Source: a bacterium
GTDB lineage: Bacteria; Patescibacteriota; Saccharimonadia; Saccharimonadales; Saccharimonadaceae
Length of the DNA: 50,536 nucleotides
Direction: 5' to 3'
Assembly: GCA_030427525.1 (NCBI GenBank)
Contig: JAUIBD010000006.1
Location: 1-50,536 of the forward strand
Shown here: positions 1-50,536 of the stretch, in pieces
Numbering within the stretch: position 1 is the stretch's first letter
Layout of the letters: each line of letters opens with the position of its first letter
Notes under the pieces: model-generated
Told to the model about the DNA's origin: nothing
Seen by the model: only the letters and a program-made list of their open reading frames with translations
Databases searched by the model: none
Position numbers and translations under genes: made by a program

Positions 1-1
1 C

Positions 2-73
2 AAAAATGAATCAAGGGGCGGTTTTTCTGGCGGGGCGCGCGACAGCTTTAGCTGGCGCAGGCGTCGGGGCTGA
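2..73 (+). CDS. C-terminal tail of an Arg/Gly-rich protein (partial, 5' end outside window)
   Basis: An open frame enters from the left edge and stops at TGA 71-73. The readable 23 residues are rich in Gly, Ser, Arg and aromatic residues and end in a run of four Arg and a Gly. Such tails occur on bacterial RNA-binding proteins (for example DEAD-box helicases or RRM proteins), but the domain that would identify it lies outside the window. A short hairpin (AGCAC-TTC-GTGCT, 79-91) follows the stop without a T-tract. Other frames are also open over this short stretch, so the assignment is weak. Confidence 0.3.
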   Translation, partial: KNESRGGFSGGARDSFSWRRRRG

Positions 74-139
74 GCTTCAGCACTTCGTGCTAAAATGGGT
101 TCGAGCCTTTTCGTAGAGAGGCACCAATTTAGAGTATCC

Positions 140-814
140 ATGAAGTATATTACTTGCCTCCATTCATTTATTTTTGACACAGATACATTTGCATCGGCTG
201 TCGCAAACCACGAAGCAATCGAAATCGATATATCGCTCGATGATAACGGAAATCCATATATTGGACACCCTCTTTCCTGGTATATTTTTCATCATAAAAG
301 CTTCAAAGAGCCTATTCGTCTCGATACGGCGCTAGAAATGCTGAAGCATACGCCGAATACAAAAGTCGTTTTTGATATAAAGCAAAAACAAGCAGTAGAC
401 TCGGTCATGAGCATTGTGAACGAAATAGGTGCTGAAAGATGTTTTATTCACGCATTTGCGAGCGAATTGGTTCTTGACCCTGAAGAAACAAAAAAAGAGC
501 CACAGCGGAAACATGAAAATATACCTACGCACACTTTGCAACGCCTGAAAGCAGAACTCAATGTTCCTATCATTGTCAGCGCACGTGGCATTGATAGTGC
601 AGCAGACTTGGAGTCAAGGCGGCTTTGGAAAACACTTGCTAATATGCGCAATGTTATCGACTTCTTCAACCCAGGTATTACAGACAGTCCTTACGACGTT
701 TCTGAATTGCAGAAAAAGCTTCAGGCTTACGAAATTGGCCAGACTATCAATATAGACGAGCAGCAGCCGCCTAAAACTGGCAAAGTTTTCTGTTTTACGA
801 ACAAAAAAATATGA
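140..814 (+). CDS. Putative PLC-like / GDPD-type phosphodiesterase (TIM-barrel)
   Basis: A 224-aa protein if started at ATG 140; the frame also opens at ATG 95, but that adds 15 residues without a family match. The N-terminal part has the layout of glycerophosphodiester phosphodiesterase-like and FAM151-like barrels: an early His, then EIDISLDDNGNPYIGHP (acidic metal-ligand strand followed by HP), later VVFDIK. The C-terminal half is poorly conserved in my reading. No signal peptide or membrane segment is seen, so it is probably cytosolic. It stands alone: the next gene is convergent, 32 bp away. The superfamily is reasonably supported; the substrate is unknown. A different PLC-like barrel is possible. 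Confidence 0.45.
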   Translation: MKYITCLHSFIFDTDTFASAVANHEAIEIDISLDDNGNPYIGHPLSWYIFHHKSFKEPIRLDTALEMLKHTPNTKVVFDIKQKQAVDSVMSIVNEIGAERCFIHAFASELVLDPEETKKEPQRKHENIPTHTLQRLKAELNVPIIVSARGIDSAADLESRRLWKTLANMRNVIDFFNPGITDSPYDVSELQKKLQAYEIGQTINIDEQQPPKTGKVFCFTNKKI

Positions 815-846
815 TCTGATATTTCTCTGTGTGCACTGCGATGAAC

Positions 847-2451
847 TTAGAACTGCGGCAATTCACCGCGTCGTGATGCGTCGTAGTGCGACTGAAGGTT
901 TTTACCGACATCTTGTGACTTGCCGTGCTCTTTTGCGCCTGTATTCAGGATGCCACGTGGGTCAAAGATGTCTTTAATCTGTTTGAACAGTTCATTTACT
1001 TCAGGGTCGGCTTGCTCTGCAATGAATGTGCGAAGGCGGCCTTCGCCACTATCGCCGAAGAATACACCGTTATGTTCAACCACAAGTTTCTGGTATTCGT
1101 TCATGAGTGTAAACATCTTTTTCTTGTCTTCAGCAGTTCCCACATGCAGCTGCGGGCGTGTGTACCATATTTCATCAAGTGGCCTGCCATAAATTGGTAG
1201 CTCTAGGTGGTATTTCGCCGCAAGACGGTCTACTGCAGTAGCAAAATCTTCAAAACGGTCAATCGGGACGAATACGCCGTCGACAAGTGGTGGCGTAGCA
1301 TGGCCTGTACCTGTATGCATGAGCGAATAAGATGTAACTTGGTGAACACTGTGTAGCTCACTCACCGTTTCGTCTTTGGCGTGCTCCACCGAACCACCTA
1401 GCTCTGCAAAAATCTTTGAAAGTCGTTTTACCTTGTGCGAGCGCGCTCGTTCGCTGAAATCATTGAATGAAGCCACAATAACGGCTGCCACCGCGCCTTC
1501 TTTAGCAGCATCCTCATAGAAATTGAACTCTTTTCCTTGCTTTTTGGCACGTTCAAAGTACGGGCCTTCAATATATTCAAGGGCGCTCGGCGAAAGTTGT
1601 TCTGCTGCATCGATAGCATCATGGGCGTCTACGTGCTTGTTGAAGGCTGCCACTACGACAGCAGGTGTCTGGTTTACATATTCTGCCTTTAATATCATCT
1701 CGGAGATGATACCAAGCGTTCCTTGGCTACCAAGAAACAGTGGCGAGAGGTCGAAACCGTCTTTGGTTTTTACCTCAGCAATACTGGCATAGCCAGCGTG
1801 GTCTAAACTGTCGTCGAAGCTAAGTCTTTCTTGGATAAGTTGCTTATTTTGCTTTATCAACCCGTCTACCTCGCGATAAATGTCACCTTCAAAGTTGTCG
1901 AGCTTCTTTTTTTTCTCAAGTTCGCGCTTGCTGAGTCTATGCGTTTGAATTACATCACCACTCGATAACACGACTTCGAGTTTTTGCACTGACTTGAGTG
2001 TATGACGAGACCGTGACAAAACACCACCTACTGTTGCCGTACCAGGCTGATACTGAAGCTTGGAAATGCTCGTACCATGAATACTGAGCGTATTTTGCAG
2101 CGAGGAAACTGTAACACCTGGTTGTAAACGCACTAATTTTTGCTTGCTATCGTATTCGAATATTCGATTCATGTGCGCTTCTGTCGAAACAATAAGCCCC
2201 TTGCCTATAGCGCCTCCGGTTTTGTCGCTGCCGCTACCACGCACAATAATTGGCAGCGTATGGCCCTTAAGTGAAAGTTGCCATGAAAAACGAGCGATCT
2301 TTCGTACATCATTAGTGATCATCGGAAATACCACCGCGTCTGGTGTGATACTCAACAGACTACCGTCTGACGCATATGCAGCTCTAATAGACGGATCTAC
2401 CGTTACTTCACCTAAAATGTGTTTGTTTAAATATTCAGCAATTTTACTCAC
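847..2451 (-). CDS. FAD-binding oxidoreductase, GlcD / D-lactate dehydrogenase type
   Basis: A 534-aa flavoprotein of the PCMH family that oxidises a D-2-hydroxyacid such as glycolate or D-lactate. The N-terminal FAD domain shows VVFPMITNDVRKIARF, the VRGSGSDKTGGAIGKGLIVST pyrophosphate loop (read as RGSGSDKTGGA), QPGTATVGGVLS and FLGSQGTLGIISE. The C-terminal FAD-oxidase domain ends with IFDPRGILNTG, as in the family. The start is GTG 2451, with GGAG about 9 nt upstream and a possible -10 (TACAAT) further up. The length fits the single-subunit type. No Fe-S cysteine clusters are present, so electrons probably pass to another acceptor. The exact substrate cannot be told from sequence. Confidence 0.8.
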   Translation of the reverse strand: MSKIAEYLNKHILGEVTVDPSIRAAYASDGSLLSITPDAVVFPMITNDVRKIARFSWQLSLKGHTLPIIVRGSGSDKTGGAIGKGLIVSTEAHMNRIFEYDSKQKLVRLQPGVTVSSLQNTLSIHGTSISKLQYQPGTATVGGVLSRSRHTLKSVQKLEVVLSSGDVIQTHRLSKRELEKKKKLDNFEGDIYREVDGLIKQNKQLIQERLSFDDSLDHAGYASIAEVKTKDGFDLSPLFLGSQGTLGIISEMILKAEYVNQTPAVVVAAFNKHVDAHDAIDAAEQLSPSALEYIEGPYFERAKKQGKEFNFYEDAAKEGAVAAVIVASFNDFSERARSHKVKRLSKIFAELGGSVEHAKDETVSELHSVHQVTSYSLMHTGTGHATPPLVDGVFVPIDRFEDFATAVDRLAAKYHLELPIYGRPLDEIWYTRPQLHVGTAEDKKKMFTLMNEYQKLVVEHNGVFFGDSGEGRLRTFIAEQADPEVNELFKQIKDIFDPRGILNTGAKEHGKSQDVGKNLQSHYDASRRGELPQF

Positions 2452-2570
2452 CCGTTGCTTCTCCGTATTTTCGTACTTATTGTATCATACCACAAGCGGT
2501 ATAGATTTAAAGGGCTTTATATCTAGAGAAAGTTTTGCTATGATTGTGTAGCACCAAACTACGTTTATCT

Positions 2571-2655
2571 GCGGATGTGGTGGAATTGGTAGACACGCAT
2601 GCCTTAGGAGCATGTGCCTCCGGGCGTGAAGGTTCAAGTCCTTTCATCCGCACCA
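2571..2655 (+). tRNA. tRNA-Leu (anticodon UAG), CCA encoded
   Basis: The acceptor stem GCGGATG pairs with CATCCGC, with discriminator A and CCA encoded at 2653-2655. The anticodon stem CATGC/GCATG (2598-2602 and 2610-2614) encloses the loop CTTAGGA, giving anticodon TAG at 2605-2607, which reads CUA and other CUN leucine codons. A long variable arm and the T-loop GGTTCAAGTC follow, as expected for a class II tRNA. It sits alone between two minus-strand genes; TATGAT at 2539-2544 may be its -10 box. Confidence 0.95.
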
Positions 2656-2699
2656 AGATAAGATTTCTACGGAAGTCTTATTTTTAATTTTGTTACACT

Positions 2700-3269
2700 T
2701 TACAAAAATGCTATCTGTATACCGGTTATTTTGAGTAATCCTATGTACGCAGCAATTGTGGCGGCAAAAAGGATGATATTTATGTACATTTTCTTGCGCC
2801 TAGATATAAGCTTCGCTTTTTTATTTTTTGCTGCAGCAACATCAACGATTTCGTCGTCAAAGACGAGATTGATATATGTACCCGCCGCAGATAAAGCCAG
2901 GATTATCCATAATGGCCATGGAGTAGTGAGAATTATATAGAAGAGCTGGGTTATAGCCGCCTTGTCAAACGTCGCCGGACTAAAGATCATATAGCCAATT
3001 ACTACGGCTGCACCGATAGCCCATACAAAATACTGCGTGACGAGCATCCGTATACCAAGTAGCAGCCGTACAGGAAATGCAATCAGAAGCCCGCCGTCAG
3101 CAACAGGCGTGGCAAATATAAAAAATGCCCACGTTAGCAATGTGACGCCGATACCCAGTGCGATACCATAGTGAACTATCATATACGTTAAATATGCAAG
3201 TACAGCCAGCAAAACGGCTACAAACCGCCAGAATTTATGTCTGTGCTTTATGTGTGTTTTTGTAGGCAT
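2700..3269 (-). CDS. Conserved-type polytopic membrane protein, function unknown
   Basis: A 189-aa very hydrophobic protein with a basic N-terminus (His/Lys-rich, about residues 1-14) and roughly five predicted membrane helices: about 15-34, 36-54, 78-98, 104-130 and 160-182. The stretch between the last two helices is charged and Lys-rich (about 133-160), probably cytosolic. No catalytic motif is recognised. ATG 3269 is preceded by TATAAT (3283-3278 on this strand) with an 8-nt spacer, so the mRNA has almost no leader. It lies downstream of rsmD but has its own promoter. I do not recognise a named family. Confidence 0.7.
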   Translation of the reverse strand: MPTKTHIKHRHKFWRFVAVLLAVLAYLTYMIVHYGIALGIGVTLLTWAFFIFATPVADGGLLIAFPVRLLLGIRMLVTQYFVWAIGAAVVIGYMIFSPATFDKAAITQLFYIILTTPWPLWIILALSAAGTYINLVFDDEIVDVAAAKNKKAKLISRRKKMYINIILFAATIAAYIGLLKITGIQIAFL

Positions 3270-3277
3270 TCGCCCCT

Positions 3278-3283
3278 ATTATA
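3278..3283 (-). promoter_or_regulatory. -10 box TATAAT, 8 nt before start codon
   Basis: TATAAT on the minus strand, 8 nt upstream of ATG 3269; transcription is expected to begin 1-2 nt before the start codon. No Shine-Dalgarno sequence fits in this space. Confidence 0.55.
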
Positions 3284-3314
3284 CGCTTTTGTTTATAAAA
3301 GAAAAAAGCGCTTC

Positions 3315-3857
3315 TTAGCGCTCTCGGCGGAAGTAGGTAAGGTTCGCTGATCCATAACTACGATTGTCCACCACAACAACTCCGGTTCTGGGCGAGACCT
3401 CACCTCTTCCTGGGTGCGATAATACCATAAGCGCAGTTGGTTTGAGTAGCCCCATGAGCTTCGTGGCTGTGGATAACTGTGGATCGTGATATGGCGGATC
3501 GGCGAAAATTATATCGAAATCATCTGTAGTTGTCGTATCAAGCCAATTATTGACTGTGGTTTTAACGACCGTTGTGTTTTTATCTACGTCCAGAACTTTT
3601 GCATTGTTTGCGATGATTTTTGCTGCAATACGATCTTTCTCAATAAACACTACTTCACTCGCACCGCGGCTAAGCGCTTCAAAGCCAACACTTCCAGAGC
3701 CCGCAAATGCATCAAGCACTCGCGCACCCCTGATCTCGTCACCGATGCTATTAAACATGGCGTTGCGGATTCGTTCACTCATTGCATGTGTCGATCTTCG
3801 GCCGGGAGCGTCGATAATCCGTCCACCCAAATATCCGGCTATTAGGCGTACGTTCAT
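3315..3857 (-). CDS. rsmD: 16S rRNA (guanine(966)-N2)-methyltransferase RsmD
   Basis: Methylates G966 of 16S rRNA in assembled 30S particles using S-adenosylmethionine. The 180-aa protein has the RsmD N-terminus (MNVRLIAGYLGGRIIDAPG, then RSTHAMSERIRNAMFNSIG), the SAM loop LDAFAGSGSVGFEALSRGA, and the catalytic DPPY motif in IIFADPPYHDP. The start at 3857 is preferred over an upstream in-frame ATG (3899) because it matches the family and overlaps the stop of the previous gene as ATGA (3854-3857), a typical sign of translational coupling. It is the last gene of the recG operon. Confidence 0.92.
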   Translation of the reverse strand: MNVRLIAGYLGGRIIDAPGRRSTHAMSERIRNAMFNSIGDEIRGARVLDAFAGSGSVGFEALSRGASEVVFIEKDRIAAKIIANNAKVLDVDKNTTVVKTTVNNWLDTTTTDDFDIIFADPPYHDPQLSTATKLMGLLKPTALMVLSHPGRGEVSPRTGVVVVDNRSYGSANLTYFRRER

Positions 3858-4678
3858 TTGTGCTCCTGTTTCTGTGCGTTCATGTACGCATGGTACCACA
3901 CCAGCGTGACCGCCATTATGATGCGAGGCAACAACTCTTTATTTGAAACCCGAGCGAGCTCGCTAGTCCACCCCGATTTTTTAAATTTTTCGTACATCTC
4001 CAGTGCAGCAACTTCTTTTACTAGTCGTATGTAAACCGCCTCAAATCCATCGTCATGCAAATGTTCGATATCGTGCTCGGAAGGTAAACCCGAACCAAAA
4101 CGATAGGGTTTGGCTGTTGTTGCAACTCCTGCCTCAAACAATGTATGAGTAGTCATGATGCCTTTTGCACCCCAGTACTGCCAATTGTTTTTTAATTTCT
4201 CGCGCTTAGAATTGCCCGCCATAACCATTTTTCCGCGTACTTTTTGTAATTTAGCGGTATCTGTATGTTTCATGTCGCGAAGCTGGGCTTCGTACGGCTC
4301 GTGGTGAGCAGGTGTTAAGCCGTCTACTACCGCATGTGCAAGCCAGGCAGCTTCAAAGCTAGCCCGTTCGTTGTCGTGAGCAGCGAGTGCAGCCGATAAG
4401 TTATTTATATGGTCATGAATCGACTCAAGTAGCTGGCCGTCATGTGGCTTATCTGGATCGATAAAATGCCAAGGTTCATCGCGACCCGGGCTCTTTAACT
4501 TCACACCGTCGGGACCACGCGAGCCTTCAAAGTGCAAAATTTCGGGAATTCGCGGAAAGTCAATTGGATGGTCGAACAGCGTATTTAGGTGCTTTCTGGC
4601 GACACGATTAATCTTCTGGTGCGTGCCGAGATGACGACCAGATTTGCCTTGTTTGGGAAGCGGACCAAAAGAATACAT
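3854..4678 (-). CDS. Zinc-dependent phospholipase C-like protein
   Basis: A 274-aa protein resembling the Zn_dep_PLPC / S1-P1-type fold. Its histidine-rich helical pattern includes GTHQKINRVA near residue 20, WHFIDPD near 71, and AWLAHAVVDGLTPAHHEPY near 110-130, where His and Asp residues would bind the metals. No signal peptide is apparent, although secreted relatives have one, so it may act inside the cell or be exported differently. The start codon lies 1 bp after the recG stop and its stop overlaps rsmD. The substrate (phospholipid or phosphodiester) is not predictable. Confidence 0.6.
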   Translation of the reverse strand: MYSFGPLPKQGKSGRHLGTHQKINRVARKHLNTLFDHPIDFPRIPEILHFEGSRGPDGVKLKSPGRDEPWHFIDPDKPHDGQLLESIHDHINNLSAALAAHDNERASFEAAWLAHAVVDGLTPAHHEPYEAQLRDMKHTDTAKLQKVRGKMVMAGNSKREKLKNNWQYWGAKGIMTTHTLFEAGVATTAKPYRFGSGLPSEHDIEHLHDDGFEAVYIRLVKEVAALEMYEKFKKSGWTSELARVSNKELLPRIIMAVTLVWYHAYMNAQKQEHK

Positions 4679-4679
4679 A

Positions 4680-6713
4680 TTAGTTTAGTGTTGTTACGCG
4701 CTGGTAATACTCTACCTGCTTCGCTAACTCTTTATATTGTAACAAGCTTGCGCCACTTGCTATGAAGTCTTGAGCAGCTTTTGAGGCTTTTACAATAAGT
4801 TCAGCATCTGCCAGGCTGGCAATCTGTAAATTAAGCTCACCGTGCTGTGCACGACCATAAATTTCGCCCGGACCTCGCAGTTTCAAATCAACTTCTGCCA
4901 AATAAAACCCATCGTTAGATTTTTCTACTTCTCGCAGGCGCTGACTCGGTTTTTTACTATCGCTGGTTAATAGATAGCAGTAGCTTTTGTGCTCGCTGCG
5001 GCCAACGCGTCCGCGCAGCTGATGCAACTGGCTTAATCCATACTGGTCGGCGTCTTCGATTAGCATTACGGTCGCATTTGGCACGTCAACACCAACTTCA
5101 ACCACTGTGGTACTGACCAGGATGTCTAGTTTTCCTTCGGCAAAATCTTTCATGACCGATTCTTTCTCGGCTGGTTTCATGCGCCCATGCAGCAAGCCTA
5201 TTCTACGGTGGCTAAAGACAGAATTTTTCAAGTTTCGATATTCCAACTCGACACTTTTCGTATCGTTCATCGGGTTGTTATCTATTAACTTGCATACGAT
5301 GTATACTTGGCGACCAGTTGCAATCTCGCTATCAATCGTTTCGTACAGTGCCTTGCGGCTTGTGGGCGCCCAAATTTTTGTCTGGATTGGTTGTCGGTTT
5401 TTTGGCTTTTGTTTGATAATCGAAACATCCAGCTCTCCGTAGAGCGTCAGAGCGAGGCTTCTGGGTATTGGCGTTGCAGTCATTGCGAGTAGATGTGGCA
5501 TGCGCTCAGACTTTTCTAGTAGTTTTTGGCGCTGCTCTACGCCAAATCGATGCTGCTCGTCGATGACAACAAAACCAAGTTTATGAAATTGTACAGGAGG
5601 CTGCAGCAAGGCGTGCGTGCCCACTATAATATCAATGTCACCTCTTTTTAACGCCGCTAACAGTTCTACTCTTGCCTTACTCTTTACTGAGCCTGTGAGT
5701 AGCGCGACACTAACATTAAAGGGTGTTAACAGCCTACTCAAAGTCTCGGCATGTTGTGACGCCAATATCTCAGTAGGGGCCAGTATAGCGGACTGGAAGC
5801 CGTGACTCGCTGCCTGTCGTGCCGCCAGCCCAGCAACAACCGTCTTGCCAGCGCCAACGTCACCTTGCAACAAGCGGTTCATCGGTGTTTCTTTTTCAAA
5901 ATCTTGCAAAATATCCCAGGCAGCTTGTTTTTGAGCCGGTGTGAGCTCGAATGGTAAGACTTTAACAAACGTTTGCACCGTCGTTTGCTCGAACGGAATG
6001 TGCCAGCCTTCTAACTTTGCATTTGCCTGTTTGTTTAGCTGCGCCGCTAAAACGAGGTAAAATAATTCATCAAATCCAAGACGTTGACGTGCGATATTTA
6101 TTTCGCTAGTGTTCGTCGGGAAATGCATACCTAGCAGCGCATCATTTATACTTGCAAGCTGATTCGTTCGTACAATATCTTCTGGCAGTGGATCTGGCAA
6201 CATTGTCATGAGCGGCCGTAGTTCGGACAATATCTTTCGCACAAGCTGGCTTTTCAGGCCCTTTATTGCTGGATATATCGGTAATAGCCTGTCCGTCTGA
6301 ACCGGCATGTCGCTGACTTTTTCTGCGCTAGGGTTTGTGAGCTGATGGCGATTGTAGGAAAATTCGAACTCGCCTGAAAAATAAAATTCTTGTTTTGGGT
6401 CTTTAAACTGTGCTGTACGGTAGGCTTGATTGAACCACACTGCCTGTAATTTGCCCGATTCATCCGCGAGCGTTGCCGTTGTTATTGCCATACCACGGCG
6501 TACGTGCCGAGTTGAGATAGACTCACAGCGTGCTTTGATTGTCCGTTTGCCTGGCGTGATGTCGCCAATAGGTGTTACTTCAGAAAAGTCTTCATGTTTT
6601 CGTGGGAAGAAATACAGCAAATCGCCTACCGTATGAAGATTGGCCGCGGCGAATTGTTCAGCTGTTTTTTCGCCAACACCTTTTACCGATTCAAGTGACG
6701 TAGTAAGCCTCAT
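4680..6713 (-). CDS. recG: ATP-dependent DNA helicase RecG
   Basis: Branch-migration helicase that reverses stalled forks and processes Holliday junctions. The 677-aa protein has a wedge/OB domain (about 1-200, starting with an HhH-like LESVKGVGEKTAEQF), Walker A GDVGAGKT at 284-291, a DEQH box, LLAMTATPIPRSL (motif III), and motif VI QLRGRVGRSEHKSYCYLL. The C-terminal LRGPGEIYGRAQHG block is the RecG-type signature (TRG region). It heads an operon with the PLC-like gene and rsmD. The start at 6713 is fixed by TACACT 6 nt upstream, predicting a leaderless message. Confidence 0.97.
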   Translation of the reverse strand: MRLTTSLESVKGVGEKTAEQFAAANLHTVGDLLYFFPRKHEDFSEVTPIGDITPGKRTIKARCESISTRHVRRGMAITTATLADESGKLQAVWFNQAYRTAQFKDPKQEFYFSGEFEFSYNRHQLTNPSAEKVSDMPVQTDRLLPIYPAIKGLKSQLVRKILSELRPLMTMLPDPLPEDIVRTNQLASINDALLGMHFPTNTSEINIARQRLGFDELFYLVLAAQLNKQANAKLEGWHIPFEQTTVQTFVKVLPFELTPAQKQAAWDILQDFEKETPMNRLLQGDVGAGKTVVAGLAARQAASHGFQSAILAPTEILASQHAETLSRLLTPFNVSVALLTGSVKSKARVELLAALKRGDIDIIVGTHALLQPPVQFHKLGFVVIDEQHRFGVEQRQKLLEKSERMPHLLAMTATPIPRSLALTLYGELDVSIIKQKPKNRQPIQTKIWAPTSRKALYETIDSEIATGRQVYIVCKLIDNNPMNDTKSVELEYRNLKNSVFSHRRIGLLHGRMKPAEKESVMKDFAEGKLDILVSTTVVEVGVDVPNATVMLIEDADQYGLSQLHQLRGRVGRSEHKSYCYLLTSDSKKPSQRLREVEKSNDGFYLAEVDLKLRGPGEIYGRAQHGELNLQIASLADAELIVKASKAAQDFIASGASLLQYKELAKQVEYYQRVTTLN

Positions 6714-6719
6714 ACCTAC

Positions 6720-6725
6720 AGTGTA
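6720..6725 (-). promoter_or_regulatory. -10 box TACACT, 6 nt before recG ATG (leaderless)
   Basis: The minus-strand hexamer ends 6 nt before ATG 6713, so +1 should be the A of ATG. No convincing -35 and no room for a ribosome binding site. Confidence 0.6.
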
Positions 6726-6734
6726 CTATGATGA

Positions 6735-6760
6735 TACACTAGAAGTAGCAAACAAGGAGG
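6735..6760 (+). promoter_or_regulatory. -10 box and strong Shine-Dalgarno of the phosphohexomutase gene
   Basis: TACACT (6735-6740) or TATGAT (6727-6732) can serve as -10. A strong AAGGAGG follows within 6754-6760 just before ATG 6764. The gene is leadered, unlike its divergent neighbour recG. Confidence 0.5.
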
Positions 6761-6763
6761 TAT

Positions 6764-8113
6764 ATGGATTTCCCATCACAGATTTTTAAAGCCTACGACA
6801 TTCGTGGCAAAGTGAATACTGAACTAACGACTGATCTATGTGAGCGCGTGGGTGCTGCAACTGCAAACTGGCTACCTACCGAGGGCATTGTGGCTGTTGG
6901 ACGCGACATGCGACCAGATTCAAAACAGTTAGCAGACGCATTGATTCAGGGTCTTCGTTCGCAGGGTCGTGACGTGTGGGATATTGGCGAAGTAACTAGT
7001 GACATGATTTATTTTGCCGTTGGTGCCTACGACCTAGCTGGTGGTGCCGTGGTAACAGCTAGCCACAACGCCGGTGATTATAACGGCATAAAAATTTACC
7101 GCGACAAAGTAACGCCTGTTGGGCTCGACAGCGGCCTTGATGCGATTCGTGATAGCGCACGCGATGGTGAATTTGCTCCAGCCGAACAGCAAGGTAGCCT
7201 TGAGGCAAAGGATATTACCAGCGAGTGGGTTGATCATGCGCTCTCTAGCATCGATCCTTCTGCATGGCCAAAGTTCAGCATCGCTATAGATGCGGGCAAT
7301 GGTATGGCAGGGGCAATACTACCAAGCGTATTAGAGCGCCTGCCTATCGATGCAGAGCGAATGTACTTTGAGCTTGATGGAACGTTTCCTAACCACGAAG
7401 CAAATCCACAAAACCCCGATAACTTGAAAGACCTTGTAGCGAAAGTACAGCAAAATAATTATGACTTCGGCCTGGCGTTCGATGGTGATGGCGACCGCGC
7501 TGGCTTTGTTGATGATTTGGGACGACCAGTCCTCGGCACTGATTTGATATCTATCGTGGCTAAAATGGTACTCGAGAAAAACCCGCACACGAAGGTTGTG
7601 CACGATGTTAGAACAAGTCGTGCCACCAAAGAGCTAATCGCCGAATGGGGTGGCGAACCCGTACGGACAAAGGCAGGTCGAGTATACATAGGTGCATTGG
7701 TACGAGAAGTTGGCGCAAAATTTGGCGGAGAGACCACAGGTCACCTCTTCTTTGCCAGCAATTACGACGCTGATTCCGGCTTGATCGCCGCATTGTATGT
7801 CATGCAGGCGATTGCAGAATCTGGCAAAAAACTTTCAGAACTAGTGGATGAATATCGCCGCTACGTTATGCCAGCAGAAATCAACTTTGAAACCACCGCA
7901 AAAGACGCGGTAATTACTGATCTAAAGGTGCATTATACAGATGAAAAGCAAGATGAATTAGATGGTCTAACTGTGGAAGCAACAGATTTCTGGTTTAACC
8001 TGCGCGGAAGCAACACTGAACCAGTAATTCGGCTTAACATTGAGGCAAATTCACAAGAGCTGCTCGATAAAGAGCTAGCTGTTATCCAAGAAATCGTTGC
8101 CAAGCACGCCTAG
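6764..8113 (+). CDS. Phosphomannomutase / phosphoglucomutase
   Basis: Alpha-D-phosphohexomutase (ManB/AlgC type) that interconverts hexose 1- and 6-phosphates, feeding sugar-nucleotide synthesis. In 449 aa it shows FKAYDIRG (7-15), the phosphoserine loop TASHN at 98-102 (catalytic Ser100), the metal loop DGDGDR at 240-245, the sugar-binding ETTGH near 324, and the phosphate-binding RGSNTEP near 414. The loop after TASHN reads AGDYNGIK where many relatives have PxxYNGIK. It has a strong Shine-Dalgarno. Its stop overlaps that of tyrS by 4 bp. With galU elsewhere in the window it could supply UDP-glucose, if it accepts glucose phosphate. Confidence 0.9.
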   Translation: MDFPSQIFKAYDIRGKVNTELTTDLCERVGAATANWLPTEGIVAVGRDMRPDSKQLADALIQGLRSQGRDVWDIGEVTSDMIYFAVGAYDLAGGAVVTASHNAGDYNGIKIYRDKVTPVGLDSGLDAIRDSARDGEFAPAEQQGSLEAKDITSEWVDHALSSIDPSAWPKFSIAIDAGNGMAGAILPSVLERLPIDAERMYFELDGTFPNHEANPQNPDNLKDLVAKVQQNNYDFGLAFDGDGDRAGFVDDLGRPVLGTDLISIVAKMVLEKNPHTKVVHDVRTSRATKELIAEWGGEPVRTKAGRVYIGALVREVGAKFGGETTGHLFFASNYDADSGLIAALYVMQAIAESGKKLSELVDEYRRYVMPAEINFETTAKDAVITDLKVHYTDEKQDELDGLTVEATDFWFNLRGSNTEPVIRLNIEANSQELLDKELAVIQEIVAKHA

Positions 8114-9375
8114 CGTACTAATGCGTGATACTTCTTGCCTTTCGTGATTAAACTCGGGCCGCTAACCTTACGGTTTTCGGTAATTTTCTCGCCGTCTACA
8201 GTGATTGCACCGGATTTTATTAACCTAAATGCTTCATTTGTGCTAGTGGTTAAACCTGTTTCTTTTAGAACATAAATGACGTCGATTTCTAATAGAGCGG
8301 CTTCTAGTGTAGTAGGTTTCGATATATGGACAGTAGGTATCTCTGCCTCCAAAGTGTCCAGCAGCTCCTTAGATATGTATTTATAGTCCGAGAAGTCATT
8401 GATTTTTGCTCGACCGAAAAGTATTGCAGATGCATCCTTTGCGCCGTAAGCACTTCTTTCACCGTGTACAAGAGTAGTAACTTCAAAAGCTAATTTTTGC
8501 TGTAGCGTACGATTCTGTGGTGATTTGCGATGCTCATTGATTATGCTTTCTATATCCTCACGTCCAAGCAAGGTATAAATCTTTATCAAATCTTCGGCAG
8601 TCTCGTCATCAACATTGAGCCAAAATTGATAGAACTTGTACGGACTCGTTTGTTCGGGATCAAGCCATACGGCTCCATCTTCGCTTTTACCAAACTTTAC
8701 GCCGGTTTGCTTGTTTACTATGAGTGGCGCTGTAAAGACATGCGCCTCGGCGCCTTCTAGCCGTCGAATCAACGATACGCCAGTTATGCTATTACCCCAC
8801 TGGTCTGCGCCTGCTAACTGTAAGGTTGCACCTTTTTCGCGGTACAAATGCAAGAAGTCGTAGCCTTGAATCAAACTATAGCTAAACTCAGCATAACTAA
8901 TACCACTGCCACCTTCGCCAATGCGGTTTTGCACAAATTCGCGGTCCAGCATCTGAGTAATGCTAGTATGCTTACCGACGTCACGCAAAAATTCTAGGTA
9001 GCCCATGTCTTTAAACCAGTCGTAGTTGTCGACAATTTCAAAATCTTTACCCGCAAAAATGGTTTTGTATTGTTTGGCAAGGGCCTCTTTATTTGCAGCA
9101 ATTTCATCCAGCGACTTTAGGTCACGCTCTTGTTTTTTACCATCTGGGTCACCAATCATACCTGTTGCGCCACCAACTAACAAAATTACTTTGTGGCCGT
9201 GGTCGATAAAATGCCGAACTAGCATCGCCGCGGCAAGATTTCCGATTGTCATACTATTCGCACTTGGGTCAACACCCCAATACAATGTACGCGGTTCATC
9301 TATAGCGGAAAGTTCAGAAAAGGTATATTGGTTTACGAACCCGCGCCAGCTAAGTTCTTCGGAAAGTGTGCTCAT
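8110..9375 (-). CDS. tyrS: Tyrosyl-tRNA synthetase with altered HIGH motif
   Basis: Charges tRNA-Tyr with tyrosine. The 421-aa class I synthetase has LYWGVDPSANSMTIGN at about 31-46, LAGADQWGNSITG (tRNA/Tyr-binding helix) near 187-199, KFGKS at 227-231 and a C-terminal S4 RNA-binding domain from about 355. The usual HIGH signature (LHIGH) reads MTIGN here: Thr43 and Asn46 replace both histidines. The remaining pocket residues look normal, so the enzyme is probably active. TATACT ends 7 nt before ATG 9375, which fits a leaderless mRNA. Confidence 0.95.
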   Translation of the reverse strand: MSTLSEELSWRGFVNQYTFSELSAIDEPRTLYWGVDPSANSMTIGNLAAAMLVRHFIDHGHKVILLVGGATGMIGDPDGKKQERDLKSLDEIAANKEALAKQYKTIFAGKDFEIVDNYDWFKDMGYLEFLRDVGKHTSITQMLDREFVQNRIGEGGSGISYAEFSYSLIQGYDFLHLYREKGATLQLAGADQWGNSITGVSLIRRLEGAEAHVFTAPLIVNKQTGVKFGKSEDGAVWLDPEQTSPYKFYQFWLNVDDETAEDLIKIYTLLGREDIESIINEHRKSPQNRTLQQKLAFEVTTLVHGERSAYGAKDASAILFGRAKINDFSDYKYISKELLDTLEAEIPTVHISKPTTLEAALLEIDVIYVLKETGLTTSTNEAFRLIKSGAITVDGEKITENRKVSGPSLITKGKKYHALVR

Positions 9376-9382
9376 AGACCAT

Positions 9383-9388
9383 AGTATA
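9383..9388 (-). promoter_or_regulatory. -10 box TATACT, 7 nt before tyrS ATG (leaderless)
   Basis: The minus-strand TATACT ends 7 nt before the start codon; no ribosome binding site can fit. No clear -35. Confidence 0.6.
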
Positions 9389-9462
9389 CTACAGGTGTTA
9401 GTAGAAAAAAATTAACCATAATCAGTCTAGCGCATTTAGCACACAATGGTGCTATAATTGAA

Positions 9463-9468
9463 TATAAT
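9463..9468 (+). promoter_or_regulatory. -10 box TATAAT, 6 nt before PBP ATG (leaderless)
   Basis: TATAAT is followed by 6 nt and ATG 9475. A second TATAAT at 9453-9458 lies 10 bp further up and could give a short leader. Confidence 0.6.
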
Positions 9469-9474
9469 TAGTTT

Positions 9475-12147
9475 ATGGGAAAGACAACACGTGTGAATAA
9501 AAAGTCGACGAGCTCTCGTACATCGAAGAGGCGTATGAATGTATATTCCAACTTATCTCACAAACGTAAAACACGCAAAGACCAAGTTGCTCGCAAGAAA
9601 GCTGAGTATCTGGCAAGCCTACCGAAGCATCCGCTGAAGCGTACACTGTATCGTCTGAGCCCAAATCGACTCTATAAGTATTGGTTCAGCAAAGAAGGCC
9701 TACTGATGGCTTTGAAACTAGGTGGACTCGCTGTACTCGCAATGTTCCTGGTGGTCGGTGGACTTTTTGCGTACTATCGAAAAGACATAGACCAGATCCG
9801 ACCAAGCGAACTTGCTAAACGTGTACAAACAACCGTATCACGATACTACGACAGAAATGGTTTGCTGCTTTGGGAAGATAAAGGTGACGGCGACTACAAG
9901 CTGGTCGTGGAAAAAGATGAGATTGCTGACACGATGCGTCAGGCAACCGTTGCTATCGAAGACAAAGACTTTTATCGGCACCATGGTGTCAGCTTTAGTG
10001 GTATTCTCCGTGCAGCTATAAACAATACGCAAGGACAAAGTGTTCAAGGTGGTTCCACGCTAACGCAGCAGCTAGTAAAACAAGTATTCTTCCCTGCCAG
10101 TGAAGTGCAAGAGCGTGGTATTGCCGGTATTCCTCGAAAGATTAAAGAAGTAATTCTGGCTGTTGAAGTAGAGCGTATGTACGATAAAGCGCAAATTTTG
10201 AACCTCTACTTGAATGAAAGCTCGTACGGAGGACGTCGCAACGGCGTAGAGTCTGCTGCAAACACTTACTTCAACAAGCACGCTAAAGACCTCACTCTGG
10301 CCGAGTCTGCGTTGCTCGCGGCAATCCCTAATCAACCCCGCCTATACAATCCCTACAACACATACGGCAATGAAGCGCTGATTTCTCGTCAACACAAGGT
10401 GCTTAATTCTATGGTTTCACAGGGTTATATCACAAAATCACAGGCTGAAAAGGCCAAAAAAGACCCTGTCCTAGACAGGCTACAACCAGAGGCAGATCAG
10501 TTCAAAAACATCAAAGCACCGCACTTTGTCATGATGGTACGTAGTGAGCTCGAGTCGAAGCTAGGAAAAGCAACCGTTGGCCGTGGAGGATTAAATGTTA
10601 CTACCACTATCGACCTGCGTGTTCAAAACAGACTGCAAAGCGCTATGAAAGATATGTTCGACTCGTACTACCCTGCCTACGCGGGCTTCAGCAATGGTGC
10701 AGCTACTATCGAAGACGTGAAGACGGGGCAAATCATTGCTATGCTTGGGAGTCGCGGCTTCAATTACCCAGGCTTTGGACAGGACAATGCAGCGACTGCG
10801 TTTATCCAACCGGGCTCATCGATCAAGCCATTAGTATACGCTCAACTCTTCCAAGACAAGGGTCAAGAAAACCTGAACTTCGGTAGCGGCTCTGTGCTGT
10901 CAGATTCTCGCATTACATTCGCCGATGGTTACTCTCCACGAAACGCCGACGGAGGCTATAAGGGCAATATTACGATTCGAAATTCTCTCGACTGGTCACG
11001 AAACATTCCTGCTATCAAGGCGATGCAGATTTCTGGCATCGAACCAACAATGAAAACGATTCGTCTGATGGGCGATAAGTATTATTGTACTCAAGGCCAG
11101 GAGAAACAGGTCGGGCTTTCTGCAGCAATTGGCGGCTGTGGAACACGCATGGTAGACCATGTAAACGCAATCGCGAGTCTGGCTCGTGGTGGTGTCTATA
11201 TGCCTACAAGCAGTATTTTGAAAGTAACTAATAGCAACGGTGATGTTCTTCAAAGCTACGAAAAAGAAACGAAACGGGTTATCGACAAGCAGGCCGCATA
11301 TGTAGTGAACGATATTCTCGGTGATTCACGCGCTCGCGCTGGCTTGTTCGGACGCAGTATTACACCAATCACAGACGCAACTGGTGTGAAAATTGCCCTA
11401 AAGACTGGGACATCAGATAAAAATGAAGAACCGAAAGACATCTGGACCGTCGGATACACTCCGCATGTTGCGGGAGCAGTCTGGCTTGGTAACCCCGACA
11501 CTACACCACTGGCAAACGGCAACTCGTCTATACCCGCCCAGGTTCTGGACCCAGTCATGGCCTATGCAAGCCAACTATACATCAAAGAAGGAAAAGCCAA
11601 GGTAACAGATTGGTTCAGTGCCCCTGCTGGCATTCAGCGCATCGGTAGCGAGGTGTATCCTTCATGGTATAACAAATCGCTTGCACAGAAAGGCGTCAAG
11701 ATGACCTTCGACCAAGTTTCAAAGAAAAAGGCGTCCAAATGTACTCCTGAAGCAGCCAAGATTGAACTTACCGTTACCAAGATGATTGACCCGGTATCAA
11801 AGAAAGATATCTTTATTGCCCCAGATGGCTATGATGCAACTGAGAGCGATGACGTCCATAAATGTAGCGACCAAGGACCCTCAATAGGCGGTATCACGGT
11901 AAATGGCGATGAAATTAGCGTACGTGTTGATAAAGGCACCTTCCCGCTTGATACACTTACAATAACCGTAGACGGCAGAAGTGTCGCCTCGATGAGCGTA
12001 AAGAATAGTGGTACATACACCACAACCTATGGTATTACAAAGAAAGTAACCATAGGTGCAAACGTGACGGACAGTGGCTTTTATAGCGACAGTTCGTCAC
12101 AGAAGTACAATCCAGGTTCATCTGGTCCACCAGGTCCTACACCTTAG
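9475..12147 (+). CDS. Class A penicillin-binding protein (PBP1A-type glycosyltransferase/transpeptidase)
   Basis: Polymerises and cross-links peptidoglycan at the outer face of the membrane. The 890-aa protein has a basic cytosolic N-terminus (1-77), one membrane anchor (about 78-101), a GT51 domain with catalytic Glu162 in EDKDFYRHHG and GGSTLTQQLVKQ (192-203), and a transpeptidase domain with S448-SI-K451, S508-R-N510 and K643-TG. The C-terminal region (about 735-870) has two cysteines and a beta-rich domain, and the protein ends in a Gly/Pro/Ser tail. It shows that this cell builds a murein wall. TATAAT 6 nt upstream of ATG implies leaderless translation. Confidence 0.95.
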   Translation: MGKTTRVNKKSTSSRTSKRRMNVYSNLSHKRKTRKDQVARKKAEYLASLPKHPLKRTLYRLSPNRLYKYWFSKEGLLMALKLGGLAVLAMFLVVGGLFAYYRKDIDQIRPSELAKRVQTTVSRYYDRNGLLLWEDKGDGDYKLVVEKDEIADTMRQATVAIEDKDFYRHHGVSFSGILRAAINNTQGQSVQGGSTLTQQLVKQVFFPASEVQERGIAGIPRKIKEVILAVEVERMYDKAQILNLYLNESSYGGRRNGVESAANTYFNKHAKDLTLAESALLAAIPNQPRLYNPYNTYGNEALISRQHKVLNSMVSQGYITKSQAEKAKKDPVLDRLQPEADQFKNIKAPHFVMMVRSELESKLGKATVGRGGLNVTTTIDLRVQNRLQSAMKDMFDSYYPAYAGFSNGAATIEDVKTGQIIAMLGSRGFNYPGFGQDNAATAFIQPGSSIKPLVYAQLFQDKGQENLNFGSGSVLSDSRITFADGYSPRNADGGYKGNITIRNSLDWSRNIPAIKAMQISGIEPTMKTIRLMGDKYYCTQGQEKQVGLSAAIGGCGTRMVDHVNAIASLARGGVYMPTSSILKVTNSNGDVLQSYEKETKRVIDKQAAYVVNDILGDSRARAGLFGRSITPITDATGVKIALKTGTSDKNEEPKDIWTVGYTPHVAGAVWLGNPDTTPLANGNSSIPAQVLDPVMAYASQLYIKEGKAKVTDWFSAPAGIQRIGSEVYPSWYNKSLAQKGVKMTFDQVSKKKASKCTPEAAKIELTVTKMIDPVSKKDIFIAPDGYDATESDDVHKCSDQGPSIGGITVNGDEISVRVDKGTFPLDTLTITVDGRSVASMSVKNSGTYTTTYGITKKVTIGANVTDSGFYSDSSSQKYNPGSSGPPGPTP

Positions 12148-12152
12148 TTGTA

Positions 12153-12944
12153 TTATTGCTGTTTGCTCACCAATGATATTAGGTCTTCTTCTGGTGTTGT
12201 ATGTCTATTCGTAGATTTTTTCTTTCGAAACGACTTTTTATTACTGCCTTTAGTTGTAACTTTCTTTGCAAACATCATCCGGCCCGCTGCGGTTTGTAGG
12301 CTACGGATAAATTCAACTTCAATGGTCTTACCGATGTCCGAAGCTGCCTGTTCAACCACGACCATTGTGCCATCGTTAAGATAGCCTACGGCTTGATGAG
12401 CATCATTGCCTTTTTGAATTAGTTCAAGCGACAACTTTTCACCCGGTAGGTACGCCATCCGTAAATTTGATGCGAGTTCATTAATGTTTAATACAAAGAC
12501 ACCTTCTACCTGGGCGACTTTATTTAGATTAAAATCTAACGTGCAAATCGCGCCGTTATATTTCTTTGCAAGCTCAACCAACCGAGCGTCAACACCGCCT
12601 CTCCCTACATCACTGTCTTGTAAAATCTCCACTTCGGTATGTGCAATTTCTTGAAGCTCATTAATTGCATCAAGGCCACGACGCGCACGTGAGCGCTTGT
12701 CAGGGTCGGCGTTGTCGGCTACAAGCTGAAGCTCTGCAACGACGCTACGCGGCACGACAAGCTTTGCTGGTATAAAACCTGTCGTAGCAGCTGTCACGAT
12801 TCTTCCGTCCATCAGTGCAGATGTATCAACGAAGATGGGTTTAGTATTTTTGACACCCCGAACGTTTGGGGCGTATTGTTTAACAATAAGGTACGATACC
12901 TCTAGGACAGCAATAGCCGACAAGATAAGAATGACAAATTCCAT
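12153..12944 (-). CDS. PIN-TRAM domain protein (YacL-like)
   Basis: A 263-aa protein with an N-terminal membrane helix (about 2-20), a PIN ribonuclease-like domain (about 35-160) and a TRAM domain (about 180-245). The PIN acidic set is visible: FVDTSALMDGR (Asp near 40), VVAEL (Glu near 72), GGVDARLVELA and TLDFNLNKVA (Asp). TRAM domains bind RNA. The family is often next to radA, as here, 10 bp downstream on the same strand, with AAAGGA before ATG. The cellular substrate of YacL-type proteins is not settled. The stop lies 5 bp from that of the convergent PBP gene with no terminator between. Confidence 0.85.
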   Translation of the reverse strand: MEFVILILSAIAVLEVSYLIVKQYAPNVRGVKNTKPIFVDTSALMDGRIVTAATTGFIPAKLVVPRSVVAELQLVADNADPDKRSRARRGLDAINELQEIAHTEVEILQDSDVGRGGVDARLVELAKKYNGAICTLDFNLNKVAQVEGVFVLNINELASNLRMAYLPGEKLSLELIQKGNDAHQAVGYLNDGTMVVVEQAASDIGKTIEVEFIRSLQTAAGRMMFAKKVTTKGSNKKSFRKKKSTNRHTTPEEDLISLVSKQQ

Positions 12945-12954
12945 AGAATCCTTT

Positions 12955-14304
12955 CTATTTTAGATAGTCTATTAACGCCTGACGTAGTGTCGCAACTGGG
13001 GTAGTTACACCCTGTTTTTGAGACGTTTTTGGCCCGATAATATTATGAAAGCCAAGTTTTTTCGCTTCGGTAGTACGCCGAGCGATAGAAGCAACCGATC
13101 GTACTTCGCCGCCTAGTCCAACTTCGCCGAATACCACGGTATTATCGTCGAGTTTACGCTGAGCGGTAGCGCTGGCTATTGCCATACATATTGCAAGATC
13201 AGCCGCAGGATCAGCCAGCTTCAAACCGCCGACAACGTTAATATAAATATCTTTGTCTGATAAATTCAGTTTTGTACGTCGTTCGAGCATTGCAACGATG
13301 AGATTCAGGCGGTTCAAATCGAATCCACTGGCCGTTCGTTTAGGATAGCCGAAATTAGTCTGATTGACAAGAGCTTGAATCTCTACTAGTAGTGGCCGAT
13401 TCCCCTCCATGGTTGCCAGCACCACAGATCCATCAGCGTTTTGTCGTTCGGCGAGCAACGCAGCGGAGGGATTCTCTACAATATGTAGGCCACTTTCATC
13501 CATATCAAAAATGGCTGCTTCTGCGGTTGACCCGAACCGGTTTTTTATTGCGCGAAGTATCTTGAATCCCCCGTAGCGATCGCCTTCAAACTGTAGTACA
13601 ACATCTACTAAATGTTCAAGCACCTTTGGCCCCGCAATGCTGCCTTCTTTCGTTACATGTCCTACTAGAATTACCGCGGCTCCTGATTCTTTGGCCGCCC
13701 TGATGATAACATTACTGCTATTAGTTATCTGGCTCACACTGCCTGGTGCGCTACTTATCTCTGCAAGGCTGAGCGTTTGGATTGAGTCTATGATGACGAG
13801 CTTATATTGACTACTCCTTATCGTTGCCGCAATATCATCAGCACTTGTACTCGCGACAAAACTGAGTTGATCTTCATCGTGAGCACCCAAACGCAGCGCA
13901 CGAAGCTTCACCTGATGAGCACTCTCTTCACCACTGGCGTACAGCACCGGATTGCTTGCAGCAATATGTGCCGCTACCTGCAAGAGAAGTGTGCTTTTTC
14001 CGATACCAGGCTGACCCGCCAATAGTAATACCCCTCCAGGTAGTATTCCACCCCCAAGCACGTCATCAACATCCTTTACTCCCGTGGCTAAACGCTTCAA
14101 TTGCTGCTCGTCAGAGATCGCACTGATTTTCTGCGGCGTTAAAACTTTTCCACTATTACGGCTTTTAGCTACAGCTGAAGTACCACCTTCTACTATTTCT
14201 TCGACGAGAGTATTCCACTCACCACAGTTTTCACATTTACCGGTCCACTTTTGATAGGTAGCTGCGCAGTTGTTGCAAACAAATCTGTTTTTAGATTTTG
14301 CCAT
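12955..14304 (-). CDS. radA: DNA repair protein RadA
   Basis: RecA-related ATPase that drives branch migration during recombination and, in other bacteria, natural transformation. In 449 aa there is an N-terminal zinc finger (Cys10, 13, 24, 27), Walker A GQPGIGKST at 97-105, Walker B LVIIDSIQ near 169-176, the RadA signature KNRFG at 254-258, and a C-terminal Lon-protease-like domain (about 290-445) in which peptidase activity is not expected. TATAAT ends 6 nt before ATG 14304. The PIN-TRAM gene follows in the same operon. Confidence 0.96.
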   Translation of the reverse strand: MAKSKNRFVCNNCAATYQKWTGKCENCGEWNTLVEEIVEGGTSAVAKSRNSGKVLTPQKISAISDEQQLKRLATGVKDVDDVLGGGILPGGVLLLAGQPGIGKSTLLLQVAAHIAASNPVLYASGEESAHQVKLRALRLGAHDEDQLSFVASTSADDIAATIRSSQYKLVIIDSIQTLSLAEISSAPGSVSQITNSSNVIIRAAKESGAAVILVGHVTKEGSIAGPKVLEHLVDVVLQFEGDRYGGFKILRAIKNRFGSTAEAAIFDMDESGLHIVENPSAALLAERQNADGSVVLATMEGNRPLLVEIQALVNQTNFGYPKRTASGFDLNRLNLIVAMLERRTKLNLSDKDIYINVVGGLKLADPAADLAICMAIASATAQRKLDDNTVVFGEVGLGGEVRSVASIARRTTEAKKLGFHNIIGPKTSQKQGVTTPVATLRQALIDYLK

Positions 14305-14310
14305 AGTAGT

Positions 14311-14316
14311 ATTATA
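14311..14316 (-). promoter_or_regulatory. -10 box TATAAT, 6 nt before radA ATG (leaderless)
   Basis: A perfect TATAAT on the minus strand with a 6-nt spacer to the start codon of radA. Confidence 0.65.
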
Positions 14317-14328
14317 CCCGAGATGCCT

Positions 14329-15330
14329 CTATAGTTCTGTAGCTGGCACAAGAGAGCTGTCAATGCTTTTGTTCAAAGCCGAAGACTCAGCGGCAACCGC
14401 CTCAAGCTCTGCACGAAGTTTTTCATACGCTGCCAAGTCTTTATTTATCATTGCTCGTTTCGCCTTTAGCGCTTCAACTTCAGCCAATAAATTTGCTCTC
14501 TCAGTATCAAACTCGGCTTGTGTCTGGAACCCACCAGAAGCAGCCGCACGACTGTTAAACTTTGTTATCTTTACTTCTAGAGCAGCTGAAGACACGTTGT
14601 AGTACTCTGTGTTCTCGTTTATTTTATCGACGAGCTTATTCAGCTGTGAGGCAATTGCTTGTGCACGATTATTCAGGCTATTAAACACAGCCTGAGATTT
14701 ATCATGAAGTGCGACCACCGCTAATCTATCTTCAAAATACTTGCTATAGATGGATTCCAGTCTAGTATCAATATCTTTAAACTCTGTGCCAAGTATTGAA
14801 AACAGTTCGTTTTCTTCCTCGCCTGGTTCGTTTTTACTGTAGTATTTCATTCTTTCAATTAACTCTTTGTCTTTTAGGCGCTCATAATCTTTCGTTAGTA
14901 TTGCTGCGATCGATTCCTTCTCAGACTCAGACATTCGTTCATACACGGCATGCAGTAGTTCGTGCGCAGCCGTTACTTGCTCAATGCCATCGAGCTTTTC
15001 GTCGATAATATCGAAGATGAATATCTGTTGATAGGTATAGCATCCGAGTACTGGACTATCTGCTTCCATTCGATGACATTCTGTATTGAATGTTGATCTA
15101 CCAGAAACCTCAGGTCGACTAGCGTAAAAATAAAACTTTCCTTCGTCGGTCATTGTTGTTTGACCTGCTATAGAAGCGATATCATCGCTCGGCTGGTAGG
15201 TTATAAAGCGGGCTGTATCAATGATCATTTGGCGGTAGAAAAATGCAACCGCCACCAGTATAACTACAAACAGGAGGCCAACTAGTGGCTTAATCCTATT
15301 TTGCCGCTGCGGCATATTCGCTTGTGACAT
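14329..15330 (-). CDS. Membrane-anchored HELLH putative metallopeptidase with coiled coil
   Basis: A 333-aa protein not matching a named family I know. It has a short basic N-terminus, one membrane helix (about 15-34), an extracytoplasmic region with Cys85 and Cys97, the zinc-protease-like motif H123-E-L-L-H127 in VTAAHELLHAVYERMS, and a long helical coiled-coil region (about 195-325). A distal Glu/His third ligand cannot be assigned with certainty. The gene starts inside the 3' end of clpC (35-bp overlap; ATG 15315 would also work), so it is probably translated from the clpC mRNA. It is tempting to see an envelope quality-control protease, but function is inferred only from HExxH and position. 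Confidence 0.55.
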   Translation of the reverse strand: MSQANMPQRQNRIKPLVGLLFVVILVAVAFFYRQMIIDTARFITYQPSDDIASIAGQTTMTDEGKFYFYASRPEVSGRSTFNTECHRMEADSPVLGCYTYQQIFIFDIIDEKLDGIEQVTAAHELLHAVYERMSESEKESIAAILTKDYERLKDKELIERMKYYSKNEPGEEENELFSILGTEFKDIDTRLESIYSKYFEDRLAVVALHDKSQAVFNSLNNRAQAIASQLNKLVDKINENTEYYNVSSAALEVKITKFNSRAAASGGFQTQAEFDTERANLLAEVEALKAKRAMINKDLAAYEKLRAELEAVAAESSALNKSIDSSLVPATEL

Positions 15331-17782
15331 TAATGGTTATGGTACCCCTAGATGCCTCCGCCGTCAATACAGAACCTTTCTCATACTCGCCCGATAGTAT
15401 CCCGTCTGCAATTGCATGTTCAAGTTCGTTTTCAATTGCACGTCGCATAGGTCGTGCGCCAAACTTTTCATCATGGCCTTTGGCGATGATCATTTTTTTC
15501 GCACTTGGCTTCACCACCAAGTGAATACCTTTTCGAATTAGTCGTTCTTGGAGTTCATCAATCAATGTATCGAATATTTTCGATACCTCCCGCTTAGTCA
15601 AAGCACGGAATGTCACGATTGCATCAAACCGATTAATCAACTCTGGGCGCATAATTTTTTCAAGCGACTGACGAGTCTTTAACTTATTTTCTTCGTGCAG
15701 CTCATCTAGCTCGTTGTTGTCTTTACGTGAAGCGAGCTGAAAACCAAGACTGGCTTCACGCTGCATAGCATCTGCGCCAAGATTGCTGGTTAAAATAATA
15801 ACCGTGTTGGTAAAATCAACCGTTCTTCCTTTAGCATCTGTCAGTTTTCCATCTTCCAGCAATTGCAAAAGTAGCTGAAACACATCCGGGTGAGCTTTTT
15901 CTATTTCGTCGAATAGAACAACGCTATAAGGCTGTCGACGAATTTTATCAGTTAACTGCCCGCCATCATCATATCCAACATAACCTGCTGGCGCACCAAG
16001 TAACCGACTGGTATTATGACGCTCGCCAAATTCACTCATATCTATTTTTATCAGCGCATCATCACTTCCGAACACCTCGCGAGCCAACACCCTTGCGAGC
16101 TCCGTTTTTCCTACGCCAGTTGGACCCATGAACACAAAGCTACCGATTGGACGCTTCTGACTGGCAACACCACTGCGACTACGACGTACAGCACGAGCAA
16201 CCTTTTCGACAGCTTCTTCCTGACCAATAATATACCTGCCTAGGTGCTTTTCAAGATTCCGCAGCATACGAGCTTCAGATTTTTGTACACGTTTCACGGG
16301 TATACCAGTCATTACAGCCACGGCATGGGCGATATCATCGTCTGTAAGTTTTACGGGATTCTTTTGTTCGTAGCGCTCTTTTAGCTCGTCAAGCTTTTGT
16401 GATACCTGACTGCTACGCGTCTTATAAAGCGCTGCGCGCTCGTAATCTTCTGCCAATACGGCCTCTTCCATTTTTTCGTTCAGATTCTTCAGTTCTTTTG
16501 TAAAGTCACGTACCTTACTCGGCTTGTGCCCATTCTTTACACGTATTCGAGCTGCGGCCTCGTCAATCACATCAATCGCCTTGTCGGGCATAAATCGCTC
16601 AGACACATACCTATCTGCCATATGCACGGCGGTCTCTAGTACCTCGTCAGTCATTACCACAGCGTGGTGCTTCTCATAGTAGCTTCTGAGCCCCCTCAAT
16701 ATATTAATCGTATCTTTCAGGCTTGGCTCGGGCACAATTATTGGCTGTAACCTGCGCTCTAGGGCTGCGTCTTTTTCAATATACTTTCGATACTCATCAA
16801 GCGTCGTTGCACCTATTAGGTGAAGTTCACCACGCGCCAGCGCAGGCTTCAGTATATTTGCCGCATCAAGCGCGCCTTCAGCGGCGCCTGCACCAACAAG
16901 CAAGTGTAGCTCATCGATAAACAGTATGATGTTCTTCTGTGAGCGTATCTCATTCATAACTTTTTTCAAGCGTTCTTCAAATTCACCGCGATATTTCGTA
17001 CCCGCAATCATACCCGCCATATCAAGCTGAATGACGCGCTTCTCAAGCATAAAATCAGGCACGTCTTCATTGGCAATGCGTTGAGCAAGTCCTTCAACAA
17101 TCGCTGTCTTACCAACACCTGGCTCGCCCATTAATACTGGGTTATTCTTTGTGCGGCGGCTCAGTATTGTCACCATTCGTTCAAGCTGATTACCCCTACC
17201 AACAACAGGGTCGAGTTTACCTTCACGCGCTAGCGCAGTTAAATCATCACCGAACGTTTCTAATGCCCCACTTCGTTTTTGCTTCCTCTTCTGGGCAGTT
17301 TGGGCATCAGAGTCGTGAAATGAGTTGTGTTGACGTTCGAAAATGTCTTCTAGTTCAGCCTTAACGTTGTCACTATCAACATCCATATCCGTTAGTACCG
17401 ATGCTGCTTTCGAACTTTTCTGATTCAACATGCTGTACAGAATATGCTCGGTTCCAACAAAGTCTTGGTGAAATTCTTGGGCAATTTCCCATCCCATTTT
17501 CAGTGTCAGTTTTACCGTATCACTCAGACCTATCATGCCTGTACTAACAACAAAGTCGCGTGGAGAAAGATTCAATGCCAGCTCTGTGCGCTCTAGTGTA
17601 ACATTCGCATCAGCAAGAACTTTAGCACCAACTGAAGATCCTTGGGCAAGCACACCCATAAGCAAATGCTCAGTGCCGATATAGTTGCTTCCATAGCCAC
17701 GTGCTATGGCACCAGCATGCTGCAAACTAGTCTTTGCGTTGTCAGTGAGTTTACCGACAAATTCTGCGAAATCATCACTCAT
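15296..17782 (-). CDS. clpC: ClpC-type AAA+ unfoldase of the Clp protease
   Basis: Unfolds proteins and feeds them to ClpP. The 828-aa protein has two Clp_N repeats (about 1-150), D1 with Walker A GEPGVGKT at 219-226, a UVR-like middle segment ([21 protein letters not shown]), D2 with [15 protein letters not shown], and the C-terminal D2-small domain. SLGFQ in D2 matches the (I/L/V)GF ClpP-docking loop. The start is ATG 17782: GGAGG lies about 10 nt upstream, and the 22 residues before it have no Clp similarity. A CIRCE operator inside the promoter predicts HrcA heat-shock control. The HELLH gene is downstream. Confidence 0.96.
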
Positions 17783-17827
17783 AAAATACAATCCTCCACC
17801 GCAAGTATTTATATACCTACTGAATTT

Positions 17828-17856
17828 AGTATACACACAAATTAGCACTCGTGCAA
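17828..17856 (-). promoter_or_regulatory. clpC sigma70 promoter (TTGCAC-17-TATACT)
   Basis: Minus-strand -35 TTGCAC (17856-17851) and -10 TATACT (17833-17828) are separated by 17 nt. The predicted start is near 17821, giving a leader of about 40 nt with GGAGG before ATG 17782. The -35 and most of the spacer are covered by the CIRCE operator. Confidence 0.8.
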
Positions 17857-17868
17857 TACGAGTGCTAA
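17842..17868. promoter_or_regulatory. CIRCE operator (HrcA binding site)
   Basis: A perfect consensus inverted repeat: TTAGCACTC at 17842-17850, a 9-nt spacer, GAGTGCTAA at 17860-17868. This is the binding site of the heat-shock repressor HrcA. It overlaps the -35 box and spacer of the clpC promoter, so bound HrcA would block RNA polymerase. It lies between the nusA stop and clpC and is too far downstream to control nusA. Confidence 0.95.
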
Positions 17869-17886
17869 TTTGGTTTTCAATACTAT

Positions 17887-19005
17887 CTATTCAGATTCGT
17901 TTAGCGCATCCAGCAAGCTATCTTCAATGTTTTTCTTTGAAGGTTTTGCTTCAGATGGTTTGCTTTTCGCAGTTTCGATATCAAGCTCGTAGCCTGTTAA
18001 GCGGCTCGCTAGTCGTACATTTTGGCCGGCACGACCAATCGCGATTGACTGCTGATCTTCGTTTACGAATACCTTTGCGGTCTTGGCTTTTTCATCTAGC
18101 TCAACCTTGACAATCTCAGCTGGTCCTAGCGAACTAACAATAAATTCCTTAGGATCATCGCTATATGGAATAATGTCGATCTTCTCCTGGTCACCAACTT
18201 CATTCATCACAGCCTGTACACGGGTGCCGTGTCCACCTACAAATGTACCTACTGGGTCTACACCGGGCACACTTGAGTTTACGGCGAGTTTCGTGCGACG
18301 TCCCGCTTCACGAGCAATCGCCTTAATTTCAACAGCTCCAGTTTCCATTTCGGGCACTTCTTGCATAAACAAATGCTCGATGAACGCTTCGTTACCCCTA
18401 CTTAAAATAAGTTGAGGCCCACGATTGTCGCGTTCGATGTCTTTAATTAAAACTTTTATGCGCGAGCCTATGCTATAGAACTCTCCCTGAATTTGTTCGC
18501 TTTGCGGAATGATACCAATTGCTTTGCCAAGTTCTACGCGAACGACACGTGGCTCAACCCGCTGTACGGTTCCGGTAACGATCGCACCAATCTTGTCTTC
18601 GTATTCTGCAAGTACAATCTCTCGTTCTGCTTCACGTAGACGCTGCAGAACTACCTGCTTAGCTGTTTGCGCAGCCACACGTCCAAAGCTTGTCACTTCA
18701 TGCGCTTCTTCCAACACATCATCAAGTTTCGCATCTTTTTTGGTTTTCTGAGCATCTTCTACCGTAATCTGGTAGGCGTCATTTTCTACTTCCTCTACCA
18801 CAGTATGACGCACGTACACCTTCGCGGTGCCTTTTTGCGTGTTCAACACAGCACGCACATCTTGGTCGCGTTCGCCGTTGTCTCGACGCCATGCGGCTGC
18901 AATTGCTTGCTCGATTACATCAAGCACCGTATCTTCGGGTAGGTTTTTCTCTTCTGCAATCGTACGTACAGCCAAAGTCAGCTGCTTTAAGTTTAGGTCT
19001 TCCAT
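17887..19005 (-). CDS. nusA: Transcription termination/antitermination factor NusA
   Basis: Binds RNA polymerase and nascent RNA and modulates pausing, termination and antitermination. In 372 aa it has the N-terminal RNAP-binding domain (about 1-125), an S1 domain (about 130-200, DKIGAIVTGTVQRVEPRVVRV) and two KH domains (about 205-345) with GGHGTRVQAV and IGRAGQNVRLAS. The C-terminal acidic repeats of E. coli NusA are absent, as in many bacteria. The usual rimP and infB neighbours are missing; the gene stands between an HNH nuclease and clpC. It has a leader of about 45 nt with AAAGGGA before ATG 19005. Confidence 0.95.
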   Translation of the reverse strand: MEDLNLKQLTLAVRTIAEEKNLPEDTVLDVIEQAIAAAWRRDNGERDQDVRAVLNTQKGTAKVYVRHTVVEEVENDAYQITVEDAQKTKKDAKLDDVLEEAHEVTSFGRVAAQTAKQVVLQRLREAEREIVLAEYEDKIGAIVTGTVQRVEPRVVRVELGKAIGIIPQSEQIQGEFYSIGSRIKVLIKDIERDNRGPQLILSRGNEAFIEHLFMQEVPEMETGAVEIKAIAREAGRRTKLAVNSSVPGVDPVGTFVGGHGTRVQAVMNEVGDQEKIDIIPYSDDPKEFIVSSLGPAEIVKVELDEKAKTAKVFVNEDQQSIAIGRAGQNVRLASRLTGYELDIETAKSKPSEAKPSKKNIEDSLLDALNESE

Positions 19006-19058
19006 TATTTCCCTTTCTATTAAAAATTCCGACCTGCCGGCCGGATGTGTACTAATTT

Positions 19059-19087
19059 ATTATACGCCGCAGACTAACATCTGGCAA
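19059..19087 (-). promoter_or_regulatory. nusA promoter (TTGCCA-17-TATAAT)
   Basis: Minus-strand -35 TTGCCA (19087-19082) and -10 TATAAT (19064-19059) with 17-nt spacing. The -35 lies within the last codons of the upstream HNH nuclease gene. The leader carries a CCGGCCGG palindrome before the AAAGGGA ribosome binding site. Confidence 0.65.
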
Positions 19088-19736
19088 GCACATTTTGCAT
19101 GGCCTGCTTTTCAGACTGAGTTACCCATAGACTGTATTTCGATTTTACTTTTATCTGCCTCGTAACGTATTGGCAACGAAAGGGCTTGTTAGGTGGCAGC
19201 CAGGTTGCCGCATCACCATCAGATTTTTCTTGGTTAGCCGGGCCATCTACCGCAAGTAAATTTAACGGATCATTGGCAAGCGCTACTCTTCTATCAAAAC
19301 TGAGCTGTTGGGCGCCTTTTTGCCATGCATCGCTCAGTGCTACGACATGGTCAATCTGTACTGCGTCGCTAGTGGTTGGTCCTCGCTCAAAAACGATTAT
19401 TTTTGCTGTATATGGATCATCCAGCGTACCTGAAATTACTTTGCAATCGGCCGACAGTCGTGGGCCTTTCAAGTCACGTTTTAGTATAATATTCCTGGTG
19501 TCACACCCCAATACATTTGCCCAACCGTCACCAAATTGAGCGCGTGAATAACCAGTTTTTGGCGCTCGGCCTTTTACTGCTGTTGACTCGAGTGTTCTTA
19601 ATGTCGACTTTGACTCAACCGAAATATTCTCTGGCCGGCTTTGTCCAAGGTTTATGTCGCTGGTGCTTATAGGAATCGCCATCAGTAAAAGCAGAACGAT
19701 TACACCAATTAAGCGGCGAGTTCGGTAAGAATGCAT
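19074..19736 (-). CDS. Secreted HNH endonuclease-like protein (DUF1524 / GmrSD C-terminal type)
   Basis: A 220-aa protein: basic N-terminus plus hydrophobic helix (about 9-24) acting as signal or anchor, then an HNH nuclease domain. It contains YSRAQFGDGW, Asp129-His130 in VQIDHVVALSDAW, NDPLNLLAV and NQEKSD (Asn and Lys of the HNH fold), then WLPP. Family members are extracellular nucleases, so a role in scavenging nucleotides from host or environmental DNA is a reasonable inference for an organism lacking visible nucleotide synthesis. ATG 19736 is chosen over 19802 because the family signal starts there and TATACT ends 7 nt upstream; 19802 would lie within the aminopeptidase gene. Confidence 0.85.
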   Translation of the reverse strand: MHSYRTRRLIGVIVLLLLMAIPISTSDINLGQSRPENISVESKSTLRTLESTAVKGRAPKTGYSRAQFGDGWANVLGCDTRNIILKRDLKGPRLSADCKVISGTLDDPYTAKIIVFERGPTTSDAVQIDHVVALSDAWQKGAQQLSFDRRVALANDPLNLLAVDGPANQEKSDGDAATWLPPNKPFRCQYVTRQIKVKSKYSLWVTQSEKQAMQNVLARC

Positions 19737-19743
19737 AATATTC

Positions 19744-19749
19744 AGTATA
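19744..19749 (-). promoter_or_regulatory. -10 box TATACT of the HNH nuclease gene (leaderless)
   Basis: The minus-strand TATACT ends 7 nt before ATG 19736 and overlaps the plus-strand -10 of the aminopeptidase gene by 4 bp (shared TATA). Confidence 0.6.
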
Positions 19750-19751
19750 AT
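19746..19751 (+). promoter_or_regulatory. -10 box TATAAT of the M1 aminopeptidase gene (leaderless)
   Basis: The plus-strand TATAAT ends 6 nt before ATG 19758. Only 21 bp separate the two divergent start codons. Confidence 0.65.
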
Positions 19752-19757
19752 AGAGTC

Positions 19758-22265
19758 ATGCAGAGTGTACATCGACTTATAGACTGGTTTATTCCTGACC
19801 ATTACGAATTGACCTTAGATATCAACCGTAAAGAGCGAACGTTTTATGGGACGGTAACCATAGCTGGCACAACCACACAGGAAAACGTACTGCGTCTTCA
19901 TGCGAAAGACTTGGTGATTACTGATGCGGTGATCGACGGTAAAACGGCGAGCTTTTCTTCACACGAGAATGATGAACTTGAGCTTACCCAAGATGCGCTA
20001 CAGCCCGGAACGCATATTATTGTACTCGGCTTCGATGGCAAACTGACCGATAGCATGCATGGCATGTACCCTTGCTATTTCCAGCACGAGGGCAGAAAAA
20101 AAGAATTGGTTGCAACCCAGTTTGAGAGCCATCACGCCCGTGAGGTGTTCCCCTGCGTTGATGAGCCAGAGGCAAAAGCCACCTTCGATGTAACATTGCT
20201 GACTGAACAAAATGTTACGGTGCTAGGTAATATGCCTATTGATCATCAGAAAACCGAAGACGACAAGCTCGTCACTACTTTTGATACTACGCCGAGAATG
20301 AGCAGCTACCTGCTAGCCTGGGTGTACGGTGAACTACACAAGAAATCCGCTGAAACGAAAGATGGTGTTGAAGTAAATATTTGGGCAACTGTTGCTCAGC
20401 CTTCAGAGAGTCTTGATTTTGCACTTGATATTGCCGTACGCGCAACCGAATTTTTCAACGAATACTTTGACACACCCTACCCGCTACCAAAAGCAGACCA
20501 CGTAGCACTACCCGACTTTTCTAGCGGTGCTATGGAAAACTGGGGGCTTATTACGTACCGTGAATCTGCTTTACTAGCCCATCCGCGTGAAACCAGTGTC
20601 TCTAGTAAGCGCATGATTGCGACCGTCATTACTCATGAGCTTAGCCATCAATGGTTTGGCAATCTTGTCACTATGAAGTGGTGGAATAACCTTTGGTTGA
20701 ACGAAAGTTTTGCGAATTTAATGGAATACATTGCGGTGAATGCGTTGCATCCTGAATGGAATATTTGGCTCGACTACGCCGGGCACGAAGTAATCTTGGC
20801 GCTGCGTCGCGATGCAATCGATGGCGTCCAGTCAGTACAGGTTGACGTGCACCATCCTGATGAAATCAGCACATTGTTTGATGGCGCCATCGTGTACGCA
20901 AAGGGTGGGCGCTTACTTCGCATGCTGCAACATTACATAGGCCATGAGCAGTTCCAGGCAGGCCTGAAACAATACTTCAAGAAATATGCTTACCAAAATA
21001 CTGAGGGCGATGACCTTTGGGAAGAGCTCTCAAAGACAAGCGGTAAAGATATTACTACGTTTATGAATACCTGGATATCTCAACCAGGTTACCCAGTCGT
21101 CTCTGTAACGACTGATTCGATATCACAAGAACAATTCTTTGTAGGCAAGCACGACGAGAGCGCTAAACGACTATGGCCAGTACCGCTAAATGCAAGCAGC
21201 GAATCGACACCAAAATTACTAGAGACCAGCAATTTTTCAACAGGTCTATCTTTGGGCGAACGCCTGAACGTTGGCGACACCGCTCATTTCATTACGCTGT
21301 ATTCAGACGAACATTTTGAGGCAATACGAAAACAGCTAGTCGAGAAAACGCTGCTTCCTATTGATCGTCTCCAGTTTCTGCATGAGCAAACTATGCTTAC
21401 CCGCGGCGGACAGATAGAAAGTGCCCGCTTGATTCCTTTGCTCAATACCTATAAACAAGAAACAGCCGACGGTGTGTGGGATATTATTGGCTTGACGCTC
21501 GGCGAACTAAAAAAATTTGTCGACGCCGATAGTGAGCCTGAAGCAAAACTACGCCAGCTAAGTGCTTCGATTGCAACGAACGAGTTCCACAGACTTGGCT
21601 GGGAAAAACACACGGCAGAGCCAGACACTGACACAAAATTACGCTCAACCATAGCAGGGATGATGGTGTATGGACGAGATGAAGCGGTGCTTGAACAAGC
21701 AAAAGAGATATTTAAGACTAACACGCTTGAAAATATCGAACCCGAAATTCGTGGACTGGTGATTGGTACGATGGTGCGACACTTCCATGAAAAACAGCTC
21801 ATCGATGACTTAATCGCACACTATAGTAGCGCATCATCTGTCGATGTGAAGCTAGATATTTGCGACGGACTTACCAGCACAAACAACACCGAAACTATCA
21901 AAAAACTACTGTCACTACTGCTTGATACAGACACTGTCCGAACGCAAGACACTGCTCGTTGGTTTGTGTACCTTATGCGAAACCGCGATGCTCGTGAGCT
22001 AACCTGGCAATGGATGAAAGATAACTGGCCATGGATTGAGGAAAAATTTGCTGGTGACAAGAGCTTCGATGATTACCCACGCTACGCAGCAATGGGACTG
22101 AGCACCCGCGAACAACTCTCCGACTACATATCGTTCTTTACACCGTTTATGGACATTCCCGCTCTGAAACGAGCTATTCAACTAGGCATCTCTGAAATCG
22201 AAGGACGCGTTGAACTTATCGAACGTGACCAAGCTGGCGTACACCAGGCACTACTCAATCTCTAA
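19758..22265 (+). CDS. pepN: M1 family zinc aminopeptidase
   Basis: Releases N-terminal amino acids from peptides, useful to a peptide-scavenging cell. The 835-aa protein has the M1 substrate-anchoring GAMEN at 257-261 and the zinc site H293-E-L-S-H297 plus Glu316 (HExxH-x18-E), followed by a C-terminal ERAP1-like helical domain to the end. Length and order fit ERAP/PepN-type enzymes. No signal peptide is seen, so it is probably cytosolic. ATG 19758 is preferred to an in-frame ATG at 19731, which would lie upstream of the -10 box. The stop overlaps the rnhB-yraN gene by 15 bp, tail to tail. Confidence 0.95.
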   Translation: MQSVHRLIDWFIPDHYELTLDINRKERTFYGTVTIAGTTTQENVLRLHAKDLVITDAVIDGKTASFSSHENDELELTQDALQPGTHIIVLGFDGKLTDSMHGMYPCYFQHEGRKKELVATQFESHHAREVFPCVDEPEAKATFDVTLLTEQNVTVLGNMPIDHQKTEDDKLVTTFDTTPRMSSYLLAWVYGELHKKSAETKDGVEVNIWATVAQPSESLDFALDIAVRATEFFNEYFDTPYPLPKADHVALPDFSSGAMENWGLITYRESALLAHPRETSVSSKRMIATVITHELSHQWFGNLVTMKWWNNLWLNESFANLMEYIAVNALHPEWNIWLDYAGHEVILALRRDAIDGVQSVQVDVHHPDEISTLFDGAIVYAKGGRLLRMLQHYIGHEQFQAGLKQYFKKYAYQNTEGDDLWEELSKTSGKDITTFMNTWISQPGYPVVSVTTDSISQEQFFVGKHDESAKRLWPVPLNASSESTPKLLETSNFSTGLSLGERLNVGDTAHFITLYSDEHFEAIRKQLVEKTLLPIDRLQFLHEQTMLTRGGQIESARLIPLLNTYKQETADGVWDIIGLTLGELKKFVDADSEPEAKLRQLSASIATNEFHRLGWEKHTAEPDTDTKLRSTIAGMMVYGRDEAVLEQAKEIFKTNTLENIEPEIRGLVIGTMVRHFHEKQLIDDLIAHYSSASSVDVKLDICDGLTSTNNTETIKKLLSLLLDTDTVRTQDTARWFVYLMRNRDARELTWQWMKDNWPWIEEKFAGDKSFDDYPRYAAMGLSTREQLSDYISFFTPFMDIPALKRAIQLGISEIEGRVELIERDQAGVHQALLNL

Positions 22266-23192
22266 AAATCTATCCACCTTTGGTACATCGCCAGAGGTTG
22301 CGATGGCGGCGAGCCGCAAACTTTTCCCATACAAGTCGTGCCAGTGCACGTACATATTGGCTGCGAATTTCATCTGTCCAAGCTTCCTAGCAGTAATTGC
22401 ACTGAGACCGTCGCCACTTTTGGCATTGTTCCGATGTTTTACCTCTACAAACGTCAGCACGCCCTCTTTCTCGGCGACAATATCAATCTCACATAGTTTT
22501 ACTTTCCAATTACGCGCTATAATCTGATAACCGCTACCTGCAAGCCAATCACATGCAACGGTTTCGGACTGATTACCCGTCTCTGTGGTATCTTTTTTCT
22601 GCTTAGCGGGATTATTTTTGCTATCAGGAATATCAGCAACTGGTGCAAAACTGCGTCTATGTAGCGGAGTACTGCCGAGTGATAGTAACGCCTTTTTGTG
22701 CTCGGCGGTGCCGTATCCCACGTGCGATGCAAAACCATAGCCCGGGTACAGCTCATTTTGTTTTGTCATGTATTCATCACGAGCAACTTTTGCCACGATA
22801 CTTGCCGCCGAGACTGTTGGTACTAGCAAATCGGCTTTTTTCATCGTCGTCACATACTTCGAAAGAGCAGTGTCGTGTAGTAAGTTTTGTGTGCCATCTA
22901 TAATAATTTCATGGAAGGTTACTTGCTGAGCCTGCACTTCTTTCACGGCTCGTCGACATGCAAGACGGAGCGCCTCGGCAAGTCCAGCTCCATCAATTTC
23001 TGTCGCCGTTACCCACCCAATGCCTACGGCAGCGGCTTGTTCCATGATTTTGTCGTACAGGATTTCGCGCTTTCTCTTTGAAAGTTTTTTGCTATCGGTT
23101 AGACCCTCTATATTAGCGTCCAAGATCACTGCACCCACCACCAGCGGTCCTGCCCATGGACCCCTACCTACTTCATCAATTCCTAGTATCAT
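22251..23192 (-). CDS. rnhB: Ribonuclease HII fused to YraN (UPF0102) nuclease-like domain
   Basis: Residues 1-190 are RNase HII, which removes ribonucleotides from DNA and RNA primers. GIDEVGRGPWAG carries Asp6 and Glu7, IIIDG carries Asp99, KKADLLVP carries Asp121, and SIVAKVARD is present. After a polar linker (about 188-208) comes a complete YraN domain with GYQIIARNWK, EIDIV (Asp237) and FVEVKHR (Glu250, Lys252), a PD-(D/E)xK-like core. In many bacteria rnhB and yraN are separate neighbours after rplS; here they are one 313-aa chain with no stop between. TATACT ends 7 nt before ATG 23192. Confidence 0.93.
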   Translation of the reverse strand: MILGIDEVGRGPWAGPLVVGAVILDANIEGLTDSKKLSKRKREILYDKIMEQAAAVGIGWVTATEIDGAGLAEALRLACRRAVKEVQAQQVTFHEIIIDGTQNLLHDTALSKYVTTMKKADLLVPTVSAASIVAKVARDEYMTKQNELYPGYGFASHVGYGTAEHKKALLSLGSTPLHRRSFAPVADIPDSKNNPAKQKKDTTETGNQSETVACDWLAGSGYQIIARNWKVKLCEIDIVAEKEGVLTFVEVKHRNNAKSGDGLSAITARKLGQMKFAANMYVHWHDLYGKSLRLAAIATSGDVPKVDRFLEIE

Positions 23193-23199
23193 TATTTCT

Positions 23200-23205
23200 A
23201 GTATA
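23200..23205 (-). promoter_or_regulatory. -10 box TATACT of rnhB-yraN (leaderless)
   Basis: The minus-strand TATACT ends 7 nt before ATG 23192. It directly abuts the T-tract of the rplS terminator, so the -35 region falls in the terminator hairpin. Confidence 0.55.
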
Positions 23206-23232
23206 TAAAATCTCCCGCGACTTTGCGGGAGA
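23206..23232 (-). terminator. Intrinsic terminator downstream of rplS
   Basis: The minus strand reads TCTCCCGC, a 6-nt loop, GCGGGAGA, then TTTTATA. The stem spans 23211-23232 and the T-rich tail continues into the -10 of rnhB. Confidence 0.8.
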
Positions 23233-23251
23233 TTTATTTAGCTAGTTAGGA

Positions 23252-23779
23252 TTACGCTTCGTTTTCTTTGTGCGCTGCTTCTACTGCATCTTGCTTAGCT
23301 TTTAACTCTGCTTCTTCTGCAGCTTTTGCAGCAGCTTTTTCTTCAGCGGCCTTAGCCTTCTCTTCTTTAAGGCGAGCTTCTTCGGCTTCGGCGTGCGGGT
23401 CGCGTACATCATTTACTGCTTCACGGTCAAAGTTGACTGCACTTAAACGCGCGCTCTTACCAGAACGTTCACGTAGATAGCTTAGGAAGTTGCGACGTAC
23501 TTTACCACGGCGAGTAATTTCTACCTTTTCTACCAACGGGCTGTGCAATAGAAAGCTCTTTTCAACGCCTACACCACTAGCAATTTTACGTACCGTAATA
23601 CGACTAGTGTGCTGGTTCTTATTGTCAGTGCGGATTACAACGCCTTCAAACACCTGGATACGTTCTTTGTTACCTTCTTTAATTTTCTGGTGAACACGAA
23701 CAGTATCGCCGCTTCTTGCGTCAACTACAGCTGCCTTTTTCTGGGCATCATTCACCTTTTGAATCAATGCAAAACTCAT
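23252..23779 (-). CDS. rplS: 50S ribosomal protein L19 with long Ala/Glu/Lys C-terminal tail
   Basis: A structural protein at the 30S-50S interface. Residues 1 to about 115 match L19 (VNDAQKK, SGDTVRVHQKIKEGNKERIQVFEGVVI, SFLLHSPLVEKVEI, RRGKVRRNFLSYLRERSGKSAR). L19 is usually about 115 aa; here 175 aa. The extra 55-60 residues are almost only Ala, Glu, Lys, Asp and Gln, predicted to form a long charged helix. The rplS-rnhB-yraN order follows the widespread bacterial arrangement. A purine-rich GAGAGAAAAG precedes ATG 23779 and a clear terminator follows. Confidence 0.95.
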   Translation of the reverse strand: MSFALIQKVNDAQKKAAVVDARSGDTVRVHQKIKEGNKERIQVFEGVVIRTDNKNQHTSRITVRKIASGVGVEKSFLLHSPLVEKVEITRRGKVRRNFLSYLRERSGKSARLSAVNFDREAVNDVRDPHAEAEEARLKEEKAKAAEEKAAAKAAEEAELKAKQDAVEAAHKENEA

Positions 23780-23863
23780 CTTTTCTCTCGCTTATAGGTT
23801 TATATTGCTAATCAATTACTAATTGTAGCATAAATCACTACTGATGAAAAGAGTCTAAGCGGG

Positions 23864-23869
23864 TATACT
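23864..23869 (+). promoter_or_regulatory. -10 box TATACT of malic enzyme gene (leaderless)
   Basis: TATACT, a 6-nt spacer, then ATG 23876. No recognisable -35. Confidence 0.6.
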
Positions 23870-23875
23870 AGAGCT

Positions 23876-25009
23876 ATGGACTACAACAAACTAGCACTCG
23901 ACCTACATAAAAAATATAAAGGCAAGATTACAACCAAGTTACGCGATGAGGCTGAGCTTGATAAAACCAAACTGAGCGCTTACTACACTCCAGGTGTTGC
24001 AGCCGTTTCAAAAGCAATTGCCGATGATGAAAACTTATTACCTACCTACACGTGGACTAACAATGTTGTGGCCGTTGTTTCTGATGGTTCTGCAGTACTC
24101 GGGCTCGGTAACATTGGCCCAAAAGGCAGTATGCCCGTAATGGAAGGTAAAGCGTTATTATTTAAACATTTTGCTGATATTGATAGCGTTCCGATTGTCC
24201 TCGATGCACACTCCCCCGATGAAATCGTAGCCGCCGTAAAAACGATTGCGCCAAGTTTTGGCGGCATAAACCTTGAAGATATTGCCGCACCGATATGTTT
24301 CGAAGTAGAAGACCGCTTAAAAGCCGAGCTCGATATTCCTGTTTTCCATGATGACCAGCACGGAACGGCAGTTGTTGTCCTCGCTGGTTTAATCAATGCA
24401 ATGAAAGTAGTCGGCAAAAAGTTGGAAGACACAAAAGTAGTAACAATCGGAGCCGGTGCAGCAGGCACAGCCATCATGAAACTACTGCACAAATATGGTG
24501 TTGGCTCAATCATCGCAGTTGATAGTAAAGGTATTATCGGCGACAGCCGTGAGGACTTGAACGCTGAGAAAAAAGCACTACTAAACTACCTTGATACATC
24601 TCACTCTGGCACACTCGATGATGCCATTGAGGGTGCTGACATCTTTATCGGTGTGTCAAAGCCCGGGCTACTTACAAAAGAAATGGTTGCAAAAATGGCA
24701 AAAGACCCTGTGGTGTTTGCCATGTCAAACCCTCTACCAGAAATTATGCCCGATGATGCAAGAGCAGCCGGCGTTGCAGTACTTGCAACCGGGCGCAGTG
24801 ACTTTGCCAACCAAGTAAATAACGCAATCGCTTTTCCTGGGATATTCCGTGGCGCACTGGACAACGGTGTAAAGCAGATTACTGACGAACACAAAATAGC
24901 AGCAGCAGAAGTCATTGCTAGCCTTGTCGAGAGCCCAACAGCCGAGCAAATTGTGCCGAGCGTGTTTGAAGAAAAGCTAGTGCCCGCAATCGCTGCCGTA
25001 ATCCGCTAA
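23876..25009 (+). CDS. Malic enzyme (malate to pyruvate, NAD(P)-dependent)
   Basis: Oxidative decarboxylation of malate to pyruvate and CO2. The 377-aa short bacterial form has AYYTPGVAAVSKAI, GLGNIGPKGSMPVMEGKA, the metal/substrate motif FHDDQHGTAVV near 157-168, the nucleotide-binding GAGAAGTAI near 192, and ATGRSDFANQVNNAIAFPGIFRGAL. It lacks the C-terminal phosphotransacetylase-like domain of the large type. Coenzyme choice cannot be decided by eye. It is leaderless by promoter position, and followed after 1 bp by an unknown gene in the same operon. Confidence 0.93.
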   Translation: MDYNKLALDLHKKYKGKITTKLRDEAELDKTKLSAYYTPGVAAVSKAIADDENLLPTYTWTNNVVAVVSDGSAVLGLGNIGPKGSMPVMEGKALLFKHFADIDSVPIVLDAHSPDEIVAAVKTIAPSFGGINLEDIAAPICFEVEDRLKAELDIPVFHDDQHGTAVVVLAGLINAMKVVGKKLEDTKVVTIGAGAAGTAIMKLLHKYGVGSIIAVDSKGIIGDSREDLNAEKKALLNYLDTSHSGTLDDAIEGADIFIGVSKPGLLTKEMVAKMAKDPVVFAMSNPLPEIMPDDARAAGVAVLATGRSDFANQVNNAIAFPGIFRGALDNGVKQITDEHKIAAAEVIASLVESPTAEQIVPSVFEEKLVPAIAAVIR

Positions 25010-25010
25010 T

Positions 25011-25406
25011 ATGAAGAAAGTTCGCGCAGAAACCGTATGGGGAGTAGATCCAGACAGTCATGATCTCACACTTCGACACAACACCGTACTTTTTCCTTAT
25101 CAACACGTAGAATCAGGCCGTAGTTTTCATTCTGTCGAGCAGCCATTTTGGACAGGCGGTTTGAGTCGTCATGATTTTGCGGCATTTATCGATGAGAGAG
25201 GCTACCTCGTTTATAAGCGTGCAAACTTAGGTAAAACCGCTCTAGTAAGCGGTCAACTTGTCGAGATGAATCCTGAATACTACGTAACCCCTACCATGGC
25301 TCGACATTTATCGTCCGTTGGTCTGGAAGATTTGGAGGGTTTTACCATACCGACAATTGTCGACTATGCTCGTGATCGCTACGACTCTTTACCATGGGCT
25401 AGATAA
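25011..25406 (+). CDS. Unknown 131-aa soluble protein, cotranscribed with malic enzyme
   Basis: The start codon lies 1 bp after the malic enzyme stop, so translation is probably coupled. The protein is soluble, rich in Tyr, His and Trp, with no signal peptide, cysteine or recognisable catalytic motif. It begins MKKVRAETVWGVDPDSHD, and the C-terminal part is GFTIPTIVDYARDRYDSLPWAR. I do not recognise the family. The last 8 bp overlap the convergent pilB gene. The reading frame and operon position support a real gene. Confidence 0.6.
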   Translation: MKKVRAETVWGVDPDSHDLTLRHNTVLFPYQHVESGRSFHSVEQPFWTGGLSRHDFAAFIDERGYLVYKRANLGKTALVSGQLVEMNPEYYVTPTMARHLSSVGLEDLEGFTIPTIVDYARDRYDSLPWAR

Positions 25407-27033
25407 CTCTGTTAACTTCGTCCAGCGTCGTCTCGCCGCGAAGTGCTGCCAGCACGCCTGTTTGTAACAAGGTTACCATACCGTTTTTCTTGGCGGTTTC
25501 TTCAATAACTTCCGCGTGTACGTCCGCGACGTCACCACGCAGGAACTTTTGCACCTCTTCATTCACTACCAGTTGCTCCATCAGTACAATACGGCCGGTG
25601 TAGCCGAACGGATTGTCATCACTTGGCACAGGTTCATATAGTTTAAAGTCATCTAAATTGGGTTTCTTTGCGTCTTCTGGCAAATCTTCTAAGACTTCGC
25701 GTACCCAATTTTTTGTTGTTTCATCAGGTTCAACTTCTTTTTTGGTCGCGTCATCAAGCCGACGTACCAGACGCTGAGCAATTACCAAACGGATTGCGGT
25801 TGAGAAAATTGGGTTCTGCCCTACCAGATCTATCATACGGCTAAAAGCTGCTGAGCTCGAATTGGCATGAAAGCTTGAAAGTACCAGGTGCCCGGTAATC
25901 GAGGCTTGAATTGCGGTTTTCGCAGTGTCTTGATCACGAATCTCACCTACCATCACGATGTCTGGGTCAAGACGTAAAACACTGCGCAAGGCATCGCCAA
26001 AACTTGCACCTTCAGACGTGTCGATTGGTATCTGTGTGATACCTTCGAGCCCGTACTCAATCGGATCTTCAAGCGTTAGAATCTTTTTATCTGTGGTATT
26101 TAGCGCATTTAGCATACTGTAAAGTGTGGTCGATTTACCGCTACCTGTTGGGCCAACCATCAGTACCATGCCACGAGGATGACTAATAATCTCATCAATA
26201 ACACTGCGCTCTTTTTGAGGTATATCAAGTCTATCAAGACTTAGAAGACTTTCATCGAAGTTAAACAAACGGAGCACTGCATCTTGTCCATACATGGTTG
26301 GCACTGTTTCAACACGCAGATTCAGTGTATGCATATTGCCGTCTCTATTGATATCAACTTGCATATGGCCGGATTGCGGTTCTTTTGCAGCCGTAGAAAT
26401 ATTTGCTCTCGACCCAAGCGCACCCATAATCACTCGGTATTTATCGGTGTCCAGCTTAGCAACTGGGTGTAGCGCGCCGTCGACACGCATGCGTATGCGA
26501 ATGCCATCGCGCTGACTCTCTATATGAATATCACTCGCGCCAAGTTTATCTGCCTGATCGAGTAGAAAATCAAACACTTTGTCAGAGCTTACTGTACTCA
26601 GCGTCTCGCTAACTTGGCCAATGGTGTCACTATCACCAGCCTTGGCAATTTTAATGTCGTCATAGACTACTTCCTTAGGTGGGTCATATCGACGCATAAG
26701 CATCTTAAACGCACTTCCCGATATCATGACGAACTGTATAGCCCTGCCAGACTGGTTATACTCTTGCTCCATACTGCGTACAAGAGATTGCGGTGTTTGT
26801 GTGGTAATACCAAATTGCCATGAACGATCTTCGCTGCCAGCAGTCAGTGGTACAATTCTACCTTGATACATCTGTTGAATTTCAAGTGCGCCTGGGACTA
26901 ATGGCATAGAGTTTTCCAATGGACGTAGGTCCATATACTGCACACCCAAAATAGCCGCTCGCTGTCTGGTAGCGTTTTCGTCAGATTCCCGCCTTTGGGC
27001 TTGAATTTTGTCTTCGTCCACTACCAACATCAT
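25399..27033 (-). CDS. pilB: Type IV pilus assembly ATPase PilB / GspE
   Basis: Hexameric ATPase powering pilus extension on the cytoplasmic face. In 544 aa there is an N-terminal MshEN/GspE_N-like region (1-130), Walker A GPTGSGKST at 294-302, the Asp box DPIEYGLEGITQIPID, Walker B VMVGEIRDQDTA and the His box TGHLVLSSFHANSS. The tetracysteine zinc site normally found after QRLVRRL is missing: that stretch reads RRLDDATKKE and later DDNPFGYTGR with no Cys. Saccharibacteria usually keep type IV pili, which are used in attachment and twitching. Other pilus genes are not in the window except a pilin-like gene at 46.1 kb. Confidence 0.92.
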   Translation of the reverse strand: MMLVVDEDKIQAQRRESDENATRQRAAILGVQYMDLRPLENSMPLVPGALEIQQMYQGRIVPLTAGSEDRSWQFGITTQTPQSLVRSMEQEYNQSGRAIQFVMISGSAFKMLMRRYDPPKEVVYDDIKIAKAGDSDTIGQVSETLSTVSSDKVFDFLLDQADKLGASDIHIESQRDGIRIRMRVDGALHPVAKLDTDKYRVIMGALGSRANISTAAKEPQSGHMQVDINRDGNMHTLNLRVETVPTMYGQDAVLRLFNFDESLLSLDRLDIPQKERSVIDEIISHPRGMVLMVGPTGSGKSTTLYSMLNALNTTDKKILTLEDPIEYGLEGITQIPIDTSEGASFGDALRSVLRLDPDIVMVGEIRDQDTAKTAIQASITGHLVLSSFHANSSSAAFSRMIDLVGQNPIFSTAIRLVIAQRLVRRLDDATKKEVEPDETTKNWVREVLEDLPEDAKKPNLDDFKLYEPVPSDDNPFGYTGRIVLMEQLVVNEEVQKFLRGDVADVHAEVIEETAKKNGMVTLLQTGVLAALRGETTLDEVNRVI

Positions 27034-27061
27034 ACCAAAAAGCTCATGCTTTTTATAGTGA

Positions 27062-27067
27062 TAGAAT
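27062..27067 (+). promoter_or_regulatory. -10 box TAGAAT of the SpoU methyltransferase gene (leaderless)
   Basis: TAGAAT ends 7 nt before ATG 27075. The divergent pilB start is only 41 bp away. Confidence 0.5.
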
Positions 27068-27074
27068 AGAGTAG

Positions 27075-27566
27075 ATGCCTGGTATCACATTATTACTCCA
27101 TAACATCCGCTCTACTCATAACGTTGGTAGTATTTTTCGAACTGCTGAAGGTTTCGGCGTAGAAAAAATTGTCCTGACAGGCTATACTCCGTACCCACAT
27201 AGTTCTGACGATCCGCGCTTGCCACATATCGCAAGTAAACTTACCTCACAAATTCATAAGACCGCACTAGGGGCCGAGACTATGGTACCGTTCGAGTATC
27301 TACCAAGTTTAGATGAGTGGTTGAACGAAAACCCTAATCTACCTTTGTTCGCGCTTGAGCAGGCGGAAAGTTCAATTCAAATCGACCTCGCTACCCTGCC
27401 TCGTTCGTTTGGTTTACTGCTCGGCGAAGAAGTACACGGCATAGAAAAAAAGTACCTTGAACGCTGCGAACAAATACTGGAAATTCCTATGAAAGGCACA
27501 AAAGAGTCGTTCAACGTATCAGTGGCTACTGGTATTGCATTGTATGCACTTACTTCACGACAATAG
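27075..27566 (+). CDS. SpoU/TrmH-family RNA 2'-O-methyltransferase
   Basis: A SPOUT-fold methyltransferase of 163 aa without an N-terminal substrate-binding domain, so TrmL- or small TrmH-like. Motif 1 is NIRSTHNVGSIFRTAEGFG (about 11-29), motif 2 LLLGEEVHGI (about 114-123), motif 3 IPMKGTKESFNVSVATGIA (about 136-154). It methylates ribose in tRNA or rRNA; the target cannot be told by eye. It is a single-gene unit whose 3' end overlaps dnaE by 17 bp, tail to tail. Confidence 0.9.
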   Translation: MPGITLLLHNIRSTHNVGSIFRTAEGFGVEKIVLTGYTPYPHSSDDPRLPHIASKLTSQIHKTALGAETMVPFEYLPSLDEWLNENPNLPLFALEQAESSIQIDLATLPRSFGLLLGEEVHGIEKKYLERCEQILEIPMKGTKESFNVSVATGIALYALTSRQ

Positions 27567-30500
27567 AGTCGTGGCCAATTCGCTCTGACAATTCTTTTGC
27601 AATGCCATTATTCTCGTCTACTTTGAATGGGAGTTTGATCGCAGACTTTTTATCTTCACCAAGCACTAAGACTACACTGCATTCACCTGGATGTTTCGCA
27701 CATATTTCTCTCAGCGCAATAAGCTTTTCGTTATCATCAGGATTTTTTACATGAATGTAAAATGTCTTTAGCGAAACTTCGAGTGGCTGGGGTGTGGCTA
27801 CCTCAAGCTTTGCAGCTTTCTTGACTACTTTTACTGGAGCCGATGACGGCTTTGGTGCCTTCATTGTTCTACCGGTACTCTCATATTCAGCCAATTCTTT
27901 ATCTGACACGATCATAACTTCATCCGCAATGAGTTTTACTTCAGAGGTTTGGTTACCATCTTTGTCGCGAGCGTTTACTTTGCCGGAGACTCGCACGACA
28001 ACGTCTTGCGCCAATTTTGCGCCAGTTTTACTATATAAATCTGGAAACACAATAAGTTCAGTTTCGCCAGTTTTATCTTCTAAGCCTACGAAGGCCATTT
28101 TTGCACCAGACTTTGTCACGATAGTTCGTACGTTTGTCACAATGCCACCAATTGTCACTTTTTTATTATCAACTTCAGGTGTCATAGAGACCAGAGGAAC
28201 AGTTTGCTCCTCAAAGTAGATATCGTAATTATCCAATGGATGAGCGCTAACATATAAGCCAAGTAGTTCTCTCTCCCATGTAAGCCGTTCACGTGAGGTA
28301 TGCTTCGTTGGTGCTGCCTGCAACGAAATAGAGGGCTGAATTGTTGCATCACTAAAGCCACCAAACAGATCCGTCTGACCGCTTAATGCCTCTTTTTGCA
28401 GCTTTGAAGCATAGCCCTGTATCGACTCTAGGTTAAACAAGATATCTGAACGATCACCGAAGCTATCGAAACCACCAGATTTAATAAGTGACTCCCATGC
28501 TTTTTTATTAAACTTCGCCGTACTTACCCGCTTTGCAAAATCATCGATGCCGTGAAACTCTCCATCTTTGCGAGCTTTCAATATCTCTTCAACCGCTCCG
28601 ACACCGACTCCCTTAACAGCCGCCATTCCGAAACGAATCTTATTTTCATTCGGCACTACAGCAAATTCAACAAATGACTGATTCACATCTGGCGCTAGAA
28701 CTTGAATACCCATGTGTTTACACTCATTGATTTCAATGGCAAGTCGATCGATATCGCCTGCATCGCTTGTCATAAGTGCTGCCATAAATGCATCTGGATA
28801 GTGTGCCTTCAGGTATGCCGTCCAGTAGGCGATCAAACCATAACATGCCGCATGACTTTTATTGAAACTGTAGTTTGCAAACTCTTCTAGCTGATCCCAA
28901 AACTTTTCAGCAACTTTATCAGACGCCCCGCCAACCTTCACCGCGCCTTCAATAAACTCTGGCTTTACTTTTTTCATAAGTTCAATATTTTTCTTACCAA
29001 CTGCTTTACGCAACGTATCGGCTTGGCCTCCTGTAAACCCACACCAATCTTTTGAAATCTGCATAAACTGTTCTTGGTAAATCAAAATACCGTAGGTACT
29101 TTCCAGAGAGCCTTGGAGTCCTTCATGTAGGTACGTAATATTTTCCTCACCATGCTTTCTACGAATAAACGAATCAATAAACTGCATTGGACCCGGACGG
29201 TACAGTGCTACCATAGCGATAATGTCATCGAATACGGTTGGTTTCAGCTCACGCAAGTAGCGCTTCATGCCTGCCGACTCAAGCTGAAATACTCCCGTAG
29301 TGTCACCACGCTGAAATAGCTCAAATGTTTTTTCATCTTCTAACGAAATATCAGATAGCACAATTTCATCTTTGTACACTTTTTTAATAATACGAAGTGC
29401 ATTGTTAATTATGGTCAAGTTAGAAAGACCCAAGAAGTCCATTTTCAGTAGGCCAAGCTCTTCGATTGGGTACATTGGGTACTGAGTAGAAACCACGCCT
29501 TTTTGAGCCATTTCTAATGGTGTGTAATTTACGATTGGGTCAGGTGCAATCACTACACCAGCAGCGTGTACGCCATGAGACCGTATCGTCCCTTCGAGCC
29601 GAATGGCGAAATCGAACACTGTTTTTGCGGTGGGGTTCGATTCATACTCGTGCTTTAAATCAGTATCATTTTGTACACTCACTCTCAGGGGTATGTGCCT
29701 GCCTTGAACTGGTGGTGGGATAAGTTTAGCTAGCCGGTCACTTTCTGCGTAGGGCACCTGTAGTACACGGGCGACGTCGCGAACTGCCGCACGTGCGGCC
29801 ATCTTTCCGAACGTCACAATGTTCGCTACATGGTCGTGACCATATTTATTCGCACAATACTCAATTACCTCATCACGCCGTGTATCCTGGATATCGATAT
29901 CAATATCCGGCATAGAAATACGATCTGGGTTCAAGAAACGCTCAAACAGTAGGTCGTACTTTAGCGGGTCGAGGTCTGTGATATTTAGTGCATATGCAAC
30001 GATAGAACCTGCTGCAGAACCACGTCCAGGGCCAAATATAATGCCCTGGTTTTTACCCCAATTTATGAAATCTTGCACAATCAAAAAGTAACCGTTATAG
30101 CCCATTTTTTCGAGCACAGACATCTCCATATCAAGACGCTCGACAATATCATCAGAAAGTTTTTTACGTATCGCTTCATTCGATGCAGCGACTACATCTG
30201 TAGCGTTCATTCCTAAGTAGCGTCGCGCTAAACCTTGATATACCAGCCTATCAAGATAGCTTTTTTCGGTTTCACCTTTCGGTACTGGGAATTTTGGAAT
30301 GAGAATATCGCCAAGCTTGATCTCTAAGCTGCATCTATCCGCAATACGCGCTGTGTTTCGTACTGCTTCAGGATTTGTCTTCTTCCATCGCTCAATTATT
30401 TCTGCTGGGTCTGTTACGTGGAGTTCGAAGTCCTTCAGGCTCATGCGTTTTTCGTCCGCCATAAAGGAACCCGTCCCCACGCACAATAATATTTCGTGCG

Positions 30501-31203
30501 ATTCTTGATCGGCATGGTCTAGGTAGTGCCCGTCACTCGTTACTACACAGGGGATGTTAAGCTCTTTCGCAAGCTTTTCAACGTAGCCGTTGATTTTTAC
30601 TTGTACATCCCAAGCAGTTTTCGATTCTAAATGACCATGATCTTGAAGTTCCAAATAGTATCTATCGCCAAAAACAGACTTGTACCATAGTGCGATGTTT
30701 TTTGCTTCTTCATAGTTGTCGACTCGTAAGTTTTCGCCAATTTCTCCGCTGGCGCAACCACTCAGTACAATAACACCTTCGTTATGCTGTTCTAAAAGCT
30801 CGCGATCCATGCGTGGTTTATAGTACATGCCCTCCAAGTTTGCTTTAGTCGAGAGTTGCATAAGGTTCTTATAACCTTGTTCGTTCATGGCCAGAAGCGT
30901 CAAGTGGTACCGTGCTTTATCTTTTGCTGGGTCACGATCAAATCGCGACCGTGCTGCAACATACGCTTCAATACCTATAATTGGTTTTATGCCTTGCTTT
31001 CTGGCTTCTTTGTAAAATTCGATCGTTCCACTCATGGTGCCATGATCAGTTATTGCACATGACGTCATGCCCAATTCCTTGACACGAGAAACCAGCTCAT
31101 CAACTTTCGTTAGTCCATCTAGCAAACTATGATGCGTGTGATTATGCAAGTGGACGTAGTCAGATGAGCGCAACTTAGTATCTTTGCCTGCTGGTTCCCC
31201 CAT
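27550..31203 (-). CDS. dnaE: DNA polymerase III subunit alpha (DnaE)
   Basis: The replicative polymerase. The 1217-aa protein has an N-terminal PHP domain with HLHNHTHHSLLDG (about 18-30) and DHGTMSG, keeping histidines that are lost in E. coli DnaE, so metal binding or proofreading by PHP is possible. The palm carries PDIDIDIQD (catalytic Asp pair). Then come the fingers, HhH (GVGVGAVEEIL) and an OB domain (about 990-1070, KVTIGGIVTNVRTIVTKSG). It is DnaE1-like in order. TATACT lies 11 nt before ATG 31203, giving a leader of about 4-5 nt. No separate dnaQ is seen in this window. Confidence 0.96.
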   Translation of the reverse strand: MGEPAGKDTKLRSSDYVHLHNHTHHSLLDGLTKVDELVSRVKELGMTSCAITDHGTMSGTIEFYKEARKQGIKPIIGIEAYVAARSRFDRDPAKDKARYHLTLLAMNEQGYKNLMQLSTKANLEGMYYKPRMDRELLEQHNEGVIVLSGCASGEIGENLRVDNYEEAKNIALWYKSVFGDRYYLELQDHGHLESKTAWDVQVKINGYVEKLAKELNIPCVVTSDGHYLDHADQESHEILLCVGTGSFMADEKRMSLKDFELHVTDPAEIIERWKKTNPEAVRNTARIADRCSLEIKLGDILIPKFPVPKGETEKSYLDRLVYQGLARRYLGMNATDVVAASNEAIRKKLSDDIVERLDMEMSVLEKMGYNGYFLIVQDFINWGKNQGIIFGPGRGSAAGSIVAYALNITDLDPLKYDLLFERFLNPDRISMPDIDIDIQDTRRDEVIEYCANKYGHDHVANIVTFGKMAARAAVRDVARVLQVPYAESDRLAKLIPPPVQGRHIPLRVSVQNDTDLKHEYESNPTAKTVFDFAIRLEGTIRSHGVHAAGVVIAPDPIVNYTPLEMAQKGVVSTQYPMYPIEELGLLKMDFLGLSNLTIINNALRIIKKVYKDEIVLSDISLEDEKTFELFQRGDTTGVFQLESAGMKRYLRELKPTVFDDIIAMVALYRPGPMQFIDSFIRRKHGEENITYLHEGLQGSLESTYGILIYQEQFMQISKDWCGFTGGQADTLRKAVGKKNIELMKKVKPEFIEGAVKVGGASDKVAEKFWDQLEEFANYSFNKSHAACYGLIAYWTAYLKAHYPDAFMAALMTSDAGDIDRLAIEINECKHMGIQVLAPDVNQSFVEFAVVPNENKIRFGMAAVKGVGVGAVEEILKARKDGEFHGIDDFAKRVSTAKFNKKAWESLIKSGGFDSFGDRSDILFNLESIQGYASKLQKEALSGQTDLFGGFSDATIQPSISLQAAPTKHTSRERLTWERELLGLYVSAHPLDNYDIYFEEQTVPLVSMTPEVDNKKVTIGGIVTNVRTIVTKSGAKMAFVGLEDKTGETELIVFPDLYSKTGAKLAQDVVVRVSGKVNARDKDGNQTSEVKLIADEVMIVSDKELAEYESTGRTMKAPKPSSAPVKVVKKAAKLEVATPQPLEVSLKTFYIHVKNPDDNEKLIALREICAKHPGECSVVLVLGEDKKSAIKLPFKVDENNGIAKELSERIGHDSIVVK

Positions 31204-31214
31204 ACGCTGTTCCT

Positions 31215-31220
31215 AGTATA
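31215..31220 (-). promoter_or_regulatory. -10 box TATACT of dnaE (very short leader)
   Basis: The minus-strand TATACT ends 11 nt before ATG 31203, predicting a leader of about 4-5 nt, too short for a normal ribosome binding site. Confidence 0.5.
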
Positions 31221-31266
31221 CAGAAAAAAGACCTATAGTTCTGTTGTAGAATCTTACAGATATAAT

Positions 31267-31548
31267 TTAGCCTTCACTCTGTATAGAATGCTGCACGGAT
31301 TCTATGAAATTACCAACACCGCCTGGCAAGTCTACGAACAAATTCAGCATCAGTACAAAAAGCGCTACAACAATAGTACCGCCAACAACACTACCAAACC
31401 CAAAAAATATGCCACGCACAAAGTTCATCTTATATACTTCAAAACGTGACCTGTTAAAATCATTGAACAATTCTTCAATGAGCTTCTCGCGCGCTCCCTT
31501 TTCTTGGTCACCTTTTACTTTGCGAGTAAACTTTTTGAATAGTTTCAT
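31267..31548 (-). CDS. Small membrane protein, DUF5665-like
   Basis: A 93-aa protein with a charged, Lys/Glu-rich N-terminal half (about 1-40), then one or two membrane segments (about 45-75) containing FVRGIFFGFGSVVGGTIVVALFVLMLNLFVDLPGG (shown in part: GFGSVVGGTIVV). The pattern of a basic/acidic helix followed by a glycine-rich hairpin and FVDLP resembles DUF5665 proteins common in Saccharibacteria and Firmicutes. Function unknown. It is the last of three closely spaced small envelope genes (31.3-32.1 kb). Confidence 0.6.
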   Translation of the reverse strand: MKLFKKFTRKVKGDQEKGAREKLIEELFNDFNRSRFEVYKMNFVRGIFFGFGSVVGGTIVVALFVLMLNLFVDLPGGVGNFIESVQHSIQSEG

Positions 31549-31557
31549 AAGTAAATA

Positions 31558-31842
31558 CTATTTGTCGCTTGGTTTTTTGTTGAAGCCAGCTTTTGCTCCT
31601 TCAACTGCATTGCCCGCCCTAGTCTTCATTTCGTCTGCCTTGTCCATAGCGTCCTTTGAAAACTTATCGGCCTTTTTCTTGGCGTCATCAGCTTTTTTCG
31701 TTGCTTCAGTTTTCATTTCATCTGCCTTCTTTTTCAGGTCGGCGCGTGTTTCTTTGCCGCTCTTAGGCGCTGTCAGGACACCCGCAACGACACCTGCTAC
31801 TGCACCGATGAGTGCTCCGACTGCGAATTTGCCTTTAGTCAT
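31558..31842 (-). CDS. YtxH-like small protein (membrane helix plus Lys/Ala coiled coil)
   Basis: A 94-aa protein with an N-terminal Gly/Ala-rich membrane segment (about 5-27, GALIGAVAGVVAGVLTAPKSG), the YtxH hallmark ending in AP-SG, then an amphipathic helix of repeated Lys/Asp/Ala units such as KKADEMKTEA. In other bacteria YtxH proteins are stress-associated with unknown biochemical role. AAGGAG precedes ATG 31842. It lies between the DUF5665-like and DUF948-like genes, in one probable operon. Confidence 0.75.
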   Translation of the reverse strand: MTKGKFAVGALIGAVAGVVAGVLTAPKSGKETRADLKKKADEMKTEATKKADDAKKKADKFSKDAMDKADEMKTRAGNAVEGAKAGFNKKPSDK

Positions 31843-31844
31843 AA

Positions 31845-32096
31845 TTACTTCTCCTTATTTTTCTGATACTTCTTAAATTGATCTGCCACCATTTTAGCAA
31901 TTAGCATCGGTGAGCCAACTTTGTTAACGTTGCTGGCAAAACTTTCCAGGCTTATTGCTGTCTTTTCCGCTGTATTCGTCACACGCTTTATTTGACGTGT
32001 AATGCGAATAAGCAGCACGGCCAGTATGATTCCTGCGAGCAAGAAAAACGCTAAAAAGATTGATAGTATGATTACGAGTATTTCCATAGCTGTCAT
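31845..32096 (-). CDS. Small membrane protein, DUF948-like
   Basis: An 83-aa protein with one strong N-terminal membrane helix (about 5-30) followed by an amphipathic helix with regularly spaced hydrophobics (TNTAEKTAISLESFASNV). This resembles DUF948-type proteins, which often accompany YtxH genes. TATACT ends 6 nt before ATG 32096, so the first gene of this small operon is predicted to be leaderless. The stop is 2 bp from the YtxH start. Confidence 0.65.
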   Translation of the reverse strand: MTAMEILVIILSIFLAFFLLAGIILAVLLIRITRQIKRVTNTAEKTAISLESFASNVNKVGSPMLIAKMVADQFKKYQKNKEK

Positions 32097-32102
32097 ATCT
32101 CC

Positions 32103-32108
32103 AGTATA
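32103..32108 (-). promoter_or_regulatory. -10 box TATACT before the DUF948-like gene (leaderless)
   Basis: The minus-strand TATACT is followed by 6 nt (GGAGAT) and ATG 32096. The GGAG is too close to the ATG to be a useful Shine-Dalgarno. Confidence 0.6.
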
Positions 32109-32151
32109 CCATGCGCTCAGCTATAGGCCGAACGCATGGTTGCTTGGCGCC

Positions 32152-32427
32152 CTACTTACGTCCTGTAACCAGCTTGAAGATAAATAGAAGAACTACTGCA
32201 CCAAGAAGCGCAACAACAAACTTCGTAATTAATCCAGAGTTGTCTGTTGTTCCTGAAAGGCCAAACACCGGCAGTAGCCAATTCGCCAAAACCGCACCGA
32301 GCACACCCACGACAATATTCCACAGTACGCCCATTTGGGCATCTGTTTTCATTATCATCGAGGCAACCCATCCGGCCAAACCTCCGACTATGATGGTTCC
32401 TAGCCATCCTCCTAATCCTGCATCCAT
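32152..32427 (-). CDS. GlsB/YeaQ/YmgE family stress-response membrane protein
   Basis: A 91-aa protein with three membrane helices and the family glycine pattern: GWLGTIIVGGLAGWVAS, MGVLWNIVVGVLGAVLANW, then a C-terminal helix FVVALLGAVVLLFIFK. Members (transglycosylase-associated family) are linked to envelope stress, but the activity is unknown. It has an excellent Shine-Dalgarno (AAAGGAGGT) before ATG 32427 and TATAGT further upstream, so it is a well-translated leadered mRNA, unlike the leaderless neighbours. Confidence 0.85.
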   Translation of the reverse strand: MDAGLGGWLGTIIVGGLAGWVASMIMKTDAQMGVLWNIVVGVLGAVLANWLLPVFGLSGTTDNSGLITKFVVALLGAVVLLFIFKLVTGRK

Positions 32428-32498
32428 ATAGTTACCTCCTTTGTAATTAGTTGGTACTTTCCACTATACTCGTCATTCAGGGCATAGACAAATTAACT

Positions 32499-33386
32499 CT
32501 ATAACAGGCTGGCTATATGTTCTTTTAAGGCTTTCTCAAGCTCTGGGTGCTTTAGACCAAATTCGATAGTTGTTTTTAAATACTCAAGCGGATTACCCGT
32601 GTCATAAAATTTTGCGCCTTCAATCTCTTTAGCATAGAAATCAATACCATCGTCAATCATTTGCTGTACGTATGGCTGGAAAGTAAACTCGCCCTCCGTA
32701 TGTGTATGCGAACCTTTTTCAATGTATTTCAGCAGTTCGGCCGGCATCAGATAGCCAGAAACGCTGGCAAGGTCGGATGGTGCAGCCTCTTTATTGCCGG
32801 GCTTTTCAACAATTGTAGACATTTTCATCAAACCTTCATCAATTCGATCACCTGCAGCAAATCCATACGTTGCATATTCGGACTCATTTACCACCTTCTT
32901 ACATGCGAAAACCCCTCCGCCGCGCTCTTCATATATTTTCATCATTTGAGCGGTTGAATTGGCTTCAGGGCTAAAGAAATCATCAGCGAATGTGTAGATA
33001 AAAGGTTCATCGCCAATCAAATGCGCGGCGCTGAGTAGTGGGGTTGCATTTCCATATGGACCTTTCTGTCGAACATATACAAAATTCGCCATGTTAGATA
33101 TTCGTTCGACCAGGTCTATGTACGGTTTTTTCTTTTCGCCACCCAGCCTTAAGTTCGAAAGCAACTCCTCGCTCGGCATATCAAAGTGATCCTCAATGGC
33201 TCGTTTATTGCTAGAACCTACTATGATAATGTCTTGGATTCCGGCTTCTACCAATTCTTCTACTACGTACTGAATAATTGGCTTATCGACAAGCGGCATC
33301 ATTTCTTTTGGCATTGCTTTTGTTTGTGGCAAAAAACGTGTTCCAAAACCTGCTGCAGGTATAACTGCTTTACGAACTTTTGTCAT
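32499..33386 (-). CDS. galU: UTP-glucose-1-phosphate uridylyltransferase GalU
   Basis: Makes UDP-glucose from UTP and glucose 1-phosphate for surface glycans. The 295-aa enzyme has KAVIPAAGFGTRFLPQTKAMPKEMMPLVDKP near the N-terminus (nucleotide-binding loop GFGTR and catalytic-site Lys), QYVVEELVEAGI, and the sugar-binding EKP and EGEFTFQPYVQ regions. The start is ATG 33386: GGAGGAAAAA lies directly upstream, inside the end of the nudix gene (17-bp overlap). It is the last gene of the gat operon. Substrate may come from the phosphohexomutase at 6.8 kb. Confidence 0.95.
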   Translation of the reverse strand: MTKVRKAVIPAAGFGTRFLPQTKAMPKEMMPLVDKPIIQYVVEELVEAGIQDIIIVGSSNKRAIEDHFDMPSEELLSNLRLGGEKKKPYIDLVERISNMANFVYVRQKGPYGNATPLLSAAHLIGDEPFIYTFADDFFSPEANSTAQMMKIYEERGGGVFACKKVVNESEYATYGFAAGDRIDEGLMKMSTIVEKPGNKEAAPSDLASVSGYLMPAELLKYIEKGSHTHTEGEFTFQPYVQQMIDDGIDFYAKEIEGAKFYDTGNPLEYLKTTIEFGLKHPELEKALKEHIASLL

Positions 33387-33927
33387 TTTTTTCCTCCATT
33401 GTCTTGATTGTATCATGCGCCATAAATAAAGCTGCAGCATCTGAAGTCATTGCTTCCCGTGCGTATTTCAGCATATTATCGAATGTTTTTAGTTCCACGT
33501 GAGTGAATTCACTATCATCAAGTTTCTTTCCGCCAGATCTATAACAATCAGTTAGCAGATAGTAGTACATCGTATCCATATGGTAGCCAGTTAAATTACC
33601 CTTTCCGAGATACAATAGTTCGTTATCGCTGACGTAGCCAGTCTCTTCGCCAAGTTCACGGCGAGCCGCATCGGCTGGATTTTCACCAGGCTCGCAGCCT
33701 CCACCCGGAAGTTCGAACATAGTTCTTTCTGGACCTGCTCTGAATTGCTTTGCGACAATCACCATGCCATCGGTATCAAGAGCGACAACAACCGCACTAT
33801 CGTGTCCCCAGGTATCGGTTACGAAATCGCCCGTTTTCCCGTCTGGCAATATAAAGTGTTTCACAACAATCTTGCGCCAGCCAAAGTCGGTAACCTCGTC
33901 ATCTTTTTCTCGCTGCCAAGGTTGCAT
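33370..33927 (-). CDS. NUDIX hydrolase, ADP-ribose pyrophosphatase-like
   Basis: A 185-aa NUDIX enzyme. The box GGGCEPGENPADAARRELGEETGY (read as Gx5Ex7REUxEExGU, with REL-GEETG) is intact, near residues 75-98, in a frame like ADP-ribose pyrophosphatases (ELPGG before the box, and the following YLGKGNLTGYHMDTMYYYL). It would hydrolyse nucleoside diphosphate-linked compounds, releasing for example ribose 5-phosphate. AGAGGA precedes the start and the gene follows gatB by 6 bp. The precise substrate is open. Confidence 0.88.
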   Translation of the reverse strand: MQPWQREKDDEVTDFGWRKIVVKHFILPDGKTGDFVTDTWGHDSAVVVALDTDGMVIVAKQFRAGPERTMFELPGGGCEPGENPADAARRELGEETGYVSDNELLYLGKGNLTGYHMDTMYYYLLTDCYRSGGKKLDDSEFTHVELKTFDNMLKYAREAMTSDAAALFMAHDTIKTMEEKNDKSS

Positions 33928-33933
33928 ATTCCT

Positions 33934-35358
33934 CTATAACCTCTCGCGTATCAGCTTTTGGGCCATGCCGGGGTTGGCCTTACCCTGAGATTTTTTCATA
34001 ATCTGGCCTACCAAGAAGCCTATTGCCTTATCGTTTCCAGCCTTAATGTCATCAATCGCCTTTTGACTTGCGGAGTCTGCTAGTACTTCATCTACTATTG
34101 CCGCAATTTCACCTTCATCGCTTACTTGGAGTAAGTTTCTGTCTTCAGCGAGTCTGCGTGGGTCCGTTGCACCATTCATAAGTTCATTGAATAGTTCGCT
34201 TGCTGCATTTGAGGTGATCTCAGCTTTTTCAGTCATCTCACACAAGGCCAAAAGGTCTGCTACGTCAGCGTTCTTCTTTTCATCAGTAGCTTCATCTATA
34301 GTCAAGTTACTAGAGATCCAGTTTGCCACTCGCTTGGCTGCCTTCTTTCCGCCACTGGAAAGTACTGCCGAAACTAATTCGGCATATTTCTGATTGGCCA
34401 AAATACTATTTATCACTGACTTATCGACACCCAAGTCTCCCCATTCCGCACGATATTCTGGAGGTAATTTTGGCAGGTTAGATTGGATTTCCTGAATTTG
34501 CTTATCAGATAGCACGATAGGAGGAATGTCTGGGTCTGGCATATAGCGATAGTCTTGGGCATCTTCTTTGCTGCGCTGGCTGGTTGTTTTACCTTTCGCA
34601 TCATCCCAGCCACGAGTTTCCTGCACGATACGTTCACCCTTTTCCAGCAATGCAACCTGGCGCTTAAACTCATATTCAGCAGCCTTTTCGACGCTCCTGA
34701 AGCTGTTTAGATTCTTCGTTTCTGTGCGTGTGCCAAGTTCTTTCGAGCCTTTTGGCGCGACAGACAAGTTCACATCAAATCGCATATTCCCATGATATAG
34801 GTCTCCATGTGTAATTCCTGCAAAGGTCATTAAACGATATAGTTCAGTCGTATACGCTTTTGCCTCGGTGGGGCTATGCATGTCGGGCTCAGACACAATT
34901 TCAATCAGTGGAGTCCCCGCACGGTTCAAATCGACCAAACTGTAGTCGCCATAATGAGTCAACTTGCCTGCATCTGCTTCAATGTGGGCATGGTGAATAC
35001 GAACTTTTACCGTTGTACCGTCTTCCGTCGGTACATCTATCTCACCTGCTAAAATTGTTGGCTGGTACATCTGTGTTATCTGGTAGCCATTCGGTAGGTC
35101 GGGGTAGAAATAGTGTTTTCGATCAAAACGACTAAGATTGGCAATTTTTGCATTCATCGCTTTACCAGCACGTACAGCCAAGTTTACCGCTTCCTTGTTC
35201 AAGATCGGTAACATGCCAGGCAGACCAAAATCGATTGGGTGCGTCTTACTGTTTGGTTTGGCGTCACGCGCATCATTGTCTGCGGGGCTAAATAGTTTCG
35301 TTTTCGTAGCCAGCTGCACGTGGCACTCAATACCAATCGTCATTTCATATTCAGCCAT
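33934..35358 (-). CDS. gatB: Aspartyl/glutamyl-tRNA amidotransferase subunit B
   Basis: The kinase-like subunit of GatCAB, which converts Glu-tRNA(Gln) and Asp-tRNA(Asn) to the correct amides. In 474 aa the cradle domain starts YEMTIGIECHVQLATKTKLF, with KTHPIDFGLPGMLPILN, FDRKHYFYPDLPNGYQITQ and a YQ/tail domain from about 330, ending KKSQGKANPGMAQKLI. The start codon overlaps the stop of the HEPN-like gene by one base (TAATG). The gene implies indirect amidation for Gln and/or Asn tRNAs. Confidence 0.97.
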   Translation of the reverse strand: MAEYEMTIGIECHVQLATKTKLFSPADNDARDAKPNSKTHPIDFGLPGMLPILNKEAVNLAVRAGKAMNAKIANLSRFDRKHYFYPDLPNGYQITQMYQPTILAGEIDVPTEDGTTVKVRIHHAHIEADAGKLTHYGDYSLVDLNRAGTPLIEIVSEPDMHSPTEAKAYTTELYRLMTFAGITHGDLYHGNMRFDVNLSVAPKGSKELGTRTETKNLNSFRSVEKAAEYEFKRQVALLEKGERIVQETRGWDDAKGKTTSQRSKEDAQDYRYMPDPDIPPIVLSDKQIQEIQSNLPKLPPEYRAEWGDLGVDKSVINSILANQKYAELVSAVLSSGGKKAAKRVANWISSNLTIDEATDEKKNADVADLLALCEMTEKAEITSNAASELFNELMNGATDPRRLAEDRNLLQVSDEGEIAAIVDEVLADSASQKAIDDIKAGNDKAIGFLVGQIMKKSQGKANPGMAQKLIRERL

Positions 35359-35777
35359 TAGATTGCCCCCAGGTCTTTTAGTGACTGCTTGAAGGCAGCT
35401 AGTGCGCGACGTGTAGTGCTATAACTTACTTGCACGTTCTGTTCGTGAGCAATCTGATTACGTAGCTTGTGTGCAGTCCAGGTATTGTTCGCGTTGCTCC
35501 ATGCACTTTTTGCTGTTTTCATGCGCTCACCCATCGTTTCACCTTTATAACCCGATTGTTTCAGTGCCTGGTCTAATAGTTTATCGGCATTAAGTATAGC
35601 CAAGTGATAGCTTGGTTCTTGATTCTTTACTACTTGTTGTTCAATACGCATCCAGTCAGTACGATATTTTTCCACATTGAGTCCCGATGCACCGCGACGT
35701 CCATGCGTAATCAGAAAAAGTATCATACCACCCACTAAGATAATAGCCGCTAAAAATGCTATAAGTAGCCAGTTCAT
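35358..35777 (-). CDS. Membrane-anchored HEPN-like domain protein between gatA and gatB
   Basis: A 139-aa protein with one N-terminal membrane helix (about 3-24), a basic HGRRG stretch, then an all-helical domain (about 35-137). The helical domain contains R106-N107-Q-I-A-H111, fitting the R(N)x4-6H motif of HEPN domains, preceded by HLAILNADKLLDQALKQSG and followed by a Ser/Thr turn and helix, as in HEPN folds. Many HEPN proteins are RNases. It is locked into the gat operon: ATGA overlap with gatA upstream and TAATG overlap with gatB downstream. A role in tRNA or amidotransferase control is only inference. Confidence 0.5.
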   Translation of the reverse strand: MNWLLIAFLAAIILVGGMILFLITHGRRGASGLNVEKYRTDWMRIEQQVVKNQEPSYHLAILNADKLLDQALKQSGYKGETMGERMKTAKSAWSNANNTWTAHKLRNQIAHEQNVQVSYSTTRRALAAFKQSLKDLGAI

Positions 35778-37147
35778 CGTTGAGTCTCCATACTTTTTGC
35801 AAACGCCAGCATTTTGGCATCTGCTTTGCGCGGCGCTACCAGCTGAACTCCGACAGGTAAACCATCAGGCGATGTTCCCGCAGGAATACTCATCGCTGGC
35901 ATACCTGTTAGGTTGGCAGGGACAGTCATGGCATCAGATAAGTACATTTTTATCGGGTCATCAGTATTTTCGCCAAAACCAAACGCAGGCGTCGGTGCAG
36001 TTGGCATTAGTAATAAGTCATATTTGTTAAATAATTCATCAAACTGTTGAATCAGTAACGTACGCGCCTTTTGCGCTTTTAGGTAGTATGCATCGAAAAA
36101 GCCACTTGAAAGCACGTAGCTACCTATCATAATACGACGCTTATTCTCTGTCACGAAACCTTCATCGCGAGAACGACCGTATAGTTCTGCTAGTGTTTTT
36201 ACGTTCTGGGCTCGGCGACCATATCGAATACCATCATAGCGAGCTAAGTTGCTACTTACTTCAGCTGGTACGATAATGTAGTACATCGCCAGACTTAACT
36301 TTACTAACGGTAAACTTACTTCTTCAACCTCGTGGCCAGCGTCTTTGAGTTTCTGAATATACTCATTTGTAACATTTCGAACTGATTCGTCCACATCATC
36401 CGTGAGAGTATCTTTTATAACACCAATTTTCACCTTACCGTCGACAGTAGTTGACTCGAAATAATCCGGCAGTGTTGTCATGTCTTTTTCGTCACGCCCA
36501 GCCATAATGCTCATCACCAACTCGGCGTCATCAGCCGTCTTTGTGAAGCAACCCATCACGTCCGTGCTGCTTGCCATTGCCACTACACCATAGCGACTTA
36601 CCATACCGTATGTTGGTTTTATGCCATACACACCGTTAAAACTTGCAGGTTGGCGAATTGAACCACCGGTATCGCTTCCAAGAGCAAATGGTACGATATC
36701 TAGCGCAGTGACCACGGCAGAACCGCCACTACTACCACCGGCTACCTTGGTTGGATCAGCTGCGTTTTTCGTAGGACCAAATGCAGAGTTTTCAGTACTA
36801 CCACCATGTGCAAACGCATCTAGGTTGGCTTTTCCAATACAAATCGCGCCCTCTGCCTCAAGCTTTTCTACTGCAGTTGCCTGCAAAGGAGCATCAAAGT
36901 TTTCCAGAATTTTGGCGGCTGCTGTTGTCGGTGCGCCAAATGCCAGGTAATTGTCTTTTACGACAAATGGAACTCCTGCCAATTTGCCTGTAATTTCGCC
37001 ACTATCGACCGCGTCCGCTCGCTCCAATGCGCGCTTTTCTGTGAGACTTAGCAGCGCATGGTATTCTTCAAATTCTTTCGCTTTTTTTAGCGCATCTTCA
37101 ATATTTTTGCGCGCAGAATTTCCTTTTACATCACTAATCGTCGGCAT
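35774..37147 (-). CDS. gatA: Aspartyl/glutamyl-tRNA amidotransferase subunit A
   Basis: The glutaminase subunit of GatCAB. In 457 aa the amidase-signature triad is complete: Lys64 (FVVKDN), cis-Ser139 (GGSSGGSA) and nucleophile Ser163 (GSDTGGSIRQPA). The rest follows the family to VPANLTGMPAMSIPAG and LPVGVQLVAP near the C-terminus. It starts 4 bp after gatC and its last codon overlaps the next start (ATGA at 35774-35777). Confidence 0.97.
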   Translation of the reverse strand: MPTISDVKGNSARKNIEDALKKAKEFEEYHALLSLTEKRALERADAVDSGEITGKLAGVPFVVKDNYLAFGAPTTAAAKILENFDAPLQATAVEKLEAEGAICIGKANLDAFAHGGSTENSAFGPTKNAADPTKVAGGSSGGSAVVTALDIVPFALGSDTGGSIRQPASFNGVYGIKPTYGMVSRYGVVAMASSTDVMGCFTKTADDAELVMSIMAGRDEKDMTTLPDYFESTTVDGKVKIGVIKDTLTDDVDESVRNVTNEYIQKLKDAGHEVEEVSLPLVKLSLAMYYIIVPAEVSSNLARYDGIRYGRRAQNVKTLAELYGRSRDEGFVTENKRRIMIGSYVLSSGFFDAYYLKAQKARTLLIQQFDELFNKYDLLLMPTAPTPAFGFGENTDDPIKMYLSDAMTVPANLTGMPAMSIPAGTSPDGLPVGVQLVAPRKADAKMLAFAKSMETQR

Positions 37148-37151
37148 TATC

Positions 37152-37442
37152 TTATAGTACCTTCGGAACTTTTATCTGGTTCTCGGCCTGATCGGGAGCT
37201 AGCGCAAGTAGATCACTTGTAGTGACTTCACTCGTTATAACTTCGTCTTCTCGCATTATATTTTCTAGGTCAACCACCTGATAGGTTGGCTCGACACCTT
37301 CTGTGTCTAGTTCACCTAGCTGTTCGACATACTGCAAAATATTGACGATATCCTTCGTCAATCCATCTACTTCGTCATCAACTAATTGCAAATTACTGAG
37401 CGCCGCCAATTTCACGACGTCATCACGAGATACGTTCGCCAT
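37152..37442 (-). CDS. gatC: Aspartyl/glutamyl-tRNA amidotransferase subunit C
   Basis: A 96-aa subunit that ties GatA and GatB together. The typical start ISRDDVxKLAxLSNL appears here as VSRDDVVKLAALSNLQLVDDE, followed by DIVNILQYVEQLGELDTEGVEPTYQV. It is the first gene of the gat operon (gatC-gatA-HEPN-gatB-nudix-galU). TATAAT (37456-37451) ends 8 nt before ATG 37442, so the leader is 1-2 nt. uvrB ends 15 bp upstream on the same strand. Confidence 0.92.
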   Translation of the reverse strand: MANVSRDDVVKLAALSNLQLVDDEVDGLTKDIVNILQYVEQLGELDTEGVEPTYQVVDLENIMREDEVITSEVTTSDLLALAPDQAENQIKVPKVL

Positions 37443-37450
37443 ATGATTTC

Positions 37451-37456
37451 ATTATA
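37451..37456 (-). promoter_or_regulatory. -10 box TATAAT of the gat operon (near-leaderless)
   Basis: TATAAT on the minus strand lies 8 nt before ATG 37442, in the 15-bp gap after uvrB. The rest of the promoter lies inside uvrB. Confidence 0.55.
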
Positions 37457-37457
37457 C

Positions 37458-39437
37458 CTATTTTTTTGTCTGTTTGCTACGGATTTCGGCAATTAAATCT
37501 CGTAGCTCGGCAGCTTTTTCAAATTCAAGGTTAGCACTAGCAAGTTCCATCTGGCCAGTTAGCTCACGGACTAGCATGTCATATTCATCACGCGGAATCT
37601 TCTTTAAGTCTAGTTTCGACTTCTTGTCTTCGTCTTTCATTGGGATCAATGCACGTAGTCCCTCACTAATTTCCTTGGCAACGCTCGTTGGAGTAATACC
37701 ATGCTCTTTGTTGTATGCTTCCTGAATATCACGGCGTCGGTTTGTTTCACTAATAGCGCGTTTCATAGACTCAGTCATGTTGTCTGCATACATAATCACC
37801 GTACCTTCTTCATGCCTCGCCGCACGACCAATAGTCTGAATAAGTGCACTTTCGCTACGTAAAAAACCTTCTTTATCGGCGTCTATTATTGCAACCAAGC
37901 TTACCTCAGGTAAGTCTAGGCCTTCGCGTAGCAAGTTAATCCCTACTAGCACATCATATACACCACTTCGCAGGTCCCGCAGTATGTCGCTACGTTCCAA
38001 TGTGTCAATTTCACTATGGATATAGGCAGTTTTAATACCCAAGTCCTGTAAGTACTGGCTTAAATCTTCAGCCATTCGCTTTGTCAATGTGGTTACTAGC
38101 ACGCGTTGCTGCTTTTTCGTTCTATCACGAATTTCAGCGATCAAATCGTCTACCTGGCCTTCACTCTTTCGTACTTCTATCTTTGGGTCTAGCAGTCCAG
38201 TTGGTCGAATTACCTGCTGCGCTGGCTTTGGGCTGTGCGAAAGTTCATAGTCGCCTGGTGTGGCAGAGACAAAAATCGCGTTATTGATGTGTTTATCGAA
38301 TTCATCAAATCTTAGTGGACGGTTATCAAGCGCACTCGGTAAACGAAAACCATGCTCTACCAATACTTCCTTACGCGCACGATCGCCATTGAACATACCA
38401 CGAACTTGTGGCAAGGTCATATGACTTTCGTCAATCAGCAGTAGCCAATCATCAGGGAAATAATCGATCAATGTTGCTGGCTGTTCGCCAGGTTCACGAT
38501 TCGTCAGGTAGCGACTATAGTTTTCAATTCCTTTCACAAAGCCAGTCTCTTCTAACATCTCAATGTCATATTTAGTACGCTGAGCGAGTCGCTGGGCTTC
38601 TAAAAACTTATCGTGCTTTTCAAAATACTTTATTCGTTCATCAAACTCTTTTTTGATCTTTTCTATTGCCACCACCAATTTTTCTTTTGGCGTTACATAG
38701 TGACTACTTGGAAAGATTTTTAGTTCACTAGGTTCACCTAATATTTCTCCTGTCAACGGATCAATTCGTGTCATTCTATCTATTTCATCCCCAAAAAACT
38801 CGATACGGTACGCGACGTCACTGCCAGCTGGAAATACATCTACTACGTCACCTTTCACCCGAAACGTTCCACGGTGAAAGTCTATATCGTTTCTTTGATA
38901 TTGTATGTCTGTAAGCAAACGCACAAATTTATCTTGCTGTCTGCGTTCACCTTTTTTCAAATGAATCGACATTTCGCCGTAAATATCTGGCGAGCCAATG
39001 CCATAAATGCAGCTCACACTTGCCACAATTATCACGTCTCGACGGGTAAGTAACGCGGTGGTGGCTGCGTGTCGCAAACGGTCAATCTCATCATTTATCT
39101 TCGAGTCTTTTTCGATGTATGTGTCGCTACTGGCAATATAGGCTTCAGGCTGATAGTAATCAAAATAGCTGACAAAGTAATGTACTTCGTTGTCGGGGAA
39201 AAAGCCTTTAAACTCGCTATACAGCTGCGCAGCGAGTGTTTTGTTGTGTGCCAACACGAGCGTCGGGACATTTCGATTGGCAATAATATTTGCCATCGTA
39301 AATGTCTTGCCTGAACCGGTGACGCCGAGTAGTGTCTGTTCGCGTTCATTTTTCTCGAGTCCATAAATTAGCTGCGCAATCGCACTCGGCTGGTCTCCGG
39401 TTGGCTGATAAGACGTATCAAGCTTGAACTTACTCAT
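37458..39437 (-). CDS. uvrB: Excinuclease ABC subunit B (UvrB)
   Basis: The damage-verifying helicase of nucleotide excision repair. The 659-aa protein has Walker A GVTGSGKT at 38-45, the beta-hairpin region with [11 protein letters not shown] and DTYIEKDS (about 90-107), the DESH box ([13 protein letters not shown]), motif V/VI ([36 protein letters not shown]), and the C-terminal UVR domain ([13 protein letters not shown]) that binds UvrC. TATAAT ends 6 nt before ATG 39437, so it is predicted leaderless. uvrA and uvrC are not in this window. Confidence 0.97.
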
Positions 39438-39443
39438 CCCTTT

Positions 39444-39449
39444 ATTATA
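39444..39449 (-). promoter_or_regulatory. -10 box TATAAT of uvrB (leaderless)
   Basis: The minus-strand TATAAT, 6-nt spacer AAAGGG, then ATG 39437. No clear -35. Confidence 0.65.
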
Positions 39450-39507
39450 GCAATATACACACCATTCTTGTTTGGTAAATATACTGTTTAATATATAGTT
39501 TTTATGC

Positions 39508-39513
39508 TACAAT
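39508..39513 (+). promoter_or_regulatory. -10 box TACAAT of the LOG-family gene (very short leader)
   Basis: TACAAT ends 10 nt before ATG 39524, predicting a leader of about 3-4 nt. The in-frame TTG at 39518 would lie before the expected transcription start. Confidence 0.45.
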
Positions 39514-39523
39514 TATCTTGAAA

Positions 39524-40222
39524 ATGGACCAAAAACAAACAGCAGCCGACAAAAATATAGTCTGTATACCTCGCGAAATAATGTTGCAGGCGGCTATGCT
39601 GCGTTTGGGCGATATAGATGAAGAAGTACAGCGCGGTTACGACGTAATACGTCGATACCATAAAACAGTCACTGTTTTTGGCTCGGCACGACCACCTCAT
39701 ACGCCCGAAAACCGCGAACACTACCAGGCAGCACGAAAGACAGCCGCAAAATTAGCGGAGCACGACTATGCAGTAGTAACCGGCGGTGGACATGGCATCA
39801 TGGAGGCCGCAAACAGAGGCGCCTTTGAAGCAGGCGGTAATTCTATAGGCTTCAACATACGCTTACCGAAAGAGCAAAGCCTGAACGAGTACACGACCGA
39901 CTCATTAAGCTTCAAATACTTTGCTCCGAGGAAAATAGTGATGACACTATTTGCAGATGCATACATCTACTTCCCTGGTGGTTTCGGCACACTCGATGAG
40001 CTCGGTGAAATTATTACCCTCATTCAGACACACAAGACAACAAAAGCCCCGGTCATTCTGTACGGCAAGGAATTCTGGAAAGATTTCGACAAGTTTGTAA
40101 AAAACGAACTACTAAAGCACGAAATGATAAGCGATGGCGACCAAAAGCTATACCACATCACAGATGATATTGATGAGTTAGTTGAGCTAGTGCGCGCAAA
40201 CCATACTTATTGCGACCATTAA
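39524..40222 (+). CDS. LOG / TIGR00730 family Rossmann protein (nucleotide 5'-monophosphate phosphoribohydrolase-like)
   Basis: A 232-aa protein of the 'lysine decarboxylase' family now known as LOG. Residues include VTVFGSARPP, VTGGGHGIMEAANRGAFEAGG and the signature PGGFGTLDELGEIITLIQT. Characterised members cleave cytokinin or purine nucleotides into base and ribose 5-phosphate. ATG 39524 is chosen over TTG 39518 because the -10 box ends at 39513. It converges on a PfkB kinase (9-bp gap), next to a pentose-phosphate cluster. This fits a nucleotide-salvage role, but that is inferred. Confidence 0.85.
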   Translation: MDQKQTAADKNIVCIPREIMLQAAMLRLGDIDEEVQRGYDVIRRYHKTVTVFGSARPPHTPENREHYQAARKTAAKLAEHDYAVVTGGGHGIMEAANRGAFEAGGNSIGFNIRLPKEQSLNEYTTDSLSFKYFAPRKIVMTLFADAYIYFPGGFGTLDELGEIITLIQTHKTTKAPVILYGKEFWKDFDKFVKNELLKHEMISDGDQKLYHITDDIDELVELVRANHTYCDH

Positions 40223-40231
40223 TTACCGTTG

Positions 40232-41731
40232 CTAGAGTTCAGAAACTTTGTAGTTTTTCGGTGCTTCTTTTAGATACTTTTCTATCTGACTCATCTTTAG
40301 CAGGCCAGTTTGTGCACCAAGTTTTTGCACTACATTCATACTGTTGATTGGTGCCCATAATAGCGCTGTATCAAGATCTTTGCCCATCGCAAGTGCAGCT
40401 GTAATAGTTGAAGCAAACGCATCGCCCGCACCTGTTCTATCGAGGGGTGGTGCAGGATCTGGGTAGTTTGGTACGGTCACGCGCCTTCCATTCTGCGATG
40501 CGTACGATCCATTCGGGCCGTCGGTAATAACCACAATCTCAGGCCCCAGTTCGTGCAGCGCATCCATCAACTTCGGGAGGTCATCGTATGATTCACCTGT
40601 TACGTCTACCGCTTCCTCTCGGTTCATTACCACCATGTAGCTGCGCTTGTATATCTTGGCCAGTTTTTCTTTCCCCCATTTGAAGTGGAACGTGCCTGGC
40701 TGGAACACAAGTTTCGTATGCTTGTGTGTATCTAGGTACGCCAGTAGGTCTTCATGAAGCTCCCACGACTTATCGCTAATAAGTGATAAGTAAATCCAAT
40801 CAGGTGGTGTTTTCGGTAGTTCCCAGTTGTATTCGTAGTCTTCATTTTTTACTAAAATAGTTCGCTCGGCACCGTAGCGCAGCACGAAATAGTAATTAGA
40901 CTTTCTACCCTTTTCACAATCTACCAAGCTCGTGTCGATGTTTTCTTTCTTTAGCTGTGCAATGGCTTCTTCTTGTGTTGCGTCAGTACCTAGCCACGCC
41001 AGCAGGCTGACATCAAGCCCTAGTCTTGCGCACGAAACGGCAGCATTTGGTGACGGCCCAACGGCCTTTACAATCTCTACCCCTTTGTACGGTGGTTTCG
41101 AGCCTAGTGGCAAGCTAAGGCGTTTGCTACCATCATCATCTGTATCCACGCGTGCCACTTCTTCGTCGAGTTCAATGAACGCGTCTGTAAAAATATCGCC
41201 AATCGCTAGTAGCGAAGGCTTTCCGCTCGCAGAGAGATCTGTTGATATGTCTCGAAAATCACCATCGTTTTCATGTAACAGATGTGCTTGTTTCGCAAGC
41301 TTGTCTACTTTCGTATGATTTGCGTTTTCCTCGGCATTGAAGCGTCGGGTCAGTTCGCGTCGTAACTGGCGTTGACCGTGCTGTCCTTTTCGCTCAGCAA
41401 ATGTCAGTTCATGATGTGCATTATCAACGACATCTTGTAGGTTAAACGACACTGGCCCATCTACGAACGGTAGTACCACCCACGATGTTTTACGCAGTAA
41501 ATGGTCAATGTCATGATTTTGTGCGGCAGTACACAGAGCATAGTATAATTCTTCCGCAGTTGTGTCGGCAGTGTCCACGCCTATGCGTCGCATTACCTCA
41601 TGTGCGCGCTCCAGGATGTCTGCTACCATACGTACTGAAACGGTTTGCCCCGCCATCTTTTCAAGTTCGGCTATATGCGTCGCAAATAGCGGACTTTCGT
41701 TTTCTAGCACGTCACGTAAAAATCTGCTCAT
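40232..41731 (-). CDS. PfkB-family carbohydrate kinase with unusual 170-residue N-terminal extension
   Basis: A 499-aa protein. Residues about 171-490 form a ribokinase-like domain: LLAIGDIFTDAFIEL, GPSPNAAVSCARLGLDVSLLAWLG (substrate loop), and the catalytic signature DRTGAGDAFAS with base Asp437. Ribokinase-type enzymes are usually about 300 aa, so the first 170 residues, helical and charged, are an extra domain I cannot name. The start overlaps the stop of the second PfkB gene as ATGA (41728-41731). Substrate (ribose, nucleoside or another sugar) unknown. Confidence 0.82.
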   Translation of the reverse strand: MSRFLRDVLENESPLFATHIAELEKMAGQTVSVRMVADILERAHEVMRRIGVDTADTTAEELYYALCTAAQNHDIDHLLRKTSWVVLPFVDGPVSFNLQDVVDNAHHELTFAERKGQHGQRQLRRELTRRFNAEENANHTKVDKLAKQAHLLHENDGDFRDISTDLSASGKPSLLAIGDIFTDAFIELDEEVARVDTDDDGSKRLSLPLGSKPPYKGVEIVKAVGPSPNAAVSCARLGLDVSLLAWLGTDATQEEAIAQLKKENIDTSLVDCEKGRKSNYYFVLRYGAERTILVKNEDYEYNWELPKTPPDWIYLSLISDKSWELHEDLLAYLDTHKHTKLVFQPGTFHFKWGKEKLAKIYKRSYMVVMNREEAVDVTGESYDDLPKLMDALHELGPEIVVITDGPNGSYASQNGRRVTVPNYPDPAPPLDRTGAGDAFASTITAALAMGKDLDTALLWAPINSMNVVQKLGAQTGLLKMSQIEKYLKEAPKNYKVSEL

Positions 41732-42702
41732 AGTTGCTTCTCCTGTAGTGGCATATCATGTAATTTTACGTGTTTTCCTAAAATTCCTGGTTTGGCACCA
41801 ATGTGCGCCACCACGGAAGTAGAGTTCGCACTAGCAAAAACAATCGATTCTTTCAGTGTTTTACCTTGAATCCATTGGCTCAGAAAACCGCTCGCAAAGG
41901 CATCGCCCGCACCAGTTCTGTCGTTCACCTTCACATCTTCGTACATACCTGCTCGTATTATGGTTTCGCCATCGCTAGCCACCACACCGCGCGGGCCGTC
42001 ACTTACAATCGCCACGCTAACATAATGCAAAAGGTGCCGTACCAATTCTTCACTTGTGCTACCTTCTACCAACATCTGGGCTTCTTCCTTGTTCAGACAA
42101 AGCACTTCAACACTATCTAGTATGCCTTTCAATTTATTAGGCTTAGCAAGCTCAGTGCCAGCAGGGTTCAGCATCACCTTTACATTGTATTCTTCGGCCA
42201 TGTCTACTATTTTGCGTAGTAATTCTACACCACCCTTCATCAGTGCGGTTGGGTATACCCAGTCGGCGGTTTTTATCACGTCTAGCTTCACATTGTCGCC
42301 ATCAGCGTTAGTTGCTTTGCCTGCGTTGTTCAAAATAGTTCGTTCACCATTTGTGGCAATCAAAATGGTTGAGTAACCCGCTTGATAGCGTTTATCTTGG
42401 TGCACATTATGTGTTAGCACACCCTCAGCGTCGAGTGCACGCAGCACAGCCTCAGATGCTGGGTCGTAGCCTAGTGTCCATACGTATTCAGCATGTAAGC
42501 CTTGGCGAGCAAATGTCACCGCAACGTTCGTGGCATTACCGCCAGTTGCGAATTCAAGGTCATCTATATCCATCTTCGCACCAAGTGGCAAGTGCGTGTA
42601 CATTACTTTGCCCTCTTTGTGCGGGTCAAACTCGTCATCTTTTAAGAAGACATCCTGCGTGGCTTTGCCTATACAAACAATTTTTGGTATTTTCCCACTC
42701 AT
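41728..42702 (-). CDS. PfkB-family carbohydrate kinase
   Basis: A ribokinase-like enzyme, 324 aa from ATG 42702. It begins IPKIVCIGKATQDVF, has the substrate-binding FATGGNATNVAVTFARQGL near 52-70, and the catalytic NDRTGAGDAFASG near 264-276. The upstream in-frame start at 42783 is rejected because TATAAT (42718-42713) lies between it and 42702, and the family begins at 42702. It forms a two-gene operon with the longer PfkB kinase. Both may phosphorylate sugars or nucleosides feeding the pentose phosphate genes nearby. Confidence 0.87.
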   Translation of the reverse strand: MSGKIPKIVCIGKATQDVFLKDDEFDPHKEGKVMYTHLPLGAKMDIDDLEFATGGNATNVAVTFARQGLHAEYVWTLGYDPASEAVLRALDAEGVLTHNVHQDKRYQAGYSTILIATNGERTILNNAGKATNADGDNVKLDVIKTADWVYPTALMKGGVELLRKIVDMAEEYNVKVMLNPAGTELAKPNKLKGILDSVEVLCLNKEEAQMLVEGSTSEELVRHLLHYVSVAIVSDGPRGVVASDGETIIRAGMYEDVKVNDRTGAGDAFASGFLSQWIQGKTLKESIVFASANSTSVVAHIGAKPGILGKHVKLHDMPLQEKQL

Positions 42703-42712
42703 TACTACACTT

Positions 42713-42718
42713 ATTATA
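42713..42718 (-). promoter_or_regulatory. -10 box TATAAT of the PfkB operon (very short leader)
   Basis: The minus-strand TATAAT ends 10 nt before ATG 42702, giving a leader of about 4 nt. Confidence 0.5.
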
Positions 42719-42752
42719 CCACTAGTGCTTGAGCAGACTACCCCTAATCTTG

Positions 42753-42758
42753 TATTAT
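42753..42758 (+). promoter_or_regulatory. -10 box TATTAT of the unknown 175-aa gene (leaderless)
   Basis: TATTAT is followed by 7 nt and ATG 42766. No ribosome binding site. Confidence 0.45.
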
Positions 42759-42765
42759 CTTTTCT

Positions 42766-43293
42766 ATGTCCATAGAACGCCAAGGTTATGAAAGAGATTA
42801 TTTCGTCTGCGGTTGGTTAGGCACGTTTGCTGTCATGCAGGCTGCTCGCGAATCGGATAAGGTTGCAGAGAAATCAAAGACAGGTTCTGCGATGCATCTC
42901 CTTAGAGCTTGCGAAAGTATCGACGAAGATAGAGAAGCATTCCTGGAAGATTTTCAACGTTTTGCAAACAGTTACCACACCAATCAGAATAATTATAAAG
43001 TTAAGTGGGGCGAACGATTAGCTATCCTCGATGAAAATGGTTCATTATCTAAAGAATTCATAGAAGCCTACGATTTATTTTGTGACCCAGAGCGAATGGA
43101 GAAATTGCTAGCAACATCTGACATCGGCCGACTCGCAGACAGCCTTGCCTTCTACAAAGATTACTTCGCCAAAATGGGAAGAGTCTACGCACCAATCGAA
43201 CTTAGGACTCTTAGCCACTTTATTGAATATGCTCATCGGGAAATTGATTTCTATATCGGACTTGAGGATCCAGCCAGAAAAGTAGCTAGCTAA
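42766..43293 (+). CDS. Unknown 175-aa soluble protein
   Basis: No family recognised. The protein is mixed-charge, mainly helical by composition, with aromatic-rich ends (RDYFVCGWLGTFAVMQAA near the start; FIEYAHREIDFYIGLEDPARK near the end). There is no signal peptide and no obvious catalytic motif. It is probably leaderless. A second unknown gene follows on the same strand 69 bp later with its own -10 box. A weak GCC-AAC-GGC stem with seven T (about 43,308-43,330) lies between them and may terminate transcription. Confidence 0.6.
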   Translation: MSIERQGYERDYFVCGWLGTFAVMQAARESDKVAEKSKTGSAMHLLRACESIDEDREAFLEDFQRFANSYHTNQNNYKVKWGERLAILDENGSLSKEFIEAYDLFCDPERMEKLLATSDIGRLADSLAFYKDYFAKMGRVYAPIELRTLSHFIEYAHREIDFYIGLEDPARKVAS

Positions 43294-43349
43294 CGGCTTC
43301 TCCAGCACTGCCAACGGCTTAGATTTTTTTATGCAACCACTAATTGAAA

Positions 43350-43355
43350 TATAAT
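43350..43355 (+). promoter_or_regulatory. -10 box TATAAT of the unknown 277-aa gene (leaderless)
   Basis: TATAAT, a 7-nt spacer, then ATG 43363. Confidence 0.6.
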
Positions 43356-43362
43356 ATTTACT

Positions 43363-44196
43363 ATGACAAACCGGCCACTTTCATCGGCACCTCGCCCCCG
43401 CACTGCGGAGTTATACCGTATGGGATTTTATGCTGAATTTGATGCTATTTTGGAATCTTGCAGCGAACGAACCTTCGTAACGGATAGTGACCATATCGAT
43501 TTTCACAAGTCCGAGTTATACGCAATGCTATCTTTGCTTGTAAATGAAACCGCGCGGACAGCGCTAGAAATGCGTAGTGAGCGCGGCGAGCTAGGTCTTA
43601 TAAGCACAGGGAATCGCCAGGTAAATAAACTTCCCTCAAATGTAGGAATGGCAATGTTGCGCACTCTTAGTCAAGATGCTTCTACGACTGCAGATACTTA
43701 TAGAGAAGTTGTTGTGGAGTTAAGCCCGTTCCTAGCACATATGAATAAACTTGATAAAACAAGTCATAAATTTACCGGGCATATGATTAGTGGAGGCCTT
43801 CAAACTATGATTACACAGTTTGATAGCCTATACGACGACATCCGACAGGGTTTAGTACAGCCTCTTGAAGCAGACCAGGCTACATACTGGCGTATCCTGC
43901 TCGATCAGTCAAAGCTTGGTATTGCTGAAATCATCAGCGTCGATCATCCAGACCAAGCACACGACGAGTTTTATATGACAGCGCCAGATGGGACGGCACG
44001 ATTTTGTGCACATGCCATAAAACTAACAGATGGTGCAAAAAGTATACCGAAACGCGATACGATAGGCTGTCCGATTTCCTTTGAACCCGCCTTACTACGT
44101 GATTTATGGCAGTGGTATGTTGATTTAAAGACCTTACGACGCTCTCAGGCTCAAAGCAAACTTGCTACTGTGGTAACCGCTTCAAGCTTGAGCTAA
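43363..44196 (+). CDS. Unknown 277-aa soluble protein
   Basis: No family recognised. Features seen: an Arg/Pro-rich start (NRPLSSAPRPRTAELYRMGF), a long helical region with SELYAMLSLLVNETARTALEMRSERGE (read in part), and a C-terminal segment with FYMTAPDGTARFCAHAIKLTDG, then GCPISFEP and LWQWYVDL. No signal peptide, membrane helix or cysteine cluster. The 3' end overlaps fba by 4 bp, tail to tail, and its probable terminator lies inside fba. Confidence 0.6.
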   Translation: MTNRPLSSAPRPRTAELYRMGFYAEFDAILESCSERTFVTDSDHIDFHKSELYAMLSLLVNETARTALEMRSERGELGLISTGNRQVNKLPSNVGMAMLRTLSQDASTTADTYREVVVELSPFLAHMNKLDKTSHKFTGHMISGGLQTMITQFDSLYDDIRQGLVQPLEADQATYWRILLDQSKLGIAEIISVDHPDQAHDEFYMTAPDGTARFCAHAIKLTDGAKSIPKRDTIGCPISFEPALLRDLWQWYVDLKTLRRSQAQSKLATVVTASSLS

Positions 44197-45101
44197 ATCG
44201 CCTTGCCGGCGCTGCCAAAGGCGGCGATTTTTTCTTCTACCACTTTTTGCACCGCTTCATACACTGTCGGCATTAGTTTCACTACAGCATATTCTTTCGG
44301 GTTGTCGGCGAGTACTTTTTCAAGTGTGGTGCGGAACACGAACCGCATGTCGCTATTAATATTAATTTTGCTCACACCCACTTTGGCGGCTTCCTCAAAG
44401 TAGTGCAGTGGCGTACCGCTACCACCGTGTAAGCTAATTTGGCAACCTATCGCACTTCGAATATGTTTTAGTAGTTCGATGTCTAGCTCTTTTGGCACTG
44501 GGTATTTACCGTGTAGGTTACCGATGGCTGCGGCGAATGTATCAATTCCTGTTGCCTCTACGAATGCACGTGCGCCCTCTGGTGTTGAAAATGTTTTCTT
44601 TATTTCCTCATAGTCTATGTCTTCTTCATGCAAATTCGAGCTTCCACCAAAATAGTGGGGTTCGCTTTCTACTAAGGCGCCTGTAAACATAGCGTACTCT
44701 ACCACTTCTTTAGTCTTGGCAATAATTTCCTCTTCAGATGCATCGTGATTTGCTTGTGAAATGTCGATATGTATAAATTCGTAGCCAGCATCAATCGCCT
44801 TTTTACATCCTTCTACCGTCGGGCTGTGGTCGAGGTTGATGTACATTTCAACGCCGTATTCTTCCTTGTAGTTGTCTACCAGGTCGCGGACGTTTTCAAG
44901 CCCCATTGCCTCGACTTCACCATCGCTTACTTCTATAAGTACTGGCGAATTCGTCTTCTGTGCAGCGCGGGCAATTGCTATCAAGGTTTCTTGGTTGTCG
45001 ATATTAAACGCACCTACGGCAAAGTTCTGCTGGCGGCTGCGTTGCATTAAGTGTCGAGCCCTGGTAGTATTATCGCGAATCTGCGCTATGCTGTGTGACA
45101 T
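44193..45101 (-). CDS. fba: Class II fructose-bisphosphate aldolase-type enzyme
   Basis: Zinc-dependent aldolase for reversible cleavage of fructose 1,6-bisphosphate (or a tagatose/related bisphosphate). In 302 aa it has VGAFNIDNQETL, YINLDHS (catalytic Asp and zinc His), IGNLHGKYP (zinc His), LHGGSGTP and KININSDMR (phosphate binding). GatY/KbaY substrates cannot be excluded. It starts 1 bp after the transketolase C-terminal gene, with AAGGGAT as ribosome site, in the order tktN - pilin-like - tktC - fba. It supplies triose phosphates to gap. Confidence 0.9.
   Translation of the reverse strand: MSHSIAQIRDNTTRARHLMQRSRQQNFAVGAFNIDNQETLIAIARAAQKTNSPVLIEVSDGEVEAMGLENVRDLVDNYKEEYGVEMYINLDHSPTVEGCKKAIDAGYEFIHIDISQANHDASEEEIIAKTKEVVEYAMFTGALVESEPHYFGGSSNLHEEDIDYEEIKKTFSTPEGARAFVEATGIDTFAAAIGNLHGKYPVPKELDIELLKHIRSAIGCQISLHGGSGTPLHYFEEAAKVGVSKININSDMRFVFRTTLEKVLADNPKEYAVVKLMPTVYEAVQKVVEEKIAAFGSAGKAI
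44195..44233 (+). terminator. Intrinsic terminator of the 277-aa gene, inside the 3' end of fba
   Basis: AAATCGCC (44195-44202) pairs with GGCGATTT (44223-44230), followed by T through 44233. The stem therefore encodes the last codons of the opposing fba gene. The loop is long (20 nt) and GC-rich and may fold further. Confidence 0.5.
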
Positions 45102-45102
45102 T

Positions 45103-46098
45103 CTAATATCCCTTCTTGTACTGAGGTACTTTTTCTACAAATTGCTGTATTTTATGTGCCAATGCTTTGCCATCCAAACCAAACTGTTCTATCACTTCAC
45201 GCGGTGTACCGCTCTCACCGTAGCGATCCATCACGCCCAAGCGTTTCACTGGCACCGGCAAGTGCTCACCCAAGCATTCAGCTACCGCACCCCCCAGTCC
45301 ACCTGCAATCTGCGCTTCTTCGGCAGTTACCACTCGGCCAGTTTTTTGCACGCTTTTTAGTAGCGTGGCTTCGTCGAGCGGTTTTATGGTTGGTACGTGC
45401 ACCACTTCGGCGTCTATCTTGTGCTTTTTCAATATTTCAGCCGCTACTAGCAGTTCGTAGGTCATAGTGCCTGTGCCGCATAGCGTCACGTCTTTGCCTT
45501 CTTTTAGTACATATGCTTTGCCAATTTCAAATGGCGAATCAACAGTGCTAAATACAGGGGTTTTATCGCGAGCCAAGCGGATATAGCTTGGCTTGCCATT
45601 CTTAGCAATCGCCAATGTGGCCTTTTCAGCTTCCACACTGTCGCCAGGACATATCACTACCATGTTTGGCATCACCCGCATCAGCGCAATATCTTCTAGC
45701 ATCTGGTGTGTAGCACCATCTGGGCCAGTGTTCAGACCGGCGTGTCCGCCCACAATCTTCACTGGCTGATCATTCAAGGCAGCAGTTGTTTTAATTTGCT
45801 CCCAGTTGCGCCCAGGGCTAAATGCAGCATAGCTGGCAGTGAATGGAATCTTGCCCGCGCGCGCCAGGCCACTAGCGACTGTCACCAGGTTTTGCTCTGC
45901 TATGCCTACTTCGATGAACCGTTCTGGGAACGCCTCGGCGAATTTGTCCATCTGTACACTGCCCGTCAGGTCGGCGCACAGCGCAACCACGCGTTCATCC
46001 AGCTCACCCGCGTGTTTCAACCCGCGTCCAAACCCGGCTCGAATCGGCTCCATGTCAGGGCTATCATAAACCTTAGGTGCTAGTTTGAAATCACTCAT
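45103..46098 (-). CDS. tkt: Transketolase, C-terminal subunit
   Basis: The pyrimidine-binding and C-terminal half of a split transketolase (331 aa). It shows ADLTGSVQM, RFIEVGIAEQNLVTVASGLA with the catalytic Glu of IAEQN, FTASYAAFSPGRNWEQIK, and the C-terminal domain with CGTGTMTYE and EEAQIAGGLGGAVAE. The partner half is at 46501-47361; a pilin-like gene lies between. GAGAGGA, about 9 nt before ATG 46098, gives a good ribosome site. With rpe and rpiB it links pentose phosphates to glycolysis. Confidence 0.95.
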   Translation of the reverse strand: MSDFKLAPKVYDSPDMEPIRAGFGRGLKHAGELDERVVALCADLTGSVQMDKFAEAFPERFIEVGIAEQNLVTVASGLARAGKIPFTASYAAFSPGRNWEQIKTTAALNDQPVKIVGGHAGLNTGPDGATHQMLEDIALMRVMPNMVVICPGDSVEAEKATLAIAKNGKPSYIRLARDKTPVFSTVDSPFEIGKAYVLKEGKDVTLCGTGTMTYELLVAAEILKKHKIDAEVVHVPTIKPLDEATLLKSVQKTGRVVTAEEAQIAGGLGGAVAECLGEHLPVPVKRLGVMDRYGESGTPREVIEQFGLDGKALAHKIQQFVEKVPQYKKGY

Positions 46099-46099
46099 G

Positions 46100-46504
46100 C
46101 TAAATTGTCCTCTCTCCTTCGAGAATCTTTGCCTCCAGCAATGTCGAGCTTCCTGAGGTATTAAGGTATATTGTCATCTCAGGATCTCCGCCTGACAACC
46201 TCGCGCTATTCGATGATTTTGAGCCAACCAAATAGCCAGCGCTTCGCAAGTCATTCATAGTATTTTCTAAACTTTCATCAACGGTGTAGCTGCACCACTT
46301 ACTCGAGTCAACTCCACCTCCACCACATTGGCGTTTCGTTATAGTGGCTCTAAATTGAATCGCATCTACCCTATTCTCTATTTCTTTGGTTTTTTGACTC
46401 CCCATGAAACCGCTAATCACGTAATAGCCTATGAGAATCACGACCAACAATAGAACAACTGAGATGGCGGAAAATCCACGCTGTTTGCGCCCTTGAATCA
46501 TCAT
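46100..46504 (-). CDS. Pilin/pseudopilin-like protein lacking Glu5, inside the split transketolase operon
   Basis: A 134-aa protein with a type III-like leader: basic IQGRKQRG then F11, followed by an uninterrupted hydrophobic helix (SAISVVLLLVVILIGYYVISG, read in part). G10/F11 would be the prepilin peptidase site. Residue 5 of the mature protein is Ser rather than the usual Glu, as in some minor pseudopilins. The globular part has two Cys (CGGGG and WCSY) that could form a disulfide. It overlaps tktN as ATGA and ends 1 bp before tktC. It may belong to the pilus machinery with PilB; the position among sugar genes is unexplained. Confidence 0.6.
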   Translation of the reverse strand: MMIQGRKQRGFSAISVVLLLVVILIGYYVISGFMGSQKTKEIENRVDAIQFRATITKRQCGGGGVDSSKWCSYTVDESLENTMNDLRSAGYLVGSKSSNSARLSGGDPEMTIYLNTSGSSTLLEAKILEGERTI

Positions 46505-47361
46505 TCGTGCTCGCCTTTAATCTTTCCGCGAAGTGTACGCAGTTCGTGTAAAGCCTCTTTGGCCTGTTCATGATTTGGCGGCATGCCGTGCCAATGGTAG
46601 TCGTATTCCATAAAGTCCACGCCTTTTCCCGGAATTGTATGGGTAATTATCACACTCGGGCGGTGCTCTATCGCTTTTGCCATACCTACAGCGTCCTGGA
46701 TGCTCTCTATATTATGGCCATCGATTTCTTGCACGTGCCAGCCGAAGCTCTTCCATTTGCCCGCTAAGTCTTCCAGCGGCATCACGTCTTCGGTGTTGCC
46801 ATCAATCTGTATATTGTTACGGTCAACGAACACTACCAGCTGCGAAAGCTTGTACTTACCGGCGAACATAGCCGCTTCCCATATATTGCCTTCGTCTAAC
46901 TCGCCGTCACCTGTCACGCAGTACACAAAACGGTGATTGTCGTGGTCGAGATACTGCAACGAATACGCCACACCAGCTGCTTGCGAAAGTCCACTACCCA
47001 GTGGCCCAGAGGTGTTTTCAAGGCCTTGTAGCTTGGTGCGCTCAGGATGGCCTTGCAGCCGTGAACCCCATTTGCGCAATGTCATTAGTTCTTCTTTCGG
47101 GAAAAATCCGCGTTCAGCCATGACTGCATATTGCACCGGCACACAGTGGCCGTTTGAAAGGAAAAAGAAATCGCGCCCGTCCCATTCAGGGTTTTTTGGG
47201 TCGAGGTTCATTACATCGAAATAGAGCGTTGTTACTAGGTCTGCCAAGCCAAGGGGACCGGCGCTGTGACCACTGCCAGCTTCCTCGAGCATGCGAATAA
47301 TATCTTTGCGAATTGTATTCGCTTTTTCTTCCAGCTGTTTGTTGGTTAGCCGCCCACTCAT
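46501..47361 (-). CDS. tkt: Transketolase, N-terminal (TPP-binding) subunit
   Basis: The thiamine diphosphate-binding half of transketolase (286 aa). It has GSGHSAGPLGLADLV, the HCVP region, GPLGSGLSQAAGVAYS, and the TPP motif GDGELDEGNIWEAAMFAGKYKLSQLVVFVDRNN (GDG..N, read in part), then HTIPGKGVDFME. TACAAT (47377-47372) is 10 nt from ATG 47361, a very short leader. It heads the operon tktN - pilin-like - tktC - fba. Split transketolases are common in archaea and several bacterial groups. Confidence 0.95.
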   Translation of the reverse strand: MSGRLTNKQLEEKANTIRKDIIRMLEEAGSGHSAGPLGLADLVTTLYFDVMNLDPKNPEWDGRDFFFLSNGHCVPVQYAVMAERGFFPKEELMTLRKWGSRLQGHPERTKLQGLENTSGPLGSGLSQAAGVAYSLQYLDHDNHRFVYCVTGDGELDEGNIWEAAMFAGKYKLSQLVVFVDRNNIQIDGNTEDVMPLEDLAGKWKSFGWHVQEIDGHNIESIQDAVGMAKAIEHRPSVIITHTIPGKGVDFMEYDYHWHGMPPNHEQAKEALHELRTLRGKIKGEHE

Positions 47362-47371
47362 TACTGCTCTT

Positions 47372-47377
47372 ATTGTA
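47372..47377 (-). promoter_or_regulatory. -10 box TACAAT of the transketolase operon (very short leader)
   Basis: The minus-strand TACAAT ends 10 nt before ATG 47361. Confidence 0.45.
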
Positions 47378-47392
47378 GCATAGCCATAAGCG

Positions 47393-48037
47393 TTAAATAA
47401 CGCCGTGCTTGTTTATTTCGCCCACCAATTGTTTGTACGTCGCTGCTGGGTCGGTACTTTTTGCAATCGTGCCACCAACATTTAACACGTCAATACCGCC
47501 TTGGCTCAGGGTAAAGGCATTATCTACTGTCACGCCGCCGTCCCAGCCTACCTCAATACTCGGCTTAATCGCTCGAATCAAGCGCACCTTTTCCAGTTGC
47601 ATCAAACTAGCCTGACCACCGTAGTGGCCAAGATCGCCAGAAAATATCATCACGTGTTCAACCATTTCTATCAAACTTCCCACCGACGCAGGTACCGTAG
47701 GCCTCTGCAATGCAATGCCGGCTTTTATACCAGCGGCCTGCACTTTTTGCAGTGTCGGCAACAAATCTTCTTGCACTTCGGCGTGAAAAATAATCAAGCT
47801 TGGTTTCAGGGCTATCAGTTGGTCTACGTGTTCGCTGGGTCGAGCTACCATCGCATGAATATCAGCGTGCCAATTGGCAGCCCACCAAAGCTCTTTTGCG
47901 CTCACCGTAAATGTAGGCGCAAATTCTCCATCGGCTATGTCCAGGTGTACACGCTCGGCGAAACTCTGAATTTTCTCCATCGTTTGCTTGTACATATCAG
48001 CGTTTTCAGCTAGTACTGCCGGTGCAATTACTGCCAT
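47393..48037 (-). CDS. rpe: Ribulose-phosphate 3-epimerase-like TIM barrel
   Basis: Interconverts ribulose 5-phosphate and xylulose 5-phosphate. In 214 aa the metal ligands of RPE appear in order: VHLDIADGEFAP (His and Asp), ADIHAMV (His), and VGWDGGV (Asp), with LNVGGTI as phosphate-binding strand. The usual N-terminal ILSADF reads APAVLAEN, so it is a divergent member. It starts 3 bp after rpiB in the same operon. With RpiB and transketolase it completes the pentose isomerisation step. Confidence 0.8.
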   Translation of the reverse strand: MAVIAPAVLAENADMYKQTMEKIQSFAERVHLDIADGEFAPTFTVSAKELWWAANWHADIHAMVARPSEHVDQLIALKPSLIIFHAEVQEDLLPTLQKVQAAGIKAGIALQRPTVPASVGSLIEMVEHVMIFSGDLGHYGGQASLMQLEKVRLIRAIKPSIEVGWDGGVTVDNAFTLSQGGIDVLNVGGTIAKSTDPAATYKQLVGEINKHGVI

Positions 48038-48040
48038 ATG

Positions 48041-48496
48041 CTATGCAAGCTCGTCTAACTGCGCGTTGCGGCGCTTAAATCTGGCGGCTCCGGCAAATTC
48101 TGTATTGAGCCAGGTTTCTAATATGCCTTCCCACAATGCTTCATCGTCTTCTACCACCCGAGCTGGCAAACACAGCACATTGCTATTGTTGTCGTTGCGG
48201 CATTCTTTGGCTTCAAATGCATCCCATATCACTGCGGCGCGTATACCACGAAAGCGGTTTGCTGCCATAGCCATACCCTGGCCGCCGGTACATATCAGAA
48301 TCGCGCGTGGATCGTCTTTTTCCTCCTCGCCCAGCACTTTCAAAGCAGCGAGCTGCGCGAATTCAGGAAAATCGTCTTTTGGGTCGAGCTCTTTGTCGCC
48401 CACATCTTCTACTTCATAGCCGTGTTTTGCCAAATACGCGAAGATTTTCTCTTTTAGGTAAAAGCCACCGTGATCCGCACCCAAGAATAGTTTCAT
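48041..48496 (-). CDS. rpiB: Ribose-5-phosphate isomerase B (RpiB/LacAB family)
   Basis: Isomerises ribose and ribulose 5-phosphate. The 151-aa protein has LGADHGGFYLKEKI, the catalytic Cys in ICTGGQGMAMAANR (CGTGIGM in relatives), GIRAAVIWDAFEAKE and NDNNSNVL. The last motif is HNNANVL in classical RpiB, so the ring-opening His is Asp here; a related sugar isomerase is therefore possible. A consensus-like promoter (TTTACA-17-TATACT) lies just upstream, with the -10 only 7 nt from ATG. It is the first gene of rpiB-rpe. The cassette region starts behind it. Confidence 0.85.
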   Translation of the reverse strand: MKLFLGADHGGFYLKEKIFAYLAKHGYEVEDVGDKELDPKDDFPEFAQLAALKVLGEEEKDDPRAILICTGGQGMAMAANRFRGIRAAVIWDAFEAKECRNDNNSNVLCLPARVVEDDEALWEGILETWLNTEFAGAARFKRRNAQLDELA

Positions 48497-48503
48497 ATTT
48501 CTT

Positions 48504-48532
48504 AGTATACGACCTCATAAAAGTGATGTAAA
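48504..48532 (-). promoter_or_regulatory. rpiB promoter (TTTACA-17-TATACT), leaderless
   Basis: Minus-strand -35 TTTACA (48532-48527) and -10 TATACT (48509-48504) with 17-nt spacing. The -10 ends 7 nt before ATG 48496. It is back-to-back with the cassette 1 promoter (-35 at 48546). Confidence 0.65.
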
Positions 48533-48545
48533 GCTTATGGTTATA

Positions 48546-48574
48546 TTGACTAATCGTAGTTTTTGTGCTATAAT
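48546..48574 (+). promoter_or_regulatory. Cassette 1 promoter (TTGACT-17-TATAAT)
   Basis: -35 TTGACT at 48546-48551, 17-nt spacer, -10 TATAAT at 48569-48574. The -10 and its surroundings belong to a 23-bp block (48566-48588) repeated exactly at 49075-49097. Transcription should start near 48581. Confidence 0.85.
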
Positions 48575-48588
48575 GAAAAGATAGGCTT
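48566..48588 (+). repeat. Cassette promoter repeat, copy 1 (23 bp)
   Basis: An identical 23-bp copy is at 49075-49097: it begins TGC, includes TATAAT and continues through GAAAAGATAGGCTT. Its AT-rich base composition contrasts with the GC-rich gene it serves. Confidence 0.9.
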
Positions 48589-48597
48589 CACTTTGAA

Positions 48598-48631
48598 CGA
48601 TCACCATCGACACGAGGTGCAGCCTGCACCT
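48598..48631 (+). promoter_or_regulatory. Structured leader of cassette 1 (two hairpins)
   Basis: First a small stem CGAT-CACC-ATCG (48598-48609), then a strong stem AGGTGCA-GCC-TGCACCT (48615-48631). The Shine-Dalgarno GAAGGA follows at 48642-48647, before ATG 48657. Cassette 2 has a matching pair of hairpins at corresponding places. Confidence 0.6.
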
Positions 48632-48656
48632 CAGAACCTGCGAAGGATACCCCGCC

Positions 48657-48959
48657 ATGAGCTCAAGCCGTGTCCAAAGCGTCCTAACGTACCTGGGCGA
48701 CACGGATATCACGCGTAAGGTCGTCTCGAAGAGCGACTCCGGCAACACCATCCGCGCACTCAGCGCCCGCCACAACAGGCTGCGCGAGCGCGGCAACGAC
48801 ATGAGCTGGCGCGACTACTGGCTGCGTCTGGTGCGCGCCGAACACCTTCTCGATGGTGCGCGGCGTGCGCACACGCAAGAGCACTACAAGAAGGCGCGCC
48901 GAATGGCGAGGCGAGGCATCAAGCTCTGCGAGCAGATCACGCTCTCGCCCACGCCCTGA
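48657..48959 (+). CDS. Cassette 1 protein: small basic helical protein, unknown
   Basis: A 100-aa Arg-rich protein with no family I recognise. Nearly every codon ends in G or C, unlike the surrounding genes, which points to foreign origin or separate selection. The C-terminal half (about 58-93: YWLRLVRAEHLLDG, then HYKKARRMARRGIKLCE) looks like a TPR-like helical pair with a positive face that could bind nucleic acid; this is inference. A good Shine-Dalgarno (GAAGGA) is 9 nt before ATG. The stop codon TGA is already part of the shared 3' repeat. It lies antisense to the direction of gap and rpiB. Confidence 0.7.
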   Translation: MSSSRVQSVLTYLGDTDITRKVVSKSDSGNTIRALSARHNRLRERGNDMSWRDYWLRLVRAEHLLDGARRAHTQEHYKKARRMARRGIKLCEQITLSPTP

Positions 48960-49009
48960 GGTGCGACGGGCTCCGTGGGACACCGTCCCGCGGAGCCCGC
49001 GCTTCAAAG
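48956..49009 (+). repeat. Cassette 3' hairpin repeat, copy 1 (54 bp)
   Basis: Matches 49529-49582 over 54 bp with three mismatches. It contains an inverted repeat GGGCTCCGTGGGAC (48968-48981), loop ACC, GTCCCGCGGAGCCC (48985-48998), a 14-bp stem with one G-T pair, extended by one C-G. No T-tract follows directly. It may act as a terminator stem, RNA stabiliser or recombination site. Confidence 0.85.
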
Positions 49010-49011
49010 TT

Positions 49012-49036
49012 ACACCCAAGCAGGTTGTTTATTTTT
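49012..49036 (+). terminator. Weak AT-rich terminator after cassette 1
   Basis: ACACC (49012-49016) can pair with GG(T)TGT (49023-49028, one bulged T), followed by a T-rich stretch to 49036. It corresponds to the better terminator after cassette 2 (both contain CACCCAAG) and looks like a decayed copy. Confidence 0.4.
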
Positions 49037-49054
49037 ATCATAGCACTTGATATA

Positions 49055-49083
49055 TTGACTTTTTATACCATTTATGCTATAAT
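49055..49083 (+). promoter_or_regulatory. Cassette 2 promoter (TTGACT-17-TATAAT)
   Basis: -35 TTGACT at 49055-49060, 17-nt spacer of different sequence from cassette 1, -10 TATAAT at 49078-49083. The distance to the cassette 1 promoter is 509 bp. Confidence 0.85.
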
Positions 49084-49097
49084 GAAAAGATAGGCTT
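49075..49097 (+). repeat. Cassette promoter repeat, copy 2 (23 bp)
   Basis: Identical to 48566-48588, covering the -10 box and the first transcribed bases. Confidence 0.9.
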
Positions 49098-49102
49098 ACC
49101 TC

Positions 49103-49139
49103 TCTATACATCTACATAGATCGAGGTGCGCCTGCACCT
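49103..49139 (+). promoter_or_regulatory. Structured leader of cassette 2 (two hairpins)
   Basis: TCTAT (49103-49107) pairs with ATAGA (49116-49120); then AGGTGC (49124-49129), loop GCCT, GCACCT (49134-49139). The first stem differs in sequence from that of cassette 1 yet still pairs; the second is nearly the same. A weak GGAAAG lies before ATG 49160. Confidence 0.6.
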
Positions 49140-49159
49140 TAGATCGGAAAGTTGACCCC

Positions 49160-49522
49160 ATGTTGTTCAACCTGATGCTCATCAGCGGCATGGTCCTGAC
49201 GGTGGTTCTTCCCGGAGTGGCGTTGTTGGCGATCGTGTACAACTATCGCGGCCGCTTCAAGTTCATGCTCGCCGCCTTGGCGATCACGCTCACCGGGAAC
49301 CTCGAGATCATCGTCTGGGCGTACGCCGCTCTCACGAAGCCGGACTGGACGATCAACAACCCACCGGCGCTCGCGCTGGTCACAACATTGATCCTCAGCG
49401 CAGATCTCGTGGTGCTCGTGCTGTTCTGCAGCCCGCAACTGAACGCACTCTACGAGAAGCGGCACCCCGTGACGTTCCCCAACATCGACCGCGTCTACTC
49501 AGTCAAGCCGCCCGACAGCTGA
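49160..49522 (+). CDS. Cassette 2 protein: small three-helix membrane protein, unknown
   Basis: A 120-aa protein with three predicted membrane helices (about 5-27, 34-58 and 70-92), a short basic loop (NYRGRFKF) between the first two, and a polar C-terminal tail (about 93-120, YEKRHPVTFPNIDRVYSVKPPDS, read in part). No named family. Codons end mostly in G or C, as in cassette 1 and unlike gap and rpiB. The leader and 3' hairpin are shared with cassette 1 while the protein is unrelated. The long open frame on the opposite strand is a by-product of the GC-rich codons. Confidence 0.7.
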   Translation: MLFNLMLISGMVLTVVLPGVALLAIVYNYRGRFKFMLAALAITLTGNLEIIVWAYAALTKPDWTINNPPALALVTTLILSADLVVLVLFCSPQLNALYEKRHPVTFPNIDRVYSVKPPDS

Positions 49523-49528
49523 CCACTT

Positions 49529-49582
49529 CTGAGATGCGACGGGCTCCGCGGGACATCGTCCCGCGGAGCCCGCGCTTCAAAG
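49529..49582 (+). repeat. Cassette 3' hairpin repeat, copy 2 (54 bp)
   Basis: 51 of 54 positions match 48956-49009. The inverted repeat GGGCTCCGCGGGAC (49541-49554), loop ATC, GTCCCGCGGAGCCC (49558-49571) is perfect over 14 bp, so the mismatch of copy 1 (G-T pair) is a fully paired C-G here. Confidence 0.85.
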
Positions 49583-49588
49583 ATATTT

Positions 49589-49610
49589 CACCCAAGATGG
49601 GTGTTTTTTT
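49589..49610 (+). terminator. Intrinsic terminator after cassette 2
   Basis: CACCCA (49589-49594), loop AGA, TGGGTG (49598-49603), then seven T (49604-49610). The T-tract overlaps the stop codon of the convergent gap gene. Confidence 0.85.
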
Positions 49611-50536
49611 ATTGCAAACTTTTACCAACGTCGGCAACGAGTTCAACCAAACGATTCGAATACCCCCACTCGTTGTCGTACCATACCATCACTTTTATCA
49701 GGTTGCCATCGACGACTTTGGTCAGTGGCAAGTCCACCGTGCCAGAATTACTATTACCAATGTAATCACTCGAAACTAATGGTTCGTCTGACACGCCTAA
49801 AATTCCCTGGTAGTAATCTTGCGCGGCCGCTTTTTTAAACGCTTCGTTCACTTCTTCTACAGTTACGTCTTTTGAAAGTAACGCGGTAACATCTGAAATC
49901 GATACCACAGGAGTTGGCACACGTACGCTCACGCCATCAAACTTGCCCTCTAGCTGTGGCAATGTTTTCGTAACAGCAATGGCAGCGCCGGTAGTGGTAG
50001 GTACCATGTTTTCAGCAGCGTTGCGGCCCTCACGCAGGTCTTTGGCTGGAGCATCCTGTAGTTTTTGACTGGCGGTGTAGCTGTGAACTGTGGTCAACAT
50101 ACTTTTTTCGACGCCGAATTCAGCGTCGAGAACGGCCATCACCGCACCCAAGCTGTTGGTAGTACAGCTGGCGTTTGAAATCACTTCAGTCGCGCCTTCT
50201 ACCTTGTCGTCGTTGGCGCCTAGGACAATCGTATCCACGCCATCCGATTTAGTTGGGCCAGATATTACCACGCGTTTCGCACCGGCCTGAATGTGCTTGC
50301 TTGCACCTTCTTTATCGGTAAAAAAACCAGTACTTTCAATCACCAAGTCGACGCCCATGTCACCCCATGGCAGCGCAGCAGGATCTTTCTCAGCTAACAC
50401 CTTTACCTTTTTGCCATCAACACTAAAGCCGTCTTCCTCTGCCTTTACATCGTGGCCATAGGTGCCGTAGTTGCTGTCGTGTTTCAGCAAGTACGCCAGT
50501 GTTTTATTATCTGTTAGGTCATTTATGGCGACAATC
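49609..50536 (-). CDS. gap: Glyceraldehyde-3-phosphate dehydrogenase (N-terminus outside window)
   Basis: Oxidises glyceraldehyde 3-phosphate to 1,3-bisphosphoglycerate in glycolysis. The frame runs to the right edge; visible residues start IVAINDLTDNKTLAYLLKHDS, so only a short N-terminal part with the NAD-binding GxGxxG loop is missing. The catalytic Cys is in SNASCTTNSLG, the His in HSYTASQ, and RVPTPVVS and WYDNEWGYSNRLVEL end the domain. Coenzyme specificity cannot be judged because the deciding N-terminal loop is outside. It converges on cassette 2, and its stop lies in that cassette's terminator. Confidence 0.97.
   Translation of the reverse strand, partial: IVAINDLTDNKTLAYLLKHDSNYGTYGHDVKAEEDGFSVDGKKVKVLAEKDPAALPWGDMGVDLVIESTGFFTDKEGASKHIQAGAKRVVISGPTKSDGVDTIVLGANDDKVEGATEVISNASCTTNSLGAVMAVLDAEFGVEKSMLTTVHSYTASQKLQDAPAKDLREGRNAAENMVPTTTGAAIAVTKTLPQLEGKFDGVSVRVPTPVVSISDVTALLSKDVTVEEVNEAFKKAAAQDYYQGILGVSDEPLVSSDYIGNSNSGTVDLPLTKVVDGNLIKVMVWYDNEWGYSNRLVELVADVGKSLQ

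Follow-up and report, generated by a model that had tools for sequence, protein, structure and literature searches.

Type I toxin messages of the hok and aapA kind carry 5' hairpins during synthesis that give way, in the full-length message, to long-distance pairing between the 5' and 3' ends (PMC6733600); for hok, the passages of that article that cite Gultyaev 1997 attribute to it covariation along the folding pathway. Phage morons are single ORFs of odd composition, each with its own promoter and terminator, lodged between two conserved phage genes (PMC4378225). The toxin messages offer the nearest described logic for the leader RNA that we report from a 50,536-nt stretch (the window) of a Saccharimonadaceae genome of ~1 Mb, whose relatives are recorded as Saccharibacteria. 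It resembles an RNA switch not described before more than a pair of ordinary hairpins. The best explanation, which we hold to be probable and whose functional side we infer, is a bistable leader that pairs its 5' end only when the 3' end of the message is intact.

Two cassettes sit in the window between an rpiB-type and a gap-type gene. Each comprises a near-consensus promoter, a leader, a small GC-rich ORF and a GC-rich trailer hairpin, with 76-82 nt from the -10 box to the start codon. The leader has two candidate folds. In state A, the hairpin-2 loop pairs with the first transcribed bases, and the 5' arm of that hairpin, c', pairs with c, a segment resembling ACCTC. In state B, which is hairpin 2 itself, c' (GAGGTGC) pairs with c'' and the 5' end is left single-stranded. 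As both states use the GAGGTGC segment, they are mutually exclusive. The trailer opens with (C)TGAGGTGC, termed c''', which is complementary to c'' and overlaps the stop codon in most cassettes. The features of the window are:

48041-48496, minus strand: flanking gene, which from reading its sequence we take to be of the ribose-5-phosphate isomerase B type (rpiB)
48546..48574, plus strand: cassette 1 promoter, TTGACT, 17 nt, TG-C-TATAAT (11/12 matches)
48582..48626, plus strand: cassette 1 state A, 5'-terminal hairpin (folding z -4.0, covariation); TAGGCT (48582-48587) and AGCCTG (48621-48626) form outer stem a, CACTTTG and CGAGGTG inner stem c
48598-48609, plus strand: cassette 1 apical stem CGAT/ATCG, the stem 1 of an earlier, preliminary description
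48614..48632, plus strand: cassette 1 state B, the hairpin 2 of that description, conserved to 48635; c' GAGGTGC (48614-48620), c'' GCACCTC (48626-48632)
48642..48647, plus strand: cassette 1 likely Shine-Dalgarno GAAGGA, judged from the sequence
48657..48959, plus strand: ORF 1 (P0001), 100 aa, GC3 0.83, no confident family
48956..48964, plus strand: cassette 1 c''' CTGAGGTGC, a complement of c'' that overlaps the stop codon
48967..48999, plus strand: cassette 1 GC-rich trailer hairpin
49055..49083, plus strand: cassette 2 promoter, TTGACT, 17 nt, TG-C-TATAAT
49091..49134, plus strand: cassette 2 state A (folding z -4.2, covariation); TAGGC (49091-49095) and GCCTG (49130-49134) form stem a, TACCTC and GAGGTG the inner stem, TCTAT and ATAGA the apical stem, again the earlier stem 1
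49123..49140, plus strand: cassette 2 state B; c' GAGGTGC (49123-49129), c'' GCACCTT (49134-49140)
49160..49522, plus strand: ORF 2 (P0002), 120 aa, GC3 0.88, three predicted long helices
49529..49537, plus strand: cassette 2 c''' CTGAGATGC, right after the stop codon, one mismatch to c''
49540..49572, plus strand: cassette 2 GC-rich trailer hairpin
49589..49610, plus strand: cassette 2 intrinsic terminator CACCCAAGATGGGTG-TTTTTTT
49609-50490, minus strand: flanking gene, presumably, again from reading, of the glyceraldehyde-3-phosphate dehydrogenase type (gap)

The preliminary description had seen two separate hairpins in each leader, the first with its pairing but not its bases preserved, and the strings that it quoted recur exactly in cassette 1 (CGATCACCATCG, 48598-48609; AGGTGCAGCCTGCACCT, 48615-48631) and cassette 2 (TCTATACATCTACATAGA, 49103-49120; AGGTGCGCCTGCACCT, 49124-49139). 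Its stem 1 does not by itself exceed chance, an equally long stem arising in shuffled leaders with P=0.39 for cassette 1 and P=0.15 for cassette 2, whereas the whole 5' hairpin does (z=-4.0 and z=-4.2). Hairpin 2 is real, but the covarying unit is this longer hairpin, an alternative to hairpin 2 and not its neighbour. The broader proposal of a selected RNA structure common to the cassettes is upheld by covariation in an alignment of 25 leaders and by permutation (p<=1e-5).

These 25 distinct leaders were collected from the window, loci of the genus, a pattern scan of GTDB and a covariance-model scan, and represent 18 genomes and 8 genera of one Saccharibacteria family. State A, of which stem 1 is the apical stem, begins at the predicted transcription start and ends inside the hairpin-2 loop, and the 5' part of every leader folds into it except in the weak case L094. 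The 5' element and its loop partner differ between leaders while remaining paired: AGGCT with AGCCT in window cassette 1, GCTTTCG with CGAAAGC (L051), ACTTCTG with CAGAAGT (L043), CGTGGA with TCCATG (G009) and CTAACACTT with GAGGTGTTAG (L098). In related leaders the apical stem shrinks symmetrically, from TCTAT/ATAGA (W2) through TCTA/TAGA (C1c) to TCT/AGA (G011a, G001). The 5' element pairs with its own loop at -5.61 as against -3.42 +/- 0.39 with the loops of other cassettes (p<=1e-5), and own-loop pairing recurs in the 10 leaders collected after the hypothesis was set (p=0.0026), in permutation tests that model phylogeny only partly. In a MAFFT alignment built on sequence only, state-A pairs show 12 double changes against 4.5 in shuffled alignments (0/500), with a covariation score of 0.214 against 0.144 +/- 0.017 that none of the 500 shuffles reaches; controls slid along the alignment score 0.06-0.10, the best 0.104. 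In 23/25 leaders, versus 21% of shuffled ones (p 6e-14), the first paired base is 7-11 nt downstream of the -10 box, which was read by eye in the few leaders that lack a perfect one. The last paired base lies 0-4 nt before c''. Counts of G-U versus A-C for the c/c' stem were set aside as uninformative, the shuffled ratio being already 6:1.

Hairpin 2 is almost invariant across the 25 leaders, and its covariation does not go beyond that of shuffles (103/500 reach it). Judged against shuffles, the state-A pairs thus stand above background and those of hairpin 2 within it: this hairpin is maintained by sequence, not covariation. Its departures are G-U, never A-C (6:0), and the spacing of its arms varies among leaders. 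Overall, only c', c'' and the AGA that follows are conserved; c'' is the most conserved piece, and its sequence is retained even where c' drifts, which could point to a protein or some other partner. We regard the two-state structure of the leader as very likely.

A further layer concerns the 3' end, where c''' is able, in silico, to capture the 3' arm of hairpin 2. Under partition-function folding, with energies from 37 C RNA parameters and without kinetics, the leader plus 60 nt favours state B (mean 0.70), and the whole message yields state A at 0.64 against 0.28 with shuffled trailers (p 8e-6). Pairing of c'' with the trailer stands at 0.52 versus 0.07 when shuffled (p 1e-4; duplex Fisher p 3e-22). 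The c''-c''' pairing probability is 0.94 in cassette 1 versus 0.17 with shuffled trailers, and 0.23 versus 0.10 in cassette 2 (duplex p 0.025). The only two leaders with CTCGG in c'' (G011b, L105) both carry CGAGG in c'''. The expected c''-c''' mismatch is seen in G001, which, from its sequence, looks like a G011a-type leader recombined with a G011b-type ORF and trailer. A.C mismatches occur in C1a, C1b, W2, L041 and G001, and the pairing is absent or weak in C1b, L041, L042, L095 and L101; in silico, long-distance 5'-3' pairing together with alternative 5' hairpins is clear in about half to two thirds of the cassettes. Because several cassettes keep mismatches, the c''-c''' layer is less secure than state A, and we judge the interaction to be likely, by a modest balance of the evidence. 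Shuffling the trailers leaves access to the ribosome site unchanged (Shine-Dalgarno 0.42 vs 0.41, p 0.90; AUG p 0.81), and a model in which the trailer masks the Shine-Dalgarno sequence is therefore unsupported.

The ORF under each leader is small (76-155 aa) and in most cases GC-rich, with GC3 of 0.56-0.93 compared with 0.40-0.54 in the measured genes of the window. Neighbouring strains have different ORFs at the same site, inside a nearly identical shell: W2 and C1c, from two strains, have nearly identical leaders and trailers around ORFs of different families. One orthologous pair of ORFs gives dN 0.054 and dS 0.207, which fits purifying selection on the cassette proteins. Many of the ORFs are small and hydrophobic, several contain hydrophobic helices, and several look like membrane proteins. 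The cassette proteins searched against Pfam, PHROGs and NCBIfam gave no match near the curated cut-offs, tblastn of two of them against phages gave none, and Foldseek of the P0002 model (three long helices, predicted at modest confidence) against viral structures returned nothing below E 2.

Across genomes of the genus the same rpiB-gap interval is empty, degraded or occupied by one or more cassettes. Among 84,980 species genomes scanned by pattern, real cassettes occurred only in Saccharibacteria-like records, and exact-hairpin patterns recovered only close relatives. A covariance model built solely from hairpin 2 and the sequence profile matched 18/394 genomes and 8/61 genera of the family, and in a phylum sample gave one match beyond its own genome, again in the same family; this model, R1, which was trained on these leaders, returned nothing from the other families of the order or from outside the family in the phylum sample. 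One candidate, L056, is a chance match inside a penicillin-binding protein gene, and L046-L048, L050, L052 and L054 also look like chance matches. Rfam release 15 offered no family for the leader above the gathering score, with none credible even at E 5, and identified only a tRNA in the window; our literature searches turned up no described leader RNA of this kind for Saccharibacteria.

The interval itself has further occupants. Contig C1 of the window's own assembly (G000, 32767-35445; L004, L036) has a second rpiB-gap locus, its rpiB 93% identical to that of the window, where three further, different cassettes accompany a lipoprotein-like ORF; this is probably a second strain in the bin. 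The rpiB-gap interval of G034 (L073) contains a large GC-rich ORF in opposite orientation without a cassette leader, which suggests that insertions of various kinds favour this interval. A double-palindrome element (GGAGGGGCTC.CCCCTCC then GCTTTGAAATNAATTCAAAGC) adjoins gap in three genomes (L111, G000:C1:32767; L108, G011:C1:235574; L109, G001:C1:257837) and is almost unique there, a second similar element standing 5' of the cassette promoter in G001; it may be a small mobile repeat.

Both window cassettes have in common a 23-bp block, TGCTATAATGAAAAGATAGGCTT (48566-48588 and 49075-49097), consisting of the extended -10 promoter and the predicted first transcribed bases, with -35 boxes TTGACT at 48546 and 49055. 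The block, downstream of which the preliminary description proposed to collect leaders, is not confined to the cassettes: near copies with 1-2 mismatches stand at other promoters in the same genome and in four other genera of the family. Promoters match at 9-12 of 12 positions in 24/25 cassettes; in C1a, where the search lacked upstream sequence to read, TTGACT-17-TATAAT is visible on reading the locus. Elsewhere, the same promoter block, TATAATGAAAAGATAGGCC (L012, G022:C1:152319-152338) is followed directly by a terminator-like hairpin, GATAGGCCAGA..TCTGGCCTATC-TTTT. At L003 (G000:C16:7233) the promoter block drives a gene that by reading alone we take to be secreted and polysaccharide-deacetylase-like, and whose Shine-Dalgarno sequence GAGGTGCC has the same letters as c'.

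That the hairpins are incidental, a short chance stem beside a conserved palindrome, is scarcely credible: stem 1 alone is indeed expected in 15-39% of shuffled leaders and hairpin 2 lacks covariation, but the longer hairpin is backed by permutation, alignment shuffles, slid controls and its start position. The repeats might instead act as DNA, the inverted repeats of leader and trailer being folded or bound by a recombinase or repressor, as in an operator, an attC-like site or terminal repeats that serve to exchange ORFs. GAGGTGC/GCACCTC is a perfect palindrome, GCACCTCAGA and TCTGAGGTGC flank the ORF as inverted repeats, W2 and C1c differ in ORF family within their common shell, and G001 resembles leader a fused to ORF b of G011. 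We nevertheless consider this unlikely, as a DNA site would have no reason to begin, like state A, at the predicted transcription start; moreover, the arm spacing of hairpin 2 varies, unlike that of a dimer operator, its G-U-only departures argue against a DNA site, and neither a recombinase gene nor inverted ORFs were seen beside the cassettes.

A ligand-binding riboswitch or protein-responsive leader, with GCACCTYAGA at c'' as the recognised motif, would draw on c'' as the most conserved piece and on two exclusive folds, the usual logic of riboswitches. It is nonetheless improbable, given an apical part of state A that varies widely in length and has no conserved loop or aptamer-like core, a hairpin B without a terminator U-run, and the lack of an Rfam family match. 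Messages of the Hok/AapA kind, in which small membrane toxins are encoded, long-distance 5'-3' contacts and metastable hairpins at the 5' end keep the mRNA inert, and an antisense RNA serves as antitoxin, would agree with the many small hydrophobic ORFs and with the alternative 5' hairpin and full-message 5'-3' pairing found here in silico, as in aapA3 and hok (PMC6733600). The ORFs, however, reach 76-155 aa, antisense promoters score in the cassettes as in shuffles (one 10/12 site in L092), and the trailer does not alter Shine-Dalgarno or start-codon access, whereas in aapA3 the Shine-Dalgarno sequence is masked (PMC6733600). Because such masking and an antisense promoter above the shuffled level were sought and not found, we do not file the cassettes under hok/aapA, a placement that we rate as quite improbable.

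We favour, instead, a bistable leader coupled to the 3' end of its message, in which one segment and its repeats would form a relay: c, c', c'' (GCACCTCAGA) and, at the stop codon, c'''. With c paired to c' and the first transcribed bases held by the hairpin-2 loop, the 5' end would lie in a terminal stem; with c' paired to c'', it would be single-stranded. In a message that retains its 3' part, c''' could hold c'' and release c' to c, favouring state A. The computed ground for this scheme comprises the covariation and conservation of state A, its start at the predicted transcription start, the conservation of state B and the shift that the trailer causes in the folding ensemble. In bacterial mRNA decay, RNases that depend on the 5' end are expected to be hindered by a stem that starts with the first transcribed bases, and this favours, by inference, a switch of message stability. 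State A might accordingly protect the 5' end of the message, a suggestion that we make tentatively, and so, for as long as the 3' end is intact, shield it from decay that depends on the 5' end. A ribosome at the stop codon, or 3' trimming, could then free c'' and flip the leader to state B, and the flip would tune mRNA lifetime for small, often membrane, proteins. The full version, a message-integrity switch whose 5' end is paired only while the stop-codon region is free to hold c'', such that termination or 3' decay is signalled back to the 5' end, is a doubtful but conceivable extension.

If correct, these proposals would define an undescribed structured mRNA element in Saccharibacteria and a two-state leader coupled to the 3' end outside toxin-antitoxin systems; were the message-integrity switch to hold, an RNA shell would be travelling, in tiny bacteria that depend on hosts, together with ORFs that are exchangeable and mostly GC-rich. 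The leader also singles out a class of strain-variable genes, small and often GC-rich, in ~1 Mb genomes, as candidates for traits in which close relatives differ, such as interaction with their host bacteria.

As genetic units the cassettes resemble morons, being single ORFs with their own promoter and terminator and a different base composition, set between conserved genes; unlike morons, they are chromosomal, beside rpiB and gap with no phage genes seen there, and all have a structured leader in common. They recall integron cassettes as exchangeable single-ORF units at a fixed place, but nearly every one has its own promoter, no integrase was seen in the loci read, and the folded site is in the leader and not, as with attC, after the ORF. 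From a dimer operator they differ in an inverted repeat, hairpin 2, without fixed spacing. With hok and aapA they appear to have in common, in silico, alternative 5' hairpins and 5'-3' pairing in the full-length message, whereas their ORFs are longer, no antisense promoter above shuffles was found, trailer pairing does not mask the Shine-Dalgarno sequence, and many unrelated ORFs stand under one leader family. Bistable and riboswitch-like 5' UTRs offer the likeness of anti- and anti-anti-segments, c' choosing an upstream or a downstream partner; in the cassette leader no conserved aptamer, terminator or Shine-Dalgarno sequestration is seen, and the cassettes add a third partner, at the stop codon.
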